From the NCBI GenBank assembly GCA_902762785.1, contig CACWPL010000001.1, forward strand, positions 124,001 to 188,000: a stretch of 64,000 bases of DNA, written 5' to 3'. Within the stretch, counting starts at the first letter, position 1. Every line of letters starts with the position of its first letter. Shown here piece by piece: positions 1 through 64,000 of this stretch. The notes below the pieces were generated by a model. That model was not told the origin of the DNA. It saw only the letters and a program-made list of their open reading frames with translations, and made no database searches. This stretch comes from an uncultured Ruminococcus sp. Lineage in GTDB: Bacteria > Bacillota > Clostridia > Oscillospirales > Ruminococcaceae. The translations under genes were made by a program, and so were the position numbers.

Positions 1-700
1 TGGTGAACAGGCGCACGTCACGGAAGAGGACGCTCCGCTTGCGCAGGCTCTCGCGCTCGCGTGCCTGCCCGATCATGTCCTCGATGAGCTGCTCCGTCCG
101 CTCGACATTGAGGTGCAGCCGGACGACCTTCTCGAGCACCTGCATCCGCTCGGCCGGATCGGCGAGGCGCAGGAGGGTGCGGGCGTGGCGCTCCGTGAGA
201 CGGTGCCGCCGGATGAACGTCTGCTCCTCCTCGGTCAGCTTGAGGAGCCGGAGCTTGTTGGCGACCGTGCTCTGGGCGCGGCCGAGCTTCATAGCGGCGT
301 CCTCCTGGGTGAGGCCGAAGCATCGGATCAGCTTTTCGAGCGCGGCGGCCTCCTCGAAGAAATGCAGATCCTCCCGCTGGATGTTCTCGACGAGCGCCAG
401 GATCGCCGCGTTGCGCTCCGAGATGTCCATGACGAGGCACGGCACGGCCGTGAGCCCTGCCAGCTTGGCCGCCCGCAGCCGCCGCTCCCCTGCCACCAGC
501 TCGTAGCCCATGCCGGTGTCCCGGACGGTCAGGGGCTGCAGGATGCCGTTCTGCCGGATGCTGTCCGCGAGCGTCCGCAGCTCCTCCGTGCGGAACACCG
601 TCCGCGGCTGGTGCGGGTTGGGGGCGATGTCGTCCACTGCGATCATCATGACGCGCTGCTCCTTCGCGCGCTCCCGTGTCATTCCAAATAGTCCTGCCAT
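1..700 (-). CDS. noc: Nucleoid occlusion protein Noc (ParB family), 3' end outside window
   Basis: ParB/Spo0J-family DNA-binding protein, most likely Noc, which binds dispersed chromosomal sites and blocks septum formation over the nucleoid. About 233 residues are visible; the C-terminal dimerisation domain lies beyond the edge. The ParB nucleotide-binding box GERRLRAA is at residues 71-78, and the helix-turn-helix near 130-153 carries QSTVANKLRLLKL, which is more Noc-like than Spo0J-like. A short N-terminal segment (AGLFGMTRERAKEQ) could be the membrane-targeting helix known for Noc. The ATG at 700 follows a strong GGAGG. The position just downstream of rsmG matches noc in Bacillus. Spo0J/ParB proper is the alternative. 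Confidence 0.88.
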   Translation of the reverse strand, partial: MAGLFGMTRERAKEQRVMMIAVDDIAPNPHQPRTVFRTEELRTLADSIRQNGILQPLTVRDTGMGYELVAGERRLRAAKLAGLTAVPCLVMDISERNAAILALVENIQREDLHFFEEAAALEKLIRCFGLTQEDAAMKLGRAQSTVANKLRLLKLTEEEQTFIRRHRLTERHARTLLRLADPAERMQVLEKVVRLHLNVERTEQLIEDMIGQARERESLRKRSVLFRDVRLFT

Positions 701-752
701 AATGTCCTCCTTCTTTGCCTGCGGGCGTCTCTCTGCTGCCCGCCTTGGGTCC

Positions 753-761
753 ATTATACCA
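753..761 (-). promoter_or_regulatory. Putative extended -10 promoter for noc
   Basis: Read on the minus strand there is TGGTATAAT, an extended -10 element, about 50 bases upstream of the noc start. No good -35 hexamer is seen 17 bases further up. It suggests noc can be transcribed separately from rsmG. Confidence 0.4.
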
Positions 762-787
762 TGGATATGCAGGGATCTCCATGAAAA

Positions 788-821
788 TGATCCGTCATTT
801 CTGATGGAAATAACGGATCAT
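788..821. repeat. Inverted repeat between rsmG and noc
   Basis: ATGATCCGT at 788-796 is matched by ACGGATCAT at 813-821, a perfect 9-base stem with a 16-base loop. No T-run follows, so it is a weak terminator candidate. It lies between the rsmG stop and the noc promoter and could be an operator or RNA processing site. Confidence 0.5.
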
Positions 822-840
822 GATACAGTATTCAGTTTCG

Positions 841-1554
841 TTACAGCGGCTTTTGCTTGATCTGACCGCTATTGCGGGGGTATTTTGTCGGCGTGGGAGC
901 GACCTTTTTTACGACATAGACCGCCCGCTCCTCGCCGTCCGGGAGGGTGGTGCGCAGCGTTTCCACGAGCTTGCCGCCGAGGGTCCCGATCGCGGCGAGC
1001 GCCGGGTCGACTGCCTCGTTCGGGCCCTTCATCGCGAGCCACCATCCGCCGACCTTCACCAGCGGCAGCGAATACTCCGCGAGCGTCGGCAGGGCGGCGA
1101 CGGCGCGTGCCGTCACGACGTCGAACTGCTCCCGGTACGCCCCGTCCCGTCCGAGCTGCTCGGCGCGGCCGTGGATCGCAGTATACGTCAGACCGAGCTT
1201 GTCACGCAGCAGCTCGAGGAACACGATCCGCTTTTGCAGCGCGTCCATCAGCGTGATGTCCAGGTCCGGCCGCACGAGCGCGAGCGGCACGCCCGGAAAC
1301 CCAGCGCCCGACCCGATGTCCAGCAGACGCCCGCCCTCCGGCAGGTACGCGCGGCACTGTGCCTCGAGGAGCAGACTGTCGAGAAAGTGCTTTTTGAGGA
1401 TGCCGTCCCCGTCCGTAATGGCGGTCAGGTTGACGTGTTCATTGTAGTCCGCTAAAAAAACGGCATAGTCCTCCAGCTTTTGATATGTTTCACGTGAAAC
1501 AGACAGGTCATACTGTGAAAACAGCGCCTGTGCAGATGCATAGTCCGGCAGCAT
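841..1554 (-). CDS. rsmG: 16S rRNA (guanine-N7) methyltransferase RsmG
   Basis: RsmG (GidB) uses S-adenosylmethionine to methylate N7 of a conserved guanine (G527, E. coli numbering) in 16S rRNA. The product is 237 residues, normal for the family. The NLTAI motif is at 42-46 and the SAM-binding loop DIGSGAGFPG at 79-88, followed by the Rossmann methyltransferase fold. The ATG at 1554 is chosen because it sits two bases after the mnmG stop and the homologous protein begins there; the open frame continues upstream only as a shadow of mnmG. It is the fourth gene of the mnmE-side operon, and coupling to mnmG is likely. Confidence 0.95.
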   Translation of the reverse strand: MLPDYASAQALFSQYDLSVSRETYQKLEDYAVFLADYNEHVNLTAITDGDGILKKHFLDSLLLEAQCRAYLPEGGRLLDIGSGAGFPGVPLALVRPDLDITLMDALQKRIVFLELLRDKLGLTYTAIHGRAEQLGRDGAYREQFDVVTARAVAALPTLAEYSLPLVKVGGWWLAMKGPNEAVDPALAAIGTLGGKLVETLRTTLPDGEERAVYVVKKVAPTPTKYPRNSGQIKQKPL

Positions 1555-1556
1555 GG

Positions 1557-3413
1557 TCAGTCCTCCTTCTGCGCCAGCCAAACGAGCAGCACGGTGACAT
1601 CTGCCGGGGAGACCCCGGAGATCCGCGACGCCTGCCCGATGCTGACGGGCTTGTGTTTGTTCAGCTTTTCCGCTGCCTCGAGCCGCAGGCCGCGGATGGC
1701 GGTATAGTCGGTATCGGGCGGGAGACGGCGCGCCTCGAGCCTTTGCGCCTGCTCGATGGCCGCGTCCTGCCGCTTGATGTAGCCCTCGTACTTCACCGAG
1801 ATCTCGACCTGCTCCTGCTCCTCGACGGTGAGCGCGGGACGCTCCGGGTCGAACGGCGCGAGCATCGCGTACCCGAGCTGCGGACGCCGCACGAGGTCGG
1901 CGACCTTGCACCCGGTCGAGAGGGGCGTGGTGCCGTGGGCGGAGAGGAGGTCGGCGAGCGAGGGGGACGGTGCGACGTTCGTGTGGGCGATGCGGTGGAG
2001 CTCTTTTTGGACACGGCCGTACTTCTCCTCCATCCGCGCGCAACGCTCCGCACTGACAAGCCCGATGCGCCGCCCGATCGGCATGAGCCGACGGTCGGCA
2101 TTGTCCTGCCGGAGGACGAGGCGGTATTCGCTCCGGGACGTCATCATGCGATACGGGTCGGAGCATCCCTTGGATACGAGGTCGTCGATGAGCGTACCGA
2201 TGTAGGAGCCGGAGCGCTCGAGGATGAGCGGTTCGCGCCCCTGCACCCGGAGCGCCGCATTGATCCCGGCGACGAGTCCCTGTGCGGCGGCCTCCTCATA
2301 GCCGGAGGAGCCGTTGAACTGCCCCGCCCCGTAGAGGCCGCGGATGGCCTTGGTCTCGAGAGTCGGCCAAAGCGCCGTCGGGTCGACACAGTCATATTCG
2401 ATCGCGTAGGCCGGCCGCAGCACCTCGACCTGCTCGAGTCCGCGGATCGTCCGCAGGAACGCGATCTGCACGTCCTCGGGGAGCGAGCTGCTCATGCCCT
2501 GGAGGTAGTATTCCTCGGTCGTGAGGCCCATCGGCTCGATGAAGAGCTGGTGCCGCTCGCGCTCCGGGAACCGCACGACCTTGTCCTCGATGGACGGGCA
2601 GTACCGCGGTCCGACGCCCTCGATGCGTCCGGCGTAGAGCGGCGAGCGGTGCAGGTTCTCGCGGATGACGCGGTGCGTCTCGCCGTTCGTGTAGCTGACG
2701 TAGCAGCTCACCTGGTTGCGCAGGCCCTCACGCGCCGTGTCGAACGAGAAGGGCGTGATGTCCGCGTCGCCGTCCTGCCGTTCAAGGACGGAGAAGTCGA
2801 TGCTGCGCTTGTGGACACGGCACGGCGTCCCGGTCTTGAACCGCCGCAGCGGCAGGAGGCCGCGCAGCGAGTCACCGAGGGCATCGGCGGGGAGGGCGGC
2901 GTCAGGGCCGCTCCCGTAGGACGTCTCCCCGACGTGTACCATGCCTTTTAAATAAGTACCGGTCGCGATGATGACGGCCGGGGCGAGGTATTCCGTGCCG
3001 AGGCGCGTGCGGATGCCGCAGACGGCGCCGCCCTCCGTCAGCACGGCGACCGCCTCGCCCTGCTTGACATACAAGTTCTCTTGCGTCTCGCAGACGTGCT
3101 TCATGTAGATGTGGTACTGCACGCGGTCGGCCTGGACGCGCAGGCTGTGGACGGCGGGACCCTTGCCGCGGTTGAGCATCCGGCTCTGGATGAAGCAGCG
3201 GTCGGCCGCGCGCCCCATCTCCCCGCCGAGGGCGTCGATCTCGCGGACGAGGTGTCCCTTGGCGGTGCCGCCGATGGACGGATTGCAGGGCATGTTGGCG
3301 ATCTGGTCGAGGGAGATGGTCAGCAGCAGCGTCTTACATCCGAGACGCGCGGCGGCCAGTCCCGCCTCGACGCCCGCATGTCCCGCGCCGATGACGATGA
3401 CGTCGAATCGCAT
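1557..3413 (-). CDS. mnmG: tRNA uridine-5-carboxymethylaminomethyl modification enzyme MnmG
   Basis: MnmG (GidA) is the FAD-dependent partner of MnmE; together they modify the wobble uridine of certain tRNAs, using folate and glycine or ammonium. The 618 residues are full length. The FAD dinucleotide motif GAGHAG is at 9-14, the family signature CNPSIGG at 42-48, and a second conserved cysteine lies in [11 protein letters not shown]. The C-terminal helical domain that contacts MnmE is present (YIKRQ region and after). In this genome mnmG is separated from mnmE by three unrelated membrane-protein genes rather than adjoining it as in Bacillus. Confidence 0.97.
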
Positions 3414-3422
3414 AGATCCTCC

Positions 3423-4496
3423 TTATCCGATGTTCGCCTCGTAGAAGGCGAGGAACTGGTCGAAGAGCGCCGGGTCGAGGCTGTGGCTCCAGCGCGCGCG
3501 GTCGAGGTGGGTATTGATATAGTCGGCCTTGTCGGCGGCGAAGCGGTCCTTGTTCTCGGCGGCGTGATAGTCGTAGTCGAGGGTGGTGAGCCATTCGTCG
3601 AAGGCGGCGTTGAACTCGTCCACATAGGTCGTGTCGTTGTAGATCATGTTATGGCCGCGGTCGGTGAAGCGGACGAACGTGAACCGCGGGTCGTTCTGGT
3701 AGGCCGCGTAGTACACATCATAGCCATACTGGATCGGCAGGACGTCGTCGTCCTCGCTATGCACGACCATGACCGCCGCATCGGACGCCGCGAACCCATC
3801 GAGTGCCGTGTGCGCGGCATAGTCACCATAGCGCAGACGCTCATAGGCACGCGAGAAGGGCAGCATGGTGTAGATGACGTCGCCCGCCTGCTGGAGACCG
3901 CCGGCCTCGAACATGTCGGACGCCTTGCAGCAGCCGGAGCACTCGGCCACAGCCTTGACCTCGGGGTGGTAATTCAGCACATTGCACACGCTATAGCCGC
4001 CCCAGCTATGCCCCCAGAGCACGACCGGCAGGTCGGGGAGCTCTCCCTCGATGAACGTGATCGCGTGGTCGAGGTCGGCGACGCCCTGCGGCACACCGCC
4101 GAGCCCGTCGCCCTCGCTCTCGTCGCAGGCAGTCGCATCATAGGCGAAGACCGCGAAGCCGTGGGCCGCGAAAAAGTCCGCGACATCCATGTAAGAATTA
4201 TGCCCGCCGCCGCCGAATCCGTGCGCGATCACGAGGACGGCGCGCGGGTCTTCGCCGTGCGAATAGAGGTAGCCCGTGAGCATCTGCCCCTTGTCGGAGG
4301 GGAAGGTATAGCGTGTGGCCTCGAGCCCGTCGAAGTCGGAGACCTCGAGTCGCAGCGGCGCGTAGCTCTCGAAGCGCTGGTCGAAGGTCTGGCGGTAGAT
4401 GCTGATGCTGAACACGCCCCATCCGACGATGAGCAGCAGGAGCAGGATGACGAGGATGAGGACGATGATCTTGACCTTGGATCTCTTTTGTTTCAT
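3423..4496 (-). CDS. Membrane-anchored alpha/beta hydrolase
   Basis: A 357-residue serine hydrolase of the alpha/beta fold with an N-terminal membrane anchor (hydrophobic 9-30, preceded by basic KQKRSKVK), so the catalytic domain should face outward. The nucleophile elbow GHSWGG is at 162-167 (Ser164), an oxyanion-region HGFGGGG at about 92-98, and the catalytic histidine in DRGHNM with an acid in HSEDD upstream. It resembles the BAAT/dienelactone-hydrolase-like lysophospholipase set. The substrate cannot be told. It ends 9 bases before the mnmG start, so the two are probably cotranscribed. Confidence 0.8.
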   Translation of the reverse strand: MKQKRSKVKIIVLILVILLLLLIVGWGVFSISIYRQTFDQRFESYAPLRLEVSDFDGLEATRYTFPSDKGQMLTGYLYSHGEDPRAVLVIAHGFGGGGHNSYMDVADFFAAHGFAVFAYDATACDESEGDGLGGVPQGVADLDHAITFIEGELPDLPVVLWGHSWGGYSVCNVLNYHPEVKAVAECSGCCKASDMFEAGGLQQAGDVIYTMLPFSRAYERLRYGDYAAHTALDGFAASDAAVMVVHSEDDDVLPIQYGYDVYYAAYQNDPRFTFVRFTDRGHNMIYNDTTYVDEFNAAFDEWLTTLDYDYHAAENKDRFAADKADYINTHLDRARWSHSLDPALFDQFLAFYEANIG

Positions 4497-4577
4497 GTGA
4501 AACTCCTATCTTATGTGTTAGTCCGACTTTGTTTTACCTATTCGACACATGTCGCACAGCGACGGTCGTCTATCTGG

Positions 4578-5066
4578 TCATACGATGTTATATGCCTGCG
4601 GTGCATACACCCGGACGGCGCGGGAGAACCCCTTGATGCCGACACAAAAGCGCGTCGGGAAACGGATCTGCCGCGTGTCGAGGACGAGGACGATATCGCG
4701 GACGAAGACGCGGTGATACTGCAATGCCTTCACCTCGTCCCAACATATCCGCTTGGTCGGGAGGAACGCGCGCCGGAGCCGGATGCCCTCGACGTCGTAG
4801 TCGAGCCGCCAGCGGAAGAGGCACCACCACCACGCGAGCGCGGCGGCCGTCAGCACGCTCCAGAGCACGATCGCCCATCCCATCGTCCCGTCGTCGCCCC
4901 AGCTAAAGAACGACGCGAGCCCGAGCACCGCGCACGCGCCCGCCGTCCCGATCGCGATGATGCGATAGGCGCGGGAGAGCGTGAGCTGTCCGGCGGGGGG
5001 CTCCTCGGCGGCGGTCTTTTTGTCCGCCCACTCGATCAGGTCTTCGATCAGCTGTTCTTCAAACAT
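4578..5066 (-). CDS. Hypothetical two-TM membrane protein (paralogue of next gene)
   Basis: A 162-residue protein with a polar N-terminus, two hydrophobic segments (about 33-53 and 62-85) and a soluble C-terminal half that begins RLDYDVEGI. That phrase and the following beta-rich pattern recur in the gene just upstream (5059-5604), so the two look like diverged tandem duplicates with a PH-like C-terminal domain. The start overlaps the upstream gene's end by 8 bases, indicating translational coupling. No function is assigned. Confidence 0.7.
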   Translation of the reverse strand: MFEEQLIEDLIEWADKKTAAEEPPAGQLTLSRAYRIIAIGTAGACAVLGLASFFSWGDDGTMGWAIVLWSVLTAAALAWWWCLFRWRLDYDVEGIRLRRAFLPTKRICWDEVKALQYHRVFVRDIVLVLDTRQIRFPTRFCVGIKGFSRAVRVYAPQAYNIV

Positions 5067-5604
5067 AGCGTCCCTCCTTTGGCGGGATGTCGTACATCTG
5101 CCGCAGCTCTGCGGAGATCTCGCACGCGGGCGCCATCTGTGCGGCCATGTACAGCAGCTCGCGCGTGCCGGTGACGAAGGGGTCGGAGAGGGTGACGCGG
5201 CCGCAGTCGGTGTGGAGGACGATGGTCGTCCGGTCGACCGCGCCCCGCTTTATCTCCCGGACGGCGCTCCACGGGACATAGCGGCGTGTCCCATAAAAGC
5301 TGCGATAGTCGATGCCCTCGACGTCATAGTCCAGACGATACAGCCACATGCCGAAGGTCGAGGCGATCGTCAGCACGAGGGTCACGAGCAGCAGGAGCTT
5401 GCCCGCGAGCCAGGGGATGTAGACCCGTCCGGCCGCGACCGTCCCGATCATGCACAGCACCGCGATCGCCATCGCGCCGAAAAAAACCATCATCACGCCC
5501 GGATAGCGCACCTGACCCGGCCGTGGCGCCTGCCGCCGGATGGCGATCAGGACGACCAGGAAGGCCAGCGCGAACACCAGGCAAAGCAGCATCCCGAACG
5601 CCAT
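5059..5604 (-). CDS. Hypothetical membrane protein (PH-like C-terminal half)
   Basis: A 181-residue protein with hydrophobic segments near 1-20, 38-58 and 68-88, then a soluble part opening with YRLDYDVEGI, shared with its neighbour. The beta-rich tail (WSAVREIKRG, TTIVLHTD, RVTLSD) resembles bacterial PH-like domains found in small membrane proteins, but this is by eye only. The ATG at 5604 lies two bases after the mnmE stop, so it is part of the mnmE-mnmG operon. Function unknown. Confidence 0.7.
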   Translation of the reverse strand: MAFGMLLCLVFALAFLVVLIAIRRQAPRPGQVRYPGVMMVFFGAMAIAVLCMIGTVAAGRVYIPWLAGKLLLLVTLVLTIASTFGMWLYRLDYDVEGIDYRSFYGTRRYVPWSAVREIKRGAVDRTTIVLHTDCGRVTLSDPFVTGTRELLYMAAQMAPACEISAELRQMYDIPPKEGRYV

Positions 5605-5606
5605 GG

Positions 5607-6965
5607 CTACTTCCCCACGCAGAACCGCGCGAAGACCGTGTCGACCACGCGGTCGGTGACGCGCTCGCCGGTCAGGCGAAGGAGCGCGTCCGCGGCGGCA
5701 TCGAGGCTCACGGTCACGGCGTCATAGGCGAGCCCCATGGCGAGGGCGTCCTGCGCCTCGGCCACGGCAGCGGCGGCCTCCCGCAGACAGTCGCGCTGGC
5801 GCTCGTTGGCGATCATGCCGTCCTCGGCGTTGACGGCGCGGGCGGCGGCGAACCGCGTCACGGCGTCGGCGAGGGCGGCCATGTTGTCCTCCGTCTTGGC
5901 GGAGATGGCCACGGTATCGGCGAAGCCCTCGGGGAGCTGCGCGAGCTGACGGTCGAGGTCGGTCTTGTTGCAGACGCAGATGCACCGCTCGCGCGGGAGT
6001 CGTTCGAGCAGCGCGGCGTCCTCCGCATCGAAGGGACGGCTCATGTCGAACACGGCCAGCACGAGGTCGGCCTCCTCGAGGGAGCGCAGACTCCGCTCGA
6101 CGCCGATGCGCTCGACCGTCCCGTCCGTCTCCCGGACACCGGCCGTGTCGGAGAGGCGGAGCGTCATGCCGCCGATGCGGATCTGCTCCTCGACCACGTC
6201 CCGGGTCGTGCCGGCGATGTCGGTGACGATGCTGCGCTCGAATCCGGCGAGCGCATTGAAGAGCGTGGACTTGCCGACGTTCGGCTTGCCGGCGATGACG
6301 GTGTGCATCCCCTCGCGGAGGATGCGTCCCCGGTCGTAGGTCGCAAGGAGCGACTGCATGTCCTGTTGCAGCGCGGCCAGACGCCGCTCGAGCGCGCCCC
6401 CGTCCACATCCGGGATATCCTCATCGGGATAGTCCGCCCAGACGGCCAGATCGGAGAGCATCTCCAGCAGCCGCTGCCCGAGCGCGGAGATCCGGCGATA
6501 GGTCGCCCCCTCCCGGAGCGCGCGGGCAGCGCGGAGGGCATTCTCGCCAGCCGCCCCGATCACGTCCGCGACGGCCTCGGCCTGGGTGAGGCTCAGCTTG
6601 CCGTTCAGAAAGGCACGCTTGGTGAACTCCCCCGCCTCGGCCAGACGCACCTCGTCACAGAGGAGCGCGCGGAGGATCTGCTCGGAGACATACCGTCCCC
6701 CGTGGCACGATACCTCGACGACGTCCTCCCCCGTGTAGCTGTGCGGCGCACGGAACACGGTCAGGACGACATCGTCCAGACGAGTCCCGTCCTCGAGGAT
6801 GTGGCCATAGGCACAGGTGTAGCCGTCCATGTCCTCCGGCCGTTTGCCGCGGATCGGCACGAAGACCTGCCCCGCCCGCGCTATCGCGGCAGGGCCGGAC
6901 ATCCGGATCACCGCCATGCCGCCCGTGCCGAGGGGCGTGGCGATCGCTGCGATCGTTCCCGTCAT
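5607..6965 (-). CDS. mnmE: tRNA modification GTPase MnmE
   Basis: MnmE (TrmE) is the GTPase and tetrahydrofolate-binding subunit of the MnmEG tRNA wobble-uridine modification complex. The 452-residue form is full length: N-terminal folate-binding domain (TGTIAAIATPLG onward), helical domain, and inserted G domain with GKPNVGKS at 226-233, TTRD after it, and NKTDL. It ends in FCVGK, the conserved C-terminal cysteine motif. The ATG at 6965 is preferred over an upstream in-frame start because AGGAGG sits just before it and the N-terminus matches the family. A terminator-like hairpin separates it from jag. Confidence 0.96.
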   Translation of the reverse strand: MTGTIAAIATPLGTGGMAVIRMSGPAAIARAGQVFVPIRGKRPEDMDGYTCAYGHILEDGTRLDDVVLTVFRAPHSYTGEDVVEVSCHGGRYVSEQILRALLCDEVRLAEAGEFTKRAFLNGKLSLTQAEAVADVIGAAGENALRAARALREGATYRRISALGQRLLEMLSDLAVWADYPDEDIPDVDGGALERRLAALQQDMQSLLATYDRGRILREGMHTVIAGKPNVGKSTLFNALAGFERSIVTDIAGTTRDVVEEQIRIGGMTLRLSDTAGVRETDGTVERIGVERSLRSLEEADLVLAVFDMSRPFDAEDAALLERLPRERCICVCNKTDLDRQLAQLPEGFADTVAISAKTEDNMAALADAVTRFAAARAVNAEDGMIANERQRDCLREAAAAVAEAQDALAMGLAYDAVTVSLDAAADALLRLTGERVTDRVVDTVFARFCVGK

Positions 6966-6992
6966 GGGTACCTCCTTCCTGGTGGTGCGTAT

Positions 6993-7029
6993 CAAAAAAG
7001 GGGAGGCCAGACCACCGTCTCGCCTCCCC
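6993..7029 (-). terminator. Terminator-like hairpin between jag and mnmE
   Basis: On the minus strand GGGGAGG (7029-7023) pairs with CCTCCCC (7006-7000) and is followed at once by six T residues. It lies just past the jag stop and before the mnmE ribosome-binding site, so it would reduce read-through from the rpmH operon into mnmE. Confidence 0.75.
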
Positions 7030-7041
7030 ACTGTCTGTCCG

Positions 7042-8313
7042 TCAGAACTCGATCTTGCCGTACAGACCCGTATTGATATCGTCATCCTCCTTCGGACGCT
7101 TGTAGTCACGCTCGAAGCTGGTCTTCATGGAATCCATGGACATGCGCTGCGGCGGTGCATCCGAACGGCGGCGGTCACGACGGTCATTGCCTCTGCGGCC
7201 GCGGTCTCTGCCGCGTCTGTCACCGCGGTCGTTCCGATCGCTGCGCTCCCCGCGGCGGCCGCCCGCACGCTGCGGACGCGTGGTCGAGGAGATCACGACC
7301 TTGCGGTACGGCTCCTCACCGATGCTCCGCGAGCTGACGCCCTCGATCTCGGCGATGGCCGAATGGATGATGCGGCGCTCATAGGGATTCATCGGCTCGA
7401 GGGTGGTCTGACGGCCGCTGCGCTGTACGTTGCGTGCGATCTTGGCGGCCAGCTCCTCGAGGGTCTTGCGGCGGCGCTCACGGTAGTTCGCGCTGTTCAG
7501 GATGATGCGATAATAGTCCTTGTCGCCGCGGTTGGCGATCATGAAGGTCAGGTACTGGAGCGCATCGAGCGTCTCACCGCGCTTGCCGATGACCGTGCCG
7601 TTGTTGGCGGCCACGATCTCGATCATGGCGCTCTCCGCACCGGCGGTCACGACGAACTCAGCCTCGACACCGAGCTGCTTCAGGATGCTGTCCAGATAGC
7701 TCTTGGCACGCTCGATCTTCTCGAGGGCAGCCTCGGACGGCTCACCGGTGATGAGGTCCTCGTCCTGCTGGAGGGGCGTGCGCGCGGGCTTCTCCTCGGC
7801 GGTCTTCTCGGCAGGTGCCTCCGTTGCCACAGGTGCCTCCGGCTCCGCGGGCGCGTCTGCCACGACGGCGACGGCTTCGATGACATCCGGTACCGGCTCG
7901 ACGGCAGCAGGTGCCTCGTCCTCGGCGACCTCCTCGATGATGGGCGCATCGTCCGCAGCGGCGGCCTCCTCTGCGGCCTCGACCGTCTCAGCGGCGGTCT
8001 CTTCTGCGGCCTCAGCAGTCTCCTCTGCCGTCTCCTCGACAGCATCCGCAGCAGCGGCAGCGGCCTCGGCGGCCTGATCGGCAAGGTCGTCCTCAGAAAC
8101 ATGATACTCGACGGGCGGCGGCACGATCTCCTGGTCGCTCACAGGCGTGTAGGTGGCGCGGACCTTGGCCTCGCCCTTGGCGAACAGCCCGAACAGGCCG
8201 CTCTTCGGCTCCTCGAGCACTTCAAAGGTGAGCGCGGACTCCGGGACCCCGAAGGCCTTCGCGGCAGTCGCCTTGGCCTCCTCGACCGTTTTGGCAGTGA
8301 TGATCTTCTCCAT
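7042..8313 (-). CDS. jag: Jag/KhpB-like RNA-binding protein with long linker
   Basis: SpoIIIJ-associated protein Jag (KhpB), an RNA-binding protein linked to cell elongation and encoded with yidC. At 423 residues it is about twice the Bacillus length. Jag_N domain at 1-55; an Ala/Glu-rich, strongly acidic linker at about 60-195; KH domain at about 200-275 with the nucleic-acid loop GKRG at 243-246; R3H domain at 278-345; then a basic Arg/Gly/Asp-rich tail around 348-400. The ATG at 8313 follows GAGGAGG. It is cotranscribed with yidC. Confidence 0.92.
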   Translation of the reverse strand: MEKIITAKTVEEAKATAAKAFGVPESALTFEVLEEPKSGLFGLFAKGEAKVRATYTPVSDQEIVPPPVEYHVSEDDLADQAAEAAAAAADAVEETAEETAEAAEETAAETVEAAEEAAAADDAPIIEEVAEDEAPAAVEPVPDVIEAVAVVADAPAEPEAPVATEAPAEKTAEEKPARTPLQQDEDLITGEPSEAALEKIERAKSYLDSILKQLGVEAEFVVTAGAESAMIEIVAANNGTVIGKRGETLDALQYLTFMIANRGDKDYYRIILNSANYRERRRKTLEELAAKIARNVQRSGRQTTLEPMNPYERRIIHSAIAEIEGVSSRSIGEEPYRKVVISSTTRPQRAGGRRGERSDRNDRGDRRGRDRGRRGNDRRDRRRSDAPPQRMSMDSMKTSFERDYKRPKEDDDINTGLYGKIEF

Positions 8314-8350
8314 TCCTGGACCTCCTCTTTGTTAGGATCGTGTTGTGCGT

Positions 8351-9625
8351 TTACTTTTTCTTCTTCTTGGAAGACTCATTATCGACAGGCGCCTCGTCGG
8401 TCTCGCCGTACTTGGCAGCCATACGTTTTCTTGCTTCACGGATGATGAGCGTGTTGTACTCCTCCTTCTCGGAGCGGGAGAGCCTACGCTCGCCGTCGTC
8501 ATCGGAATAGCGGACGCGGTTGGACGGACCGCCTGCGAGACGTGCCTCGCTGCCGCCCTCGCCCTGCTGGCGGAGCATCTCCTGCTGCTGCTCGAGCATG
8601 AGCTGCATCATGGAGGGACGACGGTTCTTGTTGTTCGCGGCCTTCTTGCGCTCGGCCTCGCCGATCTTCTCGACGCGCGCCTCATTGAACCACGCATAGA
8701 GCAGCACGCTCTGGAGGAACGAGAACGCCGAGGAGCAGAGCCAGTAGAAGCCGACACCGGCCGGGACGGTGAATGCCAGCCATACAGAGAAGAGCGGCAT
8801 GAAGTACAGCATGGCGTTCATCGCGCCCATGCTGGGCATATCGGGGTTGCGCTTCTTCTGCATGTACTGCATATAGATGGTCATGGCGAGCTGCACCAGA
8901 CCGGACAGGATCGGGATCAGGAACAGGAAGATCGAGGAGTTCTGCGTGGGCTTGACGTTCGGGGTCTCGCTGAGCTTGGTGCCGCCGATGGTGAAGGTCT
9001 CGGCAAAGTCGGATACCTTCGTGACGAACTCGGGATCGATGCTCTTGAGGAGCGTGGTCTGCTCCTCGCCCTCGGCGGTGGTCAGATGGACCTCGCCGTC
9101 CTCCACGACGGCCCGGAATCCCTCGGGATCCTTGAGGAGCTTCTCCATGATGATGAGCTCCTGACGCATGCTGTTCTTGGTGAGGGTCTTCTCGGCCTGG
9201 GCGGGATCGTCGTCGAGCGCGATCACGATGGCCTTGGCCTCCTCGATGGTGTCGGTCTTGTAGTCCATGATGTAGGTCATGGGCTTGTAAACGACCGCGA
9301 GCACGCCCCAGAGCAAAATGAGCGGGATGAACGAGGTCAGGCAGGAGGAATAGGGATTGATGTTCTCCTCCTGGTAGAGCTTCGTCTGCTCGAGCTGCAT
9401 CTTTTCGGGCTTGTCCTTATACTTTTCCTGGAGCTTTTTGAGCTTGGGGTTGATGAGCTGGAGACGCGCGGCGTTCTTCTGCTGCTTGTAGGACACCGGG
9501 AGCAGGATCAGCTTGGTGACCAACGTGAACAGGATGATAGCGATACCGTAGTTCCCGACCAAGCTGTAGATCAGCTTCATGATGAAGCCCAGCGGGAAGG
9601 CGACGATGTTGATCAAAAAATTCAA
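8351..9625 (-). CDS. yidC: Membrane protein insertase YidC/OxaI
   Basis: YidC/Oxa1/SpoIIIJ-type insertase that places proteins in the cytoplasmic membrane, alone or with SecYEG. The 424 residues show the Gram-positive layout: N-terminal TM hairpin with LIYSLVGNYGIAIILFT, cytoplasmic coiled hairpin (about 50-90), then later TMs around ILFLIPILSG and MPLFSVWLAFTVPAG. The outward segment between TM2 and TM3 is expanded by about 100 polar residues, and the C-terminal tail is long and basic, ending in poly-lysine. No ATG fits: the start is read as TTG at 9625, just after GAGGGA. Confidence 0.93.
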   Translation of the reverse strand: MNFLINIVAFPLGFIMKLIYSLVGNYGIAIILFTLVTKLILLPVSYKQQKNAARLQLINPKLKKLQEKYKDKPEKMQLEQTKLYQEENINPYSSCLTSFIPLILLWGVLAVVYKPMTYIMDYKTDTIEEAKAIVIALDDDPAQAEKTLTKNSMRQELIIMEKLLKDPEGFRAVVEDGEVHLTTAEGEEQTTLLKSIDPEFVTKVSDFAETFTIGGTKLSETPNVKPTQNSSIFLFLIPILSGLVQLAMTIYMQYMQKKRNPDMPSMGAMNAMLYFMPLFSVWLAFTVPAGVGFYWLCSSAFSFLQSVLLYAWFNEARVEKIGEAERKKAANNKNRRPSMMQLMLEQQQEMLRQQGEGGSEARLAGGPSNRVRYSDDDGERRLSRSEKEEYNTLIIREARKRMAAKYGETDEAPVDNESSKKKKK

Positions 9626-9743
9626 TTTATTCCCTCATTCCTTATTCTGAAAACGAAAAACGAGTCCTTATCAGACCATCATGTCAGATATTGCATGGGT
9701 CACGCCCGGCACTGCGTTCTATCTATTATATATGTATCGCGGA

Positions 9744-10010
9744 TCATTCGCCGGGACGTTTTTGCCAAAAATACGAGGGGAGACGCTTCCATTCAAACGT
9801 CTCGGGCACCTCGTCGATGCCGCCGCGTGCCCAGGGGTGGCAGCGCAGCAGGCGGGAGAGCGCGAGCAGCATCCCCTTGAGCGCCCCGAACCGCCGCACG
9901 GCCTCGAGCGCATACGCCGAGCAGGACGGATAGTACCGGCACTGCGGCGGGAAGAGCGGGGAGATGCAGATCTGATAGAAGCGGATGAGCCCGATCAGGA
10001 TGTGCTTCAT
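9744..10010 (-). CDS. yidD: Membrane protein insertion efficiency factor YidD
   Basis: Small (88 residues) YidD family protein that assists YidC-dependent insertion. It carries the family core [21 protein letters not shown], with cysteines at 15, 24 and 30, and a conserved CHPW further on. The ATG at 10010 overlaps the rnpA stop by one base (TGATG), so it is translationally coupled; an in-frame GTG one codon upstream is the alternative start. Confidence 0.95.
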
Positions 10011-10408
10011 CACGCCTCACCCTTGCCGGCCTTGGCGGGCCTTTGCGGGGGCTTGGGCAGCGTCTCGCCGGCCGAGATCTTGTGGAGCGCGGGGACGCCG
10101 TACTGATGCAGATAGCGGCTCAGCACATCGGAGCTGACCTCCTTGAGGTGCGCCCTGGCCACGATGACGATGTCGAGACCCACCGGGGCATCGGCCTCGT
10201 TCTCGCGCCACGCCTGCCGGATGAGCCGGCGGCAGCGGCTGCGCGCCACGGCATTGCCGACCTTCTTGCCGGTGGTGATGCCGAGGCGGTCGATGCCGAG
10301 CTTGTTCTTGCGGGCATAGATGATGATGTCCTTGGAAACGATGCATTGCCCCTTGTGGTAGCAGAGCCGGAAATCGCGGTCTGTCCGCAGGGTGTCTGTG
10401 TACAGCAT
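10010..10408 (-). CDS. rnpA: Ribonuclease P protein component
   Basis: RnpA is the protein subunit of RNase P, which removes 5' leaders from pre-tRNAs. The 132-residue product has the family RNA-binding signature around 48-68 ([19 protein letters not shown]). The ATG at 10408 is preceded by AAGGAG; the longer open frame (to 10459) crosses the terminator after rpmH and is rejected. The C-terminus carries about 15 extra Pro/Lys-rich residues. It sits between rpmH and yidD in the standard order. Confidence 0.96.
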
Positions 10409-10441
10409 GATGCGGCTCCTTTTCGTGCGGCGCGCGATGGC

Positions 10442-10478
10442 TAAAAAAAGCGACCACAAATACGCGATTTGTGGTCTG
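10442..10478 (-). terminator. Terminator-like hairpin between rpmH and rnpA
   Basis: On the minus strand ACCACAAAT and ATTTGTGGT form a 9-base stem (10475-10467 with 10461-10453), then seven T residues. It directly follows the rpmH stop and should set a high L34 to RnpA transcript ratio. Confidence 0.75.
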
Positions 10479-10483
10479 ACTCG

Positions 10484-10618
10484 TCAATGGGAAAGTCTCT
10501 TTCTGCCCTTTGCTCTCCTGCGAGCTAAAACCTTTCTGCCGTTTCTGTCGGACATGCGCTTTCTGAAGCCATGCTCCTTCTTGCGATGGATCTTCTTCGG
10601 CTGGTACGTTCTCTTCAT
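10484..10618 (-). CDS. rpmH: 50S ribosomal protein L34
   Basis: L34, a 44-residue, very basic protein of the large ribosomal subunit. The whole sequence matches the family, beginning [20 protein letters not shown] and ending KRLSH. The ATG at 10618 has an excellent AGGAGGAG upstream; the longer open frame is leader. It is the first gene of the rpmH-rnpA-yidD-yidC-jag block. Confidence 0.98.
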
Positions 10619-10781
10619 GTGCTCTCCTCCTCTCTTTTGATGCAGGCGATGACTAAAAAGCTTTAGTGGGCCGCCTGGACGTTGATCGATCGGTCGCGCA
10701 ACTGGGCTGCGCATCGGGTGTGATAGGAACAGTCTGCCGCAAGCGGTGAAGCTCACAGCACATGCATTCTTATACCCTACT

Positions 10782-10810
10782 ATTATACCGTATCCGCAGG
10801 GGCGTGTCAA
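10782..10810 (-). promoter_or_regulatory. rpmH operon promoter
   Basis: Consensus sigma-A promoter on the minus strand: TTGACA (10810-10805), 17-base spacer, TATAAT (10787-10782). It would give a leader of about 155 bases before rpmH. Confidence 0.85.
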
Positions 10811-11029
10811 CCCCTTTTTGCATTTTTTTCAGTTTTTTCAGTTTTTGGCCGAGATCGAGCTGTTAGGATCATCCATATTCCACAGATCCCGCCGCCGGCC
10901 GGTGGAGACCTTCTCGCAGACGAGGGGGCATCCGCCGCAAAAAGACAGTCGTCCATGTATCAAATACACAAATTCCACATGCTTTCCTGCGTCAGTTTTC
11001 ACAGATCCAAAAAGATCTCTCGAAACATC

Positions 11030-11058
11030 TTGACTTATGCGCCAGATCAGTATATAAT
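11030..11058 (+). promoter_or_regulatory. serC promoter
   Basis: TTGACT (11030-11035), 17-base spacer, TATAAT (11053-11058). About 28 bases downstream is the palindrome GTGAAATTTTTCAC (11086-11099), a possible operator for serine-pathway control. Confidence 0.8.
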
Positions 11059-11152
11059 AAGTAATGGACTGGTGTGGTGTGGAATGTGAAATTTTTCACG
11101 ATCTGCACGCATATCACCGAACACATGCAAATCATTATGGAGGTAACGCAAA

Positions 11153-12241
11153 ATGGGTAGAGTTTACAATTTCAGCGCCGGCCCGGCAGTCCTGCCGGAG
11201 GAGGTGCTCCAGGAGGCAGCAGCAGAGATGATGGATTACCGCGGCTGCGGCATGTCCGTCATGGAGATGAGCCACCGCTCCAAGATGTTCCAGCAGATCA
11301 TCGACGAGGCTGAGGCCGATCTCCGCGACCTCATGAACATCCCGGACAACTACAAGGTGATCTTCCTGCAGGGCGGTGCCTCTCTGGTATTCGCTGAGGT
11401 GCCGATGAACCTGATGAAGAACGGCAAGGCCGCCTACATCATCACCGGCCAGTGGGCGAAGAAGGCCGCTGCCGAGGCTGAGAAGTACGGCGAGGTGGTC
11501 AAGGTCGCTTCCTCTGCCGACAAGACCTTCTCCTACATCCCGGATTGCTCTGACCTCGACATCCCGGAGGATGCCGACTACGTCTACATCTGCGAGAACA
11601 ACACCATCTACGGCACCAAGTACAAGGAGCTGCCGAACACCAAGGGCCACATCCTGGTTTCCGACGTGTCCTCCTGCTTCCTGTCTGAGCCGATCGACGT
11701 GACCAAGTACGGCGTGGTATACGGCGGCGTACAGAAGAACGTCGGCCCGGCCGGTGTGCAGATCGTCATCGTTCGTGAGGACCTGATCGCGGACGGTCCT
11801 GCGGTCAAGAACACCCCCACCATGTGCGACTGGAAGATCCAGGCCGACAACAAGTCCCTCTACAACACCCCGCCCTGCTACGGCATCTACATCTGCGGCA
11901 AGGTCTTCAAGTGGATCAAGAAGATGGGCGGCCTCGAGGGCATGAAGGCCCACAACGAGAAGAAGGCAGCCATCCTCTACGATTTCCTCGACCAGTCCAA
12001 GCTGTTCAAGGGCACTGTGGAGAAGAAGGACCGCTCTCTGATGAACGTTCCGTTCGTCACCGGCGATGCCGACCTCGATGCGAAGTTCGTCGCTGAGGCC
12101 AAGGCGGCCGGCTTCGAGAACCTCAAGGGCCACAGAACGGTCGGCGGCATGCGTGCCTCCATCTACAACGCGATGCCGATCGAGGGTGTCGAGAAGCTCG
12201 TTGCGTTTATGAGGAAGTTCGAGGCTGAGAACGCCAAGTAA
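11153..12241 (+). CDS. serC: Phosphoserine aminotransferase
   Basis: SerC transfers an amino group from glutamate to 3-phosphohydroxypyruvate, the second step of serine synthesis; it also serves in pyridoxal phosphate synthesis in some bacteria. The 362 residues match the family from YNFSAGPAVLP at the N-terminus; the pyridoxal-phosphate lysine is Lys195 in GGVQKNVGPAG. The ATG at 11153 follows ATGGAGGTAAC. It forms an operon with the next two genes. Confidence 0.97.
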   Translation: MGRVYNFSAGPAVLPEEVLQEAAAEMMDYRGCGMSVMEMSHRSKMFQQIIDEAEADLRDLMNIPDNYKVIFLQGGASLVFAEVPMNLMKNGKAAYIITGQWAKKAAAEAEKYGEVVKVASSADKTFSYIPDCSDLDIPEDADYVYICENNTIYGTKYKELPNTKGHILVSDVSSCFLSEPIDVTKYGVVYGGVQKNVGPAGVQIVIVREDLIADGPAVKNTPTMCDWKIQADNKSLYNTPPCYGIYICGKVFKWIKKMGGLEGMKAHNEKKAAILYDFLDQSKLFKGTVEKKDRSLMNVPFVTGDADLDAKFVAEAKAAGFENLKGHRTVGGMRASIYNAMPIEGVEKLVAFMRKFEAENAK

Positions 12242-12247
12242 GCCGAA

Positions 12248-12706
12248 ATGACGGGCTTTCTTGCTCTTCTCTTCTTTGCGGGCCTCGCGCTGACGGCCTA
12301 TGGGATCTGGGAGCAGGTCCATGTGTACCGCGTGCGGCACACCGTCCGCGCGACCATCGTTTCCTACAAATACAAAGGCTCCTCCAATGCCGTCGTCCTC
12401 GCGGCGAACGCGGTCTCCGGGTCGAAGCACCCGGTCGTGTCCTTCACGCGTGAGGACGACGGGGAGACCTGTCTCCTCCCGCTGCACGACAGCGTCCCCT
12501 ATGGGCTCGACCGCAGGAGCTTCCCGGAGCTCCAGATCGGGGGTGAGGTATCGGTCATGTATTTCGGCGACAAGCCGAAGGAGGGCTTCCTCACGGATCA
12601 CCCGCTCGCGCAGAAGCCCCTGGCCTGCTCCACCCTGCTGCTGATCGGGCTCGCCCTGATGGGCGGCGTCATCGCCAGTCTCACGCTGGCGATGTGGCTC
12701 GGGTGA
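12248..12706 (+). CDS. Hypothetical two-TM membrane protein
   Basis: A 152-residue protein with a hydrophobic segment at each end (about 3-22 and 124-150) and a central soluble domain of beta pattern (RATIVSYKYKGSS, HPVVSFTRE, GEVSVMYFGDKP). The pattern is like small DUF3592-type membrane proteins, which are of unknown function. It lies 6 bases after serC and 40 before serA, in the same direction, so it rides in the serine operon; no clear ribosome-binding site is visible. Confidence 0.65.
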   Translation: MTGFLALLFFAGLALTAYGIWEQVHVYRVRHTVRATIVSYKYKGSSNAVVLAANAVSGSKHPVVSFTREDDGETCLLPLHDSVPYGLDRRSFPELQIGGEVSVMYFGDKPKEGFLTDHPLAQKPLACSTLLLIGLALMGGVIASLTLAMWLG

Positions 12707-12746
12707 CGGCGCGCAGCCTATCTTACTATTATAGGAGGTAATCCCC

Positions 12747-13856
12747 ATGTTCAATATCCTGACTCTGAACAAGATCGCTGCCTGCGGCACCGATCAGTTC
12801 GATAAGGCGAAGTATACCGTTGGCGATTCCGTACAGGACCCCACCGGCATCCTCGTCCGCTCTGCTGTGATGCATGACTTCGCTTTCGGCGAGAGCCTGC
12901 TGGCCATCGCCCGCGCCGGCGCCGGCACCAACAACATCCCTGTTGAGAAGTGCGCTGACCTGGGCATCGTGGTCTTCAACACCCCCGGCGCCAATGCGAA
13001 CGCCGTCAAGGAGCTCGTGCTCGCCGGTCTGTTCCTGGCCTCCCGCAAGGTGACCAAGGCCGTTCAGTGGGCCGCGACCCTCGAGGACACTGCTGACATG
13101 AACGTTGCCAAGCAGGTCGAGAAGGGCAAGAGCAACTTCGGCGGCTGCGAGATCACCGGCAAGACCCTGGGCATCATCGGCCTGGGCGCCATCGGCCGCA
13201 AGGTCGCCTTCGCTGCCAAGGCACTGGGCATGACCGTTATCGGCACGGATCCCTTCCTGTCTGAGGCTGCGGCCAAGGAGCTCGAGGGCACCGTGAAGAT
13301 CGTGGACACCAAGGAGGCCATTTATGCAGAGGCCGACTACATCACCCTCCACGTTCCCTGCAACAACGACACCAAGGGCTTCTTCAATGCCGATGTCTTC
13401 GCACAGTGCAAGGACGGCGTGAAGCTGCTGAACTTCGCCCGCGGCGAGCTGGTGAACGATGCCGACCTCGAGCAGGCCATCGCCTCCGGCAAGGTATCTG
13501 CCTATGTCACGGACTTCCCGAACGCCAAGACCGTTAAGATGGACGGCGTCGTAGCGATCCCGCACCTGGGCGCCTCCACCGCAGAGTCCGAGGACAACTG
13601 CGCGACCATGGCTGCTGCCGAGCTGATCGACTACATCGAGAACGGCAACATCAAGAACTCCGTGAACTTCCCGAACGTTTCCGCCGACGCTGCCAAGAAG
13701 GTATGCGTGCTGCACAAGGAGGGCGCACAGCTCCCCGGCACCGTACTGGCCACCGGCGCGAAGAAGGGCTACGCCTACACCATCCTTGCTGACGGTGTGG
13801 ATGTCGAGGCCGTCAAGGCTGTCGACGGCGTGATCCGCGTTCGCCAGATCGGCTAA
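12747..13856 (+). CDS. serA: D-3-phosphoglycerate dehydrogenase with shortened C-terminal domain
   Basis: SerA oxidises 3-phosphoglycerate to 3-phosphohydroxypyruvate with NAD, the first step of serine synthesis. The 369 residues contain the substrate part (AGAGTNNIPV), the NAD-binding motif GLGAIG, the conserved arginine in NFARGEL, and the catalytic histidine in IPHLGAST. The tail begins like an ACT domain (KVCVLHKEG) and ends like one (GYAYTILADG to GVIRVRQIG), but the middle strand-helix part is missing, so it is about 20 residues short. The ATG follows AGGAGGTAA. Serine feedback may be altered. Confidence 0.95.
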   Translation: MFNILTLNKIAACGTDQFDKAKYTVGDSVQDPTGILVRSAVMHDFAFGESLLAIARAGAGTNNIPVEKCADLGIVVFNTPGANANAVKELVLAGLFLASRKVTKAVQWAATLEDTADMNVAKQVEKGKSNFGGCEITGKTLGIIGLGAIGRKVAFAAKALGMTVIGTDPFLSEAAAKELEGTVKIVDTKEAIYAEADYITLHVPCNNDTKGFFNADVFAQCKDGVKLLNFARGELVNDADLEQAIASGKVSAYVTDFPNAKTVKMDGVVAIPHLGASTAESEDNCATMAAAELIDYIENGNIKNSVNFPNVSADAAKKVCVLHKEGAQLPGTVLATGAKKGYAYTILADGVDVEAVKAVDGVIRVRQIG

Positions 13857-13880
13857 GCATCGCCATTATCTGAATCACAG

Positions 13881-13920
13881 CGCCCCTGCATCGGTCAGTC
13901 CGATGCAGGGGCGTTTCTCT
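13881..13920 (+). terminator. serA terminator
   Basis: CGCCCCTGCATCGG (13881-13894) pairs with CCGATGCAGGGGCG (13900-13913) around a TCAGT loop, followed by TTTCTCT. It ends the serC-serA operon and faces the end of the phage-like cluster. Confidence 0.85.
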
Positions 13921-13946
13921 ATCTTCAAGCCGCGGAGGCGCGCGGC

Positions 13947-14867
13947 CTATTTGTTATAATACCCATCCCGATACGCCCATATCCGCGTGCGCACGCCCTT
14001 TCCCGACCAGACCATCCGCACGCGGCAGATGGTCATGGCCTGCATGTGGGTCCCGAACGTGACGCGTTCGCCGAGCTCCTCATCGGCAAAGCCCGCATAC
14101 TCCACGAAGACCGCCTGTCCGCCGCGCTGTGAGAACAGCAGGCGGGAGGTCATCGCGTCCTCGATGCGCTGTAGGAACTGTCGGTCGAACGGGATCTGTC
14201 GGTTCCGCACGATGCCAAGGGCGACGGCGGCGGCATCGGTCTCGCGGTAGGCGTCCGGCTCGCCGGAGACGTCCTCCATGTGGATGCAGCTCACGCGGCG
14301 CGTGGTGTCGTCGCTCTGCCCGTAGGCCGTCACCAGTGCGGCGGGGACGGTGTGCAGCGTGCCCCCGGTCGGCGGCGAGATCATGACGCAGTCCTTGACG
14401 ACATAAGGATGATGCCGCGTCTGCTTGTAGGTGAAGGCGCAGATGCTGTCCCAGAGGCTCGAGCCCTCCTTGACGTAGATATAGCCGGTCACGGGACTGT
14501 CCTCATAGGTCACGAAGGGGAACTGATAGAACCCCTGCACCAGTGTCCCGATGGTCAGGTCGGGATGCAGTCCCTTGGCCAGCTCATTTTGCGTCAGCAG
14601 GGAGCTGAAGCTCCGCGACTGCACGCGCACGACCCACACGCCCTTGCGGCAGATACGCTCCACACGGTCCGGCAGACCGAGGAAGACCTCCTGCCCCTCC
14701 CAGCGCAGCGCGATCCGCAGCACGTCCGGCACGGTCGTCCCCGTCATGGGATATTCGGCCGTGACACGGGCATACGGCGTGTAGGCCTCCCTTTCGAGGA
14801 CGGCCGAGAGGCACGGTCGCTCCTCTGCATCGCCGGAAGCACTGATGAGCTGTACGGTGAGGCTCAT
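13947..14867 (-). CDS. Phage tail hub / baseplate-like protein
   Basis: A 306-residue protein resembling phage baseplate-hub proteins of the gpD/XkdQ type: an N-terminal beta domain (LTVQLISASG, LEREAYTPYARVTAEYP), a segment expected to bind other tail parts (SSLLTQNELAKG, IGTLVQGFYQFPF), and a C-terminal beta domain ending in IWAYRDGYYNK. The family call is by overall pattern, not a decisive motif. The ATG at 14867 overlaps the previous stop in ATGA. It is the last gene of the cluster; no tape measure, sheath or tube gene accompanies it. Confidence 0.6.
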   Translation of the reverse strand: MSLTVQLISASGDAEERPCLSAVLEREAYTPYARVTAEYPMTGTTVPDVLRIALRWEGQEVFLGLPDRVERICRKGVWVVRVQSRSFSSLLTQNELAKGLHPDLTIGTLVQGFYQFPFVTYEDSPVTGYIYVKEGSSLWDSICAFTYKQTRHHPYVVKDCVMISPPTGGTLHTVPAALVTAYGQSDDTTRRVSCIHMEDVSGEPDAYRETDAAAVALGIVRNRQIPFDRQFLQRIEDAMTSRLLFSQRGGQAVFVEYAGFADEELGERVTFGTHMQAMTICRVRMVWSGKGVRTRIWAYRDGYYNK

Positions 14868-15247
14868 GGGGCCACCTCCGTGAGCGCCGCCGCCGTCAGG
14901 AACACGACCGACAGCACCGGCGCCCCCGCATCCGCCTCGAGCGTATACGCCAGCACCCTTGCCCCGGGCAGACACAGTCCCCCGACCGTCAGGTCGGATG
15001 CCGTCTGCGCACGCAGCAGCGTGTCGAGCGCGACGGCCGCAGCAGCCGTGTCGACGAGGGGCGAGAGCTGTCCGCGGAGCGTCATGCGCGTGCCGCGGGG
15101 GTAGGCAGCCGTGACGGCAGACGTCCCGTCCGCTGTGCCGTCCTCATGCAGGATGCTGCTCCCGCTGAGCCGGTACCCCGTCAGATGCAGCACGAGCGTC
15201 CCCAACGTGACGGGGATGTCGCGCCCGTTATCGAACTGATACGGCAT
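14864..15247 (-). CDS. Phage-cluster protein of unknown function
   Basis: A 127-residue, Thr/Ala/Leu-rich protein (starts MPYQFDNGRDIPVTLG) with a beta-rich pattern, possibly a tail-tube or connector component; I do not recognise it. The ATG at 15247 has AGGAGGAGG upstream inside the previous gene and overlaps it by 20 bases, which argues for a coupled, real gene. Confidence 0.6.
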   Translation of the reverse strand: MPYQFDNGRDIPVTLGTLVLHLTGYRLSGSSILHEDGTADGTSAVTAAYPRGTRMTLRGQLSPLVDTAAAAVALDTLLRAQTASDLTVGGLCLPGARVLAYTLEADAGAPVLSVVFLTAAALTEVAP

Positions 15248-15641
15248 CTGCCTCCTCCTCTCCCAGGAACAAGCCCGTGAACATGAACACCGTTCGCGTC
15301 ACCACGCGCCGCAGCCGCAGGTCGGCCGTCGGCGGCTCGCTCGTGACCGTCACGGCCCCGAGCGACTGCATCCGCGGGACGATCTCGTCCTCCAGATACG
15401 CCATCGCTGCCTCCAGGGGCACCGTCATCGCCGTCAGCAGCGAGACGCGCACCTCGAGCTTGAAGGGCCTTGCCCCGCCCGCCCCGTCCGGGAAGCCCGG
15501 CGCGACCGTGAGCCGCACCGGCTCCACCACCGCGATCCTCCGGTCGGACTTCTCCACGAGCGGCACCGCGTCGAACGCCGGATACACGTCCCGCAGCTCC
15601 CCCGCGAGCGCCTCGTAGACCGCACGGAACACCGTCTCCAT
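15228..15641 (-). CDS. Phage-cluster protein, probable head-tail completion component
   Basis: A 137-residue protein beginning METVFRAVYEALAGELRDVYPAFDAVPLVEK. An N-terminal helix followed by strands (RIAVVEPVRLTV, FKLEVRVSLLTAMTV) and its place after the head genes suggest a tail-completion or connector role. This is inference from position. It starts 4 bases after the previous stop. Confidence 0.6.
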   Translation of the reverse strand: METVFRAVYEALAGELRDVYPAFDAVPLVEKSDRRIAVVEPVRLTVAPGFPDGAGGARPFKLEVRVSLLTAMTVPLEAAMAYLEDEIVPRMQSLGAVTVTSEPPTADLRLRRVVTRTVFMFTGLFLGEEEADAVSVR

Positions 15642-15645
15642 CCGC

Positions 15646-16002
15646 TCACCCCCTCACGCCGCAAAAGCCGAAGCCCTCGTCCTCGAGCAGCGGCGCACAC
15701 ACCGCCACATACGCCGAGGCCAGCGAGGCCGCGAACCGCAGCACCTCCGACCCGTCCGCCTTCGTGGCGATCGTGCCGGCGTAGGTCGCCGTGGGCTTCT
15801 CGCGCGCCGCGTAGATCTGGGCATACCGCATGTTCGCGATGGCCGCCGCCAGATACGCCAGCCGGATGTCATGCGCATCCGCGCCCTTGCGCAGCCGCGC
15901 GTGGACTGTGCCCGCCGCCTCGTAGAGCAGCGGCAGGTGCATCGTCACGTCCGTCTCCCCCGAAAAGAGCCGGAACAGCGACCCGATCGTCTCCATATCC
16001 AT
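15646..16002 (-). CDS. Phage-cluster small helical protein (connector-like)
   Basis: A 118-residue, Ala-rich and mostly helical protein starting MDMETIGSLFRLFSGETDV. Size and position after capsid and protease fit a head-tail connector, but no family motif is certain. The ATG at 16002 follows AAAAAAGGAGGG; a longer upstream frame is rejected. Between it and the protease stop is a large imperfect hairpin (16031-16065). Confidence 0.6.
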   Translation of the reverse strand: MDMETIGSLFRLFSGETDVTMHLPLLYEAAGTVHARLRKGADAHDIRLAYLAAAIANMRYAQIYAAREKPTATYAGTIATKADGSEVLRFAASLASAYVAVCAPLLEDEGFGFCGVRG

Positions 16003-16048
16003 AGCCCGCCCTCCTTTTTTCCCATGCTTTGGATGCCGATGGGGGATG

Positions 16049-16873
16049 TCACGCCCCCGGCATCCGAAAATCCGTCTGCGCCGTGTCGACATCCGCGAGC
16101 TGCACCTCCGGCACGCCCGCGCGCTCGTCACGCAGCGCCTTGCGGAACGCCATCAGCTCCTCGAGCCCCATGCGTCCCGCCGCCATCACCAGCGCCTTCG
16201 AGACCGCGCCCTCGCGGCCGCACATCGCCAGCACATCCTCACGCAGCATCTGCTCGACCTCGGCCAGCAGCGCCTCCTGTCCCTTGGTACCGTCCATCGT
16301 GTCCTCCTTTGCGGAACAATGCTTCGTCACGCCCGCCTGCACCTGCGCCGGCACGGCCACGAAGCTCCATTCATAGGCATCGCGGATGTCATCGAGCACA
16401 GTGCAGCAGAGCGTGTCCCCATAGCTGCGCCCGGGGACATGGCCGCACGCCGTCTCTCTGCGGTCGGCGCCGCAGACGGAGCAAACATGCCGTCCCGCCG
16501 CGCACGAGACGCTGACCTCCTTCTTGATGCCGCCCTCGATCTCGCGGATGAGCGCCTGATTGTCCTCCGTGCGGACCATATAGGCCTTCGCCTTGAGGGA
16601 CACATAGGGACGCCCGTCGCGCGTGCGCCTGCCGTCCTCGCGGACGACCTCGGTGTCATAGATCCGTGCCGTCTGGCCGCCGGAGCGCAGGTCGTGGTCG
16701 AAGATGCCCGTCTTGCCGACGAACAGCCCCTGCATCTGCCCGAGCGCCTCGTCCGAGAAGCGCTCGAGGTCGCGGTCGATGTCGTTGTCGCACAGCACGA
16801 CGTCGAAGCGATAGACCTCCTCCTCGGTGAACGGCCTGCGCGTGAAGCGGTTGAGCTTCTCCATCTCGGTCAT
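16049..16873 (-). CDS. Phage prohead protease-like protein
   Basis: A 274-residue protein similar to head-maturation proteases of gut Clostridia phages: LCDNDIDRDLERFS near the start, GKTGIFDHD with a candidate catalytic histidine, then KKEVSVSCA with a candidate serine, and EWSFVAVPAQ. A cysteine set (CSVCGADRRETACGH) looks zinc-ribbon-like. The last 65 residues are helical and may act as a scaffold part. The ATG at 16873 follows GAGAGGAGGAC. It comes after the capsid gene, opposite to the usual order. Confidence 0.65.
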   Translation of the reverse strand: MTEMEKLNRFTRRPFTEEEVYRFDVVLCDNDIDRDLERFSDEALGQMQGLFVGKTGIFDHDLRSGGQTARIYDTEVVREDGRRTRDGRPYVSLKAKAYMVRTEDNQALIREIEGGIKKEVSVSCAAGRHVCSVCGADRRETACGHVPGRSYGDTLCCTVLDDIRDAYEWSFVAVPAQVQAGVTKHCSAKEDTMDGTKGQEALLAEVEQMLREDVLAMCGREGAVSKALVMAAGRMGLEELMAFRKALRDERAGVPEVQLADVDTAQTDFRMPGA

Positions 16874-16898
16874 GATCGTCCTCCTCTCACGCATCAAC

Positions 16899-16921
16899 GG
16901 AGGGGACGCGGTGTCCCCTCC
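16899..16921. repeat. Hairpin between capsid and protease genes
   Basis: GGAGGGGAC (16899-16907) pairs perfectly with GTCCCCTCC (16913-16921) around a 5-base loop. There is no T-run, so it may be an mRNA stabiliser or attenuator that favours capsid over downstream proteins. Confidence 0.6.
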
Positions 16922-16934
16922 CTGCATCGTCCGC

Positions 16935-17903
16935 TCAGGACGTCGTCAGCTTGAGCACCTTGACGGCATCGCCCATCAGCTTGCGGAAGCCGATGTTGAC
17001 GGAGATGCCGATGCAGTCGAGCTGGCAGTCGATGAGCTTGTCCGTCTCGAGGACGACGTCGCTGCTCTGGATCTGCTCGAGCGCGAAGTCCGTGTCCACG
17101 CCGATGACCTTGGTATCGTCCATCTGCTGGCAGCGGATGAGACGGGTACCGAACGGCAGACGGATCTCCGTGACGTCCTTGGAGGACGCCTCGAGCATCT
17201 GGTCCATCACCAGGATCTTGGCTGCCACGGCCGGGGACGCGAGCACGGCCTTCATGTCGAAGCTCTGGAACCTGCCATAGAGCGCCGCAAGGTCGCCATA
17301 CGCGATGTCCGCACCGGCCTTGGTGATGGACGCTGCCCCGGTCACGAGCACCGTGAGGGCGTCGGCGGTCACGCTGTCGGCGAGCTGACGGCCGATCCTG
17401 CGCAGCATCAGCGCGAACACGTCCAGACGCTGCTGGCGCACGGCCTCATAGCTAGCCTTGACGGTGCGGCCATACTTGAGGAGCGTCACCGTGTCCTCGC
17501 CCTCCTGGATGGTCGACGCGGGCATGGGGTCGCCCTGGTCGGTGGTGGTGTAGGTCGCGGTGTCGGTCAGCTCGATGCCCTGGTAGCGGTTGGACTCGCA
17601 GCGGGTGACGACCGCGGTCATCTCCCCGAGCACCGCCTCACGCATCCCCTGCACCACCGCACGGCGGACGAACTCCGGGAAGAGCACCGCGCTCTCCGTG
17701 GTCGTGAAGAACTTCTCCACACGGTCGCAGCCCGCCCCGCTCACGCGGATGTCGAAGCGCTTGAGCTGGCGCTCATAGGCGTCGAGCTGTGCCAGCGGGG
17801 TACCGGCGTACTGCTTGCCTGGGTCGGCCTCCTCGAGCGCCTGCACGAAGCTCTTGCCCGCGAGGTGATACATCCCCTTCTCCAGCTTTACCTCATTGAA
17901 CAT
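16935..17903 (-). CDS. Phage major capsid protein-like
   Basis: A 322-residue protein that resembles the major capsid protein of Clostridia prophages in N-terminal design (MFNEVKLEKGMYHLAGKSF, then LDAYERQLKRF and VEKFFTTTESAVLFPEF) and in the C-terminal part (DTKVIGVDTDFALEQIQ, TDKLIDCQLD). It would form the head shell. The ATG at 17903 follows AGGAGGTAAG and lies 4 bases after the portal stop. The frame is intact. Confidence 0.72.
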   Translation of the reverse strand: MFNEVKLEKGMYHLAGKSFVQALEEADPGKQYAGTPLAQLDAYERQLKRFDIRVSGAGCDRVEKFFTTTESAVLFPEFVRRAVVQGMREAVLGEMTAVVTRCESNRYQGIELTDTATYTTTDQGDPMPASTIQEGEDTVTLLKYGRTVKASYEAVRQQRLDVFALMLRRIGRQLADSVTADALTVLVTGAASITKAGADIAYGDLAALYGRFQSFDMKAVLASPAVAAKILVMDQMLEASSKDVTEIRLPFGTRLIRCQQMDDTKVIGVDTDFALEQIQSSDVVLETDKLIDCQLDCIGISVNIGFRKLMGDAVKVLKLTTS

Positions 17904-17907
17904 AGCC

Positions 17908-19053
17908 TTACCTCCTGTCGTTGTCTGCGGCCAGACGCTGCTCGATCTCGGCCGCCTGTGCATCGTGGAGACGCGCATTCGCGAGCTCCACCTCGTCCTG
18001 CAAGTTGATGCAGTCCCACGCCACGGTGACGGGCGCACAGCATCCGCGCAGCGTCAGGTACATCTGCGCGATCCTCACGATGACCGGCTCGATCAGCCGC
18101 CGGTAATACTCCAGCTCCGACGTGAGGATGTCGGCCTGCTGGGCGGACATGCGCTCGGTCGAGGACCAGCTCAGTCCCAGCAGGAAGGGCGGGATCGAGA
18201 GCTTGGCGATGAGCTGCTCCAGGAGCTGCCGGACGGGGATCTGTGTCTCGGGCATCTTACCTTCCGCGCCGATGACCTTGATGTCCACATCGCCCACGGA
18301 GACGAAGTCCCGTATCTCGCCGCATCGTGCGGCCTGCATCCCCTCCGACCACTCCTTCGCGATCGTCCTTGCGCGCTCGCCCGCATACGCCATCTCACCG
18401 GGGTCGTTGGACGGCCGGTAGGTGACGGCATAGCGGACGTTCCCCGCCCTGTCGAAGTTCTGTCCCACACACTCGTAGATCCGCATCAGGATCTCGGCGA
18501 ACACCGGCATCCCCTGGAGCAGCGAGACGCCGTAGATCCCGCCGACCGGCGGCTTGAGCGCCGTGAACAGGATCCGCTCCGGGTGGGGCAGCACGCGCTC
18601 GCCCTCCCCCGTCCGCAGCACATAGGTCCGTGAGAGCGGGGTCGCCCCGGGCAGCACGCCGATGTCCGTGATCTTACCGTTCCAAAGACCGGCGATCCTG
18701 CCGCCGCCCCGCTCGAGCACGATCTCCCCGACCGCATTGCCATAGACGAGCAGACTGTCCAGGTAGACGTCGAGGAACCGCTCGATTCCCTGCCCCGTCA
18801 GCCCGACCGGCACGCTGCGGAGGAACTGTGTGAGCTCTGCCTGCATCCGCGCGTCCGCACACACCACCTGCGGCTGCCCGATCAGGCGCACCAGCTTCGA
18901 CACCGCCGCATCCACGATCGGCACCGTCCTGCGCACCCGCTCGAACAGCTCATAGCCATAGAGCGACACGGGATGCTCCTGTACGGCCCCGCGCGGCGCG
19001 GTCTGCACCGACGGCAGGGGACGCGCCTCTTGCTTCTTCCTTCCAAAACGCAT
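17908..19053 (-). CDS. Phage portal protein-like
   Basis: A 381-residue portal protein, the dodecameric channel at one head vertex through which DNA is packaged. Family-like segments are VDAAVSKLVRLIG near the N-terminus, YLDSLLVYGNAVGEIV, LLEQLIAKLSIPPFLLGLSWSS and the helical ELEYYRRLIEPVIVRIAQ. The ATG at 19053 follows GGGGAGGTGAGG and lies 5 bases after the terminase stop. Length is at the short end for portals. Confidence 0.78.
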   Translation of the reverse strand: MRFGRKKQEARPLPSVQTAPRGAVQEHPVSLYGYELFERVRRTVPIVDAAVSKLVRLIGQPQVVCADARMQAELTQFLRSVPVGLTGQGIERFLDVYLDSLLVYGNAVGEIVLERGGGRIAGLWNGKITDIGVLPGATPLSRTYVLRTGEGERVLPHPERILFTALKPPVGGIYGVSLLQGMPVFAEILMRIYECVGQNFDRAGNVRYAVTYRPSNDPGEMAYAGERARTIAKEWSEGMQAARCGEIRDFVSVGDVDIKVIGAEGKMPETQIPVRQLLEQLIAKLSIPPFLLGLSWSSTERMSAQQADILTSELEYYRRLIEPVIVRIAQMYLTLRGCCAPVTVAWDCINLQDEVELANARLHDAQAAEIEQRLAADNDRR

Positions 19054-19058
19054 GATCC

Positions 19059-20306
19059 TCACCTCCCCACGGAGAGGGCGGCGAAGCTCTCGGCCTCGTC
19101 CCGCGCCATCACCGTGCTCACGAAATAGCGGATGTCGTCCATCGCGTGGTCGTGCTCCTTTTTGGGGACGTCGCCGGTGGCGCCCTCGTTCCAGCAATAC
19201 TGCCGGAACTCCCGCAGCGTGTCCTCACACGACGCATGGACCCGGATGCGCTCCGCCAGCAGCGCGTCGCTCACCAGCCGGATGCCGCTGAGGACGTCGT
19301 TGCGCGCCTTCATGACGCGGAACCGCCCATGCCCGGCGATGCACGCGATGAAGCTCGCCGCCGACGGGTCGACCACGACCTGTGCCACCGGCAGGTCGCC
19401 CGCGAGGGCACAGAGCCCCGCGTAGTGCTGCTCGTCCGTGCGGGGCGACCCCTCGCGGCGGGCATCGTAGTAGTATTCGCGGATGCGGTACCACACGCCG
19501 TCCCGCTCGCCCCAAAGCCCCATCGAGGTGGGGTTCATCGTCCCGTAGTCGCAGGAGATGACGTAGCGTCCGAACGCCTCCGGCACCTCCCGGACGATGT
19601 GCCGCGCCCCGAACATCGGATAGACCAGTCCCTCCGTCACTGTCCACTTCCCCAGCACGAAGCGGTCATAGAACACGCCGCCGTACATGCGCCGGTAGCG
19701 CTCCTTGACGGGCGCCGGCAGGGAGGGATTGTCGTCCATCGTGAAATGCAGATAGAGGGCGTTCTTCTCCTCCGTCTTGCAGATCCACTCCCGGTAGAAC
19801 CAGTGATAGGGATGCTCGGGGTTACAATTGAACCAAAGCTTCGCTCCGTCGAGGGAGCAGCGCGCCGCCGCCTGCTCCACGAACGACCGCGGCATCAGGA
19901 CGACCTCGTCGAAGAGCACGCCGCCGAGGGTGAGTCCCTGGATGAGGGGCGCAGAGCCCTCGTCCTTGCCGCCGAAGAGATAGAACCGGCAGGAATGGCC
20001 GTAGGCCTCGATGTCGAGGTAATGCTTCGAGACCATCTCGCGGACGCCGAACCCCGCATCCCGCAGCACGCCCACGAGCCCGCGCACGACATTGCGCTGC
20101 ACGGCGGTGATGGTGCGTCCGCAGATGGCGAAGCTCCTGCCGTCGCCCGTGGCCATCGCCCACAGCACGAAGCCGAGGGACATGGCCAGTGTCTTGCCGC
20201 TGCGCACGGCGCCATCGCAGATGATGGCGTCCCGGTCACGGTACCGCCCGTCCATCCACCAGCGCAGACACAGACGCTGCTTGGGCGAGAAACGGTCAAA
20301 CCGCAT
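19059..20306 (-). CDS. Phage terminase large subunit
   Basis: TerL, the packaging motor and nuclease, 415 residues, PBSX/XtmB-like. Walker A variant GAVRSGKT at 32-39, Walker B LFDE at 131-134, coupling region WFNCNPEHPYHWFY, and a C-terminal RNase H-like nuclease with SCDYGTMNP, a central aspartate in VVDPSAASF, and HDHAMDDIRYF at the end. All key motifs are intact. The ATG at 20306 overlaps the small-subunit gene by 11 bases; the longer open frame is rejected since its N-terminus is unlike the family. Confidence 0.9.
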   Translation of the reverse strand: MRFDRFSPKQRLCLRWWMDGRYRDRDAIICDGAVRSGKTLAMSLGFVLWAMATGDGRSFAICGRTITAVQRNVVRGLVGVLRDAGFGVREMVSKHYLDIEAYGHSCRFYLFGGKDEGSAPLIQGLTLGGVLFDEVVLMPRSFVEQAAARCSLDGAKLWFNCNPEHPYHWFYREWICKTEEKNALYLHFTMDDNPSLPAPVKERYRRMYGGVFYDRFVLGKWTVTEGLVYPMFGARHIVREVPEAFGRYVISCDYGTMNPTSMGLWGERDGVWYRIREYYYDARREGSPRTDEQHYAGLCALAGDLPVAQVVVDPSAASFIACIAGHGRFRVMKARNDVLSGIRLVSDALLAERIRVHASCEDTLREFRQYCWNEGATGDVPKKEHDHAMDDIRYFVSTVMARDEAESFAALSVGR

Positions 20307-20592
20307 CGCCGTCCCCCGCCAGTGCCTCGAGCAGGCTCTCGGCCGTGCGGCCGCTGGCGCCCTCCCGTGCATATTCGTAGAGACGCTCGAGCGCCTTCTG
20401 TCGGTCAAAGAACTGCACCTCGACACCGCCGCCCTTGACCCTTTTGATGGACGAAACGTTGAACAGGTCCATCCGCGCGAGCGTCTGCACGGACGGCACC
20501 TCCTCGCAGAACGCGAGCCGCACTGCATCGTTGACCTTCCCGAAGGCGAGCTGCTCGAGCCCCTCGATGGCGCGCTCGGTCTTGTCCTTCAT
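20296..20592 (-). CDS. Short terminase small subunit-like protein
   Basis: A 98-residue protein whose second half (LFNVSSIKRVKGGGVEVQFF, DRQKALERLYEYA) matches the C-terminal part of PBSX-type terminase small subunits, where a similar strand and helix follow the DNA-binding domain. The N-terminal helix-turn-helix of full-length small subunits is absent. The ATG at 20592 follows AAAGGAGGCGG. It heads the cluster and overlaps TerL. Confidence 0.65.
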   Translation of the reverse strand: MKDKTERAIEGLEQLAFGKVNDAVRLAFCEEVPSVQTLARMDLFNVSSIKRVKGGGVEVQFFDRQKALERLYEYAREGASGRTAESLLEALAGDGDAV

Positions 20593-20714
20593 CTCACCGC
20601 CTCCTTTCGGCGCTGTCCGGCAAAAGAAAAAATTGGAGACGTTCGCGTGCCGTTTTTTCGCTTGGGATGTTTTTTTCGCAGATGCGAGCGCTGCGTCTCT
20701 TTGTTAGAAAAAGA

Positions 20715-20790
20715 GCTTGCCGTGTGTGGTGGTGTGTGTGTGTGTGCGCGCCAGCGCACCTCTCGCGCACGCGCGCGGTGTGACCACACA
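20715..20790. repeat. Alternating purine-pyrimidine (GT/CG) tract
   Basis: A run of GTGTGTGGTGGTGTGTGTGT, then GCGC-rich and CACACACA-type sequence. Long alternating purine-pyrimidine DNA is able to adopt Z-form under supercoiling. It is unlike anything else in the window. Confidence 0.7.
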
Positions 20791-20873
20791 CACTGTCACC
20801 GTATCCGTATCCTTTTCCGTCACAGTCACCGTCACCGTATCCGTTCATTTTGTTCGCGTTTGTTGAACAAAAT

Positions 20874-20885
20874 GAACACATGTTC
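20874..20885. promoter_or_regulatory. LexA-box-like palindrome
   Basis: GAACACATGTTC followed by G matches the Gram-positive SOS-box core GAAC-N4-GTTC, with one half-site complete to the outer G. It lies about 280 bases upstream of the terminase cluster. One such core is expected by chance in a window of this size, so position is the main argument. Confidence 0.35.
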
Positions 20886-20977
20886 GTTTTGTTCGAGCAG
20901 CAGTTCCCGATACATATATAATAGCTGCCTGATGCTGGATGACACCTCGCCCGCCGCACGAGACCGGCGGCAGGCGA

Positions 20978-21125
20978 TGTTGAGAACTGTTGAAAAGATG
21001 TTGAAAAAACAGATAGCAAATGGTTTTTTTGCCATGTTGAAAAAACCATTTGCTTTTTTGAACATGTTGAAAGAACCATTTGCTTTTTTGAACATGTTGA
21101 AAGAACCAATTGCTTTTTTTGCTTT
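20978..21125. repeat. Palindromic 30-bp tandem repeats
   Basis: Three 30-base units start at 21033, 21063 and 21093, each opening with CATGTTGAA, then AGAACCATTTGC and a T-run. A longer diverged unit begins near 20997, and short TGTTGAAAA copies precede it. Because AGCAAATGG and CCATTTGCT alternate, neighbouring units can fold on each other. Both strands encode a decapeptide repeat (for example FNMFKKANGS on minus), a consequence of the 30-base period. Confidence 0.85.
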
Positions 21126-21321
21126 GGCAAAATAAGCAATTGCTCGTTTTGCTATGGCAAAGCTGGCAAATGCCAAGAGGCGCGGGCTCGCTCTCCACTT
21201 TTTTCATGTCGAGATGTGGAGATCAGCATCTCCGATCGAACGTGCTGTCTCCAGGTGGTATCTTGTTGTGTAAGAAGGACAGAGGTCCTGATCGACCGTA
21301 CACATCTAAGGAGGGATCATC

Positions 21322-21513
21322 ATGGCAGGCTTGCTCGTGAACGCTTTCATTTCGCTGATCGTAGAGATCATCTTGACGGTCACGCCGTATCTTCTCGTAT
21401 TGGCCGCGATCATCTTCGCATGCGTCCTCGTGCAGCGGGCGTTCACTGGCGGCCTCCGTCACAGGAACGATGGCTATGCGCAGGGCGGTGCCCGTTTTGC
21501 CAAGCCGCTGTGA
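21322..21513 (+). CDS. Small single-TM membrane protein
   Basis: A 63-residue protein with one long hydrophobic helix (about 8-38) and a short basic/Gly tail. The ATG at 21322 is preceded by a strong AAGGAGGG at good spacing, and a terminator follows, so it looks like a genuine small gene. I do not recognise a family. Being just upstream of spore-coat genes, a sporulation role is possible but is only inferred from position. Confidence 0.65.
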   Translation: MAGLLVNAFISLIVEIILTVTPYLLVLAAIIFACVLVQRAFTGGLRHRNDGYAQGGARFAKPL

Positions 21514-21533
21514 TTCGCCATCCTGACAGACAT

Positions 21534-21573
21534 CTGCCCCTCCCGCAGTCCGGCACGGGAGGGGCAGCATTTT
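21534..21573 (+). terminator. Terminator after the small membrane protein gene
   Basis: CTGCCCCTCCCG (21534-21545) pairs with CGGGAGGGGCAG (21556-21567), followed by CATTTTG. It separates the small gene from the SPOCS-spoIVA operon. Confidence 0.7.
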
Positions 21574-21584
21574 GTGTGCGGCAG

Positions 21585-21613
21585 GCATATCCGCGCGGGC
21601 GGCGGCATAGAGT
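21585..21613 (+). promoter_or_regulatory. Putative sigma-E-like sporulation promoter
   Basis: GCATATC (21585-21591), a 14-base spacer, then CATAGAGT (21606-21613). Compared with the Bacillus sigma-E consensus (KMATATT, 14 bases, CATACAHT), most positions and the spacing agree. It would drive the SPOCS/LysM gene and spoIVA in the mother cell, as expected for spoIVA. No sigma-A type promoter is seen nearby. Confidence 0.5.
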
Positions 21614-21646
21614 GTACCAACAGTGAAGCAAGGAGGTACACACCGT

Positions 21647-23185
21647 ATGGAACCGAGAACTGACCGGGCGCCCGTGACCGTGTCCGCGCCCATGGGCGCC
21701 ATCCTACAGGAACAGGGCATCGAGCTGGATCATGTGCTGCCGGACTATTATCCCGATGTTTGCAAGCTGGTCAAATGCACTGTGTCCCCGACCGTCGTCA
21801 GCGAGAGCATCGCCGGCGACCGCCTCTCCTACGAGCTGCGGGTCGAGGTGCGGATCCTGTACTGCGGCGAGGATTCGCATGTGCTGCAATGTGTGACACA
21901 GGTGCTGCACTACCCCCGCACGGCGGAGCTGCCCGCCGGGGAGGAGATCACCGCGGAGATCGTCCCGACGGTCGACCATGTGAACTGCCGTGCGCTGAGC
22001 CGGCGCCGCCTGGACGTGCGCGGCGCGATGACGATCCGGATCCGTCCGACGGCCGTGCGGCGCCAGGAGGTCCTGACGGACGTGTCCGGCCTGGGACTCC
22101 AGGCCGCGCGGACGCCCGTGCAGTACCCGGCCGGACAGCTCCGCGCCGTGCGCCGCATCCTCCTCTCCGAGGAGCTGGAGCTGGGCAATGCGAAGCCCCC
22201 GGTGCTCCATGTGGTGCGCTGTGCGGCACAGGCCGCCGAGCTGACGCAGAAGCTCGTCTCCGGCAAGCTCCTCGTGCAGGGGAGCCTCGGCCTCCAGCTC
22301 CTCTATGCCTGCGAGAAGGACGGCGACGGGAGCCTCGAGCCGATGGGCTTCAAGCTCCCGTTCAGCCAGCTCCTCGACATCGAGGGCATCACCGAGCAGG
22401 ACGACTGCCGCGTGACGTGTACGGTCGTGAGCTGTGAGCTCTCGCCCTGTGCGGACACGGCGGGCGATGTGCGGATGCTGCGCTGTGAGGCGGAGCTGCG
22501 CGTCTGCTGCACGGCCGTGCGCATGGCAGAGACCGCGCTCGTGACGGACGCCTTCTCCACCGAGCACCCCTGCGAGGTGCGCCGGACGACTCTGCTGACG
22601 AGCGGTCGGCCGTCCGTGTTCGGTGAGACCGTCCCGGCGAGCGCCGTCCTCCCCTGCCCGGACAGCGAGATCGACTGCGTCTATGACGCCTGGGGCGAGG
22701 TGCGCGCGCTGACGGCCTCCGCCGAGGGGGACGCAGTCGTCCTGAGCGGGATGCTCTGGTGCGGGGTGCTGGTGCGCGAGAGCGGCGGGATGCCGCGGAT
22801 GCTAGAGCGCGAGGAGCCCTTCGAGCACCGATTCCCGTCCCCCGGCGCGGATGGCGACGCCGCCGTGGACGTGTGCTGCACCGGCGTGGGATGCTCGTAT
22901 ACACTGACGGGCGCCGCCGAGGTGACGGTGCGCGCGGAGCTGCGCCTCGAGGGGACGGTGACGCAGTTCTCCCGGACAGAGGTCGTGGAGGACGTGACCG
23001 TCCAGGCGGACGAGATGCTCCCGCGGGACTACGCGCTCCTGCTGTATTTTGGCCGCACCGGGGAGCCGGTATGGGACATCGCCAAGCGCTGCCGGACGAC
23101 CGTGGCCGCCATCATGGAGGAGAACGACCTCCCCGGCGACGTGCTCGACGCCGATTCGATGCTGCTCATCCCGATCGTGGAGTAA
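21647..23185 (+). CDS. SPOCS (DUF3794) and LysM domain protein
   Basis: A 512-residue protein with two or three SPOCS/DUF3794 modules (N-terminal one with LPDYYPDVCKLVKCTV; repeated phrases of the type VSGKLLVQGSLGLQLLYACE) and a C-terminal LysM domain at about 465-512 (VWDIAKRCRTTVAAIMEEND). In Clostridia such proteins are spore-coat/exosporium components; the LysM part should bind glycan or cortex material. The ATG at 21647 is chosen because AAGGAGG precedes it. It is followed after 12 bases by spoIVA. Confidence 0.85.
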   Translation: MEPRTDRAPVTVSAPMGAILQEQGIELDHVLPDYYPDVCKLVKCTVSPTVVSESIAGDRLSYELRVEVRILYCGEDSHVLQCVTQVLHYPRTAELPAGEEITAEIVPTVDHVNCRALSRRRLDVRGAMTIRIRPTAVRRQEVLTDVSGLGLQAARTPVQYPAGQLRAVRRILLSEELELGNAKPPVLHVVRCAAQAAELTQKLVSGKLLVQGSLGLQLLYACEKDGDGSLEPMGFKLPFSQLLDIEGITEQDDCRVTCTVVSCELSPCADTAGDVRMLRCEAELRVCCTAVRMAETALVTDAFSTEHPCEVRRTTLLTSGRPSVFGETVPASAVLPCPDSEIDCVYDAWGEVRALTASAEGDAVVLSGMLWCGVLVRESGGMPRMLEREEPFEHRFPSPGADGDAAVDVCCTGVGCSYTLTGAAEVTVRAELRLEGTVTQFSRTEVVEDVTVQADEMLPRDYALLLYFGRTGEPVWDIAKRCRTTVAAIMEENDLPGDVLDADSMLLIPIVE

Positions 23186-23197
23186 GGAGGACAGGAG

Positions 23198-24670
23198 ATG
23201 AAGGACATCTATGCAGACATCGCCCTGCGAACGGGCGGTGACATCTACATCGGGGTGGTCGGGCCGGTCAGGACGGGGAAGTCCACGCTCATCAAGCGCT
23301 TCATGGAGACGCTCGTCATCCCGAACATCGAGAGCAGCTATAAGAAGGAACGCGCCGTCGATGAGCTGCCGCAGTCGGCCGCGGGCAAGACCATCATGAC
23401 GACCGAGCCGAAGTTCATCCCGGAGGAGGCCGTGCCGGTCCAGCTCGCGGACGGGGCACAGTTCCGCGCGCGCATGATCGACTGCGTGGGCTACATCGTC
23501 CCGAGCGCCTTGGGCTACATCGAGAACGAGCTCCCCCGCATGGTCATGACGCCCTGGTTCGACGAGGAGATCCCGTTCAACATGGCCGCCGAGATCGGGA
23601 CGCAGAAGGTCATCACCGAGCATGCGACCGTCGGCCTGGTCGTCACCACGGATGGCTCCATCTCGGACATCCCGCGCGACGAGTACGCCGAATGTGAGGC
23701 ACGCGTGATCCGCGAGCTCCAGGCGCTCGGCAAGCCCTTCATCGTCCTGCTCAACTGCGCCGACCCGGAGAGCAGCGAGTCCCTCGCCCTCGCCGAGCAG
23801 ATGCAGGCGGAGTACGGCACGGCGGTCCTCCCGGTGAGCTGCCTCGACCTGACCGAGACGGACATCCGCGGCATCATGACCGCGCTGCTGTACGCGTTCC
23901 CGGTGCGGGAGGTGCGGTTCGCGATGCCGGGATGGATCTCGATGCTCGAGAAGGGCCACCCGGTCAAGCAGGAGGTGTTCGGCGCGATCCGGCAGGCGGC
24001 GGAGGGACTGCACGCCGTCCGGGACGCGGCCGGTCTGACCGAGCCGATCTGCCGCTGTCAGTACGTCGTCCGTGCGGAATCGACGGGCATCGACCTTGGG
24101 ACGGGCACGGTGACGGTCGCCGTGACGCTGGACGGGTCGCTCTATTTCCAGATCCTCTCCGAAAAGACGGGTCTCGAGATCCGCGACGAGGCGAGCCTGC
24201 TGGCGCTTTTAGGGGAGCTGTGCGAGGTCAAGCGGCAGTACGCGCGGCTCGAACCGGCGCTGCGGGAGGTCGAGGCTACGGGCTATGGCATCGTGATGCC
24301 GACGATGGAGGAGCTGCACCTCGAGGAGCCGGAGATCATCCGGCAGGGCGGGAAGTACGGCGTGAAGCTGCGCGCCTCGGCGCCGTCCATCCACATGATG
24401 AAGGCCGGGATCACGACGACGGTCTCGCCGATCGTGGGGTCGGAGCGGCAGAGCGAGGAGCTGGTGATGTACCTCTTACAGGGCTTCGAGGAGGACCCGA
24501 CGCGGATCTGGGAATCGAACATCTTCGGCAAGTCCCTGCACGAGCTGGTCAACGAGGGACTGCACAACAAGCTCTTCAAGATGCCGGTCGAGGCGCGGAT
24601 GAAGCTCCAGGAGACCCTCGAGCGCATCATCAACGAGGGCTGCAGCGGACTCATCTGCTTGATACTTTAA
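23198..24670 (+). CDS. spoIVA: Stage IV sporulation protein A (spore coat ATPase)
   Basis: SpoIVA hydrolyses ATP to polymerise on the forespore surface and forms the base of the spore coat. The 490 residues match the family: Walker A-type GPVRTGKST at 22-30, switch region AGKTIMTTEPKF, DCVGYIVPSALGY, the large middle domain, and the membrane-targeting C-terminus ending EGCSGLICLIL. The ATG at 23198 follows AAGGAGGACAGG. Being in an operon with a SPOCS/LysM protein fits joint coat assembly. Confidence 0.96.
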   Translation: MKDIYADIALRTGGDIYIGVVGPVRTGKSTLIKRFMETLVIPNIESSYKKERAVDELPQSAAGKTIMTTEPKFIPEEAVPVQLADGAQFRARMIDCVGYIVPSALGYIENELPRMVMTPWFDEEIPFNMAAEIGTQKVITEHATVGLVVTTDGSISDIPRDEYAECEARVIRELQALGKPFIVLLNCADPESSESLALAEQMQAEYGTAVLPVSCLDLTETDIRGIMTALLYAFPVREVRFAMPGWISMLEKGHPVKQEVFGAIRQAAEGLHAVRDAAGLTEPICRCQYVVRAESTGIDLGTGTVTVAVTLDGSLYFQILSEKTGLEIRDEASLLALLGELCEVKRQYARLEPALREVEATGYGIVMPTMEELHLEEPEIIRQGGKYGVKLRASAPSIHMMKAGITTTVSPIVGSERQSEELVMYLLQGFEEDPTRIWESNIFGKSLHELVNEGLHNKLFKMPVEARMKLQETLERIINEGCSGLICLIL

Positions 24671-24671
24671 A

Positions 24672-24706
24672 AAGAGACGCCGGAGGCAGTACCTCCGGCG
24701 TCTTAA
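24672..24706. terminator. Bidirectional terminator between spoIVA and thiC
   Basis: GACGCCGGAGG (24676-24686) pairs with CCTCCGGCGTC (24692-24702). On the minus strand the stem is followed by TCTTTTT, making it the better terminator for thiC; on plus only TT follows. Confidence 0.85.
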
Positions 24707-24711
24707 CATGC

Positions 24712-26025
24712 TTACAGCTCCGAACAGAACGTGACCTTCTCCCCATTGAGGATCATATTGGTCGTGCGGACGGCGCACATCTTGCCGCACATCGAGCAGG
24801 TATGCCGATCGGCGGGCGGGGTGGACTCGAAATAGGCGCGTGCCTTCTCGCCATCGACGGCGATCTCGAACATGCGCTCCCAATCGACCGCATGACGTGC
24901 CTCGGCCATCTCGTTGTCACGCTCGCGGGCATGGGGCACGCCCTTGGCGATGTCCGCGGCATGGGCGGCGATCTTGCTGGCGATGATGCCCTCCTTCACG
25001 TCGTCCACGTCCGGCAGACGCAGATGCTCCGCAGGCGTGACGTAGCACAGGAAGTCCGCCCCGGACGCCGCCGCGATCGCCCCGCCGATGGCGGACGTGA
25101 TATGGTCATACCCCGGGAAGATGTCCGTCACGAGCGGCCCGAGGACGTAGAAGGGCGCGTTGTGGCAGATGCGCTTTTGCAGACGCATGTTCGCCGCGAT
25201 CTCGTTCATCGCCATGTGGCCGGGACCCTCGACCATGACCTGCACGTTGCGCGCCCATGCCCGCTCCGTCAGGGCGCCCAGCTCGATCAGTTCCGCGATC
25301 TGGCCGGAATCGGTCGCATCGTCGATGCATCCCGGCCGCAGTGCATCGCCCAGACTGATCGTCACGTCATACTCATAGAGGATGTCCAGCACCTCGTCAT
25401 AATGCTCATAGAACGGGTTCTCGTTGCCCGTCATCATCATCCACGCGAAGAGCAGCGAGCCGCCGCGGGAGACGATGTTCATCTTCCTGCCCTCACGCAT
25501 GAAAGTCTCGACCGCGCGCCTGTTGATGCCCGCGTGGATCGTCATGAAGTCCACGCCCTCCTCCGCGTGCGCACGGACGACGCGCAGGAAGTCCTCCGCC
25601 GTGATCTCGAGCAGATCCTTCTCGAGATAGCCGATCGCGTCATACATCGGCACTGTGCCGATCATCGCGGGCGACGTCTCCACGAGCTGACGCCGGAAGG
25701 TGTTCGTCTTGCCGTAATTCGACAGGTCCATGATCGCCTCCGCGCCGAATTTGTGCGCCAGCGCGACCTTCTCCATCTCCTTGTCATAGCTCTTGGCGTC
25801 CCCGGAGATGCCGAGGTTCACGTTGATCTTCGTGCGAAGCCCCCCGCCGATGCCCTCCGGCGAGATGGCCTTGTGCCGCACATTGCACGGGATCGCGACC
25901 TCGCCCTTGGCCACCAGCGCCCGCAGCGCCTCCGGCTCCATGTACTCCTTCTTCGCCACGATCTCCATCTCCGGCGTGACGATCCCGGCCTTCGCGGCCT
26001 CCATCTGCGTGTGATACTGTTTCAT
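24712..26025 (-). CDS. thiC: Phosphomethylpyrimidine synthase ThiC
   Basis: ThiC, a radical-SAM enzyme that rearranges aminoimidazole ribotide to hydroxymethylpyrimidine phosphate. The 437-residue form is the short type usual in anaerobes. It has the conserved NVNLGISGD and MDLSNYGKT regions, MVEGPGHM, and the C-terminal iron-sulfur motif [14 protein letters not shown]. The ATG at 26025 follows AAGGGAG; the longer open frame runs back through thiD. It is the last gene of the thi operon, ended by the hairpin before spoIVA. Confidence 0.97.
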
Positions 26026-26039
26026 GTGATATTCTCCCT

Positions 26040-26837
26040 TCATTTGGTAAATTCGCTGTGGATGTCGAACCCGTGGTGCAGCGGCCCGCTGCCGTGCCCG
26101 AGGTCGAGCATGGCGGCCAGTGCGCCCGAGATATAGCGCTTTGCAGTCGCGACGGACTCCGTGAGCCCATGCCCCTTGGCGAGCCCGGACGCGATGGCAC
26201 TGGACAGTGTACACCCGGTGCCGTGTGTGTTCGGGTTGGCGATGCGCTCGCCGTGCATCCACTGGAGGGACACGCCGTCGAAGAGGCAGTCGTCCGCGTC
26301 GTGGATGCTGTGTCCGCCCTTGACGAGCACGGCGCAGCCGTATCGGTCGTGGAGCGCGCGCGCCGCCGTCTCCATCTCGCCCGCCGTCGTGACGGGGTGG
26401 CCGACGAGGACCTCCGTCTCGGGGATGTTCGGGGTGATGACCTCGGCGAGGGGCATGAGATGCTGTGTCAGGGCGTCGACGGCATCGTCTGCGATGAGCC
26501 GTGCGCCGCTCGTGGCGACCATCACGGGATCGAGGACGATGTGCCGCGCGCCATACTGCGTGAGCTCGTCCGCGATCGTCTCGATGAGCGGCACAGACGC
26601 GACCATGCCGATCTTGACCGCATCCGGGAAAATGTCGGTGAAGATACGATCGAGCTGCGCCGCCAAAAAGTCGGGTGTGACCTCCATGATCGCGGACACG
26701 CCGGTCGTATCCTGGGCAGTCAGCGCCGTGACCGCGCTCATGGCATAGACGCCGTGGGCGGTCATGGTCTTGATGTCTGCCTGGATGCCGGCGCCTCCGC
26801 TGGGATCGCTCCCAGCGATCGTCAATGCTGTGTACAT
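26040..26837 (-). CDS. thiD: Hydroxymethylpyrimidine/phosphomethylpyrimidine kinase ThiD
   Basis: ThiD phosphorylates hydroxymethylpyrimidine and its monophosphate to the pyrophosphate used by ThiE. The 265 residues have the N-terminal substrate motif [33 protein letters not shown] and the anion-hole [15 protein letters not shown]. The ATG at 26837 follows GGAAG. It ends 14 bases before thiC. Confidence 0.96.
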
Positions 26838-26912
26838 GTGGTACTTCCTTTCTAGCAAAAACGTTTTCTTACGCGGCCGCAGGTGGTGCCCCCGAGCTGC
26901 CGCGGTCCTTCT

Positions 26913-27557
26913 TCAATGAGACTTGGCCATCTCCTCTGCGAGCGCACGGAGCTGCCGTGCCGCCGCGGTGACGTCCTTTTGACCAAATACCGCGGATACC
27001 ACCGCCGCACCTGCCGCGCCGCAGCCGTTCAGCGTGTGGATGTTGTCCGCCGTGATGCCGCCGATGGCCACGACCGGGATGGATACGCTCGCCGCGATCT
27101 CACGGAGCAGGTCGGGCGTGATCCGGATGGCGTCCGGCTTGGTCGGCGACGGGAAGACCGCCCCGACGCCGAGATAGTCCGCCCCGGCAGCCTCCGCACG
27201 CTTGGCCTGTGCGACCGTCTTGGCCGTGACGCCGATGACGAAGTGTTCGTTCGTAGCCTGCCGCACGACCTCCGGCGGGGCGTCCTCCGCGCCGAGATGG
27301 ACGCCCGCTGCGCCCGCCGCGAACGCCGTCCGCCAGTCGTCATCGACGATCAGCGGCACGCCGTACCGGTCGCAGACCTCGCGCACGTCCTGGGCGCGTT
27401 CGAGCAGCGCGATGCCGTCCATGTTTTTTTCGCGGAGCTGGAGCATCGTCACGCCGCCCGCCAGGGCCGCCTCGATCGTCTCGAGAAAGCCGCGTTCCCC
27501 GATGCATCCCGCATCCGTGACGGCATAGAGCCGGAGCTGATCCTTATCCATGAGCAT
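26913..27557 (-). CDS. thiE: Thiamine-phosphate synthase ThiE
   Basis: ThiE joins hydroxymethylpyrimidine pyrophosphate to the thiazole phosphate. The 214 residues contain LYAVTD at the start, VTMLQLREKNMDG, PLIVDDDWRTA, GVHLGAEDAP, GVGAVFPSPTKPDA and VVAIGGITADN, all as in active enzymes. The ATG at 27557 has AGGAGGAA upstream and overlaps the tenI-like gene by 14 bases. Confidence 0.95.
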   Translation of the reverse strand: MLMDKDQLRLYAVTDAGCIGERGFLETIEAALAGGVTMLQLREKNMDGIALLERAQDVREVCDRYGVPLIVDDDWRTAFAAGAAGVHLGAEDAPPEVVRQATNEHFVIGVTAKTVAQAKRAEAAGADYLGVGAVFPSPTKPDAIRITPDLLREIAASVSIPVVAIGGITADNIHTLNGCGAAGAAVVSAVFGQKDVTAAARQLRALAEEMAKSH

Positions 27558-28128
27558 GTTTGTTCCTCCTTAAAAGCGCGATATATCGGGCAGGATCCTC
27601 GCAGGTCATCAGCGCGGACATGATGCATGCCCCCGCCGCGCCCGCGTCGAGCACGTCCGCGATGCTCTCCGGCGTGATGCCGCCGATGGCGTACACCGGC
27701 ACGTCCGCCGCTGCACAGACCGCCCGCAGATACCCGAGCCCCCGCCCGGGCAGACCGCGCTTGCAGTCCGTCGCGAAGATGTGCCCCGCCACGAGCCACG
27801 CCGCCCCGAGGGCGGCCGCCTCCCGCGCCTCCTCCGGCGCATGAACGGAGACGCCGAAGCGCCCCGCCGGCCGCATCGTCCTTGCCAGCGGCAGCGGCAG
27901 ATGCACGCCCGGCGCCTCCGCGACCGCGTGCGAATGGGCGATGACCGGCACGCCGTACCGCGCCCCGACCGCCGCCGCCTTCCCGTACAGCGTAAGATAC
28001 GCGTCCGGCGTGAGGTCCTTGGCACGCAGCAGCACAGCATCCGGCCGCCCCGCGCAGACCTTATCGAGCCGCACGAGCAGATCCTCCCGGCAGGACGCCG
28101 CGTCCGTCACACACAGGATCTTACACAT
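27544..28128 (-). CDS. TenI/ThiE-like protein
   Basis: A 194-residue paralogue of ThiE. It keeps the fold (VLLRAKDLTPDAY, GVHLPL, AGHIFATDCKRGLPGRGL, VYAIGGITPESI), but the ThiE pyrophosphate-binding DDDWR segment is replaced by AHSHAV, which is the TenI pattern. TenI of Bacillus is a thiazole tautomerase acting after ThiG. That role fits its place next to thiG/thiH. It overlaps thiH by 8 bases and thiE by 14. Confidence 0.85.
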   Translation of the reverse strand: MCKILCVTDAASCREDLLVRLDKVCAGRPDAVLLRAKDLTPDAYLTLYGKAAAVGARYGVPVIAHSHAVAEAPGVHLPLPLARTMRPAGRFGVSVHAPEEAREAAALGAAWLVAGHIFATDCKRGLPGRGLGYLRAVCAAADVPVYAIGGITPESIADVLDAGAAGACIMSALMTCEDPARYIALLRRNKHAHG

Positions 28129-29371
28129 AGAGATAGTCGTTCAGCACCGGCTGCAGTCCCTCACCGGCCATATCGCGGTACATCTGGCCGAGGGAGCGGC
28201 CGTCGTTGATCTCGAACTGCTCATCGCCGCCCTCGCCGTCGTCCTTGCCGGCATACTTGCTCTCGTGGTCGCCGATGCCGGTGGAGACGCCCGCGGAGAT
28301 CTTGGTCGCCGCGATCTTGACGATGCCGTCCCGGAAGGACTTGCTCTCGCGCGAGGACACCGTGATCCCCGCGAACGGCAGGAAGATCCGGTACGCGCAG
28401 AGGATCTGACAAAGCTCCCGCTCGCCGACGTCCTGCGGGCCGATCTTGTCATTGTTGACGATGGGACGCAGGCGCGGGCAGGAGAGCGAGATCTCCGCGT
28501 GCGGGTACTTGCGCTGGAGGAAGTACATGTGCAGCACGCTCGCGAGCGCGTCCTTGCGGAAGTCCGAGAGGCCGAGCAGCGCCGACCCCGCGACGCCGCG
28601 CATCCCCGCCATCAGCGCACGCTCCTGCGCCTCGAAGCGGTACGGCCACACGCGCTTGTGTCCGGCGAGATGCAGCGTCTCATATTTGTCCGTATCATAG
28701 GTCTCCTGGAACACGGTCACATAGTCCACGCCGCATTCATGGAGATACCGATAGTCCTCGACGTTCACCGGGTAGATCTCGATGCCGACGAGCTTGAAAT
28801 ACTTCCGCGCCAGCCTGCACGCCTCGCCGATGTACTGCACATCGCTCATGGACGGGCTCTCGCCGGTCAGGATCAGGATCTCCTCCATGCCGCTGCCCGC
28901 GATGACCTGCATCTCGTGCTCGATCTGCTCCATGCTCAGGCGCATCCGGCGGATGTGGTTGTAGCAGTTGAAGCCGCAGTAGACGCAGTAATTCTCGCAA
29001 TAATTGGCAATATAGAGGGGTGTGAAGAGGTAGACGGTGTTGCCGAAATGCCGCTGTGTCTCCACGGTGGCACGCTGCGCCATCTGCTCCAGGAAGGGCG
29101 CGGCTGCGGGGGACAGGAGCGCTTTCAGCCCCTCGATCCCGACATGCTCCTGCGCGAGCGCACGGGCGACGTCCTTTCCTGTGTATACAGACGGATCGAA
29201 CGCCGCCACCTCGGCCATGACGCGCTCGCGGATGTCCGAGACGATCTGCTCCTGCCCGGGGAGGTAGGCCATGTGGTCGGTGCGGGAGGACGGGTCGTTC
29301 TCGAGACGGTGCTTGCGCTCGAGGGCGGCGGGCGAGAGGGTGGGGTCCTCGATCAGGAAACGGTCATCCAT
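28121..29371 (-). CDS. thiH: 2-iminoacetate synthase ThiH
   Basis: ThiH is a radical-SAM tyrosine lyase that produces the glycine imine (dehydroglycine) for thiazole formation in anaerobes, replacing the oxygen-dependent ThiO. The iron-sulfur cysteines are at 125, 129 and 132 in CENYCVYCGF; further family parts are ILTGESPS, GVDYVTVFQETYD and SCPRLRP. The 416 residues are somewhat longer than usual owing to about 40 extra N-terminal residues. The ATG at 29371 follows AAGGAGG. Confidence 0.95.
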   Translation of the reverse strand: MDDRFLIEDPTLSPAALERKHRLENDPSSRTDHMAYLPGQEQIVSDIRERVMAEVAAFDPSVYTGKDVARALAQEHVGIEGLKALLSPAAAPFLEQMAQRATVETQRHFGNTVYLFTPLYIANYCENYCVYCGFNCYNHIRRMRLSMEQIEHEMQVIAGSGMEEILILTGESPSMSDVQYIGEACRLARKYFKLVGIEIYPVNVEDYRYLHECGVDYVTVFQETYDTDKYETLHLAGHKRVWPYRFEAQERALMAGMRGVAGSALLGLSDFRKDALASVLHMYFLQRKYPHAEISLSCPRLRPIVNNDKIGPQDVGERELCQILCAYRIFLPFAGITVSSRESKSFRDGIVKIAATKISAGVSTGIGDHESKYAGKDDGEGGDEQFEINDGRSLGQMYRDMAGEGLQPVLNDYLYV

Positions 29372-29382
29372 CGCGCGCCTCC

Positions 29383-30165
29383 TTAGTCATGCAGGAAGCC
29401 GGTGAGCGTGTCGGACGGCGCACCGCCGCGCGTGAGGACGCGCCCGAGCCCCGCGAGATACGCCCGTCTGCCGGCCTCCACCGCCTGCCGGAACGCCGCA
29501 GCCATCATGGGCAGGTCGCCCGCCGTGGCCAGTGCCGTGTTCGACATGACGGCCGCTGCGCCCATCTCCATCGCCTCGCAGGCCTGCGAGGGACGGCCGA
29601 TCCCGGCATCCACGATGATGGGCAGGTCGATCTCGTCGATGAGGATCTGGATGAAGTCGCGCGTGGCAAGTCCCTTGTTCGACCCGATCGGCGACGCCAG
29701 CGGCATCACGGTCGCAGCACCGGCGTTCACGAGGTCGCGTGCGGTGTTCAGATCCGGGTACATATACGGCATGACGATGAAGCCCTCCTTGGCGAGGATC
29801 TCGGTCGCGCGAACGGTCTCGGCATTGTCCGGGAGGAGGTACTTGGTGTCGCGCATGATCTCGATCTTGACGAAGTCGCCGCACCCCAGCTCACGGGCGA
29901 GCCGCGCGATGCGGACGGCCTCCTCGGCGTTGCGGGCGCCGGAGGTGTTCGGCAGGAGGGTGATCCCCTTGGGGATGAAGTCGAGGATGTTCTCGTGCTC
30001 CTTGGTGTTGGCGCGGCGGACCGCGCAGGTGATGATCTCCGCCCCGGCATACTGCACGGCGGCCTCGATCAGCGAGAGCGAATACTTGCCCGACCCGAGG
30101 ATGAACCGCGAGCCGAACGAATGACCGCCGATCACGAGGCGGTCGTCTTTGGTCAGGTCTTTCAT
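29383..30165 (-). CDS. thiG: Thiazole synthase ThiG
   Basis: ThiG condenses deoxyxylulose phosphate, dehydroglycine and ThiS thiocarboxylate into the thiazole ring. The 260 residues include [35 protein letters not shown], the Schiff-base lysine in [20 protein letters not shown] and [11 protein letters not shown]. The ATG at 30165 follows AAGGAG. It ends 11 bases before thiH. Confidence 0.97.
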
Positions 30166-30190
30166 GGTATTACTCCTTGTTATGATATGG

Positions 30191-30814
30191 TCAGATCTCC
30201 CCCGCCAGTAGTTGCAGGACGGTATGCGCCTGATGTGCCGCACAGACGGCGACGCGGGTGCCGTAGAGGCCGGGGGTGGTGTCCGTGTCGGTCACGCCGT
30301 CGCCGCAGAGGTAGAGCCGGCGGCTCACGCGGCGGGACTGGATGGTGTTGGCCGTCCCGAGCCCCGCCATCCCGGACGCCGCCACGACACGCGCCCCGGG
30401 GAGCTGCGCGAGGACGGTCTCCACGAGCATGGCCTTCTGGTCGGCACGGTCGAAGCACTCGCAGACGATGGGAAAGTCCGCCAGCAGCGCGGGGGCGTTC
30501 TCGGGATCGAGCTTTACAGTATGCAGGATGATGTCACAAAACGGTGCAGCTCTGCGGATGCTCTCGGCCAGTGCCTCTGCCTTGGGACGGCCGATCTGGT
30601 CGGGGAAGTAGTGCTGGCGATTGAGGTTCGTGGGCTCGACACGGTCGAAGTCGATGAGGCAGAGCCGTCCGACCCCGGCGCGTGCGAGCAGCATGGCCAC
30701 GTTCGAGCCTAGTCCCCCGAGCCCGCAGACGGCGACCGCTCCGGCCTCGAAGCGCGCCTGGACGGCCTCCCCATGCTTGGCGGCAAGTGCCTGGTGCAGT
30801 TCGTCGCGTGTCAT
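30191..30814 (-). CDS. thiF: ThiS adenylyltransferase ThiF
   Basis: ThiF is the E1-like enzyme that adenylates the C-terminal glycine of ThiS. The 207 residues have the nucleotide-binding GLGGLGS at 31-37, [18 protein letters not shown] and an aspartate-rich ECFDRADQK; this is the shorter Clostridia-type ThiF. The ATG at 30814 lies one base after the thiS stop with only a weak GGGGGCGG before it, so translation is probably coupled. The product is slightly smaller than typical ThiF/MoeB and shows no complete zinc CxxC pair. Confidence 0.92.
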
Positions 30815-30815
30815 A

Positions 30816-31010
30816 TCAGCCGCCCCCCACGAAGCTGACGATCTCGACCGTGTCGCCGTCATCGAGGACGGTGGACGCGTAGGACGCCTTGGGGACGATG
30901 TCCTCATTGCGCTCGACGGCCACGCGCTGGGGGTCGTAGCCCTCCGCGGCCACGAGCTGTGCGACGGTCTGCCCGGCGACGTCGAGCAGGTGTCCGTTCA
31001 CCTTGACCAT
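30816..31010 (-). CDS. thiS: Sulfur carrier protein ThiS
   Basis: Ubiquitin-like sulfur carrier of thiazole synthesis. The 64 residues end in VGGG, giving the C-terminal Gly-Gly needed for adenylation and thiocarboxylate formation, with [12 protein letters not shown] in the core as in the family. The ATG at 31010 follows AAGGAGGGA. It is the first gene after the TPP riboswitch. Confidence 0.94.
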
Positions 31011-31045
31011 GTGGATCCCTCCTTGAAAAATAGTACGATATTGCG

Positions 31046-31080
31046 CAAAAACGGGAGCCGCCCATAGTGACAGCTCCCGC
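31046..31080 (-). terminator. TPP riboswitch expression platform (terminator)
   Basis: On the minus strand GGGAGC (31078-31073) pairs with GCTCCC (31058-31053), followed by GTTTTTG. Placed between the aptamer and thiS, it is the expected ligand-induced terminator. Confidence 0.8.
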
Positions 31081-31092
31081 AGATCGGTCGTG

Positions 31093-31182
31093 TATGTCCC
31101 TACGTTGGCATTACCCAGATCAGGTCAATGGGTCGAACGCTCGGGCGCGCTCCTCTCAGCCTGCTTACAGGCTCCCCGTTTT
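31093..31182 (-). ncRNA. TPP riboswitch (THI element)
   Basis: The minus strand carries the conserved THI-box elements in order: GGGGAGCC, CTGAGAGGA, then ACCTGATCTGGGTAATGCC and AACGTAGGGA. These match the thiamine pyrophosphate aptamer very closely. Binding should terminate transcription of the thiS-thiC operon when TPP is abundant. Confidence 0.97.
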
Positions 31183-31190
31183 CGTTCCCT

Positions 31191-31219
31191 ATTATAGCAC
31201 ATGTCAGAGAAAAATGCAA
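31191..31219 (-). promoter_or_regulatory. Thiamine operon promoter
   Basis: On minus: TTGCAT (31219-31214), 17-base spacer, TATAAT (31196-31191), just upstream of the TPP aptamer. Confidence 0.8.
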
Positions 31220-31245
31220 GTGTTTTTTTAGAAGGACTTTGCGCC

Positions 31246-31290
31246 GTGCCCTCCGGATGGGACTCGCCAGCGGGGGCTCCCCGCCCGCTT
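31246..31290. repeat. Dispersed repeat, copy A
   Basis: This stretch (GTGCC.TCCG.ATGG then TCGCCAGCGGGGGC and CCCCGCC) recurs at 48081-48124 with about seven differences. It ends at the -35 box of the NUDIX gene. The core forms a small GC-rich hairpin (GCGGGGGC / GCCCGC). It is probably an intergenic REP-like repeat. Confidence 0.75.
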
Positions 31291-31317
31291 GACAAACCCT
31301 CCCTATTATGTTACAAT
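31289..31317 (+). promoter_or_regulatory. NUDIX gene promoter
   Basis: TTGACA (31289-31294), 17-base spacer, TACAAT (31312-31317), about 40 bases before the start codon. Confidence 0.8.
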
Positions 31318-31357
31318 GATAACGAACGACATCTCCCCACAGGAAAGGAGCCAACTT

Positions 31358-31855
31358 ATGGAATACTGGGACATTTACGACATCGACAAAAAGCCGACCG
31401 GCCGCACGATGCAGCGAAACGACTTCACGATGAAGCCCGGCGACTACCACCTCACCGTGCTCGGTGTGGTCTGCCGCCCGGACGGACGATTCCTCATCAC
31501 CCAGCGCGCGCTCGATAAGCATTGGGCACCCGGCTGGTGGGAGGTCTCCGGCGGCGGTGTCATGGCCGGGGAGTCCTCCGAGGACGCCGTGCGCCGCGAG
31601 GTGCTCGAGGAGACCGGCCTCGACGTCGCGAACGCAGAGGGCGGCTACCGCTTCACCTACCGCCGCGAGAGCGAGGGCGATAATTATTTCGTCGACGTCT
31701 ACCGCTTCATCCTCGATTTCGATGAGGACGACGTCCGCCCCCAGCTCGCCGAGATGCAGGGCTTCATGCTCGCCGACAAGGCCCAGATCGAGGCCTTCGC
31801 CGCCGAGGGCATCTTCCTCCACTACGACAGCATCCGCGAGGTCTTCGACCTGTAA
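31358..31855 (+). CDS. NUDIX hydrolase
   Basis: A 165-residue NUDIX enzyme that hydrolyses a nucleoside diphosphate linked to another group. The Nudix box G-x5-E-x7-REVLEETGL is complete at 66-88. The N-terminal extension (MEYWDIYDIDKKPTGRTMQR) is the one seen in the Idi-like/YfcD-type group, whose members often have the substrate written as unknown. The ATG at 31358 follows AAAGGAG. It is a single-gene unit with its own promoter and terminator. Confidence 0.88.
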   Translation: MEYWDIYDIDKKPTGRTMQRNDFTMKPGDYHLTVLGVVCRPDGRFLITQRALDKHWAPGWWEVSGGGVMAGESSEDAVRREVLEETGLDVANAEGGYRFTYRRESEGDNYFVDVYRFILDFDEDDVRPQLAEMQGFMLADKAQIEAFAAEGIFLHYDSIREVFDL

Positions 31856-31870
31856 GTGACGATATATCGC

Positions 31871-31915
31871 AAAAAACGCCCGCCCTGCCAAGCCGCAGAG
31901 CGGGCGTGCTGTTTA
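31871..31915. terminator. Bidirectional terminator (NUDIX / BspA-like gene)
   Basis: CGCCCGC (31877-31883) pairs with GCGGGCG (31900-31906). On minus it is followed by six T residues, so it ends the LRR gene well; on plus by TGCTGTTT. It is preceded by the palindrome CGATATATCG. Confidence 0.75.
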
Positions 31916-33217
31916 GCTGAGCGTGTCGTACTTCACGAAGGTCAGCGTCTCCGTGCGGCCGTCCTCCCAGGTCAGCGTGATGACGTCGCCGTTGCCCCAG
32001 TCGATCGCGACGTCCTCCGGGTCCGGCGTGCCCATGCTGATGGACATGTGATCCTCTGACCGCATCGTCCAGTCGAACCCGACCTCGGTGTTCGTGCAGG
32101 GATGCGTGTAGATGCCGTGGCCGTCGCCGGTGCCGAAATAGTAGAAGCTCTCGCCGCCGTCCGCCTCATGCGTCTCCCAGGTGCTCGCGCCAAAGCCGAT
32201 GCCGACGAACCGCAGGTCGCCCGTGCGCCCCTCGATGGCGTTCGTCTCCGCGACATAGGCCGAGGCCGCCGTCCCGGGGTAGCCGTAGACGCTCATCTCC
32301 GGCACGACGCCGATGCCGCCGTTGCCGTACATCCCGATGGCATGGTCGCCGATGGACGTCACCGACGGCGGGATCGTGATGCTGCGCAGGTCGAGGCAGC
32401 TATGGAACGCCGCGATGCCGATGGACGTCACCGTGTCCGCGAGCGATACCTGCATGATGCGCGTCCCCATGAACGCCATGTCACCGACATGCGTGATGCC
32501 CTCCCCGATCGTGACGGTGCGGATCGTGTCGGCCATCGTCTCGTCGGCGAGCCAGGGGGCGATGCTGCCGCCGTACTCGGGATCGTCATAGTCATCCATC
32601 GGACCGCTGCCGCTGATGGTCAGCAGACCGCTCTCCGGGTCGAGCTGCCAGTAGACATCCGTGCCGCAGGTCCCCTCCAGCGCCGCAGGGGCGGCAGTCT
32701 CCGCGGCAGACGTCTCGACAGGAGCGTCCGTTTCGACCGGCTGGGGCTCATCGGGAACGATGTCGGTCTCGGGGGCGACCGTGCCGCCGGTCAGGACGGC
32801 CGTCGTCTCCTCGGGGACAGGACGCTCCGTGAGCAGCGCCGAGGTCTGGACGACATGGGTCGTGGATACGGCCTCGGTCGTGACGGCCTCCGTTGCAGGG
32901 ATGGCCGCGCCGACGTCCTTCGCGGGCGGCGGGAGCATGTCCGGGCGCTGGAGATAGCGCATCCCGACCACCGCACCGATCGCCAGGAGCAGCGCCGCCG
33001 CAGAGACGGCATAGCGCACCCAATGGTGCTCCGTCGCCGCCGTGACGTGGAAGGTCTCCACGTCGGCATCGACCGCACGGGTGGGGTCGAGCTTGGCGAG
33101 CGTGCGCTGCCAAACGGCCTCGCGCCGCGTATCCGGCACAGAGGGATGCGTGGCTAGCTGCTCGACGGTATCGTCATCGGCATTTTGGAGGATATGTTTG
33201 AAAAAACTTGTTTTCAT
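31913..33217 (-). CDS. Membrane-anchored BspA-type leucine-rich repeat protein (probable anti-sigma)
   Basis: A 434-residue protein: a cytoplasmic N-terminus (1-66) of the kind that binds ECF sigma factors, one membrane helix (about 68-87), a Thr/Pro/Ala-rich stalk (about 95-180), then a surface domain with BspA-like LRR units (VTIGEGITHVGDMAFMG, LADTVTSIGIAAFHSC, ITIPPSVTSIGDHAIG) and a beta-rich end. It begins 11 bases after the sigma-factor gene stop, so a sigma/anti-sigma pair is inferred. The ligand is unknown. Confidence 0.75.
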   Translation of the reverse strand: MKTSFFKHILQNADDDTVEQLATHPSVPDTRREAVWQRTLAKLDPTRAVDADVETFHVTAATEHHWVRYAVSAAALLLAIGAVVGMRYLQRPDMLPPPAKDVGAAIPATEAVTTEAVSTTHVVQTSALLTERPVPEETTAVLTGGTVAPETDIVPDEPQPVETDAPVETSAAETAAPAALEGTCGTDVYWQLDPESGLLTISGSGPMDDYDDPEYGGSIAPWLADETMADTIRTVTIGEGITHVGDMAFMGTRIMQVSLADTVTSIGIAAFHSCLDLRSITIPPSVTSIGDHAIGMYGNGGIGVVPEMSVYGYPGTAASAYVAETNAIEGRTGDLRFVGIGFGASTWETHEADGGESFYYFGTGDGHGIYTHPCTNTEVGFDWTMRSEDHMSISMGTPDPEDVAIDWGNGDVITLTWEDGRTETLTFVKYDTLS

Positions 33218-33228
33218 GCTGACCTCCT

Positions 33229-33774
33229 TCAGGTAGCATCGATCCCCAGCGCGGTGAGCTTGCTGCGCAGACGTGCGAGGGCGCGTCGACAGCGCGTGCG
33301 GACCGCAGTGGGGGTCATTTGCAGGTGATCGGCGATCTCCTGCGAGGTGCAGTCGTAATAATACTTTTGGATGAGGATGGTGGCGTCCGGCTCCCCGAGC
33401 GCGAGGATCTCGCGAAGGAGGATGGCCGCAGTATCGGCCTTTTCGGCATGTGCCTCCACATCCTCCGGCGATGGCAGATCTGGCAGGGGCGTCTCCTCGA
33501 GGGGGACGGTGTGCTTGTCCCGCACGGCGAGCGCCTTCCCGGCATTGATGGCCTTATGACGTGCCGTGGTGCCGATGTAGGCACGCAGGGACTCGGGACT
33601 GATCGTGTCGTAGCGCAGGATGATCTGCGCGAACACGTCTGCCACACATTCTTCTACGTCCTCCGCCGTGCCCCGTCCGAGGAGCGCACGGTAGACGATG
33701 GCGTAGACATAATGATAGTATTCGTCAAAAAGCGCCCGCTGCCAGTTCGGACCGCGCGCTTCGCGCTCCGGCAT
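33229..33774 (-). CDS. ECF-type RNA polymerase sigma factor
   Basis: A 181-residue sigma-70 family factor of the extracytoplasmic-function type. Region 2 spans about 12-80 (LFDEYYHYVYAIVYRALLG, AEDVEECVADVFAQI, LRAYIGTTARHKAIN) and region 4 about 110-175 (EPDATILIQKYYYDCTSQEIADHL, TRCRRALARLRSKL). The ATG at 33774 has AAAGGGGGCGG before it. It is close in design to the divergent factor at 34112. It is paired with the downstream membrane protein. Confidence 0.92.
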   Translation of the reverse strand: MPEREARGPNWQRALFDEYYHYVYAIVYRALLGRGTAEDVEECVADVFAQIILRYDTISPESLRAYIGTTARHKAINAGKALAVRDKHTVPLEETPLPDLPSPEDVEAHAEKADTAAILLREILALGEPDATILIQKYYYDCTSQEIADHLQMTPTAVRTRCRRALARLRSKLTALGIDAT

Positions 33775-34111
33775 ACGACCGCCCCCTTTCTTCAGCTTTC
33801 ATGCGCATGTAGGCTTCATTTTTATAGACAGTATGCCCCCTAGGATCGTGACAGTGCGCTGCCGTCCAATCGGCGATATTTTCCATTTTTTCGCGGACAC
33901 GACACAGCGCCGCCCGTCCCCGCGCCATCCCCACGAGATGCCGCCCCATCGTCCGACCCCCGCGGCGGCGTCCCACATATTTTGGAAACGGCGCCGCGCC
34001 GCCCCCCCACGTCCCCCAAAAAATTACCCAAACACCCGTTACACTTCCGCCCTCATCCTTGATTAGATAGATAGAACGATCCTGCGCAGGATACGAAAGG
34101 AGGCGACTGTC
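33775..34111. other. Divergent intergenic region between two sigma-factor genes
   Basis: 337 bases. It must hold the promoters of both ECF operons, but no sigma-A type -35/-10 pair with 17-base spacing is visible in either direction; TATAAA occurs near the minus start without a good -35. ECF-dependent autoregulated promoters are therefore possible. No gene is supported. Confidence 0.5.
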
Positions 34112-34660
34112 ATGGACGAACGCGAGATCCGCACACTGCTCCGGCGAGAGCCGCGGGCGGGACGGCGCGCCCTGTTCGAGACGTATGCCGGCTATGTCTA
34201 TGCGATCGTGTGGCAGCGGCTCGCCGGGACGGGGACGCATGAGGACGCCGAGGAGTGCGTCAGCGACGTCTTCGCCGAGGTGTTCCGTTCGATGGACAGC
34301 ATCTACGAGGGGAGCCTCAAGGCCTATATCGGCACCCTCGCCCGCCGCATGGCCGTGAACGCGTTCTACCGTCTCACCGCCCGCGGGCAGCCGCTTCCCT
34401 TGGAGGAGGCCGCCGCCCTCGACGACGGGACGGACGTCCCCGCCGATGCCGAGGCCGCTGCACGCGCCGCCGTGCTGCTGCGCTGCATCCAGTCGCTCGG
34501 AGAGCCGGACGCCACCATCGTCCTCCAACGCTATTTCTACGACCGGACGGCCCCCGAGATCGGGCGCATCGTCCACAAGAGCGCCCCCGCCGTGCGTATG
34601 CGCCTGCGGCGTGCGCTCCAGAGGCTCCGCACCATGCTCGAGCAGGAGGGCATCTCCTGA
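34112..34660 (+). CDS. ECF-type RNA polymerase sigma factor (paralogue)
   Basis: A 182-residue ECF sigma factor. Region 2 (LFETYAGYVYAIVWQRLAG, HEDAEECVSDVFAEVFRS, LKAYIGTLARRMAVN) and region 4 (EPDATIVLQRYFYDRTAPEIGRIV, MRLRRALQRLRTML) are clear and parallel the neighbouring factor almost phrase by phrase. The ATG at 34112 follows AAAGGAGGCGAC. It is followed after 31 bases by a membrane protein gene. Confidence 0.92.
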   Translation: MDEREIRTLLRREPRAGRRALFETYAGYVYAIVWQRLAGTGTHEDAEECVSDVFAEVFRSMDSIYEGSLKAYIGTLARRMAVNAFYRLTARGQPLPLEEAAALDDGTDVPADAEAAARAAVLLRCIQSLGEPDATIVLQRYFYDRTAPEIGRIVHKSAPAVRMRLRRALQRLRTMLEQEGIS

Positions 34661-34691
34661 CCGCGGGCATCCCACCGAAGGAGGGATCGTG

Positions 34692-36233
34692 ATGAAACAT
34701 GATATGACCAAACAGCTCGCCGACCTCAAGGCCGCCGATGCCGAGACATTAGAGAAGCTCGCCGAGACTGCCCCCGCCGATGACCGCGCCCTCGCGCGGA
34801 TGCTCGCCGCGGCCGAGCGCCGTGCCGACGGCATCCCCACGGAGGACCTGCGGCTCGTGACCGCCCGTCGCCGCGTCATCTGGCCGCGTGCCGCGATGAT
34901 CGCCATGGGCGTGCTCGTCTGCGGGGCCGCCGGGACGGGGATCGTCCATCTTGCGAGAATCGCGCCGGTCCCGGAGGAGGACGTCCTCGAGACGACCGCG
35001 CCCGCTGTCACCGAGGAGCCGGCAGATCTGGCCGACGCCGTCTCTGCCGATATGGCCGAGACAGACGTCCCCGCCGAGACGGACGCCCCCCGGACGACCG
35101 CCGTCCCCGTGACCACGGATGCCCCCGCGCTCGTGGTGCTCGAAGCCCCGGCCACGACCGCCGCCCAGACCACCGCCGCCGCCGCATCCACCCGCGCATC
35201 CACAAAGACGGTCGCCAAGACTGCCGCCCGCGCCACCGAGACCGTCCCCGCGGTACAGACCGAGGCGCCCGCGACCGCCGCGCCCACGCCCGTGACCGCA
35301 ACGGATGCGCCTGTCACGACGGACGTCCCCGCCACGACCATGACCACCGCCGAGACCGCCACCGCCCCCATCGAGGCCGCGGAGGACACCGAGCAATGGC
35401 CGGGCTATGCGGTGCAGCAGACGACTTCGCGCGAGCATGGGACTGTGGTCTCCTTCCGCTGGCTCGGGGACATCGCGCCCTCGCCGGACGGGCCGCTGGC
35501 GGCGTATTCCCTCGACCTGGACGGCTTCCAGATGACGCCCTATTCCAGACAGGAGATCTATGAGATACTGCCGAGCAGGACGTATGTCATCACGGCCAAG
35601 TCGGAGAACGCGATCTACACGCTGCACGTCACCCAGTCGCGCCGCACGGCGTTCACCGGGACACAGGCGATGGACGACCTCCTCGTGAACAGCCTGCCCA
35701 TCCTGACGGCGCACACGATCGGCGGCCATCCGGCCTTCTCGGCCATGTGCGGTGCGCGCTGCGTCATCTTCTACGATGACGGCGCCTATACCTTCCAGAT
35801 CACCGGCGATGATTCGTTCTGGAGACCGTATCTGACCGACATCTGCGCCGCCCTGACGCGGGACGACAGCGCCCCCGTCTATGACGCTGAGACCTATGCC
35901 GCGCTCCAGGCCGTGCGCGAGGCCGGTGACCGGGTATTCGGCATCTACGAGCGGCAGGAGGCCGTCCTCAAGGGCGAGTTCCCCGCGGACGCACCGCGTC
36001 TGACCCGCGAGGCGATGCAGCAGATCATCGCCGAGCATCCTGACTATGCGGACGCTGCGCAAGCCCTTCGTGAGACCTACCCCTATCCTGACCTCGTCCA
36101 CGGCAGCGGCGTGACGCTGATCGAATACTGGTGCGGTGAGACGGATGACGAGATGATCCTCCTCACTCCCGAGCAGGGCGATATCCTCTACATCAACAAG
36201 AACGCCGAACAGACCGAATATCTCCTCAAGTGA
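34692..36233 (+). CDS. Single-pass membrane protein, probable anti-sigma partner
   Basis: A 513-residue protein with a cytoplasmic N-terminus (1-64, starting KHDMTKQLADLKAADAETL), a membrane helix (about 67-86), a very long Thr/Ala/Pro stalk (about 95-240) and a surface domain of mixed pattern (GYAVQQTTSREHG to the end). The N-terminus resembles that of the other sigma-partner here, while the surface domain differs and I do not recognise it. The ATG at 34692 follows GAAGGAGGG; a longer open frame runs back through the sigma gene and is rejected. Confidence 0.72.
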   Translation: MKHDMTKQLADLKAADAETLEKLAETAPADDRALARMLAAAERRADGIPTEDLRLVTARRRVIWPRAAMIAMGVLVCGAAGTGIVHLARIAPVPEEDVLETTAPAVTEEPADLADAVSADMAETDVPAETDAPRTTAVPVTTDAPALVVLEAPATTAAQTTAAAASTRASTKTVAKTAARATETVPAVQTEAPATAAPTPVTATDAPVTTDVPATTMTTAETATAPIEAAEDTEQWPGYAVQQTTSREHGTVVSFRWLGDIAPSPDGPLAAYSLDLDGFQMTPYSRQEIYEILPSRTYVITAKSENAIYTLHVTQSRRTAFTGTQAMDDLLVNSLPILTAHTIGGHPAFSAMCGARCVIFYDDGAYTFQITGDDSFWRPYLTDICAALTRDDSAPVYDAETYAALQAVREAGDRVFGIYERQEAVLKGEFPADAPRLTREAMQQIIAEHPDYADAAQALRETYPYPDLVHGSGVTLIEYWCGETDDEMILLTPEQGDILYINKNAEQTEYLLK

Positions 36234-36242
36234 CCCCACCCC

Positions 36243-36276
36243 TGCCCCCGAGCCTACCTCGGGGGCAGTTTTCTTT
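36243..36276 (+). terminator. Terminator of second sigma operon
   Basis: CTGCCCCCGAG (36243-36253) pairs with CTCGGGGGCAG (36259-36269), followed by TTTTCTTT. Confidence 0.88.
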
Positions 36277-36296
36277 CATCTTCGACAAATTTCCCT

Positions 36297-36325
36297 TGCC
36301 ATTTCCCGCAAGATATGGTATACTA
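36297..36325 (+). promoter_or_regulatory. Promoter of acyltransferase-like gene
   Basis: TTGCCA (36297-36302), 17-base spacer, TATACT (36320-36325). Confidence 0.75.
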
Positions 36326-36379
36326 TTTACAGATACCGTCCCCAGCGGACGAGACCCCCACGGAAAGGACGTGACGGCC

Positions 36380-37774
36380 ATGAACAAGCCGAGAGACCTC
36401 GGCATCGACATCCTATGCTGCACTGCGGCCGTGATGCTGCTGATGCTCCGCTTCATCGACGCGACCGGCTTTTTGGAGCTGCCCTTCTCGCCGGGACGGG
36501 CGGCGCTGCCCGTGCTGCTGCGGCAGGTGTGCCTGGCCGGGGCGGCGATGCTGGCCGCGGGCGCGGGGTGCGTCCTGAGCCGAAAACGCTTTTCGATGGG
36601 CTATTACCGCATCCTGATCCGTCTGGTCTATGTGTACGTCGTGTGCAGTCTGCTCGCGCTGCTGCTGCGGGGGACGCTCCTGCACGAGACGTTCACCTTC
36701 GGCGAGGCCGTCCGGGACGTGGTGCAGTTCCGCTCCACCGGGACCGCGGCCTTCGCGGGGATGTTCTTCGGCCTGCTGGTCGCCGCCCCCTTCCTGAACG
36801 CCGCCTGGCAGGGCCTCCCGAATCGTGGGGCACGGCGCCTCTTCTGGCTCCTGCTCGCCGGTGCCGCCACGCTCCAGCCGATCCTCCGCATCGGCGAGGT
36901 CTGCGTGCTGCCGGAATGGTGCGCGGGGCTCTTCCCCGCCGCCGCCTACATCGGGGGCGCCTATGTCCGCCGCTATGGGACACGTCCGCGCCGTGACCTG
37001 CTGCTCATTTTGCTTGCAGCAGTGCCTGTTTTGGAGACGTGCTGGGTGGTCATCACGTCCATGCCGCAGGGACGGTACGACTGCCCCTGGCTCGACAGTC
37101 TGGCCGCGCTCCCCGCGCACGTCATCGCGATCAGTCTGCTCAGTCTGTGCCGGAGCCGCGTGGCCGGTGCCACGAACATCCATCGCTTCTTCGCAGGCGC
37201 GGCAGGCGGCGCGCTCGCAGGTCTCCTCCTCGGAGATCCCATCGTCCGTGCAGCCGCTGAGAGCATCCCGGCCTCGGTCGGGGCAAGGATCGCGGTGGGA
37301 CTGGTGCTCGTGCCGATCGTGTTCGCGCTCTGCTGCGGGGCGGGCTTCGTCCTCCAGCTCCCGCTGCTCACCGTCCGCCGCCGCTTGCAGGATCAGGATG
37401 CCGAGCGTGAGGACGGCGATGCGCCCAAGCGCCGCCGCACGCGCGTCCTCATCCCCGGCCGTACCCATACCCAGCCCCTCTCCGACCGCGACGGCGACCC
37501 GCGCCACACCATCCGTGTGGAGGTCGCACAGCCCGAGCGCGCCGTCCGCATGACGGTGCCGGAGGAGGAGATCCCCGCCGGATGCGCGGTCGTCACCACC
37601 GAGGAGACGCCGGAGATGCCCGAGACCATCGGCGATACGCCCGTCCCCGCGGACGAGGCCGATGCCCCCGCAGACGAGGGCGAGATGAAGATCTATACCC
37701 CGCACACGGCCGCAAAGGACGTCTCCGCCGGTGATCCCGGCGAGGTGCTGCGGCGGATCGCGGACGAGGAGTGA
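36380..37774 (+). CDS. Acyltransferase-3-like polytopic membrane protein
   Basis: A 464-residue protein with about ten hydrophobic segments (residues 10-340) laid out like acyltransferase family 3 (MNKPRDLGIDILCC at the start; conserved early arginine in the RFID segment). Such enzymes O-acylate surface glycans or lipids, but the usual catalytic histidine motif near the N-terminus is not obvious, so activity is uncertain. The C-terminal 120 residues are polar and acidic and should be cytoplasmic. It is followed after 4 bases by the YmdB-family gene. Confidence 0.65.
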   Translation: MNKPRDLGIDILCCTAAVMLLMLRFIDATGFLELPFSPGRAALPVLLRQVCLAGAAMLAAGAGCVLSRKRFSMGYYRILIRLVYVYVVCSLLALLLRGTLLHETFTFGEAVRDVVQFRSTGTAAFAGMFFGLLVAAPFLNAAWQGLPNRGARRLFWLLLAGAATLQPILRIGEVCVLPEWCAGLFPAAAYIGGAYVRRYGTRPRRDLLLILLAAVPVLETCWVVITSMPQGRYDCPWLDSLAALPAHVIAISLLSLCRSRVAGATNIHRFFAGAAGGALAGLLLGDPIVRAAAESIPASVGARIAVGLVLVPIVFALCCGAGFVLQLPLLTVRRRLQDQDAEREDGDAPKRRRTRVLIPGRTHTQPLSDRDGDPRHTIRVEVAQPERAVRMTVPEEEIPAGCAVVTTEETPEMPETIGDTPVPADEADAPADEGEMKIYTPHTAAKDVSAGDPGEVLRRIADEE

Positions 37775-37778
37775 GAGG

Positions 37779-38543
37779 ATGAAGCTGCTATTTATCGGGG
37801 ATGTGGTCGGGGACGTGGGATGCCAGTTCCTACAGGACCGGCTCCGCGCGGTCAAGCGGGAGCACGGCATCGACGTCACGGTCGTCAACGGCGAGAACGC
37901 CGCGGACGGCAACGGGATCACCGCCTACGCCGCCCGGCGGATCTTCGAGGCCGGCGCGGACGTCATCACCACCGGGAACCACGCGTTCCAGCGCCGCACC
38001 GACCTGCACATCTACGAGGACGAGAACATCCTGCGCCCCGCGAACTACGGCGAGGCCTGCCCCGGGCGCGGCGTGACCGTGTTCGACATGGGCAGCACGC
38101 AGGTCGCGATCGTCAATTTGCAGGGACTGCTCTATCTGGACATGCTCGAGAATCCCTTCGACTGCGCCGACGCCATCCTGGAGACGCTCGACACGCCGAA
38201 CATCTTCGTCGACTTCCACGCCGAGGCGACCTCGGAGAAGCGCGCGCTGGGGCACTATCTGGCCGGACGCGTCACGGCCGTCATGGGGACGCACACCCAT
38301 GTCCCCACCGCCGACGCCTGCATCCTCGCCGGCCACACCGGCTACATCACGGACGTCGGCATGACCGGCGTGGAGGATTCCGTCCTCGGTGTCGATAAGC
38401 AGATCGCCATCGACCGTATGCATCTGCATGTCCCCGTGCGCTTCGCCGAGGCCAAGGGCGCCTGCTGGATGTGCGGGGTGATCGTGGAATTTGAAAAAAA
38501 ATGTGGTATTTGCACGAATATCACCCCTCTGATCTTGAGATGA
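37779..38543 (+). CDS. ymdB: YmdB-family metallophosphoesterase
   Basis: A 254-residue member of the TIGR00282/YmdB family; YmdB of Bacillus hydrolyses 2',3'-cyclic nucleotides and influences biofilm and motility decisions. Metal-binding motifs are present: GDVVG with Asp8, NGEN at 37-40, GNHAF at 66-70, DFHAEATSEKRA and GTHTHVPTAD. The ATG at 37779 has GAGTGAGAGG before it. In many Firmicutes ymdB is followed by spoVS, as here. Confidence 0.93.
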   Translation: MKLLFIGDVVGDVGCQFLQDRLRAVKREHGIDVTVVNGENAADGNGITAYAARRIFEAGADVITTGNHAFQRRTDLHIYEDENILRPANYGEACPGRGVTVFDMGSTQVAIVNLQGLLYLDMLENPFDCADAILETLDTPNIFVDFHAEATSEKRALGHYLAGRVTAVMGTHTHVPTADACILAGHTGYITDVGMTGVEDSVLGVDKQIAIDRMHLHVPVRFAEAKGACWMCGVIVEFEKKCGICTNITPLILR

Positions 38544-38566
38544 TCCACAAAAATGACGCAGACCTA

Positions 38567-38595
38567 TTGCAATTTTAGAATAGATGTAGTATAAT
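38567..38595 (+). promoter_or_regulatory. spoVS promoter
   Basis: TTGCAA (38567-38572), 17-base spacer, TATAAT (38590-38595), giving a leader of about 100 bases before spoVS. Confidence 0.75.
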
Positions 38596-38699
38596 GAGAA
38601 GAAAGATATGCCGTCGATCAAAGTGTATATCTAACAGCATCCGCACCAACGTCCGACCATTCGCATCCAGTATCTATCATTTTAAGGAGGTCTTGTTCT

Positions 38700-38960
38700 A
38701 TGGAGGTTTTGAAGGTTTCTTCCCGCTCGGTGCCCAATTCCGTTGCGGGCGCGATCGCTGGCGTGATTCGCGAAAACAAGAGCGTTGAGATCCAGGCTGT
38801 CGGCGCCGGTGCCGCCAACCAGGCCATCAAGTCCGTGGCCATCGCGCGCGGCTATCTCGCGCCCATCGGCATCGACCTGATCTGCATCCCGGCCTTCACC
38901 AGCATCCAGATCGACGGTGAGGACCGCACGGCGATCAAGCTCATCTGCGAGCCCCGGTGA
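38700..38960 (+). CDS. spoVS: Stage V sporulation protein S
   Basis: SpoVS, an 86-residue Alba-like protein needed for normal spore-coat and septum events. Length and sequence match the family from start to end (MEVLKVSSRSVPNSVAGAIA, ending LICEPR). The ATG at 38700 follows TAAGGAGG. It is a single-gene unit with its own promoter and terminator. Confidence 0.97.
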   Translation: MEVLKVSSRSVPNSVAGAIAGVIRENKSVEIQAVGAGAANQAIKSVAIARGYLAPIGIDLICIPAFTSIQIDGEDRTAIKLICEPR

Positions 38961-38975
38961 TCCATCCGAAATGAC

Positions 38976-39014
38976 AGAGCTGCCCCTTCGCACGGTGCGA
39001 GGGGGCAGCTTTTT
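38976..39014 (+). terminator. spoVS terminator
   Basis: An inverted repeat of AGCTGCCCC... and ...GGGGGCAGCT, with TTCGCAC/GTGCGA pairing in the upper stem, followed by five T residues. Confidence 0.82.
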
Positions 39015-39850
39015 CATGTCTCGTGCAGACCGGTCAGCTCCCGGAAGGTGGGGACATCGTAGTCCGGGACGAGGAGATACCAGTCCCGCCCCGCATCATG
39101 GAAGACAGCACGGTGATACCGCGCAGAATAGCCATATTGGAACCGCTTGACGTGATAGGGCTTGAAGGACTTGTCGTTGACATCGAGGGCCTTGTGCCAC
39201 TCGGGGAAGGTGGCGAGCTTCTTGATGGGCTCGAGGGAGACGAAGCCCGTGAGCGGCAGCTCCCAGCGCTGGCGCAGGTCGGCCAGGACGAGGCAGCCGT
39301 GCTCGGTGAACGCGTAGACATCGCAGTTGACATAGGTCGTGAGCCCCGCGTCCCGGTGGACGGGCACGCCGTTCTTCATGACATAGCCCTCCGCGAGGAC
39401 GTCGATGCTGGCCGCGCCCTCCGGGACCCCGAGCTGGCGTTCGGACTCGCGCGTGAGCGCCGCGCCGGCCTCGAGCGCCTGCGTGAAGCCGTCCGACTCC
39501 ACGACCTGCTTTGCTCGCCGCCGCTCCACGATCACCAGCGTGAGCCAGATCGCGAACAGCACCGGGATGAGCCAAAAGATCACCGGCGCATTGCGGTACC
39601 CCTGCGCGAGGGACGCGCCCGACTTCAGAACGCCCAGGATCAGGATGAGGAAGCCGATCCACGCGACCGTCTTGGCGATGCCGAAGACCGGCGGCAGCGC
39701 CGCCTTCCCCTTCATGTCCTCGAAGCCGTTGTAGGTCGTGTCGAGGGCCTCTGCATGGGCGGGATCGACGCGCACGGTCGTGTAGCGGTCGATGTCGAAG
39801 ACGTCAGTCTCCTGCCCCTTGGTCATGTCGATGCCGAAGAGATTCTGCAT
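39014..39850 (-). CDS. Hypothetical membrane protein
   Basis: A 278-residue protein with a soluble N-terminus, two hydrophobic segments (about 56-76 and 90-108) and a long soluble C-terminal domain with beta pattern (VYAFTEHGCLVLADLRQRWELP, KPYHVKRFQYGYSARY). I do not recognise it. The ATG at 39850 lies two bases after the stop of the coiled-coil gene upstream, so the two form an operon. Confidence 0.65.
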   Translation of the reverse strand: MQNLFGIDMTKGQETDVFDIDRYTTVRVDPAHAEALDTTYNGFEDMKGKAALPPVFGIAKTVAWIGFLILILGVLKSGASLAQGYRNAPVIFWLIPVLFAIWLTLVIVERRRAKQVVESDGFTQALEAGAALTRESERQLGVPEGAASIDVLAEGYVMKNGVPVHRDAGLTTYVNCDVYAFTEHGCLVLADLRQRWELPLTGFVSLEPIKKLATFPEWHKALDVNDKSFKPYHVKRFQYGYSARYHRAVFHDAGRDWYLLVPDYDVPTFRELTGLHET

Positions 39851-39852
39851 GC

Positions 39853-40227
39853 TCAGTCCCCCTTCCTGGAGAGACGGTCGATGGCGTTGGAATTGAGCTT
39901 GGTCGTCAGGCGCATCCGATCGACCTCCGCCACGGCCGCCTTCACGTCCTCCTGCATCCGGGCAAGGCGGGACTGTGTCTCGTTTTTCGCAGTATCCAGC
40001 GCTTTTTCAAGCTCTGCGATGCGCGCCTCGAGCAGCTCGTTCTGCCGCATGGCAAGGGCGAGCTGGGCGGAGAGGGCATGGTTCTCCGCCTGTAGGGACG
40101 CGGTCTGCTGGAGCAGCACTTGATTCAGGCCGTTCTGCCGGTCGCCGAAGGCCTGGAGGTCCTGCCCCGTCTTGCCGATCCCGCCCGTGTGGACGTAGGT
40201 GGTCGGGTCGGTCCGTGTGTCTGCCAT
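39853..40227 (-). CDS. Hypothetical coiled-coil protein
   Basis: A 124-residue protein that is almost wholly heptad-patterned from about 35 to 115 (LLQQTASLQAENHALSAQLA, LLEARIAELEKALDTAKNE), with a short polar head. No membrane segment. It is paired with the membrane protein downstream and may be its cytoplasmic partner, which is inference from spacing. The ATG has AGAGGCG upstream. Confidence 0.65.
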   Translation of the reverse strand: MADTRTDPTTYVHTGGIGKTGQDLQAFGDRQNGLNQVLLQQTASLQAENHALSAQLALAMRQNELLEARIAELEKALDTAKNETQSRLARMQEDVKAAVAEVDRMRLTTKLNSNAIDRLSRKGD

Positions 40228-40271
40228 ATGTGTCGCCTCTTTCTATGTTCTGCCGATATATCGCCAAAAAG

Positions 40272-41219
40272 TTAGATGCCGAAGTTGCGCCGGTGGGCAT
40301 CGAGCATGTCCGTCAGGGTCTCCTCGAGCGGATAGATCGGCGCCCATCCCGTGTCCTCACGGAGCTTGGACGTGTCCGCCTCGATGAGCGGGACGTCGGA
40401 GGGACGCATCCGCGCGGGGTCCTGCTCGACTGCGATGGACTCCCGGCTCAGCGAGAGCATGGTGTCGAGCAGCTCACGGATCGGGACGGCGCGGCCGGAG
40501 CCGACATTGTAGGTCTCCCCCGCGATGCCCTTCTCCATGAGCATGGTGTACGCCCGCACGACATCGCGCACGTCCGAAAAATCGCGCTTTGCCTCGAGAT
40601 TCCCGACCTGCATGAGCGGCGGACGCAGTCCCGCCTCGATCTCCGCTATCTGGAGCGCGAAGCTCCCCGCCACGAAGGTCGGCGACTGTCCGGGGCCGAT
40701 GTGGTTGAACGCGCGCACCATCACGATCCCCATGCCATACGCCCGCGCATAGACGCTGCCGATCATGTTCTGGCATGCCTTGGTCACGGCATAGAGATTG
40801 CCGGGGCGCAGCGGCTCGGTCTCCGCGATCGGGCACGCGCCCTCGCGGAGGTAGCCGTACTCCTCGCCGGAGCCGACCAGCAGGATCCGCGGGAAATAGT
40901 CCTCGATGCTGCGGATGGCCTCGAGGAGGTGGAGCGTGCCCTTGATGTTGACGTCGACCGTCAGCTCGGGCTTCTTCCACGACACGGCCACGGAGCTCTG
41001 CGCGGCCAGATGATAGATCTGCGCCGGACGCTCCGCCTCGAGCAGACGTCGAACGGCCGCCTGGTCGCCGAGGTCGAGGTCATAGACCTCCACGCCGTCG
41101 ATGGCAAGGGACTCGTGCGGGAGCTTGGTCGCGCCCGGCCAATGGCCCTCCTCCATGAGCTGCCGGAGCAGGTAGCTCCCCACGAAGCCCCCCGCCCCGA
41201 TCACCAGTGAATCGATCAT
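40272..41219 (-). CDS. rmd: GDP-4-dehydro-6-deoxy-D-mannose reductase
   Basis: A 315-residue extended short-chain dehydrogenase that reduces GDP-4-keto-6-deoxymannose to GDP-D-rhamnose. NAD(P)-binding GAGGFVGSYL at 8-17, active-site SGEEYG and the Tyr-x3-Lys in LYAVTKACQN, then the substrate part FNHIGPGQSP. With gmd in the same operon, Rmd is preferred over GDP-fucose synthase, which has different signatures. It overlaps the glycosyltransferase gene in ATGA and is the last gene of the operon. Confidence 0.88.
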   Translation of the reverse strand: MIDSLVIGAGGFVGSYLLRQLMEEGHWPGATKLPHESLAIDGVEVYDLDLGDQAAVRRLLEAERPAQIYHLAAQSSVAVSWKKPELTVDVNIKGTLHLLEAIRSIEDYFPRILLVGSGEEYGYLREGACPIAETEPLRPGNLYAVTKACQNMIGSVYARAYGMGIVMVRAFNHIGPGQSPTFVAGSFALQIAEIEAGLRPPLMQVGNLEAKRDFSDVRDVVRAYTMLMEKGIAGETYNVGSGRAVPIRELLDTMLSLSRESIAVEQDPARMRPSDVPLIEADTSKLREDTGWAPIYPLEETLTDMLDAHRRNFGI

Positions 41220-42334
41220 ACGGCACCGCCTTTCAAAACTTCCAAGATCTTGTCCATGATGGTCTCGAATCTGTATTCCGTCCGCACGCGTGCTGCCGCG
41301 GCCTTGCCGAAGCGCGCGCGCAGGGCGGGATCGTCCGCGAGGCGCTGGAGCGCCGCCGCGAGGGCGTCGGCGTCCCCGGGGGGGACGGTCAGGCCGGTCA
41401 CGCCGTCGAGACTGACATGCGGGACGCCGGTCGGGAGCGACGTGTTGATGACGGGCTTGCCGTAGACCATCGCCTCCTGCTGCACGATGCCGAAGGCCTC
41501 CGAATTGGCCACGGACGGCAGCACGAAGATGTCGCAGTCGGCGAACGCGGACTTGAGGTCCTCGTCCGAGAGACGTCCGAGGAACTGCACGGGCAGTCCC
41601 TTTGCCTTTTCCCGCAGCGCGTCCTCAAGGGGGCCGGTGCCGCAGACGAATAGCTCGCACCCGCGGACCTTCCGCATCGCTTCGAGCAAAACGTCGACAC
41701 CTTTATAATACACGAGACGCCCCACGAAGAGCACCCGCACCGCCCCCGGCACCTGCTGCCTTTCCCTTAAAATGGGACGCACCGGCGCCTCCAGATAGCG
41801 TTCGATCTCGAGCGGATAGGGGATGATGCGGCATTTTTCCCGGAACTGCGTCAGATACGGCGACCCGGCCACATGCCCGGGCGTGGCGGCGATGATGGCA
41901 TCCGCGCGCTGCATGAATCGGCGCAGCAGCGGCGCATAGAGCTTCAGGAGGCGCTTTTGCTTGACGACATCGCTGTGCCACGCGATGACGATGCGGCATT
42001 TGCACTGCGAGAGCACCACGGCCGCGTCCCCGAGGGGGAAGGGCGTGTGGATCTCGGCGACGTCCGCCCATTTGGCCAGCTCCCGGAACCGCCAGAGGAA
42101 CGAGAAAGACAGCGGGCAGGAGAAAAACGTCCCCAGCGACCCGCAGCGGATCACATCCACGCCGTCGATGGTCTCGGTGACGCCGCGGCCCTTCTCCTGA
42201 CAGACCAGCACGCGCACCTCGGTGTCCGGCCGATGGGCGAAATGCCGCGCCCGCTGCTCGACCAGCGTCTCGATCCCGCCGATGTGGGGCGGGTAGAACT
42301 TGTTGACCTCCAGGATCCTCAGCTTGCGGCTCAT
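41216..42334 (-). CDS. Glycosyltransferase family 4
   Basis: A 372-residue GT-B enzyme. N-terminal acceptor domain with PPHIGGIETLVEQ, then VRVLFVGRLVYYKGVDVL and the donor-binding EAFGIVQQEAMVYGKPVI with the E-x7-E pattern of GT4. It probably transfers mannose or D-rhamnose in surface-glycan assembly, given manC, gmd and rmd in the operon. It overlaps both neighbours by 4 bases. Confidence 0.9.
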   Translation of the reverse strand: MSRKLRILEVNKFYPPHIGGIETLVEQRARHFAHRPDTEVRVLVCQEKGRGVTETIDGVDVIRCGSLGTFFSCPLSFSFLWRFRELAKWADVAEIHTPFPLGDAAVVLSQCKCRIVIAWHSDVVKQKRLLKLYAPLLRRFMQRADAIIAATPGHVAGSPYLTQFREKCRIIPYPLEIERYLEAPVRPILRERQQVPGAVRVLFVGRLVYYKGVDVLLEAMRKVRGCELFVCGTGPLEDALREKAKGLPVQFLGRLSDEDLKSAFADCDIFVLPSVANSEAFGIVQQEAMVYGKPVINTSLPTGVPHVSLDGVTGLTVPPGDADALAAALQRLADDPALRARFGKAAAARVRTEYRFETIMDKILEVLKGGAV

Positions 42335-44022
42335 GCGTCCTCCTTCGGTATCAGATGGGAGACGATCGCGGCGGCGGTCTCTGCGGCATCCGCGTTCGCG
42401 TTGGCCGAAAAGCCCCCGAACACCGCCAGATCCTGCTGCATCATGCCGCGGATCTCCCCGAAAAATGCCGGTGTCTTGCGGTCGGGCACGCCCATCTCGT
42501 CCCGGAAGGCGGGATCGGTGACGTGCGCCAGTCCCTCACAGAGCTCCAGGAGCGTCTCGGTCAGCACACTGTCCGCTGCGGGGTCCTGCATCGCGAGCCG
42601 CTCCAGGATGATCGGGTACGCCGGGACAGCCGCATCCCACACGCCCACATGCTGATGGCAGAGCGCATCATCCAGCGCGTCCGCGGCATGGGCAGCGGCC
42701 TTCTCGTCGCTGCCGTAGAGGCGCCGGAGCAGCGCAGGGACGTTATATTTCCCGTCATAGCTGCTGTGGACGGCATTGCCGTAGGCGGTGGTGAGGTCCT
42801 CCCAATGCGTGTTTATGAGCTGCGCGGCAACGGCAGACGGGAGACCGTCGGACGAAACGCCCGGCACCGTGGGAGCAGTCGTCCCCAGTATCTCCCTATA
42901 CACATCATACAGCATCGCGGCGCTGCGCTCCCAGGTGAAGCCCTGGGCGCGGGCAAGTCCCTCCTGGGAGAGACGCGCTCGGAGCGCGGCATCCTCATCG
43001 AGACGGACGAGCCCCGCGGTGATCGAATCGGTATCCTCCGCGCGGACGATGACGGCGCTCTCCCCCGTGACCTCGGGCAGCGAGGCGGCATCGGAAACGA
43101 GCACGGGCGTGCCGCAGGCCATGGCCTCGAGCGGCGGCATCCCGAACCCCTCATAGAGCGAGGGGAACGTGAACGCGAGCGCCCCGCTCATCAGCGCGCA
43201 CATGTCCTCAGAGGCGATATACTGCGTAAAAATGACACGGTCAGTGAGCCCCAGAGTCTGCACCTTCTCGAAGATGCCCTGGTAGAGCCACCCCTTGCCG
43301 CCCGCGAGCACGAGCTGTGCCGGCTCGCCGGTCTGGCGGGCATAGGCGGCGTAGGCGTCGATCAGACGCTCGAGATTCTTGCGCGGCTCGAGCGTGCCGA
43401 GGTAGAGGAAATACCGCTCCCCCACGCCGTAGCGCGCCCGCACCTGCGCGATCTGCGCCGCATCCCGGACGGGACGGAATCGGTCAAGGTCGACCCCGCA
43501 CGGCACCACGCGCAGCTTTCCCTCGAACTGCGGGAAATACTTCACGATCTCCGACCGGGAGAACTCCGAATCCGTCACGATGGCGTCCGCACGGCGCATC
43601 GAGGGGACGAGTCCCGCATCGAGCATGGCCTTCGTGCGGCCGCGGACGGTCTCGGGGAAGGCCTTGCAGACCATGTCATGCACGGTCACGACTGTCTTCC
43701 CGCCGACGCCGGGGGGGATGATATAATTGAAAAAATGCGTCAGGTCGTTCCTCCCGAAGAACCACCGATAGGGGATCGGGATGAACGTGCTGACGGCACG
43801 ATAGGCATAGGGAACGCAAAAAGCGTGCTTGGCGCTGACCCCATCCCCGAGATAGGGGGCGAGGTCCGCCGCACGCTCCTGCAAATGCCTTGCGGCAAAG
43901 TAGTTCAGGGTATACCGATGCTCCGGGTGGAGGCGGGTCATGGCCTTGACCTGCCCGGCCTCACAGTACCCGATGCCGGTCATCCGCCCGAGGAGGGGGA
44001 TGGCGTCGAATGCGATCTTCAT
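42331..44022 (-). CDS. Glycosyltransferase family 4 with C-terminal helical extension
   Basis: A 563-residue protein. Residues 1-385 form a GT-B glycosyltransferase (FDAIPLLGRMTGIGYC, YLGTLEPRKNLERLIDAY, PSLYEGFGMPPLEAMACGTPVL). Residues from about 395 to the end are all helical (INTHWEDLTTAYGNAVHSSY, LLRRLYGSDEKAAAHAADAL), not part of a normal GT4; they could bind a partner or control chain length. I know of no named family for this tail. It overlaps both neighbours by 4 bases. Confidence 0.85.
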   Translation of the reverse strand: MKIAFDAIPLLGRMTGIGYCEAGQVKAMTRLHPEHRYTLNYFAARHLQERAADLAPYLGDGVSAKHAFCVPYAYRAVSTFIPIPYRWFFGRNDLTHFFNYIIPPGVGGKTVVTVHDMVCKAFPETVRGRTKAMLDAGLVPSMRRADAIVTDSEFSRSEIVKYFPQFEGKLRVVPCGVDLDRFRPVRDAAQIAQVRARYGVGERYFLYLGTLEPRKNLERLIDAYAAYARQTGEPAQLVLAGGKGWLYQGIFEKVQTLGLTDRVIFTQYIASEDMCALMSGALAFTFPSLYEGFGMPPLEAMACGTPVLVSDAASLPEVTGESAVIVRAEDTDSITAGLVRLDEDAALRARLSQEGLARAQGFTWERSAAMLYDVYREILGTTAPTVPGVSSDGLPSAVAAQLINTHWEDLTTAYGNAVHSSYDGKYNVPALLRRLYGSDEKAAAHAADALDDALCHQHVGVWDAAVPAYPIILERLAMQDPAADSVLTETLLELCEGLAHVTDPAFRDEMGVPDRKTPAFFGEIRGMMQQDLAVFGGFSANANADAAETAAAIVSHLIPKEDA

Positions 44023-44230
44023 GTGTCCTTCCCGTTGAAGCGCTCCTGGAACTTCTCACGCTTGCGGCGCAGGCCCTCCAGCAGCATGGCGTTCTCCGGC
44101 GTGTCGCCCTTGGCGCGGATCTCCGCCTCGATCTCGTCGAAGCGGGCGTTGATCTGGTCGAGCCGCTCGCGGAGCGCCTCCTTGTCCTGCTTCTTCGGCT
44201 TGACGCCGAAGAGCTTGCTGAACAGGCTCA

Positions 44231-44231
<1 letters not shown>
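44019..44231 (-). CDS. Small charged coiled-coil protein
   Basis: A 70-residue protein, basic start (SLFSKLFGVKPKKQDKE), then heptads (LRERLDQINARFDEIEAEIR, LLEGLRRKREKFQERF). The start may be membrane-binding. The ATG at 44231 overlaps the gmd stop by one base and its stop overlaps the next gene by 4, so it is a true operon member. Function unknown. Confidence 0.72.
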
Positions 44232-45259
<1,028 letters not shown>

Positions 45260-45275
45260 CTAAATGATAAGTGGC

Positions 45276-46346
45276 TCACAGCAGCTCCCCGCGGGACTGC
45301 TCACGCAGCTTGGCGAGGATCTGCTTGATGTTCTGGGTACTGTTCTTGTCGCAGACGAGCAGGGCGTCCGGCGTGTCCACGATGACCATGTCCTCGAGGC
45401 CGAGGGTGGCGATGAGGCGGCTCGAGCCGGTGACGGTGCAGTTGCGGGTGTCGACGGCCACGATGTCACCGTCGAACATATTGCCGTCCGTGTCCACGGC
45501 ATTGATGCGCTCGAGTGCGAGCCAGCTCCCGACATCGTCCCAGCCAAAGCTGCCGGGGATGGTCAGGATGTGCTCCGCGCGCTCCATGATGCCAAAGTCG
45601 ATGGACTGCGAAGGGAGCTCCGGGAAACGGCGCTCCAGCTCGTCCGCGAAGGCATCCGTGCCGTAGGCATCGCAGATGGGCGCGAGGCCCGCGGCGAGGT
45701 CGGGCATGAGGCGCTCGATGTTCGTGAGGATGGACGAGGCCTTCCAGATGAACATGCCGCTGTTCCAGAGATACGACCGCTCGCGCAGGTAGCCCTTGGC
45801 AGTCTCGAGGTCGGGCTTCTCCACGAAGCGCTCCACATCATAGACGCCGCTGCGGCCGGAGCCCTTGACGTACTTGATATAGCCATAGCCCGTCTCGGGG
45901 TAGGTGGGGGTGATGCCGAGGGTGACGAGGTTCTCGCCGTGCTCCGCGGCCATGACGGCGCGGCGGAGGGTGTCGACATACATGTCCTCGGAATGGATCA
46001 GATGGTCGCTCGGCAGCACGAGCATGACGGCATCGTCATACTTTTTGCGGATGATGCCGGCGGCCAGGCCGATGCAGGGCGCCGTGTTGCGCGGGGCAGG
46101 CTCGGCGATGACGTTCTCGGCGGGCACGTCCGGGAGCTGCTCGGCCACAAGGTCCGTATAGCTCGCGTTCGTGACGATATAGACGTCCTCGGGCGCCACG
46201 AGGGGCAGGAGCCGTGCCACGGTCTTTTGCAGCATGGTCTCACCGTCGGTCGTGAGCGAGAGGAACTGCTTGGGGCGTGCCGTGCGGCTGCGCGGCCAAA
46301 AGCGTTCGCCCTTGCCGCCCGCCATGATGACAGCAGTCACTTTCAT
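45276..46346 (-). CDS. manC: Mannose-1-phosphate guanylyltransferase
   Basis: ManC makes GDP-mannose from GTP and mannose 1-phosphate. The 356 residues include the nucleotidyltransferase signature MAGGKGERFWPRSR, TMLQKTVARL, APRNTAPCIGLAA, PSDHLI and FVEKPD. The isomerase domain of long bifunctional forms is absent. It supplies Gmd downstream, and starts 13 bases after the sugar transferase stop. Confidence 0.95.
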   Translation of the reverse strand: MKVTAVIMAGGKGERFWPRSRTARPKQFLSLTTDGETMLQKTVARLLPLVAPEDVYIVTNASYTDLVAEQLPDVPAENVIAEPAPRNTAPCIGLAAGIIRKKYDDAVMLVLPSDHLIHSEDMYVDTLRRAVMAAEHGENLVTLGITPTYPETGYGYIKYVKGSGRSGVYDVERFVEKPDLETAKGYLRERSYLWNSGMFIWKASSILTNIERLMPDLAAGLAPICDAYGTDAFADELERRFPELPSQSIDFGIMERAEHILTIPGSFGWDDVGSWLALERINAVDTDGNMFDGDIVAVDTRNCTVTGSSRLIATLGLEDMVIVDTPDALLVCDKNSTQNIKQILAKLREQSRGELL

Positions 46347-46359
46347 GAGGGGATCCTCC

Positions 46360-47784
46360 TTATGCGTTTCGTTGCTTGTCGCCGGGATCGTCCGGCGTTC
46401 TCGTTTTCTTGTCTGTCAGCTCGATCCCGGGCAGCTCGGTGAAGAGCGGCTGCGAGGGAAAGATGGCAGTTTTGACCGTCATGAGGACGATCTGGATGTC
46501 CTTCAGGAGCGAATAGCTCTCGATATACATGAGGTCCATCCGCAGCTTGTCGTAGGGGGTGGTGTCATAGGCGCCCGTGACCTGCGCATAGCCGGTGAGA
46601 CCGGCCTTGACGTGCAGACGGAAGCGGAACTCGGGGAACTGCTTCTCGTACTCCTCGCAGATCTCCGGCCGCTCCGGGCGGGGACCGACCACGGACATCT
46701 CGCCCTTGAGGATGTTGAAGAGCTGGGGCAGCTCATCGAGCCGGAATCGCCGCAGCACGCGCCCCACGGGGGTGATGCGGTCATCGTGCTCCTCGGCGAG
46801 CTGGGCGCCGTGGGTCTCCGCATTGACGATCATGCTGCGGAACTTGTAGACGAAGAACGGCTTGCCGCCGAGCGTCAGGCGCTTTTGCCGGTAGAGCACC
46901 GGCCCGCCGTCGCAGAGCTTCACCGCCGCCGCACAGACGAGCATGAGCGGCGTGAGCAGGATCAGCAGCGTGATGCTGAACACCAGGTCGAACCCGCGCT
47001 TGAGGAGCCGCTGCTCGAAGGTGAGGCCGTAGTTCCGGCAAAGGAGCAGGGGCGTGTCGAAGAGGCGGATGTCCTCTGCGCCGCGCAGGATGATGTCGGA
47101 GATCTTGGGGGTGATATAGGCGCGGAGCTGGTGGTCGAAGCAGAACTTGACCAGGTCGTTGTGCATCTTCGCGGGGATGTCCTGGATGATGACGCCGTCA
47201 TATTGCAGGATCTTCTCGCAGATGACGGCATAGTCCTTCACCGCGCTGACGGACTCGCAGATCATATACTTGTCCACGCGCATGCTCATCTTGGTGACGA
47301 GCGCGGCCGCCGACGGGCTCCCGTAGACGATGATGAGCCGCCTGGGCGGATAGAGCACGAAATAGACCTTCTGCGCGAGCACCGTCCATAGGACGAGCAC
47401 GGCCAGCTCGAGCACGGTCATCTCGAGGATGGGGGCGAGCCGCACAAAGTTGCGGGCGATCAGGCTGACCTGGAGGTAGGTGACGAGATTCGTCCCGAAG
47501 ACCGAGAGCGCTTGGGAGAACAGCACGTCCGTCCGGCGCAGATAGCCGACCTTGAAGCCGCCGTAGACCCGGAAGAACAGGTACATCACGACGGTATAGA
47601 TGACGATGACGACCCAGTTGCCGCGCCGGTAGAAGGGCAGGGCGATGGTGTCGTAATAATCGGTATACCAGGTATTGGCGAACAGGAGCGTCAGGAACCC
47701 CATCAGGATGACGGAGGAGAAGAAGGTCACCATACGCTTGTATTGTTCCCTGCCCTGGCCGGATCTATGTTCCGTCCGTTTCAC
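46360..47784 (-). CDS. Undecaprenyl-phosphate sugar phosphotransferase (polyprenyl glycosylphosphotransferase)
   Basis: A 474-residue WbaP/CpsE-like enzyme that puts the first sugar phosphate onto undecaprenyl phosphate. Four hydrophobic segments at about 19-140, a nucleotide-binding-like central part (RLIIVYGSPSAAALV), then a fifth hydrophobic stretch and the catalytic domain with KRGFDLVFS, GGPVLYRQKRL, FFVYKFRSM and GEMSVVGPRPERP. The start is read as GTG at 47784 after AAAGGA; the in-frame ATG at 47733 is possible. It is the first gene of the operon. Confidence 0.92.
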   Translation of the reverse strand: MKRTEHRSGQGREQYKRMVTFFSSVILMGFLTLLFANTWYTDYYDTIALPFYRRGNWVVIVIYTVVMYLFFRVYGGFKVGYLRRTDVLFSQALSVFGTNLVTYLQVSLIARNFVRLAPILEMTVLELAVLVLWTVLAQKVYFVLYPPRRLIIVYGSPSAAALVTKMSMRVDKYMICESVSAVKDYAVICEKILQYDGVIIQDIPAKMHNDLVKFCFDHQLRAYITPKISDIILRGAEDIRLFDTPLLLCRNYGLTFEQRLLKRGFDLVFSITLLILLTPLMLVCAAAVKLCDGGPVLYRQKRLTLGGKPFFVYKFRSMIVNAETHGAQLAEEHDDRITPVGRVLRRFRLDELPQLFNILKGEMSVVGPRPERPEICEEYEKQFPEFRFRLHVKAGLTGYAQVTGAYDTTPYDKLRMDLMYIESYSLLKDIQIVLMTVKTAIFPSQPLFTELPGIELTDKKTRTPDDPGDKQRNA

Positions 47785-47854
47785 AGCGTCCGTCCTTTCT
47801 TTGCTTGGGATCACGCCGGGGGATGTCTCTTTGTGACCGGCGATGCATACCTCT

Positions 47855-47883
47855 ATTATAGCAGACCCGCCAGCCGATGTCAA
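47855..47883 (-). promoter_or_regulatory. Polysaccharide operon promoter
   Basis: On minus: TTGACA (47883-47878), 17-base spacer, TATAAT (47860-47855). A consensus promoter for the 47784-40272 operon. Confidence 0.85.
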
Positions 47884-48012
47884 TAGAACGCGTGTGAACT
47901 TTGCAAGATATGGCAGGGATATGCGCATTTTGTGCAGATGCGCCGCCTGTCCGACCGCATCCAGTCTGCGCCTGGCATCTCGCCCCAGTCTCGCGGCCCC
48001 GCCGCGAGCATA

Positions 48013-48058
48013 GAAAAAGGAGCGATGCCCCCTTTGGCCGTTAGGCCATTGGGGGCAT
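48013..48058 (-). terminator. metG terminator
   Basis: On the minus strand ATGCCCCC, TGGCC, TAAC, GGCCA and GGGGGCAT fold into one long stem with a small internal loop (48058 to 48025), followed by CGCTCCTTTTT. Confidence 0.75.
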
Positions 48059-48080
48059 GCGGTGTAAGATGAACGTAGTT

Positions 48081-48124
48081 GTGCCTTCCGAATGGAAATC
48101 GCCAGCGGGGGCACCCCGCCGCTT
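48081..48124. repeat. Dispersed repeat, copy B
   Basis: The same unit as at 31246-31290 (GTGCCTTCCGAATGG, then TCGCCAGCGGGGGC and CCCCGCC). It abuts the metG stop codon, overlapping it by two bases, and is followed by the metG terminator hairpin. Confidence 0.75.
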
Positions 48125-50060
48125 AGCGGAGCTTGGCGCCGCAGGGGTAGCGGTCGTCGGCGAACTGGACGACGACGCTGCCGTCGGGGAGGTCGGCGGC
48201 ACAGATCATGCCGTTGGACTCCACGCCGCAGAGCTTGACGGGCGCGAGATTGGCCACGATGATGACCTTCTTCCCGATCAGATCCTCCGGCGCATACCAC
48301 TGTGCGATGCCGGAAACGACCTGACGCCCGCCCATGCCGTCATCGAGCTGGAGACAGAGCAGCTTCTTGGACTTCTTCACCTTCTCGCACGCCGTCACCT
48401 TGGCCACGCGGAGGTCGACCTTGGTGAAGTCGTCGAACGCGATCTGGTCGGCGAGGGGCGCCGGCTCGTAGGCGGGCTTCTCCGGCTTGGGGGCGTTCGC
48501 GAGGAGGATGGCGTTCAGCGCCTCGATCTCCGCATCCACGTCGATGCGCGGGAACAGGATCTCGCCCTTGTGGACGGTCACATCCTGCGGGAGCACGTCG
48601 AACTTGGCCGCATTCTCATACGTCACGTCGGCCTCAGTCGCCCCGATCTGCTCCCATACCTTCGGCATGGTCGTCGGCATGAAGGGCGCGAGGAGCGTGG
48701 AGATGATGCGGATGCTCTCGAGCAAGTTGTAGAGCACCGCCGCGAGGCGCGCGCGCTTCGTCTCGTCCTTGCCGAGCTTCCACGGCTCCGTCTCGTCGAT
48801 ATACTTATTGGCACGGTCGACCAGCGTGAAGATGGTCTCGAGCGCCTGCTTGATCTGGGTGTTGTCGATGAAGCCGTCCACCTTGCCGCGAATGGACAGG
48901 GCGAGGGACTTCAGCTCCTCATCCACCGGCGCGGTCTCGCGGTCGGTCGGGAGGGTGCCGCCGAAATACTTGTCCGCCATCGCCACCGTGCGGGACACGA
49001 GGTTGCCGAAGCCGTTGGCCAGGTCGGAATTGATGCGGTTGATGAGGATCTCATTGGAGAAGTCCGAATCCGCACCGAGCGCCATCTCGCGCAGGATGTG
49101 GTAACGGATGGCATCGCAGCCGTAGCGCTCGCCGAGCACGAACGGGTCGACCACATTGCCCTTGGACTTGGACATCTTGTCGCCGTTGAACGTGATCCAA
49201 CCGTGGACGGCCAGATGCTTCGGCAGCGGCAGGTCGAGCGCCATCAGCATCGCCGGCCAGATCAGCGCATGGAAGCGCTGGATGTCCTTGGCGACCATGT
49301 GGACGTCCGCCGGCCAGAAGGTGTCGAAATCGTCATAGCGGTCGTTCATGTAGCCGAGGGCGGTGATATAGTTCGAGAGTGCGTCGATCCAAACGTAGAC
49401 CACATGATCGGGGTCGAACGTCACCGGGATGCCCCACTTGAAGGACGTGCGGGAGACGCACAGGTCCTCCAGACCGGGCTTGATGAAGTTGTTGACCAGC
49501 TCCGTGGCGCGGGTGCGCGGCTGGAGGTAGTCCGTATCCAGCAGCAGATGCTCCAGACGGTCGGCAAAGGGAGACATCTTGAAGAAATACGCCTCCTCCT
49601 CCGCGTCGATGACGGGGCGGCCGCAGTCGGGGCACTTGCCGTCCTTGAGCTGGGAGGACGTCCAGAAGCTCTCGCAGGGCGTACAGTATTTGCCGACATA
49701 CTTCCCTTTATAGATATAGCCGCGGTCATAGAGCTCCTTGAAGATCTTCTGCACGCTCTCGACATGGTAGTCGTCCGTCGTGCGGATGTAGCGGTCGTAG
49801 GAGATGTTCATATACTTCCAGAGGCGCTGGAAGATGGCGACGATCCCGTCGACATACTCCTTCGGCGTGACGCCGGCCTCCGCGGCCTTCTGCTCGATCT
49901 TCTGGCCGTGCTCATCGGTGCCGGTCAGGAACATGACGTTATGCCCCTGCATCCTGCGGTAACGCGCGATCGAATCGCACGCAACGGTCGTATAGCAATG
50001 CCCGATATGCGGATTCCCCGAGGGGTAATAGATCGGGGTCGTGATGTAAAAATCAGACAT
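48123..50060 (-). CDS. metG: Methionyl-tRNA synthetase
   Basis: MetG charges tRNA-Met. The 645 residues include the HIGH motif (PHIGH at 17-21), the zinc-binding CTPCESFWT and CPDCG, the KMSKSKGN loop, the anticodon-binding domain and a C-terminal tRNA-binding OB domain (FTKVDLRVAKVTACEKV, GVESNGMICAA). The ATG at 50060 follows GGAGGGAAC. It is a single-gene unit with its own promoter. Confidence 0.97.
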   Translation of the reverse strand: MSDFYITTPIYYPSGNPHIGHCYTTVACDSIARYRRMQGHNVMFLTGTDEHGQKIEQKAAEAGVTPKEYVDGIVAIFQRLWKYMNISYDRYIRTTDDYHVESVQKIFKELYDRGYIYKGKYVGKYCTPCESFWTSSQLKDGKCPDCGRPVIDAEEEAYFFKMSPFADRLEHLLLDTDYLQPRTRATELVNNFIKPGLEDLCVSRTSFKWGIPVTFDPDHVVYVWIDALSNYITALGYMNDRYDDFDTFWPADVHMVAKDIQRFHALIWPAMLMALDLPLPKHLAVHGWITFNGDKMSKSKGNVVDPFVLGERYGCDAIRYHILREMALGADSDFSNEILINRINSDLANGFGNLVSRTVAMADKYFGGTLPTDRETAPVDEELKSLALSIRGKVDGFIDNTQIKQALETIFTLVDRANKYIDETEPWKLGKDETKRARLAAVLYNLLESIRIISTLLAPFMPTTMPKVWEQIGATEADVTYENAAKFDVLPQDVTVHKGEILFPRIDVDAEIEALNAILLANAPKPEKPAYEPAPLADQIAFDDFTKVDLRVAKVTACEKVKKSKKLLCLQLDDGMGGRQVVSGIAQWYAPEDLIGKKVIIVANLAPVKLCGVESNGMICAADLPDGSVVVQFADDRYPCGAKLR

Positions 50061-50114
50061 GGGTGTTCCCTCCTTGGTGAGATCGTATCGCCGTCAGGGA
50101 CGGCAGATACATTT

Positions 50115-50143
50115 ATTATACCACATATCCCTGAAAAATGCAA
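50115..50143 (-). promoter_or_regulatory. metG promoter
   Basis: On minus: TTGCAT (50143-50138), 17-base spacer, TATAAT (50120-50115). Confidence 0.8.
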
Positions 50144-50162
50144 CTGTTTTTGTGACCGGCCG

Positions 50163-51899
50163 TCAGTCTGCCTGTTCTGCGAGATACTGCATCGCCCATG
50201 CGAGCTCGTAGTCCTCGCCGTCATGGAACATCTGCATCGCCGCGTCGCGGTCGAACGGGATCCTTACCTCGACGGGATTCCGGCTGATCCGGTCAGCGCG
50301 GGTGTCCACATTGGGCACGCCGTCTGCATCGAGGATCAGGCCGACCGGGTAGCCGACCGTCACGATCTCGTCGGACAGTACACAGCCGCCGCCCGTCTCC
50401 TGGTTGCACCCGCAGGGATCGGTGATGCCCGCGAGGGTCACGTTCGGCAGGTGCGAGAGGTAGAGCGAGGTGCCGTCCCCGGCGCTCACGCAGTCGAAGT
50501 TCGTCAGCGCCACGACCGTAAGATCTGCGAACTCGCCGTCCCCATACACGCCATGGTCGGAGACGCAGCGATACTGCCCATTCGTCCGCACGCCGAGGCC
50601 CTGTCCGTAGTACGCATCCTCGGTCAGCAGGTCGCAGAGGGCGGTGCCGATCTCGTCATAGCCGCCCCAGTTGGTGCGCAGGTCGATCACGAGGCGGTCC
50701 ATCCCCTGCTCCCGCAGCTCGCGCAGGCGCTCGCGGAACAGCTCCCGCGCCTTGCCCTGATCGCCCGTCAAATAGCCGACGAGCATGTCATACACGCCGT
50801 TGTCGGTGGTCTCGATGCTCAGGCGGAGATAGCCGCAATGCTCGTCGAGCATCCGTGCGGAGAAGTTCTCCTCCATGAGGTGCTCGAACATCGCCTCATC
50901 ATCGAGCACCGGGGCATGGGCGAAGATGGCGCGTGCCTCCTGCTGTGTGTGCGGGTCGCCGAGGTCAGTGAGGGTGACGGTCTGTGCCTTCCCGGCGGCA
51001 TCGAGGAACGTGACCTCGAGCGTCTCGCCGCCGGTCGCGGCCAGGTCGATCGCGGCCAGACGCTCGGCGTTCGCCTTGACGGGATAGCCGAGGTCGGGCA
51101 CGTCCTCCTGCAGAGCCTGTGCGATGGGCTTGCCGTTCCAGTGGGTGATGACAGTGCCGTCCTCGATCCCGGCGGCATGTGCCTCGTCCGTCGTGCAGAC
51201 GGCGATCACGTCCTCGTCATCGAGCTGCACCATCGAAAAGCCGTATTCCCGATAGGCGAAGGCCGAGCGGTACTGCGTCTTGTCATACTGCGTCTGCACG
51301 ATGACATGGCCATCATGCAGCTCGTTGCAGAACATTCGGACGGCGTCGGCGAATTTGGCCGGATCCTGCGCGTCCTCGGCCTCCTGCACCATCGGCAGAT
51401 ACTGCGCCTCGAGCGCGGCGAAGTCGACCTCCTTCCACTCCTTGAGGATGTAGGTCCTGTCCATATCGCGCACCATCGCGCGGAAGGAGTCCGTATAGCT
51501 CAGGTCCTTGTGGACGTAGATGTGCGGCGACAGCCCACAGAAGACCACGCCGAAGAAGACCGCCACGATCCCGGACAGCACGGCCGCGATGCGGTAGCCG
51601 ATCCTGCGCTTGGCCAGGATGCACGGCAGCACGACCGTCAGCGCGATGACATGCAGCAGGAGATAGTTCCCTGCAAGATCGGGCGCCGGCAGCACATATC
51701 GCACCGCATGGACGGCCGCCGCCGCGATCGGGACGAGGCACAGGAGCCGCCAGCGCCCGAGCTTTTTGGGGTCGTCCCGCCAGAGATGATGCAAAATGGC
51801 GAGGCACAGCAGGCACGCCAGGATGGCGATGCACCAGATGATGTGCGTGAGGTTCGCGCACGCGAAGCGATGGATGAACGCGCCGATGATGTTCTTCAT
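50163..51899 (-). CDS. Membrane-embedded S41-like peptidase
   Basis: A 578-residue protein: four hydrophobic helices in the first 125 residues, then an outward domain resembling carboxy-terminal processing proteases of family S41. A PDZ-like part is followed by the fold signatures CGYLRLSIE, RLVIDLRTNWGGYDE and, for the presumed nucleophile, NFDCVSAGDGTS. The usual S41 lysine is not obvious. The ATG at 51899 is chosen since GGGAGGAC precedes it; an in-frame ATG lies at 51920. Its substrate is unknown. Confidence 0.75.
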   Translation of the reverse strand: MKNIIGAFIHRFACANLTHIIWCIAILACLLCLAILHHLWRDDPKKLGRWRLLCLVPIAAAAVHAVRYVLPAPDLAGNYLLLHVIALTVVLPCILAKRRIGYRIAAVLSGIVAVFFGVVFCGLSPHIYVHKDLSYTDSFRAMVRDMDRTYILKEWKEVDFAALEAQYLPMVQEAEDAQDPAKFADAVRMFCNELHDGHVIVQTQYDKTQYRSAFAYREYGFSMVQLDDEDVIAVCTTDEAHAAGIEDGTVITHWNGKPIAQALQEDVPDLGYPVKANAERLAAIDLAATGGETLEVTFLDAAGKAQTVTLTDLGDPHTQQEARAIFAHAPVLDDEAMFEHLMEENFSARMLDEHCGYLRLSIETTDNGVYDMLVGYLTGDQGKARELFRERLRELREQGMDRLVIDLRTNWGGYDEIGTALCDLLTEDAYYGQGLGVRTNGQYRCVSDHGVYGDGEFADLTVVALTNFDCVSAGDGTSLYLSHLPNVTLAGITDPCGCNQETGGGCVLSDEIVTVGYPVGLILDADGVPNVDTRADRISRNPVEVRIPFDRDAAMQMFHDGEDYELAWAMQYLAEQAD

Positions 51900-51943
51900 G
51901 AGGATGTCCTCCCTATCCATGAGATGGTGTCATAAAAGGTGTC

Positions 51944-51987
51944 ATAAAAAAGGAAGATGCCCCGGGGCACAGGGCCGCCGGAGCATC
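51944..51987 (-). terminator. guaB terminator
   Basis: On minus GATGC and CCGG pair with CCGG and GCATC around a GC-rich loop (51987 to 51956), followed by TTCCTTTTTT. Just beyond lies a direct repeat of GGTGTCATAAAA. Confidence 0.7.
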
Positions 51988-51994
51988 GGAAAGG

Positions 51995-53707
<1,713 letters not shown>

Positions 53708-53742
53708 TCAGGCGATATGCCGAAACGATCGCTGCAAATAGC

Positions 53743-53818
53743 GCTGGTATAGCTCAGTTGGTAGAGCAGCTGATTTGTAATCAGCAGGTCGGGGGTTCGA
53801 GTCCGTCTACCAGCTCCA
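53743..53818 (+). tRNA. tRNA-Thr (anticodon TGT)
   Basis: Acceptor GCTGGTA pairs with TACCAGC; D-loop AGCTCAGTTGGTAGAGC; anticodon stem GCTGA/TCAGC with loop TTTGTAA (anticodon TGT, reading ACA); T-loop GGTTCGAGTCC. The CCA end (53816-53818) is encoded. Confidence 0.97.
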
Positions 53819-53833
53819 TACCAAACTTCATAT

Positions 53834-53918
53834 GGGAGAATTCCCGAGTGGCCAAAGGGGGCAGACTGTAAATCTGTTGCTTCGTGCTTCGATGGTTCGA
53901 ATCCATCTTCTCCCACCA
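53834..53918 (+). tRNA. tRNA-Tyr (anticodon GTA)
   Basis: Acceptor GGGAGAA pairs with TTCTCCC; class II tRNA with a long variable arm (TGCTTCGTGCTTCG region); anticodon loop CTGTAAA gives GTA; T-loop GGTTCGAATCC; CCA encoded at 53916-53918. It is cotranscribed with tRNA-Thr. Confidence 0.97.
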
Positions 53919-53922
53919 AAGA

Positions 53923-53953
53923 CATCTCATCCATCCGGATGGGATGTTTTTTT
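53923..53953 (+). terminator. tRNA operon terminator
   Basis: CATC-T-CATCC (53923-53932) pairs with GGATG-G-GATG (53937-53946), followed by seven T residues. Confidence 0.85.
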
Positions 53954-54153
53954 ATGACCGATCAAAGAGACAGCTTTGCGATGATGACAAAATGGGGGCA
54001 CGCGATGCGGCGGATCCGTCATCCTGAACAAGATGATACCTGCCTGATCGTGCATCCCGACAAAGATCGGGAAATGCGCGCAGGATGGCGGCGTCATCTC
54101 GTCTAAGAGGATGAAAGAAGGCGTTCACGCGCCCCCATGGAGGTGAGACCACG

Positions 54154-56187
54154 ATGAGACGAACGATGGGGATCCTGCTCACAGGCCTGATGGCTGCGGC
54201 GGTCGGCGCGCTCCATGCCCATGCCGAGGCGCCGCACACCTATGAACGAACGGAGGACTTGCCTGCACAGACCGGCGCGGTCACGGTCGGCGACGAGGCG
54301 GAGGAGGAGGCGCTGCAATACCGCGACATCCCGATGACCGCCTTTACCGTCTCCGGCCTCTCCCCTTCTGCGGACACCGACCTTGACTATACCGACGTGT
54401 GGTACAGCGAGTGGGACGACTGCCGCTACCTCTTCCTCCCCGCGACCGCGGACCGCACCGCGCTCACCATCACCTATGATGCGGACGATACGCTCTATCT
54501 CGACGGACAGGCGATCGTGTCCGGCGAGCCGACCGACCTGCTGGCGGAGGCGGACATCTTCTATCTCGCCGTCGGGGAGACGGACTGCGGTGCGCTCCGG
54601 ATCATGCAGTCCGACCATGGCGTCATCTACCTGACCACCTCCCATGGCGGCACGGACGCGCTCGATGCGAATCGCTTCCTCGTGGAGACCGGCGCCGCCC
54701 TGATGCTCGACGCCGACGGCGGCATCGTCTATGACGGCGAGCTCGAGAAGTTCACCGCGCGCGGCAATTCCTCCTGGGACTACAGCCAAAAGAAGTCCTA
54801 CAACATCAAGCTCCCCCAAAAGGAGGATCTCTACGGCCTGGGCAAGGCGAAGAAATGGGCGCTGGTGGCGAATTACCTCGACCACTCCATGCTGCGCAAC
54901 AAGCTGACGGAGGAGATGTGCAAGGCGGCGGGGATGGCGTATGTCATGGACTCCACGTTCGTCGACTTTTATGCGGACGGGTCGTACCGGGGGACGTACC
55001 AGCTCTCTGAACGGGTGCAGATCCAGAAGGAGCGCGTCAACATCCGTGACCTCGAGGAAAAGACCGAGGACAAGAACGCCGATGACCTCGACACCTATCC
55101 GCAGGCGGTCGTCGGCGCGGACAGCCCCCTGGACTATGTCGAGGATTCCTATAAATACTACGAGATCCCGAACGACCCGGCGGACATCACGGGCGGCTAT
55201 CTCCTGCAATTCCAGCAGTGGAACCGTTATCCCGGCAAGGCCTCGAGCGGGTTCGTGACATCGCGGGGACAGGCGATCGAGCTGGACGGCCCAGAGTATG
55301 CCTCCAAGGCGCAGGTCGAGTATATCCGCAGCTTCGTGCAGGATGCCGAGGACGCGATCTATTCGGAGACCGGCTGCAACGCGAAAGGCAAGCATTACAG
55401 CGACTACATCGACGTGGACAGCCTGATCCTCTCCTACCTTGTGCAGGAGATCTCCCTGAACGTCGACGGCACGTTCACGAGCTTCTATCTTTGGAAGGAT
55501 TCGGACAAGAAGGGAGACGGCAAGCTGCATTTCGGCCCCGCATGGGACTTTGACCTGGCCTATGGGAACTTTGCGGCGTCGCGGTCGAATTCCGACGGGC
55601 AGATCGGCCATTCGATGGTCGCGACCCGCCTGTTCATCGCCTATTTCCCGATCAGCGGCTATCTGGAGAGCGGCCGTCCCACGGTGGGCGTGAGCTGGAT
55701 CGGGCAGCTCTACAAGCAGGAGGGATTCGAGGCGCGGGTCGCGGCGCTCTATTACGAACGATTCGAGCCCTTCCTCTACACGCTGACGCAGGGCGAGACG
55801 CCGTATCTGACCCAGATGGCCGCGGCGCTGCGTCCCTCCGCGGAGATGAGCAACGCGCGCTGGCACACCTACGGCGGCGCGAAGTATACGGTCTTCGGCG
55901 GCTCGAGCGGGGCGGACTACATGGGATCGGCCGAGCTCGTCCGACAGTTCATCGAGCGGCGGAAGAACGGGCTCGAGGCGCTATGGCACCCGCTCGTCAT
56001 GCGCCCGGGCGATGTCGATGCGAACGGCGTGTTCGACATCGCGGACGTGATCGTGCTGCAAAAGTGGCTCCACGCCGTCCCGGACACGCACCTCGCGATC
56101 TGGCAGGCCGCCGACCTCGACGAGGACGGCCGTCTCGACGCCTTCGACCTCTCCCGGATGAAGCGGACGCTGACCGCAGGGGAGTGA
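54154..56187 (+). CDS. Secreted CotH-like protein with C-terminal dockerin
   Basis: A 677-residue exported protein. Signal peptide at about 1-24 (basic RRT, hydrophobic GILLTGLMAAAVGAL, AHA cleavage). The CotH kinase-like domain spans about 150-560, with FTARGNSSWDYSQKKSYNIK, GTYQLSERVQI and GPAWDFDLAYGNF. The last 59 residues (619-677) are a type I dockerin with two calcium repeats (DVDANGVFDIADVIVLQKWL and DLDEDGRLDAFDLSRMKRTL). It should attach to a cohesin on a cellulosome scaffold. The ATG follows GGAGGTGAG. Confidence 0.9.
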   Translation: MRRTMGILLTGLMAAAVGALHAHAEAPHTYERTEDLPAQTGAVTVGDEAEEEALQYRDIPMTAFTVSGLSPSADTDLDYTDVWYSEWDDCRYLFLPATADRTALTITYDADDTLYLDGQAIVSGEPTDLLAEADIFYLAVGETDCGALRIMQSDHGVIYLTTSHGGTDALDANRFLVETGAALMLDADGGIVYDGELEKFTARGNSSWDYSQKKSYNIKLPQKEDLYGLGKAKKWALVANYLDHSMLRNKLTEEMCKAAGMAYVMDSTFVDFYADGSYRGTYQLSERVQIQKERVNIRDLEEKTEDKNADDLDTYPQAVVGADSPLDYVEDSYKYYEIPNDPADITGGYLLQFQQWNRYPGKASSGFVTSRGQAIELDGPEYASKAQVEYIRSFVQDAEDAIYSETGCNAKGKHYSDYIDVDSLILSYLVQEISLNVDGTFTSFYLWKDSDKKGDGKLHFGPAWDFDLAYGNFAASRSNSDGQIGHSMVATRLFIAYFPISGYLESGRPTVGVSWIGQLYKQEGFEARVAALYYERFEPFLYTLTQGETPYLTQMAAALRPSAEMSNARWHTYGGAKYTVFGGSSGADYMGSAELVRQFIERRKNGLEALWHPLVMRPGDVDANGVFDIADVIVLQKWLHAVPDTHLAIWQAADLDEDGRLDAFDLSRMKRTLTAGE

Positions 56188-56217
56188 ACTGGTTTTGCTG
56201 TATTATTTAAATGTAGG

Positions 56218-56251
56218 AAGACCGCCGGACGGGATGTCAGGCGGTCTTTTT
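56218..56251 (+). terminator. Terminator of CotH-dockerin gene
   Basis: AGACCGCC (56219-56226) pairs with GGCGGTCT (56240-56247), followed by TTTT. Confidence 0.85.
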
Positions 56252-56431
56252 GCGTGCGTATGCTTATGACAGTGCCCGGCTCGGTCCAGTGGATGTCCTT
56301 CCGGATCCCTTCATGATAGCATGGTCTCCTGTCGATGCTGCTCCGTCAGCACGTCTGCACACCAAAAAACGCCGATATAACGTACATCCTATAAAAATAC
56401 ACATCTCCCCGAAAAAATATGAAAAAACCCC
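56252..56431. other. Intergenic region before cysK
   Basis: About 180 bases, AT-rich toward cysK. I see no gene, RNA or repeat; the leader between the cysK promoter and start is a further 140 bases without a recognisable riboswitch. Confidence 0.5.
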
Positions 56432-56460
56432 TTGACAAACCCGATCAAACGTGCTATACT
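56432..56460 (+). promoter_or_regulatory. cysK promoter
   Basis: TTGACA (56432-56437), 17-base spacer, TATACT (56455-56460). The 140-base leader is unusually long for this window. Confidence 0.82.
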
Positions 56461-56603
56461 TAAAACATACAATACAGATAGGCGATAAGAGAAAACTAGG
56501 CGAAACACCTGACGCCGTCCCGACTGTCGCCCCTCTGCAAAAACGAGCGCACCGCGCATCGCATACGGGCAGGACGCCCGATCCTCGAAAGGAGATCATG
56601 ACC

Positions 56604-57533
56604 ATGAGCAACATCTACAAGAACGTGACCGAGCTCGTCGGCGGCACCCCGCTGCTGGAGCTGACGAACATCGAGAAGGAGGAGCAGCTCGAGGCGACGC
56701 TCCTCGGTAAGCTGGAGTATTTCAACCCCGCCGGCAGCGTCAAGGACCGCATCGCCAAGGCGATGATCGACGACGCGGAGGCGCGCGGCGTGCTGAAGCC
56801 GGGCGCGGTCATCATCGAGCCGACCTCGGGCAATACCGGCATCGGCCTGTCCGCAGTGGCGGCGGCGCGCGGGTATCGCATCATCATCACCATGCCGGAG
56901 ACGATGAGCGTGGAGCGCCGCAACCTGATGAAGGCCTACGGTGCCGAGCTGGTGCTGACGGATGGCTCCAAGGGCATGAAGGGCGCGATCGCCAAGGCGC
57001 AGGAGCTGGCCGCGGAGCTGCCGAACAGCTTCATCCCGTCGCAGTTCACGAACCCCGCGAATCCCGCGACCCATGAGGCGACCACGGGCGTGGAGATCTG
57101 GAACGACACGGACGGCAAGGTCGACATCTTCGTCGCCGGCGTCGGCACGGGCGGCACGCTCTCGGGCGTGGGCGCGTATCTGAAGAAGCAGAACAAGGAC
57201 GTCAAGGTCGTGGCAGTCGAGCCGAAGGGCTCGCCGGTGCTGAGCGAGGGCAAGGCAGGCCCGCACAAGATCCAGGGCATCGGTGCCGGCTTCGTCCCGG
57301 ACACGCTGAACACGGACATCTATGACGAGGTCATCACGGTCGAGAACGAGGATGCGTTCGCAGCAGGCCGCAGCGTGGCACGCCGCGAGGGCGTGCTGGT
57401 GGGCATCTCGTCCGGCGCGGCGGTATGGGCGGCCATCCAGCTCGCGAAGCGTCCGGAGAACAAGGGCAAGACCATCGTCGCCCTCCTGCCCGACACCGGC
57501 GAGCGCTATCTCTCCACGCCGATGTTTGAATAA
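56604..57533 (+). CDS. cysK: Cysteine synthase (O-acetylserine sulfhydrylase)
   Basis: CysK makes cysteine from O-acetylserine and sulfide with pyridoxal phosphate. The 309 residues include [10 protein letters not shown], the PLP lysine in [21 protein letters not shown], the phosphate loop GTGGT and a C-terminal [12 protein letters not shown]. The ATG at 56604 is preferred over one at 56598 because of its spacing from GGAG. It has its own promoter. Confidence 0.96.
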
Positions 57534-57547
57534 GTCCTCAAAGACGA

Positions 57548-57776
57548 GCGCCCCTCTCGATGTGAGAGGGGCGCAGCTTGTCGAAAAACCTCACTTTTAC
57601 GATTTGACGCTTGTTGATACCGCCGCCGTAAGGCGGCGGAAAAAGCGGCGGCGGCCCGCAGGGCCGCCATTTTCTCCCCCCGCCCCTGGGGGCGGGGGGC
57701 AGGGGGGGGGGGAGAAGCCGCCTAGAAAAACGACTTTTTTGACAGACTGGCGCCCCTCTCGATGTGAGAGGGGCGC
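57548..57776. repeat. Intergenic element bounded by a repeated palindrome
   Basis: A 27-base palindrome (GCGCCCCTCTC, GATGT, GAGAGGGGCGC) occurs exactly at 57548-57574 and again at 57750-57776. Just inside, the two ends are imperfect inverted repeats (CTTGTCGAAAAA at left; TCTGTCAAAAAA on the opposite strand at right). The interior has stacked GC-rich hairpins (GCCGCC/GGCGGC, CCGCCCCTGGGGGCGG) and a run of ten G. This looks like a MITE- or REP-type insertion. Confidence 0.8.
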
Positions 57777-57852
57777 TTTTCGTGGGCTGCGGCATCTCCA
57801 CGGTGGAGAAGTGGAAAGTGTGCCATCCTTCGATGCAGACGTTGATGCCCCG

Positions 57853-58392
57853 TCACTCCACCTGACGGCCGAGGAACTGGGCGGCGGCGGTGACGAGGGA
57901 GCGCTGGAGCTCGGTGGCGGACTGCTTGTGGTCGCTGGAGAGGAACGCGACCGCGCCGGTGACGTCGCCGGCGGAGAGGATGGGACTGGCCGCAAGGGAC
58001 GGCTGGGACATGCCCTCGACCGGACAGAGCGTCTCGCCGTTCCCGTCGGAGAAATACTGTCGGCGCTGCTCCATGAGCTCCTCGAGCTCGGGGGAGACGC
58101 GGCGTTCCTGGAACTCGCGCTTGGTGACGCCGGAGGTGGCGACGACATGGTCCCGGTCGAACACGACCACGGGACACCCGGCGAGTCCACGCATGATGTC
58201 GGCGACCTGCGCGGCGTTCTCGCTGAGCTCGCCGATGGCGGAATATTTCTTGAAGATGACCTCACCGTCACTGTTTGTGTAGATCTCGAGCGGGTCGCCC
58301 TCCCTGATCCTCATGGTCCGTCTGATCTCCTTAGGGATGACGACGCGGCCGAGGTCGTCGATGCGTCTGACGATTCCTGTTGCTTTCATCAT
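57853..58392 (-). CDS. spoVT: Stage V sporulation transcription factor SpoVT
   Basis: SpoVT is an AbrB-type regulator that tunes forespore-specific genes. The 179 residues have the N-terminal swapped-hairpin domain (MKATGIVRRIDDLGRVVIPK) and a C-terminal GAF-like domain (VVVFDRDHVVATSG, AVAFLSSDHKQ). Length matches Bacillus SpoVT. The ATG at 58392 follows AAAGGAG; a second ATG is the next codon. Confidence 0.94.
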   Translation of the reverse strand: MMKATGIVRRIDDLGRVVIPKEIRRTMRIREGDPLEIYTNSDGEVIFKKYSAIGELSENAAQVADIMRGLAGCPVVVFDRDHVVATSGVTKREFQERRVSPELEELMEQRRQYFSDGNGETLCPVEGMSQPSLAASPILSAGDVTGAVAFLSSDHKQSATELQRSLVTAAAQFLGRQVE

Positions 58393-58435
58393 GGAAAACT
58401 CCTTTCCTGTTGGGATATGCAGTACGCTGCGTGGG

Positions 58436-58466
58436 TAGTATCTGCATCGGGTGGGGAAATTATGCA
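58436..58466 (-). promoter_or_regulatory. Putative forespore (sigma-G/F-like) promoter of spoVT
   Basis: On minus: TGCATA (58466-58461), 18-base spacer, GATACTA (58442-58436). The Bacillus sigma-G consensus is near TGMATA, 18 bases, CATACTA. It fits the known forespore expression of spoVT. Confidence 0.5.
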
Positions 58467-58489
58467 GGAACGTGGCGAACGAAGATGAC

Positions 58490-58531
58490 GAAAAAGACCA
58501 GGTGCGCCATTAGGTACACCTGGTCTTTTTC
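58490..58531. terminator. Bidirectional terminator
   Basis: GAAAAAGACCAGGTG (58490-58504) and CACCTGGTCTTTTTC (58517-58531) form a perfect 15-base stem with T-runs on both strands. It most likely ends the small ORF transcript on minus. Confidence 0.82.
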
Positions 58532-58555
58532 GCAGAGATCCCTCCGGCAGCGCTG

Positions 58556-58732
58556 TCAGGAGCTGCTTGCCGCAAGCGTCGGCCGCCCCTGATCGGTGAA
58601 GCCCAGTAGACGGCACAGCACCTCCGCCGAAAGGCCGGACAGATCAGGCTTCTTCTCCTGCATGATAGTAAGATACCGGTCGAATGCACTGGTCTGGATG
58701 TCCTTCATGTCAGCACGGTCGGAGGTCCGCAA
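58556..58732 (-). CDS. Small ORF of unknown function (start uncertain)
   Basis: An open frame ending at 58556 whose last 50 or so residues (MKDIQTSAFDRYLTIMQEKK, then DLSGLSAEVLCRLLGFTDQG) look like a real helical protein. A consensus promoter lies inside the longer open frame (58779-58807), so the gene should start after about 58771: a TTG at 58732 or the ATG at 58708 are the choices, neither with a strong ribosome-binding site. It may be a gene remnant. A terminator follows at 58490-58531. Confidence 0.4.
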   Translation of the reverse strand: MRTSDRADMKDIQTSAFDRYLTIMQEKKPDLSGLSAEVLCRLLGFTDQGRPTLAASSS

Positions 58733-58778
58733 CTCGTCCTGGATCTTCTTGCGGAACGCTTCAAAGCTGTAGACCTCT

Positions 58779-58807
58779 ATTATACGAGATCTATTAGGAT
58801 CTGTCAA
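58779..58807 (-). promoter_or_regulatory. Promoter of the small ORF
   Basis: On minus: TTGACA (58807-58802), 17-base spacer, TATAAT (58784-58779). A perfect consensus promoter facing the small ORF. Confidence 0.8.
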
Positions 58808-58911
58808 GATGAAAGTCTTATAAAATGATATTTGAGTCTGATGAAATTCGCATAGATCAGGAAGAAGTCGAAAGAAATGCGTTTTTGTGACTTCTTTTTC
58901 AGATAACAAAG

Positions 58912-58940
58912 AGCCGTGCAGTTTGAGGGCTGCACGGCTT
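58912..58940 (-). terminator. Terminator of the RecQ/DprA/SEC-C cassette
   Basis: On minus AGCCGTGCAG pairs with CTGCACGGCT around a short loop, followed by CTTTGTTAT. It lies 12 bases after the SEC-C gene stop. Confidence 0.75.
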
Positions 58941-58951
58941 GATCTGTGCTT

Positions 58952-59896
58952 TTATTTCTTCCCACAGCATCGCTTATACTTCTTCCCGCTCCCGCAGGGA
59001 CACAGTCCGTTCTTGCTCGGTGTTTTTTCGGAGATGCCGCCCTGCTGTTCCAGCTCTGCAAGAAGCATCCCGCGCACGTCATCGCTAAGAGTATCCTTCT
59101 GCATGACCCTCTGCATCCATTCCTTTGCATCCAGCGTGCTGTCGGAGAGAGCCGGCCTGAAGATGATCGATCTCGGTCTTCCGTCCCCCTCTCGTTGATG
59201 CAGCTCCTCCGGCGTAAAGCCGCGGTTATACGGAACACGAGTGGTGTTGTTCAGATCCTTTATCAGTCTTCCGAGCTGCTGTGCCTCCTTGAGCGTCATA
59301 GGGATCTGCATCCGTTCAAGATCGTCAAAAACAGCTTGGATGGGGTTTGAGCCCTCACAGCGAACGACAAGGATCGTTTCAAGCAGCAGCTCCTCTGCAT
59401 CCTTGCGGCTCCGGTGCAGCACCGTTTGAAAAAACTGCCGCAATGCCTTTGTGGCGGACGTTTCCTCATAATAATCCTCGTCGGCATATTTCAGAAGGTC
59501 TTTCATATCCGGGATGTAGAGCGGCTTCCCCTGCTGTGCCTCCAGCACCTCGTCATAGCCTTCAAAGCCAGATATGACGAGCGCTTCATGGATCAGCTCC
59601 CGGTCGATCGGCTCGACAGGTCTGCCGTCTGTGTAGATCTCGTCCTCTGCCAGGATATGATAGAAGTGCTCCTCATGACGCATGATCTCGGCGAAGGCAA
59701 GGAACCCCTCTTCCGTGACGGCCTCGCCCATCTGATGCAGGATCGCCAGCAGATCTCGCAGCGTGATGATTCCGTACAGGTTCGCGGCAGCGTCAAAGAT
59801 CTGCCGATATTTGTCGAGCTGTGCATCGTTCCAGTTCAGCTTACGATACATGCGCATCAAGGTACGTTCGGCGTACATTCTGGGAAATGGTCTCAT
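58952..59896 (-). CDS. SEC-C motif protein of unknown function
   Basis: A 314-residue soluble, mainly helical protein with a C-terminal SEC-C zinc motif, CPCGSGKKYKRCC at 299-311 (the SecA-tail type zinc-binding module). The rest (RMYRKLNWNDAQLDKYRQIF, LRDLLAILHQMGEAVTEEGF) is not recognised. The ATG at 59896 follows AAGGAGGAC and sits 42 bases after the DprA-like gene. SEC-C modules often occur as adaptors in nucleic-acid and defence loci; a role with its two neighbours is inference. Confidence 0.75.
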   Translation of the reverse strand: MRPFPRMYAERTLMRMYRKLNWNDAQLDKYRQIFDAAANLYGIITLRDLLAILHQMGEAVTEEGFLAFAEIMRHEEHFYHILAEDEIYTDGRPVEPIDRELIHEALVISGFEGYDEVLEAQQGKPLYIPDMKDLLKYADEDYYEETSATKALRQFFQTVLHRSRKDAEELLLETILVVRCEGSNPIQAVFDDLERMQIPMTLKEAQQLGRLIKDLNNTTRVPYNRGFTPEELHQREGDGRPRSIIFRPALSDSTLDAKEWMQRVMQKDTLSDDVRGMLLAELEQQGGISEKTPSKNGLCPCGSGKKYKRCCGKK

Positions 59897-59938
59897 GGCA
59901 AGTCCTCCTTCGGATGATGATCATTCACGGTCGTCCGA

Positions 59939-60877
59939 TCAAAGCAGCGTGAGCTGTATCGGCTCCTCCGGCTGTTCCGGGAGCTTCGTCACGTCGCCGT
60001 CCCAATTTTCGCCAATGGGGATCGCGCCGAGCTTGATGAGCGCCTGGTTGCCGCGATATTTTGGGTCATCCCAGCAGAATACCGGTGTGATCTCGTGCTT
60101 GATACAGTCCACTGCGCCGCTCCATGTGCCGCCCTTCTTGTAGTCTGCCCGCACTACCACTGTCCCGACGGACTGGGCGTAGATATAGCGGTTGCGCATC
60201 ATCGCGGAGGCGGCCGTAAATCCCAGATCCGGCTTGACAGCAGAGAGCAGCAGGAGCTGTCCGCGCTGGATCGCCGCGATGACGTCCCGGCTGCGGATGC
60301 GCTTGACCATCGAATCGGCGAGATACGAAATGACCGCGCTGCCGTTTCGGAGGGCGGTATCACCGGCGATCGTATCCACGCCCTTCGCACCGCCTGAAAC
60401 GATCGCATACCCACGCGCATCGACCTTCGAGACCGTCTGCTCTGTGAACCTCTGATCGATCTCATCGACGTTCCGGGATCCGACATATCCGACGCACTTT
60501 TTACCGGCAAGCGACAGGTCCCCAGCATAGTAAAACAGCGGCGGACAGCGCTTGCCGAGCCTTGCCTTCAGCATCTTGGGATAGCCGGCATCCGCACGGG
60601 TGACGACCGAGATGCCCATACTCTGGTATTTTTCCAGTTCAAATGTCAGATTTGCGCCCCGCCTGAGGAGCTGCCGGATGCGGCGTGTCTCCTCGGTCCC
60701 GATGGCGAGCTCTCCGAATGTACTGTCGGACATGTCGGGCAGCTCCTTTGGTTCGAGACCCGCCTGCATCAATCTGTCGGCGAGCCGCGACCATTCCGAG
60801 GGCTCCAGTGGCTTACAGTCGACATCCGCGAGCAAATGACTGCATAGCAGGAAAATGATCTCTGCATTCTGATTCAT
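59939..60877 (-). CDS. DprA/Smf-like protein
   Basis: A 312-residue protein with a DprA (DNA processing A) Rossmann fold: GYPKMLKARLGKRCPPLFYYAG, GSRN at 133-136, then RGYAIVSGGAKGVDTIAG (SGGAKGVD at 161-168) and a nucleotide-loop region. Classical DprA loads RecA onto incoming single-stranded DNA. The N-terminal 90 residues and the C-terminus differ from chromosomal DprA, so it is probably a paralogue specialised for this cassette. It overlaps the helicase gene in ATGA. Confidence 0.85.
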   Translation of the reverse strand: MNQNAEIIFLLCSHLLADVDCKPLEPSEWSRLADRLMQAGLEPKELPDMSDSTFGELAIGTEETRRIRQLLRRGANLTFELEKYQSMGISVVTRADAGYPKMLKARLGKRCPPLFYYAGDLSLAGKKCVGYVGSRNVDEIDQRFTEQTVSKVDARGYAIVSGGAKGVDTIAGDTALRNGSAVISYLADSMVKRIRSRDVIAAIQRGQLLLLSAVKPDLGFTAASAMMRNRYIYAQSVGTVVVRADYKKGGTWSGAVDCIKHEITPVFCWDDPKYRGNQALIKLGAIPIGENWDGDVTKLPEQPEEPIQLTLL

Positions 60878-62943
60878 GTCTCGTTCCCCCTATTCTCCGA
60901 GCTGTCTGCCAGTGCAAATGGGAAGACCGACTCACAGCCCGCCTGTGTGAGCAGATAGCCGCAGACCGTCATCGTCCATCGCGAGTCCACGATGTCATCC
61001 ACCAAGATGACTCGAGCCGGCATCGAGATGTCTGGGATACAGGCAAACGATCTCCATGCATTCCGGCACTGGTGATAACTATTCTCCATGTCCTTCTGCT
61101 GCCGGGTCCCATGCTTTTCCAGGAGCTGCACAAAGGGCAGTCTGAGACGCTGGGCCAACGCTTCTGCAAGATCAGCGACGATCGTACTGCGCAATGACGG
61201 GACACAGGTCACAGCAGTGATCCCGTGCGTGCGCACGACATCCCGCAGCACCGTCGCAGACTTTCCGATCAGTTCTTCACAGAATCCGGGCGGGGTCCCA
61301 TATTTCCCCTGCTTGACGAGCATCCCATAGCCGGGATCGCCGTATTTGGACAGGCAGAGCCCCTCGTGGTTCGGTACAGGGATCTTGAACACACCCGTAA
61401 AGTCCTTACTGGGGAACTGCTTTCGCGGCTCGATCGGCAGGATCAGCCGTTCGAGATACGTCTGTGCTATGCGAAGGGCATCCATGCCCGGGTGTTCCGG
61501 ATACTCCGGATAGCCAAGGCAATTCCGGCAGATCCCGCAGTCCTCGGCTGTCGTGTCATCCAGGCAATTGACCACAAAGCGGCTCAGACATCCTTGTGTA
61601 TGTACCAGTTCACGCATCTGCTGTTGTTCCCGGTAACGGACGGCCTTGATCGCCTCGTAGTGCGCCCGATCATAGCGGAACGGATGCAGGGTAGGGTAGT
61701 ATCGCGCGCCGTCTTTGACGATGATCTCCTCATTGCGCAGGAACATCAATGCCTTGTCCACACGCGCTTTCCGGATGTTGACGAGCCCTTCGACGGCTCG
61801 CCCGGTGATCCCTTCCTCTGCATGGGATAAGACCGCGTCATAGACGGCTCTCGCCTCCTGCTCGGAGGGAAAAGCAGTCTCAATGAAGTATTCTTGGATC
61901 ATCCGATCTTCCTCACCGCACATCAGGAACGTATACGCGCGGTCGATGCTTCTGCCCGCACGTCCGATCTGCTGATAGTAGGCGACGATGTTGGACGGCT
62001 GCTGGTAGTGGATGACGAAGGAGATATCGCCCTTGTCATACCCCATGCCGAGCTTGATCGTCGCAACGAGCACCTTGATCTGATTCTCCCGTAAACGCTG
62101 TTCTGCATCATTGGTCTCTGTCTGCTCCAGACCAGAATGATAGGCGACCGCTCGGATGCCGTTCTTTTGCAGAAAGTCTGCCAGATAGTCACAGTCTCGC
62201 TGTGTCAGACAGTAGATGATACCGCTTCCGGGGAGCCGCGGGACATTCTCCAGGATCCAGGCATACCGCTCCGCCGACGTGGACAAGGGCAGGATCTGGA
62301 TGGAGAGCGAGCGCCGCATCAGCTCTCCGCGAGAGATATACACATCGTCCCCCAATTGCTGCTTGAGATCGGCGATCACGCGGTCATTGGCAGTGGCAGT
62401 CGTGCCGAGTACGGGAACGGTCTTGGGCATTTGCCGGATGATACGGTACAGGCGGGTATATTCCAGCCGGAAGTCATGCCCCCAGTCGGAGATACAGTGC
62501 GCCTCGTCGATGACGAACAGCCCGATCGGGATGGAGGGCAGTGCAGCCTGCACCTCATCAGTGAACAGCGTCTCCGGCGTGATCAGGACAAGATCCAGCT
62601 CGCCTGCACGCATCGCATCGAGCTGCTCCTGTCGTCTGTCTTTGGTCGTGCTGTTCAGCACAGCACAGTGAAGACCCATCGCTTCCGCCGATGCGAGCTG
62701 ATTCTCCATCAGCACGAGCAGCGGACTGACGACCATCGTCACACCCTGCCCCTGGTCACGCAGGAGCTTCGTGCAGACAAAATACACCAGGCTCTTCCCC
62801 CAGCCAGTCTTCTGGACGACCAGCGTCCTATGGTGCGTGAGCGTCGCTTCGATGGCCTCGTACTGCCCCTCACGGAACGTCGCATCTGCGCCGTAGATCG
62901 TGCGAAGGATCTCCGAGGCTCGGGCGTGTATCATAGCGTCCAT
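60874..62943 (-). CDS. RecQ-family helicase fused to a phosphoribosyltransferase-like domain
   Basis: A 689-residue fusion. Residues 1-480 are a RecQ-type superfamily 2 helicase: motif I TGWGKS at 46-51, DEAH at 146-149, TTATA at 181-185, motif VI QIGRAGR at 325-331, and a zinc-binding set with cysteines near 452, 469, 472 and 475. Residues about 515-689 form a ComF/PRTase-like domain, with TAVTCVPSLRS at 577-587 and the PRPP-loop-like VILVDDIVDSRWT at 645-657. The ATG at 62943 follows GAGGGG. It leads the three-gene cassette. Confidence 0.88.
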   Translation of the reverse strand: MDAMIHARASEILRTIYGADATFREGQYEAIEATLTHHRTLVVQKTGWGKSLVYFVCTKLLRDQGQGVTMVVSPLLVLMENQLASAEAMGLHCAVLNSTTKDRRQEQLDAMRAGELDLVLITPETLFTDEVQAALPSIPIGLFVIDEAHCISDWGHDFRLEYTRLYRIIRQMPKTVPVLGTTATANDRVIADLKQQLGDDVYISRGELMRRSLSIQILPLSTSAERYAWILENVPRLPGSGIIYCLTQRDCDYLADFLQKNGIRAVAYHSGLEQTETNDAEQRLRENQIKVLVATIKLGMGYDKGDISFVIHYQQPSNIVAYYQQIGRAGRSIDRAYTFLMCGEEDRMIQEYFIETAFPSEQEARAVYDAVLSHAEEGITGRAVEGLVNIRKARVDKALMFLRNEEIIVKDGARYYPTLHPFRYDRAHYEAIKAVRYREQQQMRELVHTQGCLSRFVVNCLDDTTAEDCGICRNCLGYPEYPEHPGMDALRIAQTYLERLILPIEPRKQFPSKDFTGVFKIPVPNHEGLCLSKYGDPGYGMLVKQGKYGTPPGFCEELIGKSATVLRDVVRTHGITAVTCVPSLRSTIVADLAEALAQRLRLPFVQLLEKHGTRQQKDMENSYHQCRNAWRSFACIPDISMPARVILVDDIVDSRWTMTVCGYLLTQAGCESVFPFALADSSENRGNET

Positions 62944-62979
62944 CTAAACCCCTCTTTTGCCGGAAATGGTACTACTTTT

Positions 62980-63008
62980 ATTATGATCCATCTCATGTAA
63001 AATGTCAA
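62980..63008 (-). promoter_or_regulatory. Promoter of RecQ-PRTase/DprA/SEC-C cassette
   Basis: On minus: TTGACA (63008-63003), 17-base spacer, CATAAT (62985-62980), 37 bases before the helicase start. Confidence 0.75.
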
Positions 63009-63188
63009 GTGCCTATCGCAAAAAACAACTGCTCGTCAGACAGTTGGTGTATGAGGGTCTCCTGTGTCATCTCACTATCATATGTACATCCTCTCCGCCG
63101 CATCCCGCGCTTACACCGTGTCACGATACGCGATCCATCCTCCTTTTTTGTAATATTAATAAAACAGAAATATTTTGTTAATACTCCG

Positions 63189-63217
63189 TTGACAAGATCA
63201 AGGTATCATGATAACAT
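63189..63217 (+). promoter_or_regulatory. degV promoter
   Basis: TTGACA (63189-63194), 17-base spacer, TAACAT (63212-63217). Confidence 0.65.
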
Positions 63218-63246
63218 GTGACATACGACAGGAGAGGAGGGTCCCT

Positions 63247-64000
63247 ATGAACATCGCGATCATGACAGACACGAACAGCGGGATCAGCATCGAGGAGGGC
63301 AGGGAGAACGGCATCCATGTGCTCCCCATGCCGATCATCATCGACGGGAGGACCTACCTCGAGGAGGTCGAGCTGACCCATGCGATGCTCTACCAGGCGC
63401 TGAACGAGGGCAAGGACATCAGCACCTCGCAGCCCTCCCCCGCCGCCGTCACCGAGATGTGGGAGCAGCTCCTCGCGGACGGCTATGACCAGATCGTCTA
63501 CATCCCCATGACCAGCGGTCTGAGCGGCGCCTGTGCCACGGCGAGCGCGCTGGCCTTGGAGTACGAGGGGCGCGTGCAGGTGGTCGACGACCGCCGCATC
63601 TCGCTGACCCTTCTGAACGCCGTCTATGACGCCAAGCACCTCGCCGCGCAGGGCATGGACGCCGTCCAGATCAAGGCGCGCCTCGAGGCCGATGCCGACC
63701 AGAACGACATCTACATCACGCTCCATAGCCTCAAGCGCATCATCCGCACGGGACGCATCACCCCCGCAGGCGCGGCCATCGCCGCCGTCCTCGGCATCAA
63801 GCCGATCCTGAAGATCCAGGGCGGCAAGCTCGACGCCTTCGCGAAGGCGCGCGGGATGAAGAACTGCGAGACCCTGATGATCGAGGCCGTCAAGAAGGAC
63901 CTGGCGACCAAGTATGCGAACGTCCCGCAGGAGAAGCTGAAGATCAGCACCGCCGGCACCTTCGAGAAGGAGGCCGACGCGCAGGCGTGGGTCGCGAAGG
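63247..64000 (+). CDS. DegV-family fatty-acid-binding protein, 3' end outside window
   Basis: DegV-family proteins bind a fatty acid; in FakB form they present it to the kinase FakA. About 251 residues are visible: start MNIAIMTDTNSGIS, then STSQPSPAAV, the fatty-acid-binding site ITSGLSGT-equivalent MTSGLSGACATA, and SLKRIIRTGRITPAGAAIAAVLGIKPIL. The ATG at 63247 follows GAGGAGGG. The gene is cut by the window edge. Confidence 0.92.
   Translation, partial: MNIAIMTDTNSGISIEEGRENGIHVLPMPIIIDGRTYLEEVELTHAMLYQALNEGKDISTSQPSPAAVTEMWEQLLADGYDQIVYIPMTSGLSGACATASALALEYEGRVQVVDDRRISLTLLNAVYDAKHLAAQGMDAVQIKARLEADADQNDIYITLHSLKRIIRTGRITPAGAAIAAVLGIKPILKIQGGKLDAFAKARGMKNCETLMIEAVKKDLATKYANVPQEKLKISTAGTFEKEADAQAWVAK

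What the first reader, a model, noticed from the sequence alone, without database searches (positions are those of the whole stretch)
58952..62943. Three-gene RecQ-PRTase / DprA / SEC-C cassette, possible defence or DNA-uptake-control system
A RecQ-type helicase carrying a C-terminal phosphoribosyltransferase-like domain, a DprA-like protein (ATGA overlap) and a SEC-C zinc protein (42-base gap) form one operon with its own promoter and terminator, near sporulation and repeat elements and visibly lower in G+C than the thi or spoIVA genes. Helicase plus DprA plus a nucleotide-handling domain suggests detection of aberrant or incoming single-stranded DNA coupled to nucleotide or PRPP chemistry. 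All core motifs seem intact. I cannot tie it with certainty to a named defence system.
Basis: partly seen in the sequence, partly recalled or inferred. Interest (0 to 1): 0.82.

Follow-up and report, generated by a model that had tools for sequence, protein, structure and literature searches.

The report
PsyrTA toxin-antitoxin operon, extra gene
The cluster is a known type of bacterial self-poisoning, anti-virus gene pair (PsyrTA, also called RqlHI) in a spore-forming gut-type clostridium, with one extra zinc-motif gene of unknown role that was found with the pair only in this genus.

Summary
Genes 1 and 2 are a PsyrTA (RqlHI) toxin-antitoxin/defence module: the RecQ-PRTase matches the PADLOC PsyrT model over its full length (E 7e-235) and the DprA-like protein matches PsyrA (E 4e-90). 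PsyrA lies next to PsyrT in 73 of the 80 relatives kept from a capped scan. The genome has a separate, better-matching dprA and a second RecQ-like gene.

The SEC-C gene is not a general part: it is in none of those 80 relatives, nor in two other family carriers. It does follow the pair in the three carriers of this genus (3 of 38 genomes; one copy cut by a contig end) and is under purifying selection (dN/dS 0.19). Cassette dS (0.37-0.52) is below that of the adjacent spoVT piece (0.88), the only core gene compared. In three relatives the pair lies beside Cas3/Cse1, a serine recombinase, or a NACHT-like ATPase; the window neighbours scanned show no defence genes.

Likely action: PsyrA restrains a toxic PRTase domain, released on DNA-linked phage attack; tested only for RqlHI, by others. 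Gene 3: role unknown.

The parts
60874..62943 (-). PsyrT/RqlH-like toxin: RecQ helicase (about residues 10-370), RecQ-type Zn cysteines 469/472/475, C-terminal PRTase domain (about 490-689, PRPP loop 645-657)
   Evidence: PADLOC PsyrT E 7e-235 over 6-683; motif conservation in 78 rows; PRTase domain: homologues L059 and L047 above the Pfam cut-off, profile match to PRPP synthetases and PRTases in the PDB
59939..60877 (-). PsyrA/RqlI-like antitoxin: DprA fold, short form without the C-terminal extension
   Evidence: PADLOC PsyrA E 3.8e-90 over profile positions 4-301 of 398; Pfam PF02481 118 bits; 22 residues from N291 to the end, against 69 or more in 38 of 73 relatives
58952..59896 (-). Gene 3: 314-aa protein with C-terminal SEC-C motif; accessory, found with the pair only in this genus
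   Evidence: Pfam SEC-C E 1e-6; copies in G318 (83% over the whole length) and G320 (88% over the first 86 residues, then the contig ends) by tblastn; dN/dS 0.19 against G318; none in 80 relatives
62980..63008 (-). sigma-70-type promoter-like site of the operon
   Evidence: TTGACA-17-CATAAT; kept in G318 and G320
58912..58939 (-). terminator-like hairpin after gene 3
   Evidence: 10-pair stem, 7 G-C pairs; lies in a segment of about 380 bases that is absent from G318

Best explanation
A PsyrTA (RqlHI-type) toxin-antitoxin and abortive-defence module on a horizontally exchanged low-G+C cassette upstream of spoVT, with a third gene in the same operon in this genus. PsyrT is a RecQ-like helicase whose C-terminal PRTase domain is the toxic effector. 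PsyrA, a DprA-fold protein, binds that domain and holds it in check. When the helicase/DprA pair meets abnormal DNA, such as phage replication or recombination intermediates, restraint is lost and the PRTase damages nucleotides or DNA, stopping growth. Seen here: the operon, the motifs, the pairing, the patchy spread and defence or mobile neighbours in three relatives. Shown by others for RqlHI: PRTase-dependent toxicity, the antitoxin role and binding. Inferred: the DNA trigger, the chemistry and defence in this host. Gene 3 is most likely an accessory protein that the core does not need.
For: Full-length PADLOC matches for both proteins. K50, D146, E147, D649 and W656 are identical in 78 of 78 rows (three loci with broken or short ORFs dropped). 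PRTase domain: of five homologues scanned two pass the Pfam cut-off (L059, L047), two are below it and one (L017) shows no PRTase match; a 30-row profile finds PRPP synthetases in the PDB (E 2e-5). Separate dprA and second RecQ-like gene. Patchy: 3 of 38 genus genomes, 3 of 297 in the family sample, 4 of 394 in the order sample. Cassette dS 0.37-0.52 against 0.88 for a spoVT piece. Neighbours of the pair: Cas3 and Cse1 in G223, a serine recombinase in G190; in G318 a NACHT-like ATPase upstream and, about 10 kb downstream, HsdM/HsdS. RqlHI biology: PMC4670107 (passages). DprA+PRTase defence against T7 and lambda and the DprA-sensor hypothesis: PMC9122126 (passages).
Against: The window neighbours scanned gave no PADLOC match: 13 likely genes of 40-64 kb and the three shadow frames opposite some of them, so the window itself shows no defence island. 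The NACHT-like protein of G318 is below its Pfam cut-off and has no PADLOC match. The neighbours of the 80 relatives were not scanned for defence families. Two of the three other order carriers (G524, G566) show no PsyrA beside PsyrT in the 1.5-kb flanks held, and the third (G674) has it. A native PsyrTA showed no detectable protection and a growth defect in E. coli NILS69 (PMC12409345, passages). PMC4670107 reports that 99.6% of Gram-positive bacteria in its set encode only RqlH. The PRPP loop reads DSxWT where usual PRTases have a TTGxT-type loop (recalled), so catalysis is not certain. The dS contrast rests on one core gene with a much higher GC3 (0.89 against 0.67-0.74).
Confidence: 0.82

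Rival explanations
1. About gene 3 only: a real three-gene variant, in which the SEC-C protein is a working third component, for instance a second restraint on PsyrT, a damage sensor, or a stand-in for the extension missing from the short PsyrA.
For: Gene 3 follows the pair in 3 of 3 genus carriers (cut by the contig end in G320), with dN/dS 0.19 and dS like that of psyrTA, and no promoter-like site on that strand between the genes. A gene-3 relative lies upstream of a Y-family polymerase and an Exo_endo_phos protein, in a stretch with serine recombinases, in G140; a similar order is seen by eye in G530, of another family.
Against: The three carriers look like one lineage of the cassette, not independent cases. 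Absent from 80 of 80 relatives, 61 of which have PsyrA and at least 1,100 bases after it. 35 of 73 PsyrA relatives are short forms (two of them cut by contig ends) and do without it. No shared genome beyond the own one: 8 with gene 3 and 3 with PsyrT of 297, 9 and 4 of 394.
Confidence: 0.18
2. About gene 3 only: a passenger, a free-standing SEC-C protein that landed behind psyrTA and is kept for an unrelated reason.
For: Its relatives lie in varied contexts without PsyrTA: among apparently metabolic or transport genes (L119, L122, L123, L226), near recombinases (L120, L121), and at one place beside topoisomerase-like genes in two genomes of one genus (L124, L125) (most neighbours read by eye).
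Against: It follows the pair in all three genus carriers and is under purifying selection.
Confidence: 0.6
3. About the whole operon: DNA-uptake or recombination control (a competence-linked DprA/ComF-like module) rather than defence.
For: DprA fold plus helicase plus PRTase recall DprA and the comF operon; PMC4670107 raises this idea (passage).
Against: Separate better-matching dprA; patchy cassette; three relatives beside defence or mobile genes.
Confidence: 0.06

Closest known systems
PsyrTA / RqlHI toxin-antitoxin and defence system
   Same: Gene order, close spacing, toxin with RecQ and PRTase domains over the full model, DprA-fold antitoxin, motif residues.
   Different: The antitoxin lacks the C-terminal extension (RqlI's HTH region, dispensable in PMC4670107, passage); a third SEC-C gene follows; the host is a spore-forming clostridium.
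ShosTA
   Same: PRTase effector with a DprA-fold antitoxin (recalled for ShosT); window PsyrA matches a ShosA model (E 1.6e-23) and a solved ShosA chain, 9vzo (E 3.8e-8).
   Different: ShosT has no RecQ helicase (recalled); the PsyrA model scores 301 bits against 82 for ShosA.
Housekeeping RecQ and DprA
   Same: Helicase core (above the cut-off of the RecQ subfamily model, 271 against 220 bits) and DprA fold.
   Different: Below the NCBIfam equivalog cut-offs (recQ 319 of 640 bits, dprA 85.9 of 191); other dprA and RecQ-like genes exist in the genome.

Membership tests
PsyrTA / RqlHI | Toxin with RecQ-like helicase and C-terminal PRTase | tested here: met
   the window PRTase domain alone is below the Pfam cut-off (17.7 of 26.3 bits)
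PsyrTA / RqlHI | DprA-fold antitoxin directly downstream | tested here: met
   73 of 80 relatives
PsyrTA / RqlHI | C-terminal HTH region of the antitoxin (as in RqlI) | tested here: not met
   22 residues from N291 to the end; profile matched 4-301 of 398. Dispensable for RqlI in PMC4670107 and missing from 35 of 73 relatives (two of them cut by contig ends), so not taken as defining
PsyrTA / RqlHI | Toxin toxic alone, neutralised by the partner; anti-phage effect | not testable with these tools
   needs expression assays
ShosTA | PRTase toxin without helicase (recalled) | tested here: not met
   RecQ core present
Canonical DprA | Score above the NCBIfam dprA equivalog cut-off | tested here: not met
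   85.9 against 191.15 bits; other copy in genome
Three-gene conserved system | Gene 3 recurs with the pair outside the genus | tested here: not met
   0 of 80; no shared genome but the own one and 79/80

The most novel reading that the evidence does not exclude
A three-component PsyrTA in which a SEC-C zinc-motif protein works as an extra control or sensor on the RecQ-PRTase toxin; relatives of this protein lie near a Y-family polymerase and an Exo_endo_phos protein in what looks like a mobile element, so the family may be a damage-linked accessory.
Probability: 0.17. Interest if true: 0.5.

Novelty: new member of a known kind. Interest (0 to 1): 0.3.

Why it matters
It gives a named toxin-antitoxin/defence pair, antitoxin included, in a clostridium, whereas a 2015 survey (PMC4670107, passages) found the antitoxin almost absent from Gram-positive bacteria. 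The 13 closest relatives (L003-L015), several of them clostridial, carry a short antitoxin, while L016, L028 and L064 carry a long one. It also yields one testable extra gene and a set of about 80 relatives for studying the unusual PRPP loop of the toxin.

Tried and rejected
Gene 3 as a general third component: not borne out by relatives. The genus was not searched with gene 3 alone. Gene 3 as a phage gene: no relative in viral contigs, one partial match in annotated phages, four matches in plasmids, one of them full-length at 36%. PsyrT: five loci in viral contigs, not studied further; in annotated phages 19 records at E <= 1e-40, none covering 80% of it. ORF 58556-58909 as a fourth gene: no family match, and its segment is missing from G318, so it is left out. 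Rfam over 56-64 kb: nothing. Paper searches: PsyrTA, RqlH/RqlI, PsyrT/PsyrA/RecQ/toxin, SEC-C motif/anti-phage, ShosTA (swamped by unrelated words), PRTase/DprA/RecQ. I saw passages of PMC4670107, PMC8790059, PMC9122126, PMC12409345 and PMC10925250 and no whole paper. The 2013 paper that found PsyrTA by shotgun cloning is cited in those passages and was not read; the 2022 test of its defence is recalled.
Full report
What is there. Three co-directional genes on the minus strand: 60874-62943 (689 aa), 59939-60877 (312 aa, 4-base overlap) and 58952-59896 (314 aa, 42-base gap). A promoter-like site lies at 63008-62980 and a terminator-like hairpin at 58939-58912; the scan found 7 sites of each kind against 3.0 and 3.2 expected. 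The promoter hexamers and their 17-base spacing are kept in two relatives.

Identity of genes 1 and 2. PADLOC PsyrT E 7.1e-235 over residues 6-683 of 689, and PsyrA E 3.8e-90. The PRTase domain is weak in the window protein alone (Pfam 17.7 bits, cut-off 26.3). Of five homologues scanned, two pass the cut-off (L059 31.7, L047 29.3), two are below it, and L017 shows none. A 30-row profile finds PRPP synthetases in the PDB (E 2e-5). In 78 aligned proteins (window plus 77 of 80 loci; three dropped for broken or short ORFs) K50, D146, E147, D649 and W656 are invariant, D650 is in 77, and the three Zn cysteines are in 71-74. The loop reads VDDxVDSxWT, unlike the TTGxT-type loop of ordinary PRTases (recalled). 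The genome has another dprA at 234.8 bits against 119.3 for this gene, and a second RecQ-like helicase (37% identical).

Pairing. PsyrA lies within 900 bases after PsyrT in 73, there is no room in 1, and it is absent with room in 6. Window PsyrA is a short form with 22 residues from N291 to its end; 35 of the 73 relatives are likewise short (46 or fewer, two of them cut by contig ends) and 38 have 69-277. RqlI's extension holds an HTH that is dispensable for RqlI function (PMC4670107, passage).

Gene 3. Only its SEC-C motif is recognised. It is in 0 of 80 loci, and ten family members, each without its last 25 residues, find nothing in these loci plus the two family carriers; 61 of the 73 loci with PsyrA have at least 1,100 bases after it. 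In the family sample, matches at E <= 1e-15 occur in 8 of 297 genomes and PsyrT in 3 of 297, shared only in the own genome; in the order sample, 9 and 4 of 394, again shared only in the own genome. In the genus PsyrT is in 3 of 38, and in both other carriers gene 3 follows; the contig of G320 ends inside it. For window against G318, dN/dS is 0.147, 0.129 and 0.189 for the three genes and dS 0.515, 0.368 and 0.427, against dS 0.876 for the last 151 codons of spoVT, the only core gene compared, whose GC3 is much higher. So it is a real, kept gene, but seen in what looks like one cassette lineage.

Context. Window against G318 is similar from PsyrT to spoVT codon 35, except for about 380 bases (58563-58947) that G318 lacks. 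In G318 a NACHT-like ATPase (below the Pfam cut-off, no PADLOC match) lies upstream of PsyrT, and spoVT is cut by an element with an AbiLi-like ATPase, PDC-M48 proteins, HsdM and HsdS. In G223 the pair adjoins Cas3 and Cse1; in G190 a serine recombinase. The short flanks of the three other order carriers showed nothing telling by eye; G674 has PsyrA, while G524 and G566 show none. In the window, 13 likely genes of 40-64 kb and three shadow frames opposite some of them gave no PADLOC match (gene choice by Pfam, and by eye). Neighbours of the 80 relatives were not scanned.

How it works. For RqlHI the PRTase domain is needed for toxicity, RqlI binds RqlH and binding is lost without that domain, and RqlH alone causes SOS induction and filamentation (PMC4670107, passages). 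A DprA+PRTase pair protects against T7 and lambda, and a DprA sensor was proposed (PMC9122126, passage). One native PsyrTA gave no protection and a growth defect (PMC12409345, passages). I therefore read the window genes as toxin and antitoxin with a DNA-linked trigger; the trigger and the chemistry are inferred.

Verdict. A member of a known kind, with one accessory gene worth a simple test.

Noticed in passing
L194:2530-4710 (G318); places in G302, G305, G307, G310, G316: In 6 of 38 genus genomes the spoVT C-terminal part (from about codon 22-29) continues an upstream open frame, 726-749 codons in all; in G318, the only one scanned, this is a serine recombinase fused to SpoVT_C (Pfam). It looks like a sporulation-gene-intervening element. 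Two searches with spoVT and recombinase, excision or intervening words listed no paper whose title tells of such an element in spoVT.
   Followed up: partly
L209:8098-11169 (G318): A 1023-aa protein matching the RdRP family PF05183 (50 bits, cut-off 23.8) lies in the spoVT element among type I restriction and candidate defence genes.
   Followed up: partly
window 57540-57850: Interspersed repeat with matches at 45 places in the genome, the window copy included; two 33-base palindrome-like copies at 57542 and 57744.
   Followed up: partly
window 58563-58947: Segment of about 380 bases absent from G318, holding most of a 117-aa ORF without family matches (58556-58909) and a perfect promoter-like site on the minus strand (58807-58779); no second copy found in the genome.
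   Followed up: partly
L120:9529-14152 and L228:4564-8988: Gene-3 relatives upstream of a Y-family polymerase and an Exo_endo_phos protein, with other ORFs between, in genomes of two families; L120 neighbours confirmed by Pfam, L228 read by eye.
   Followed up: partly
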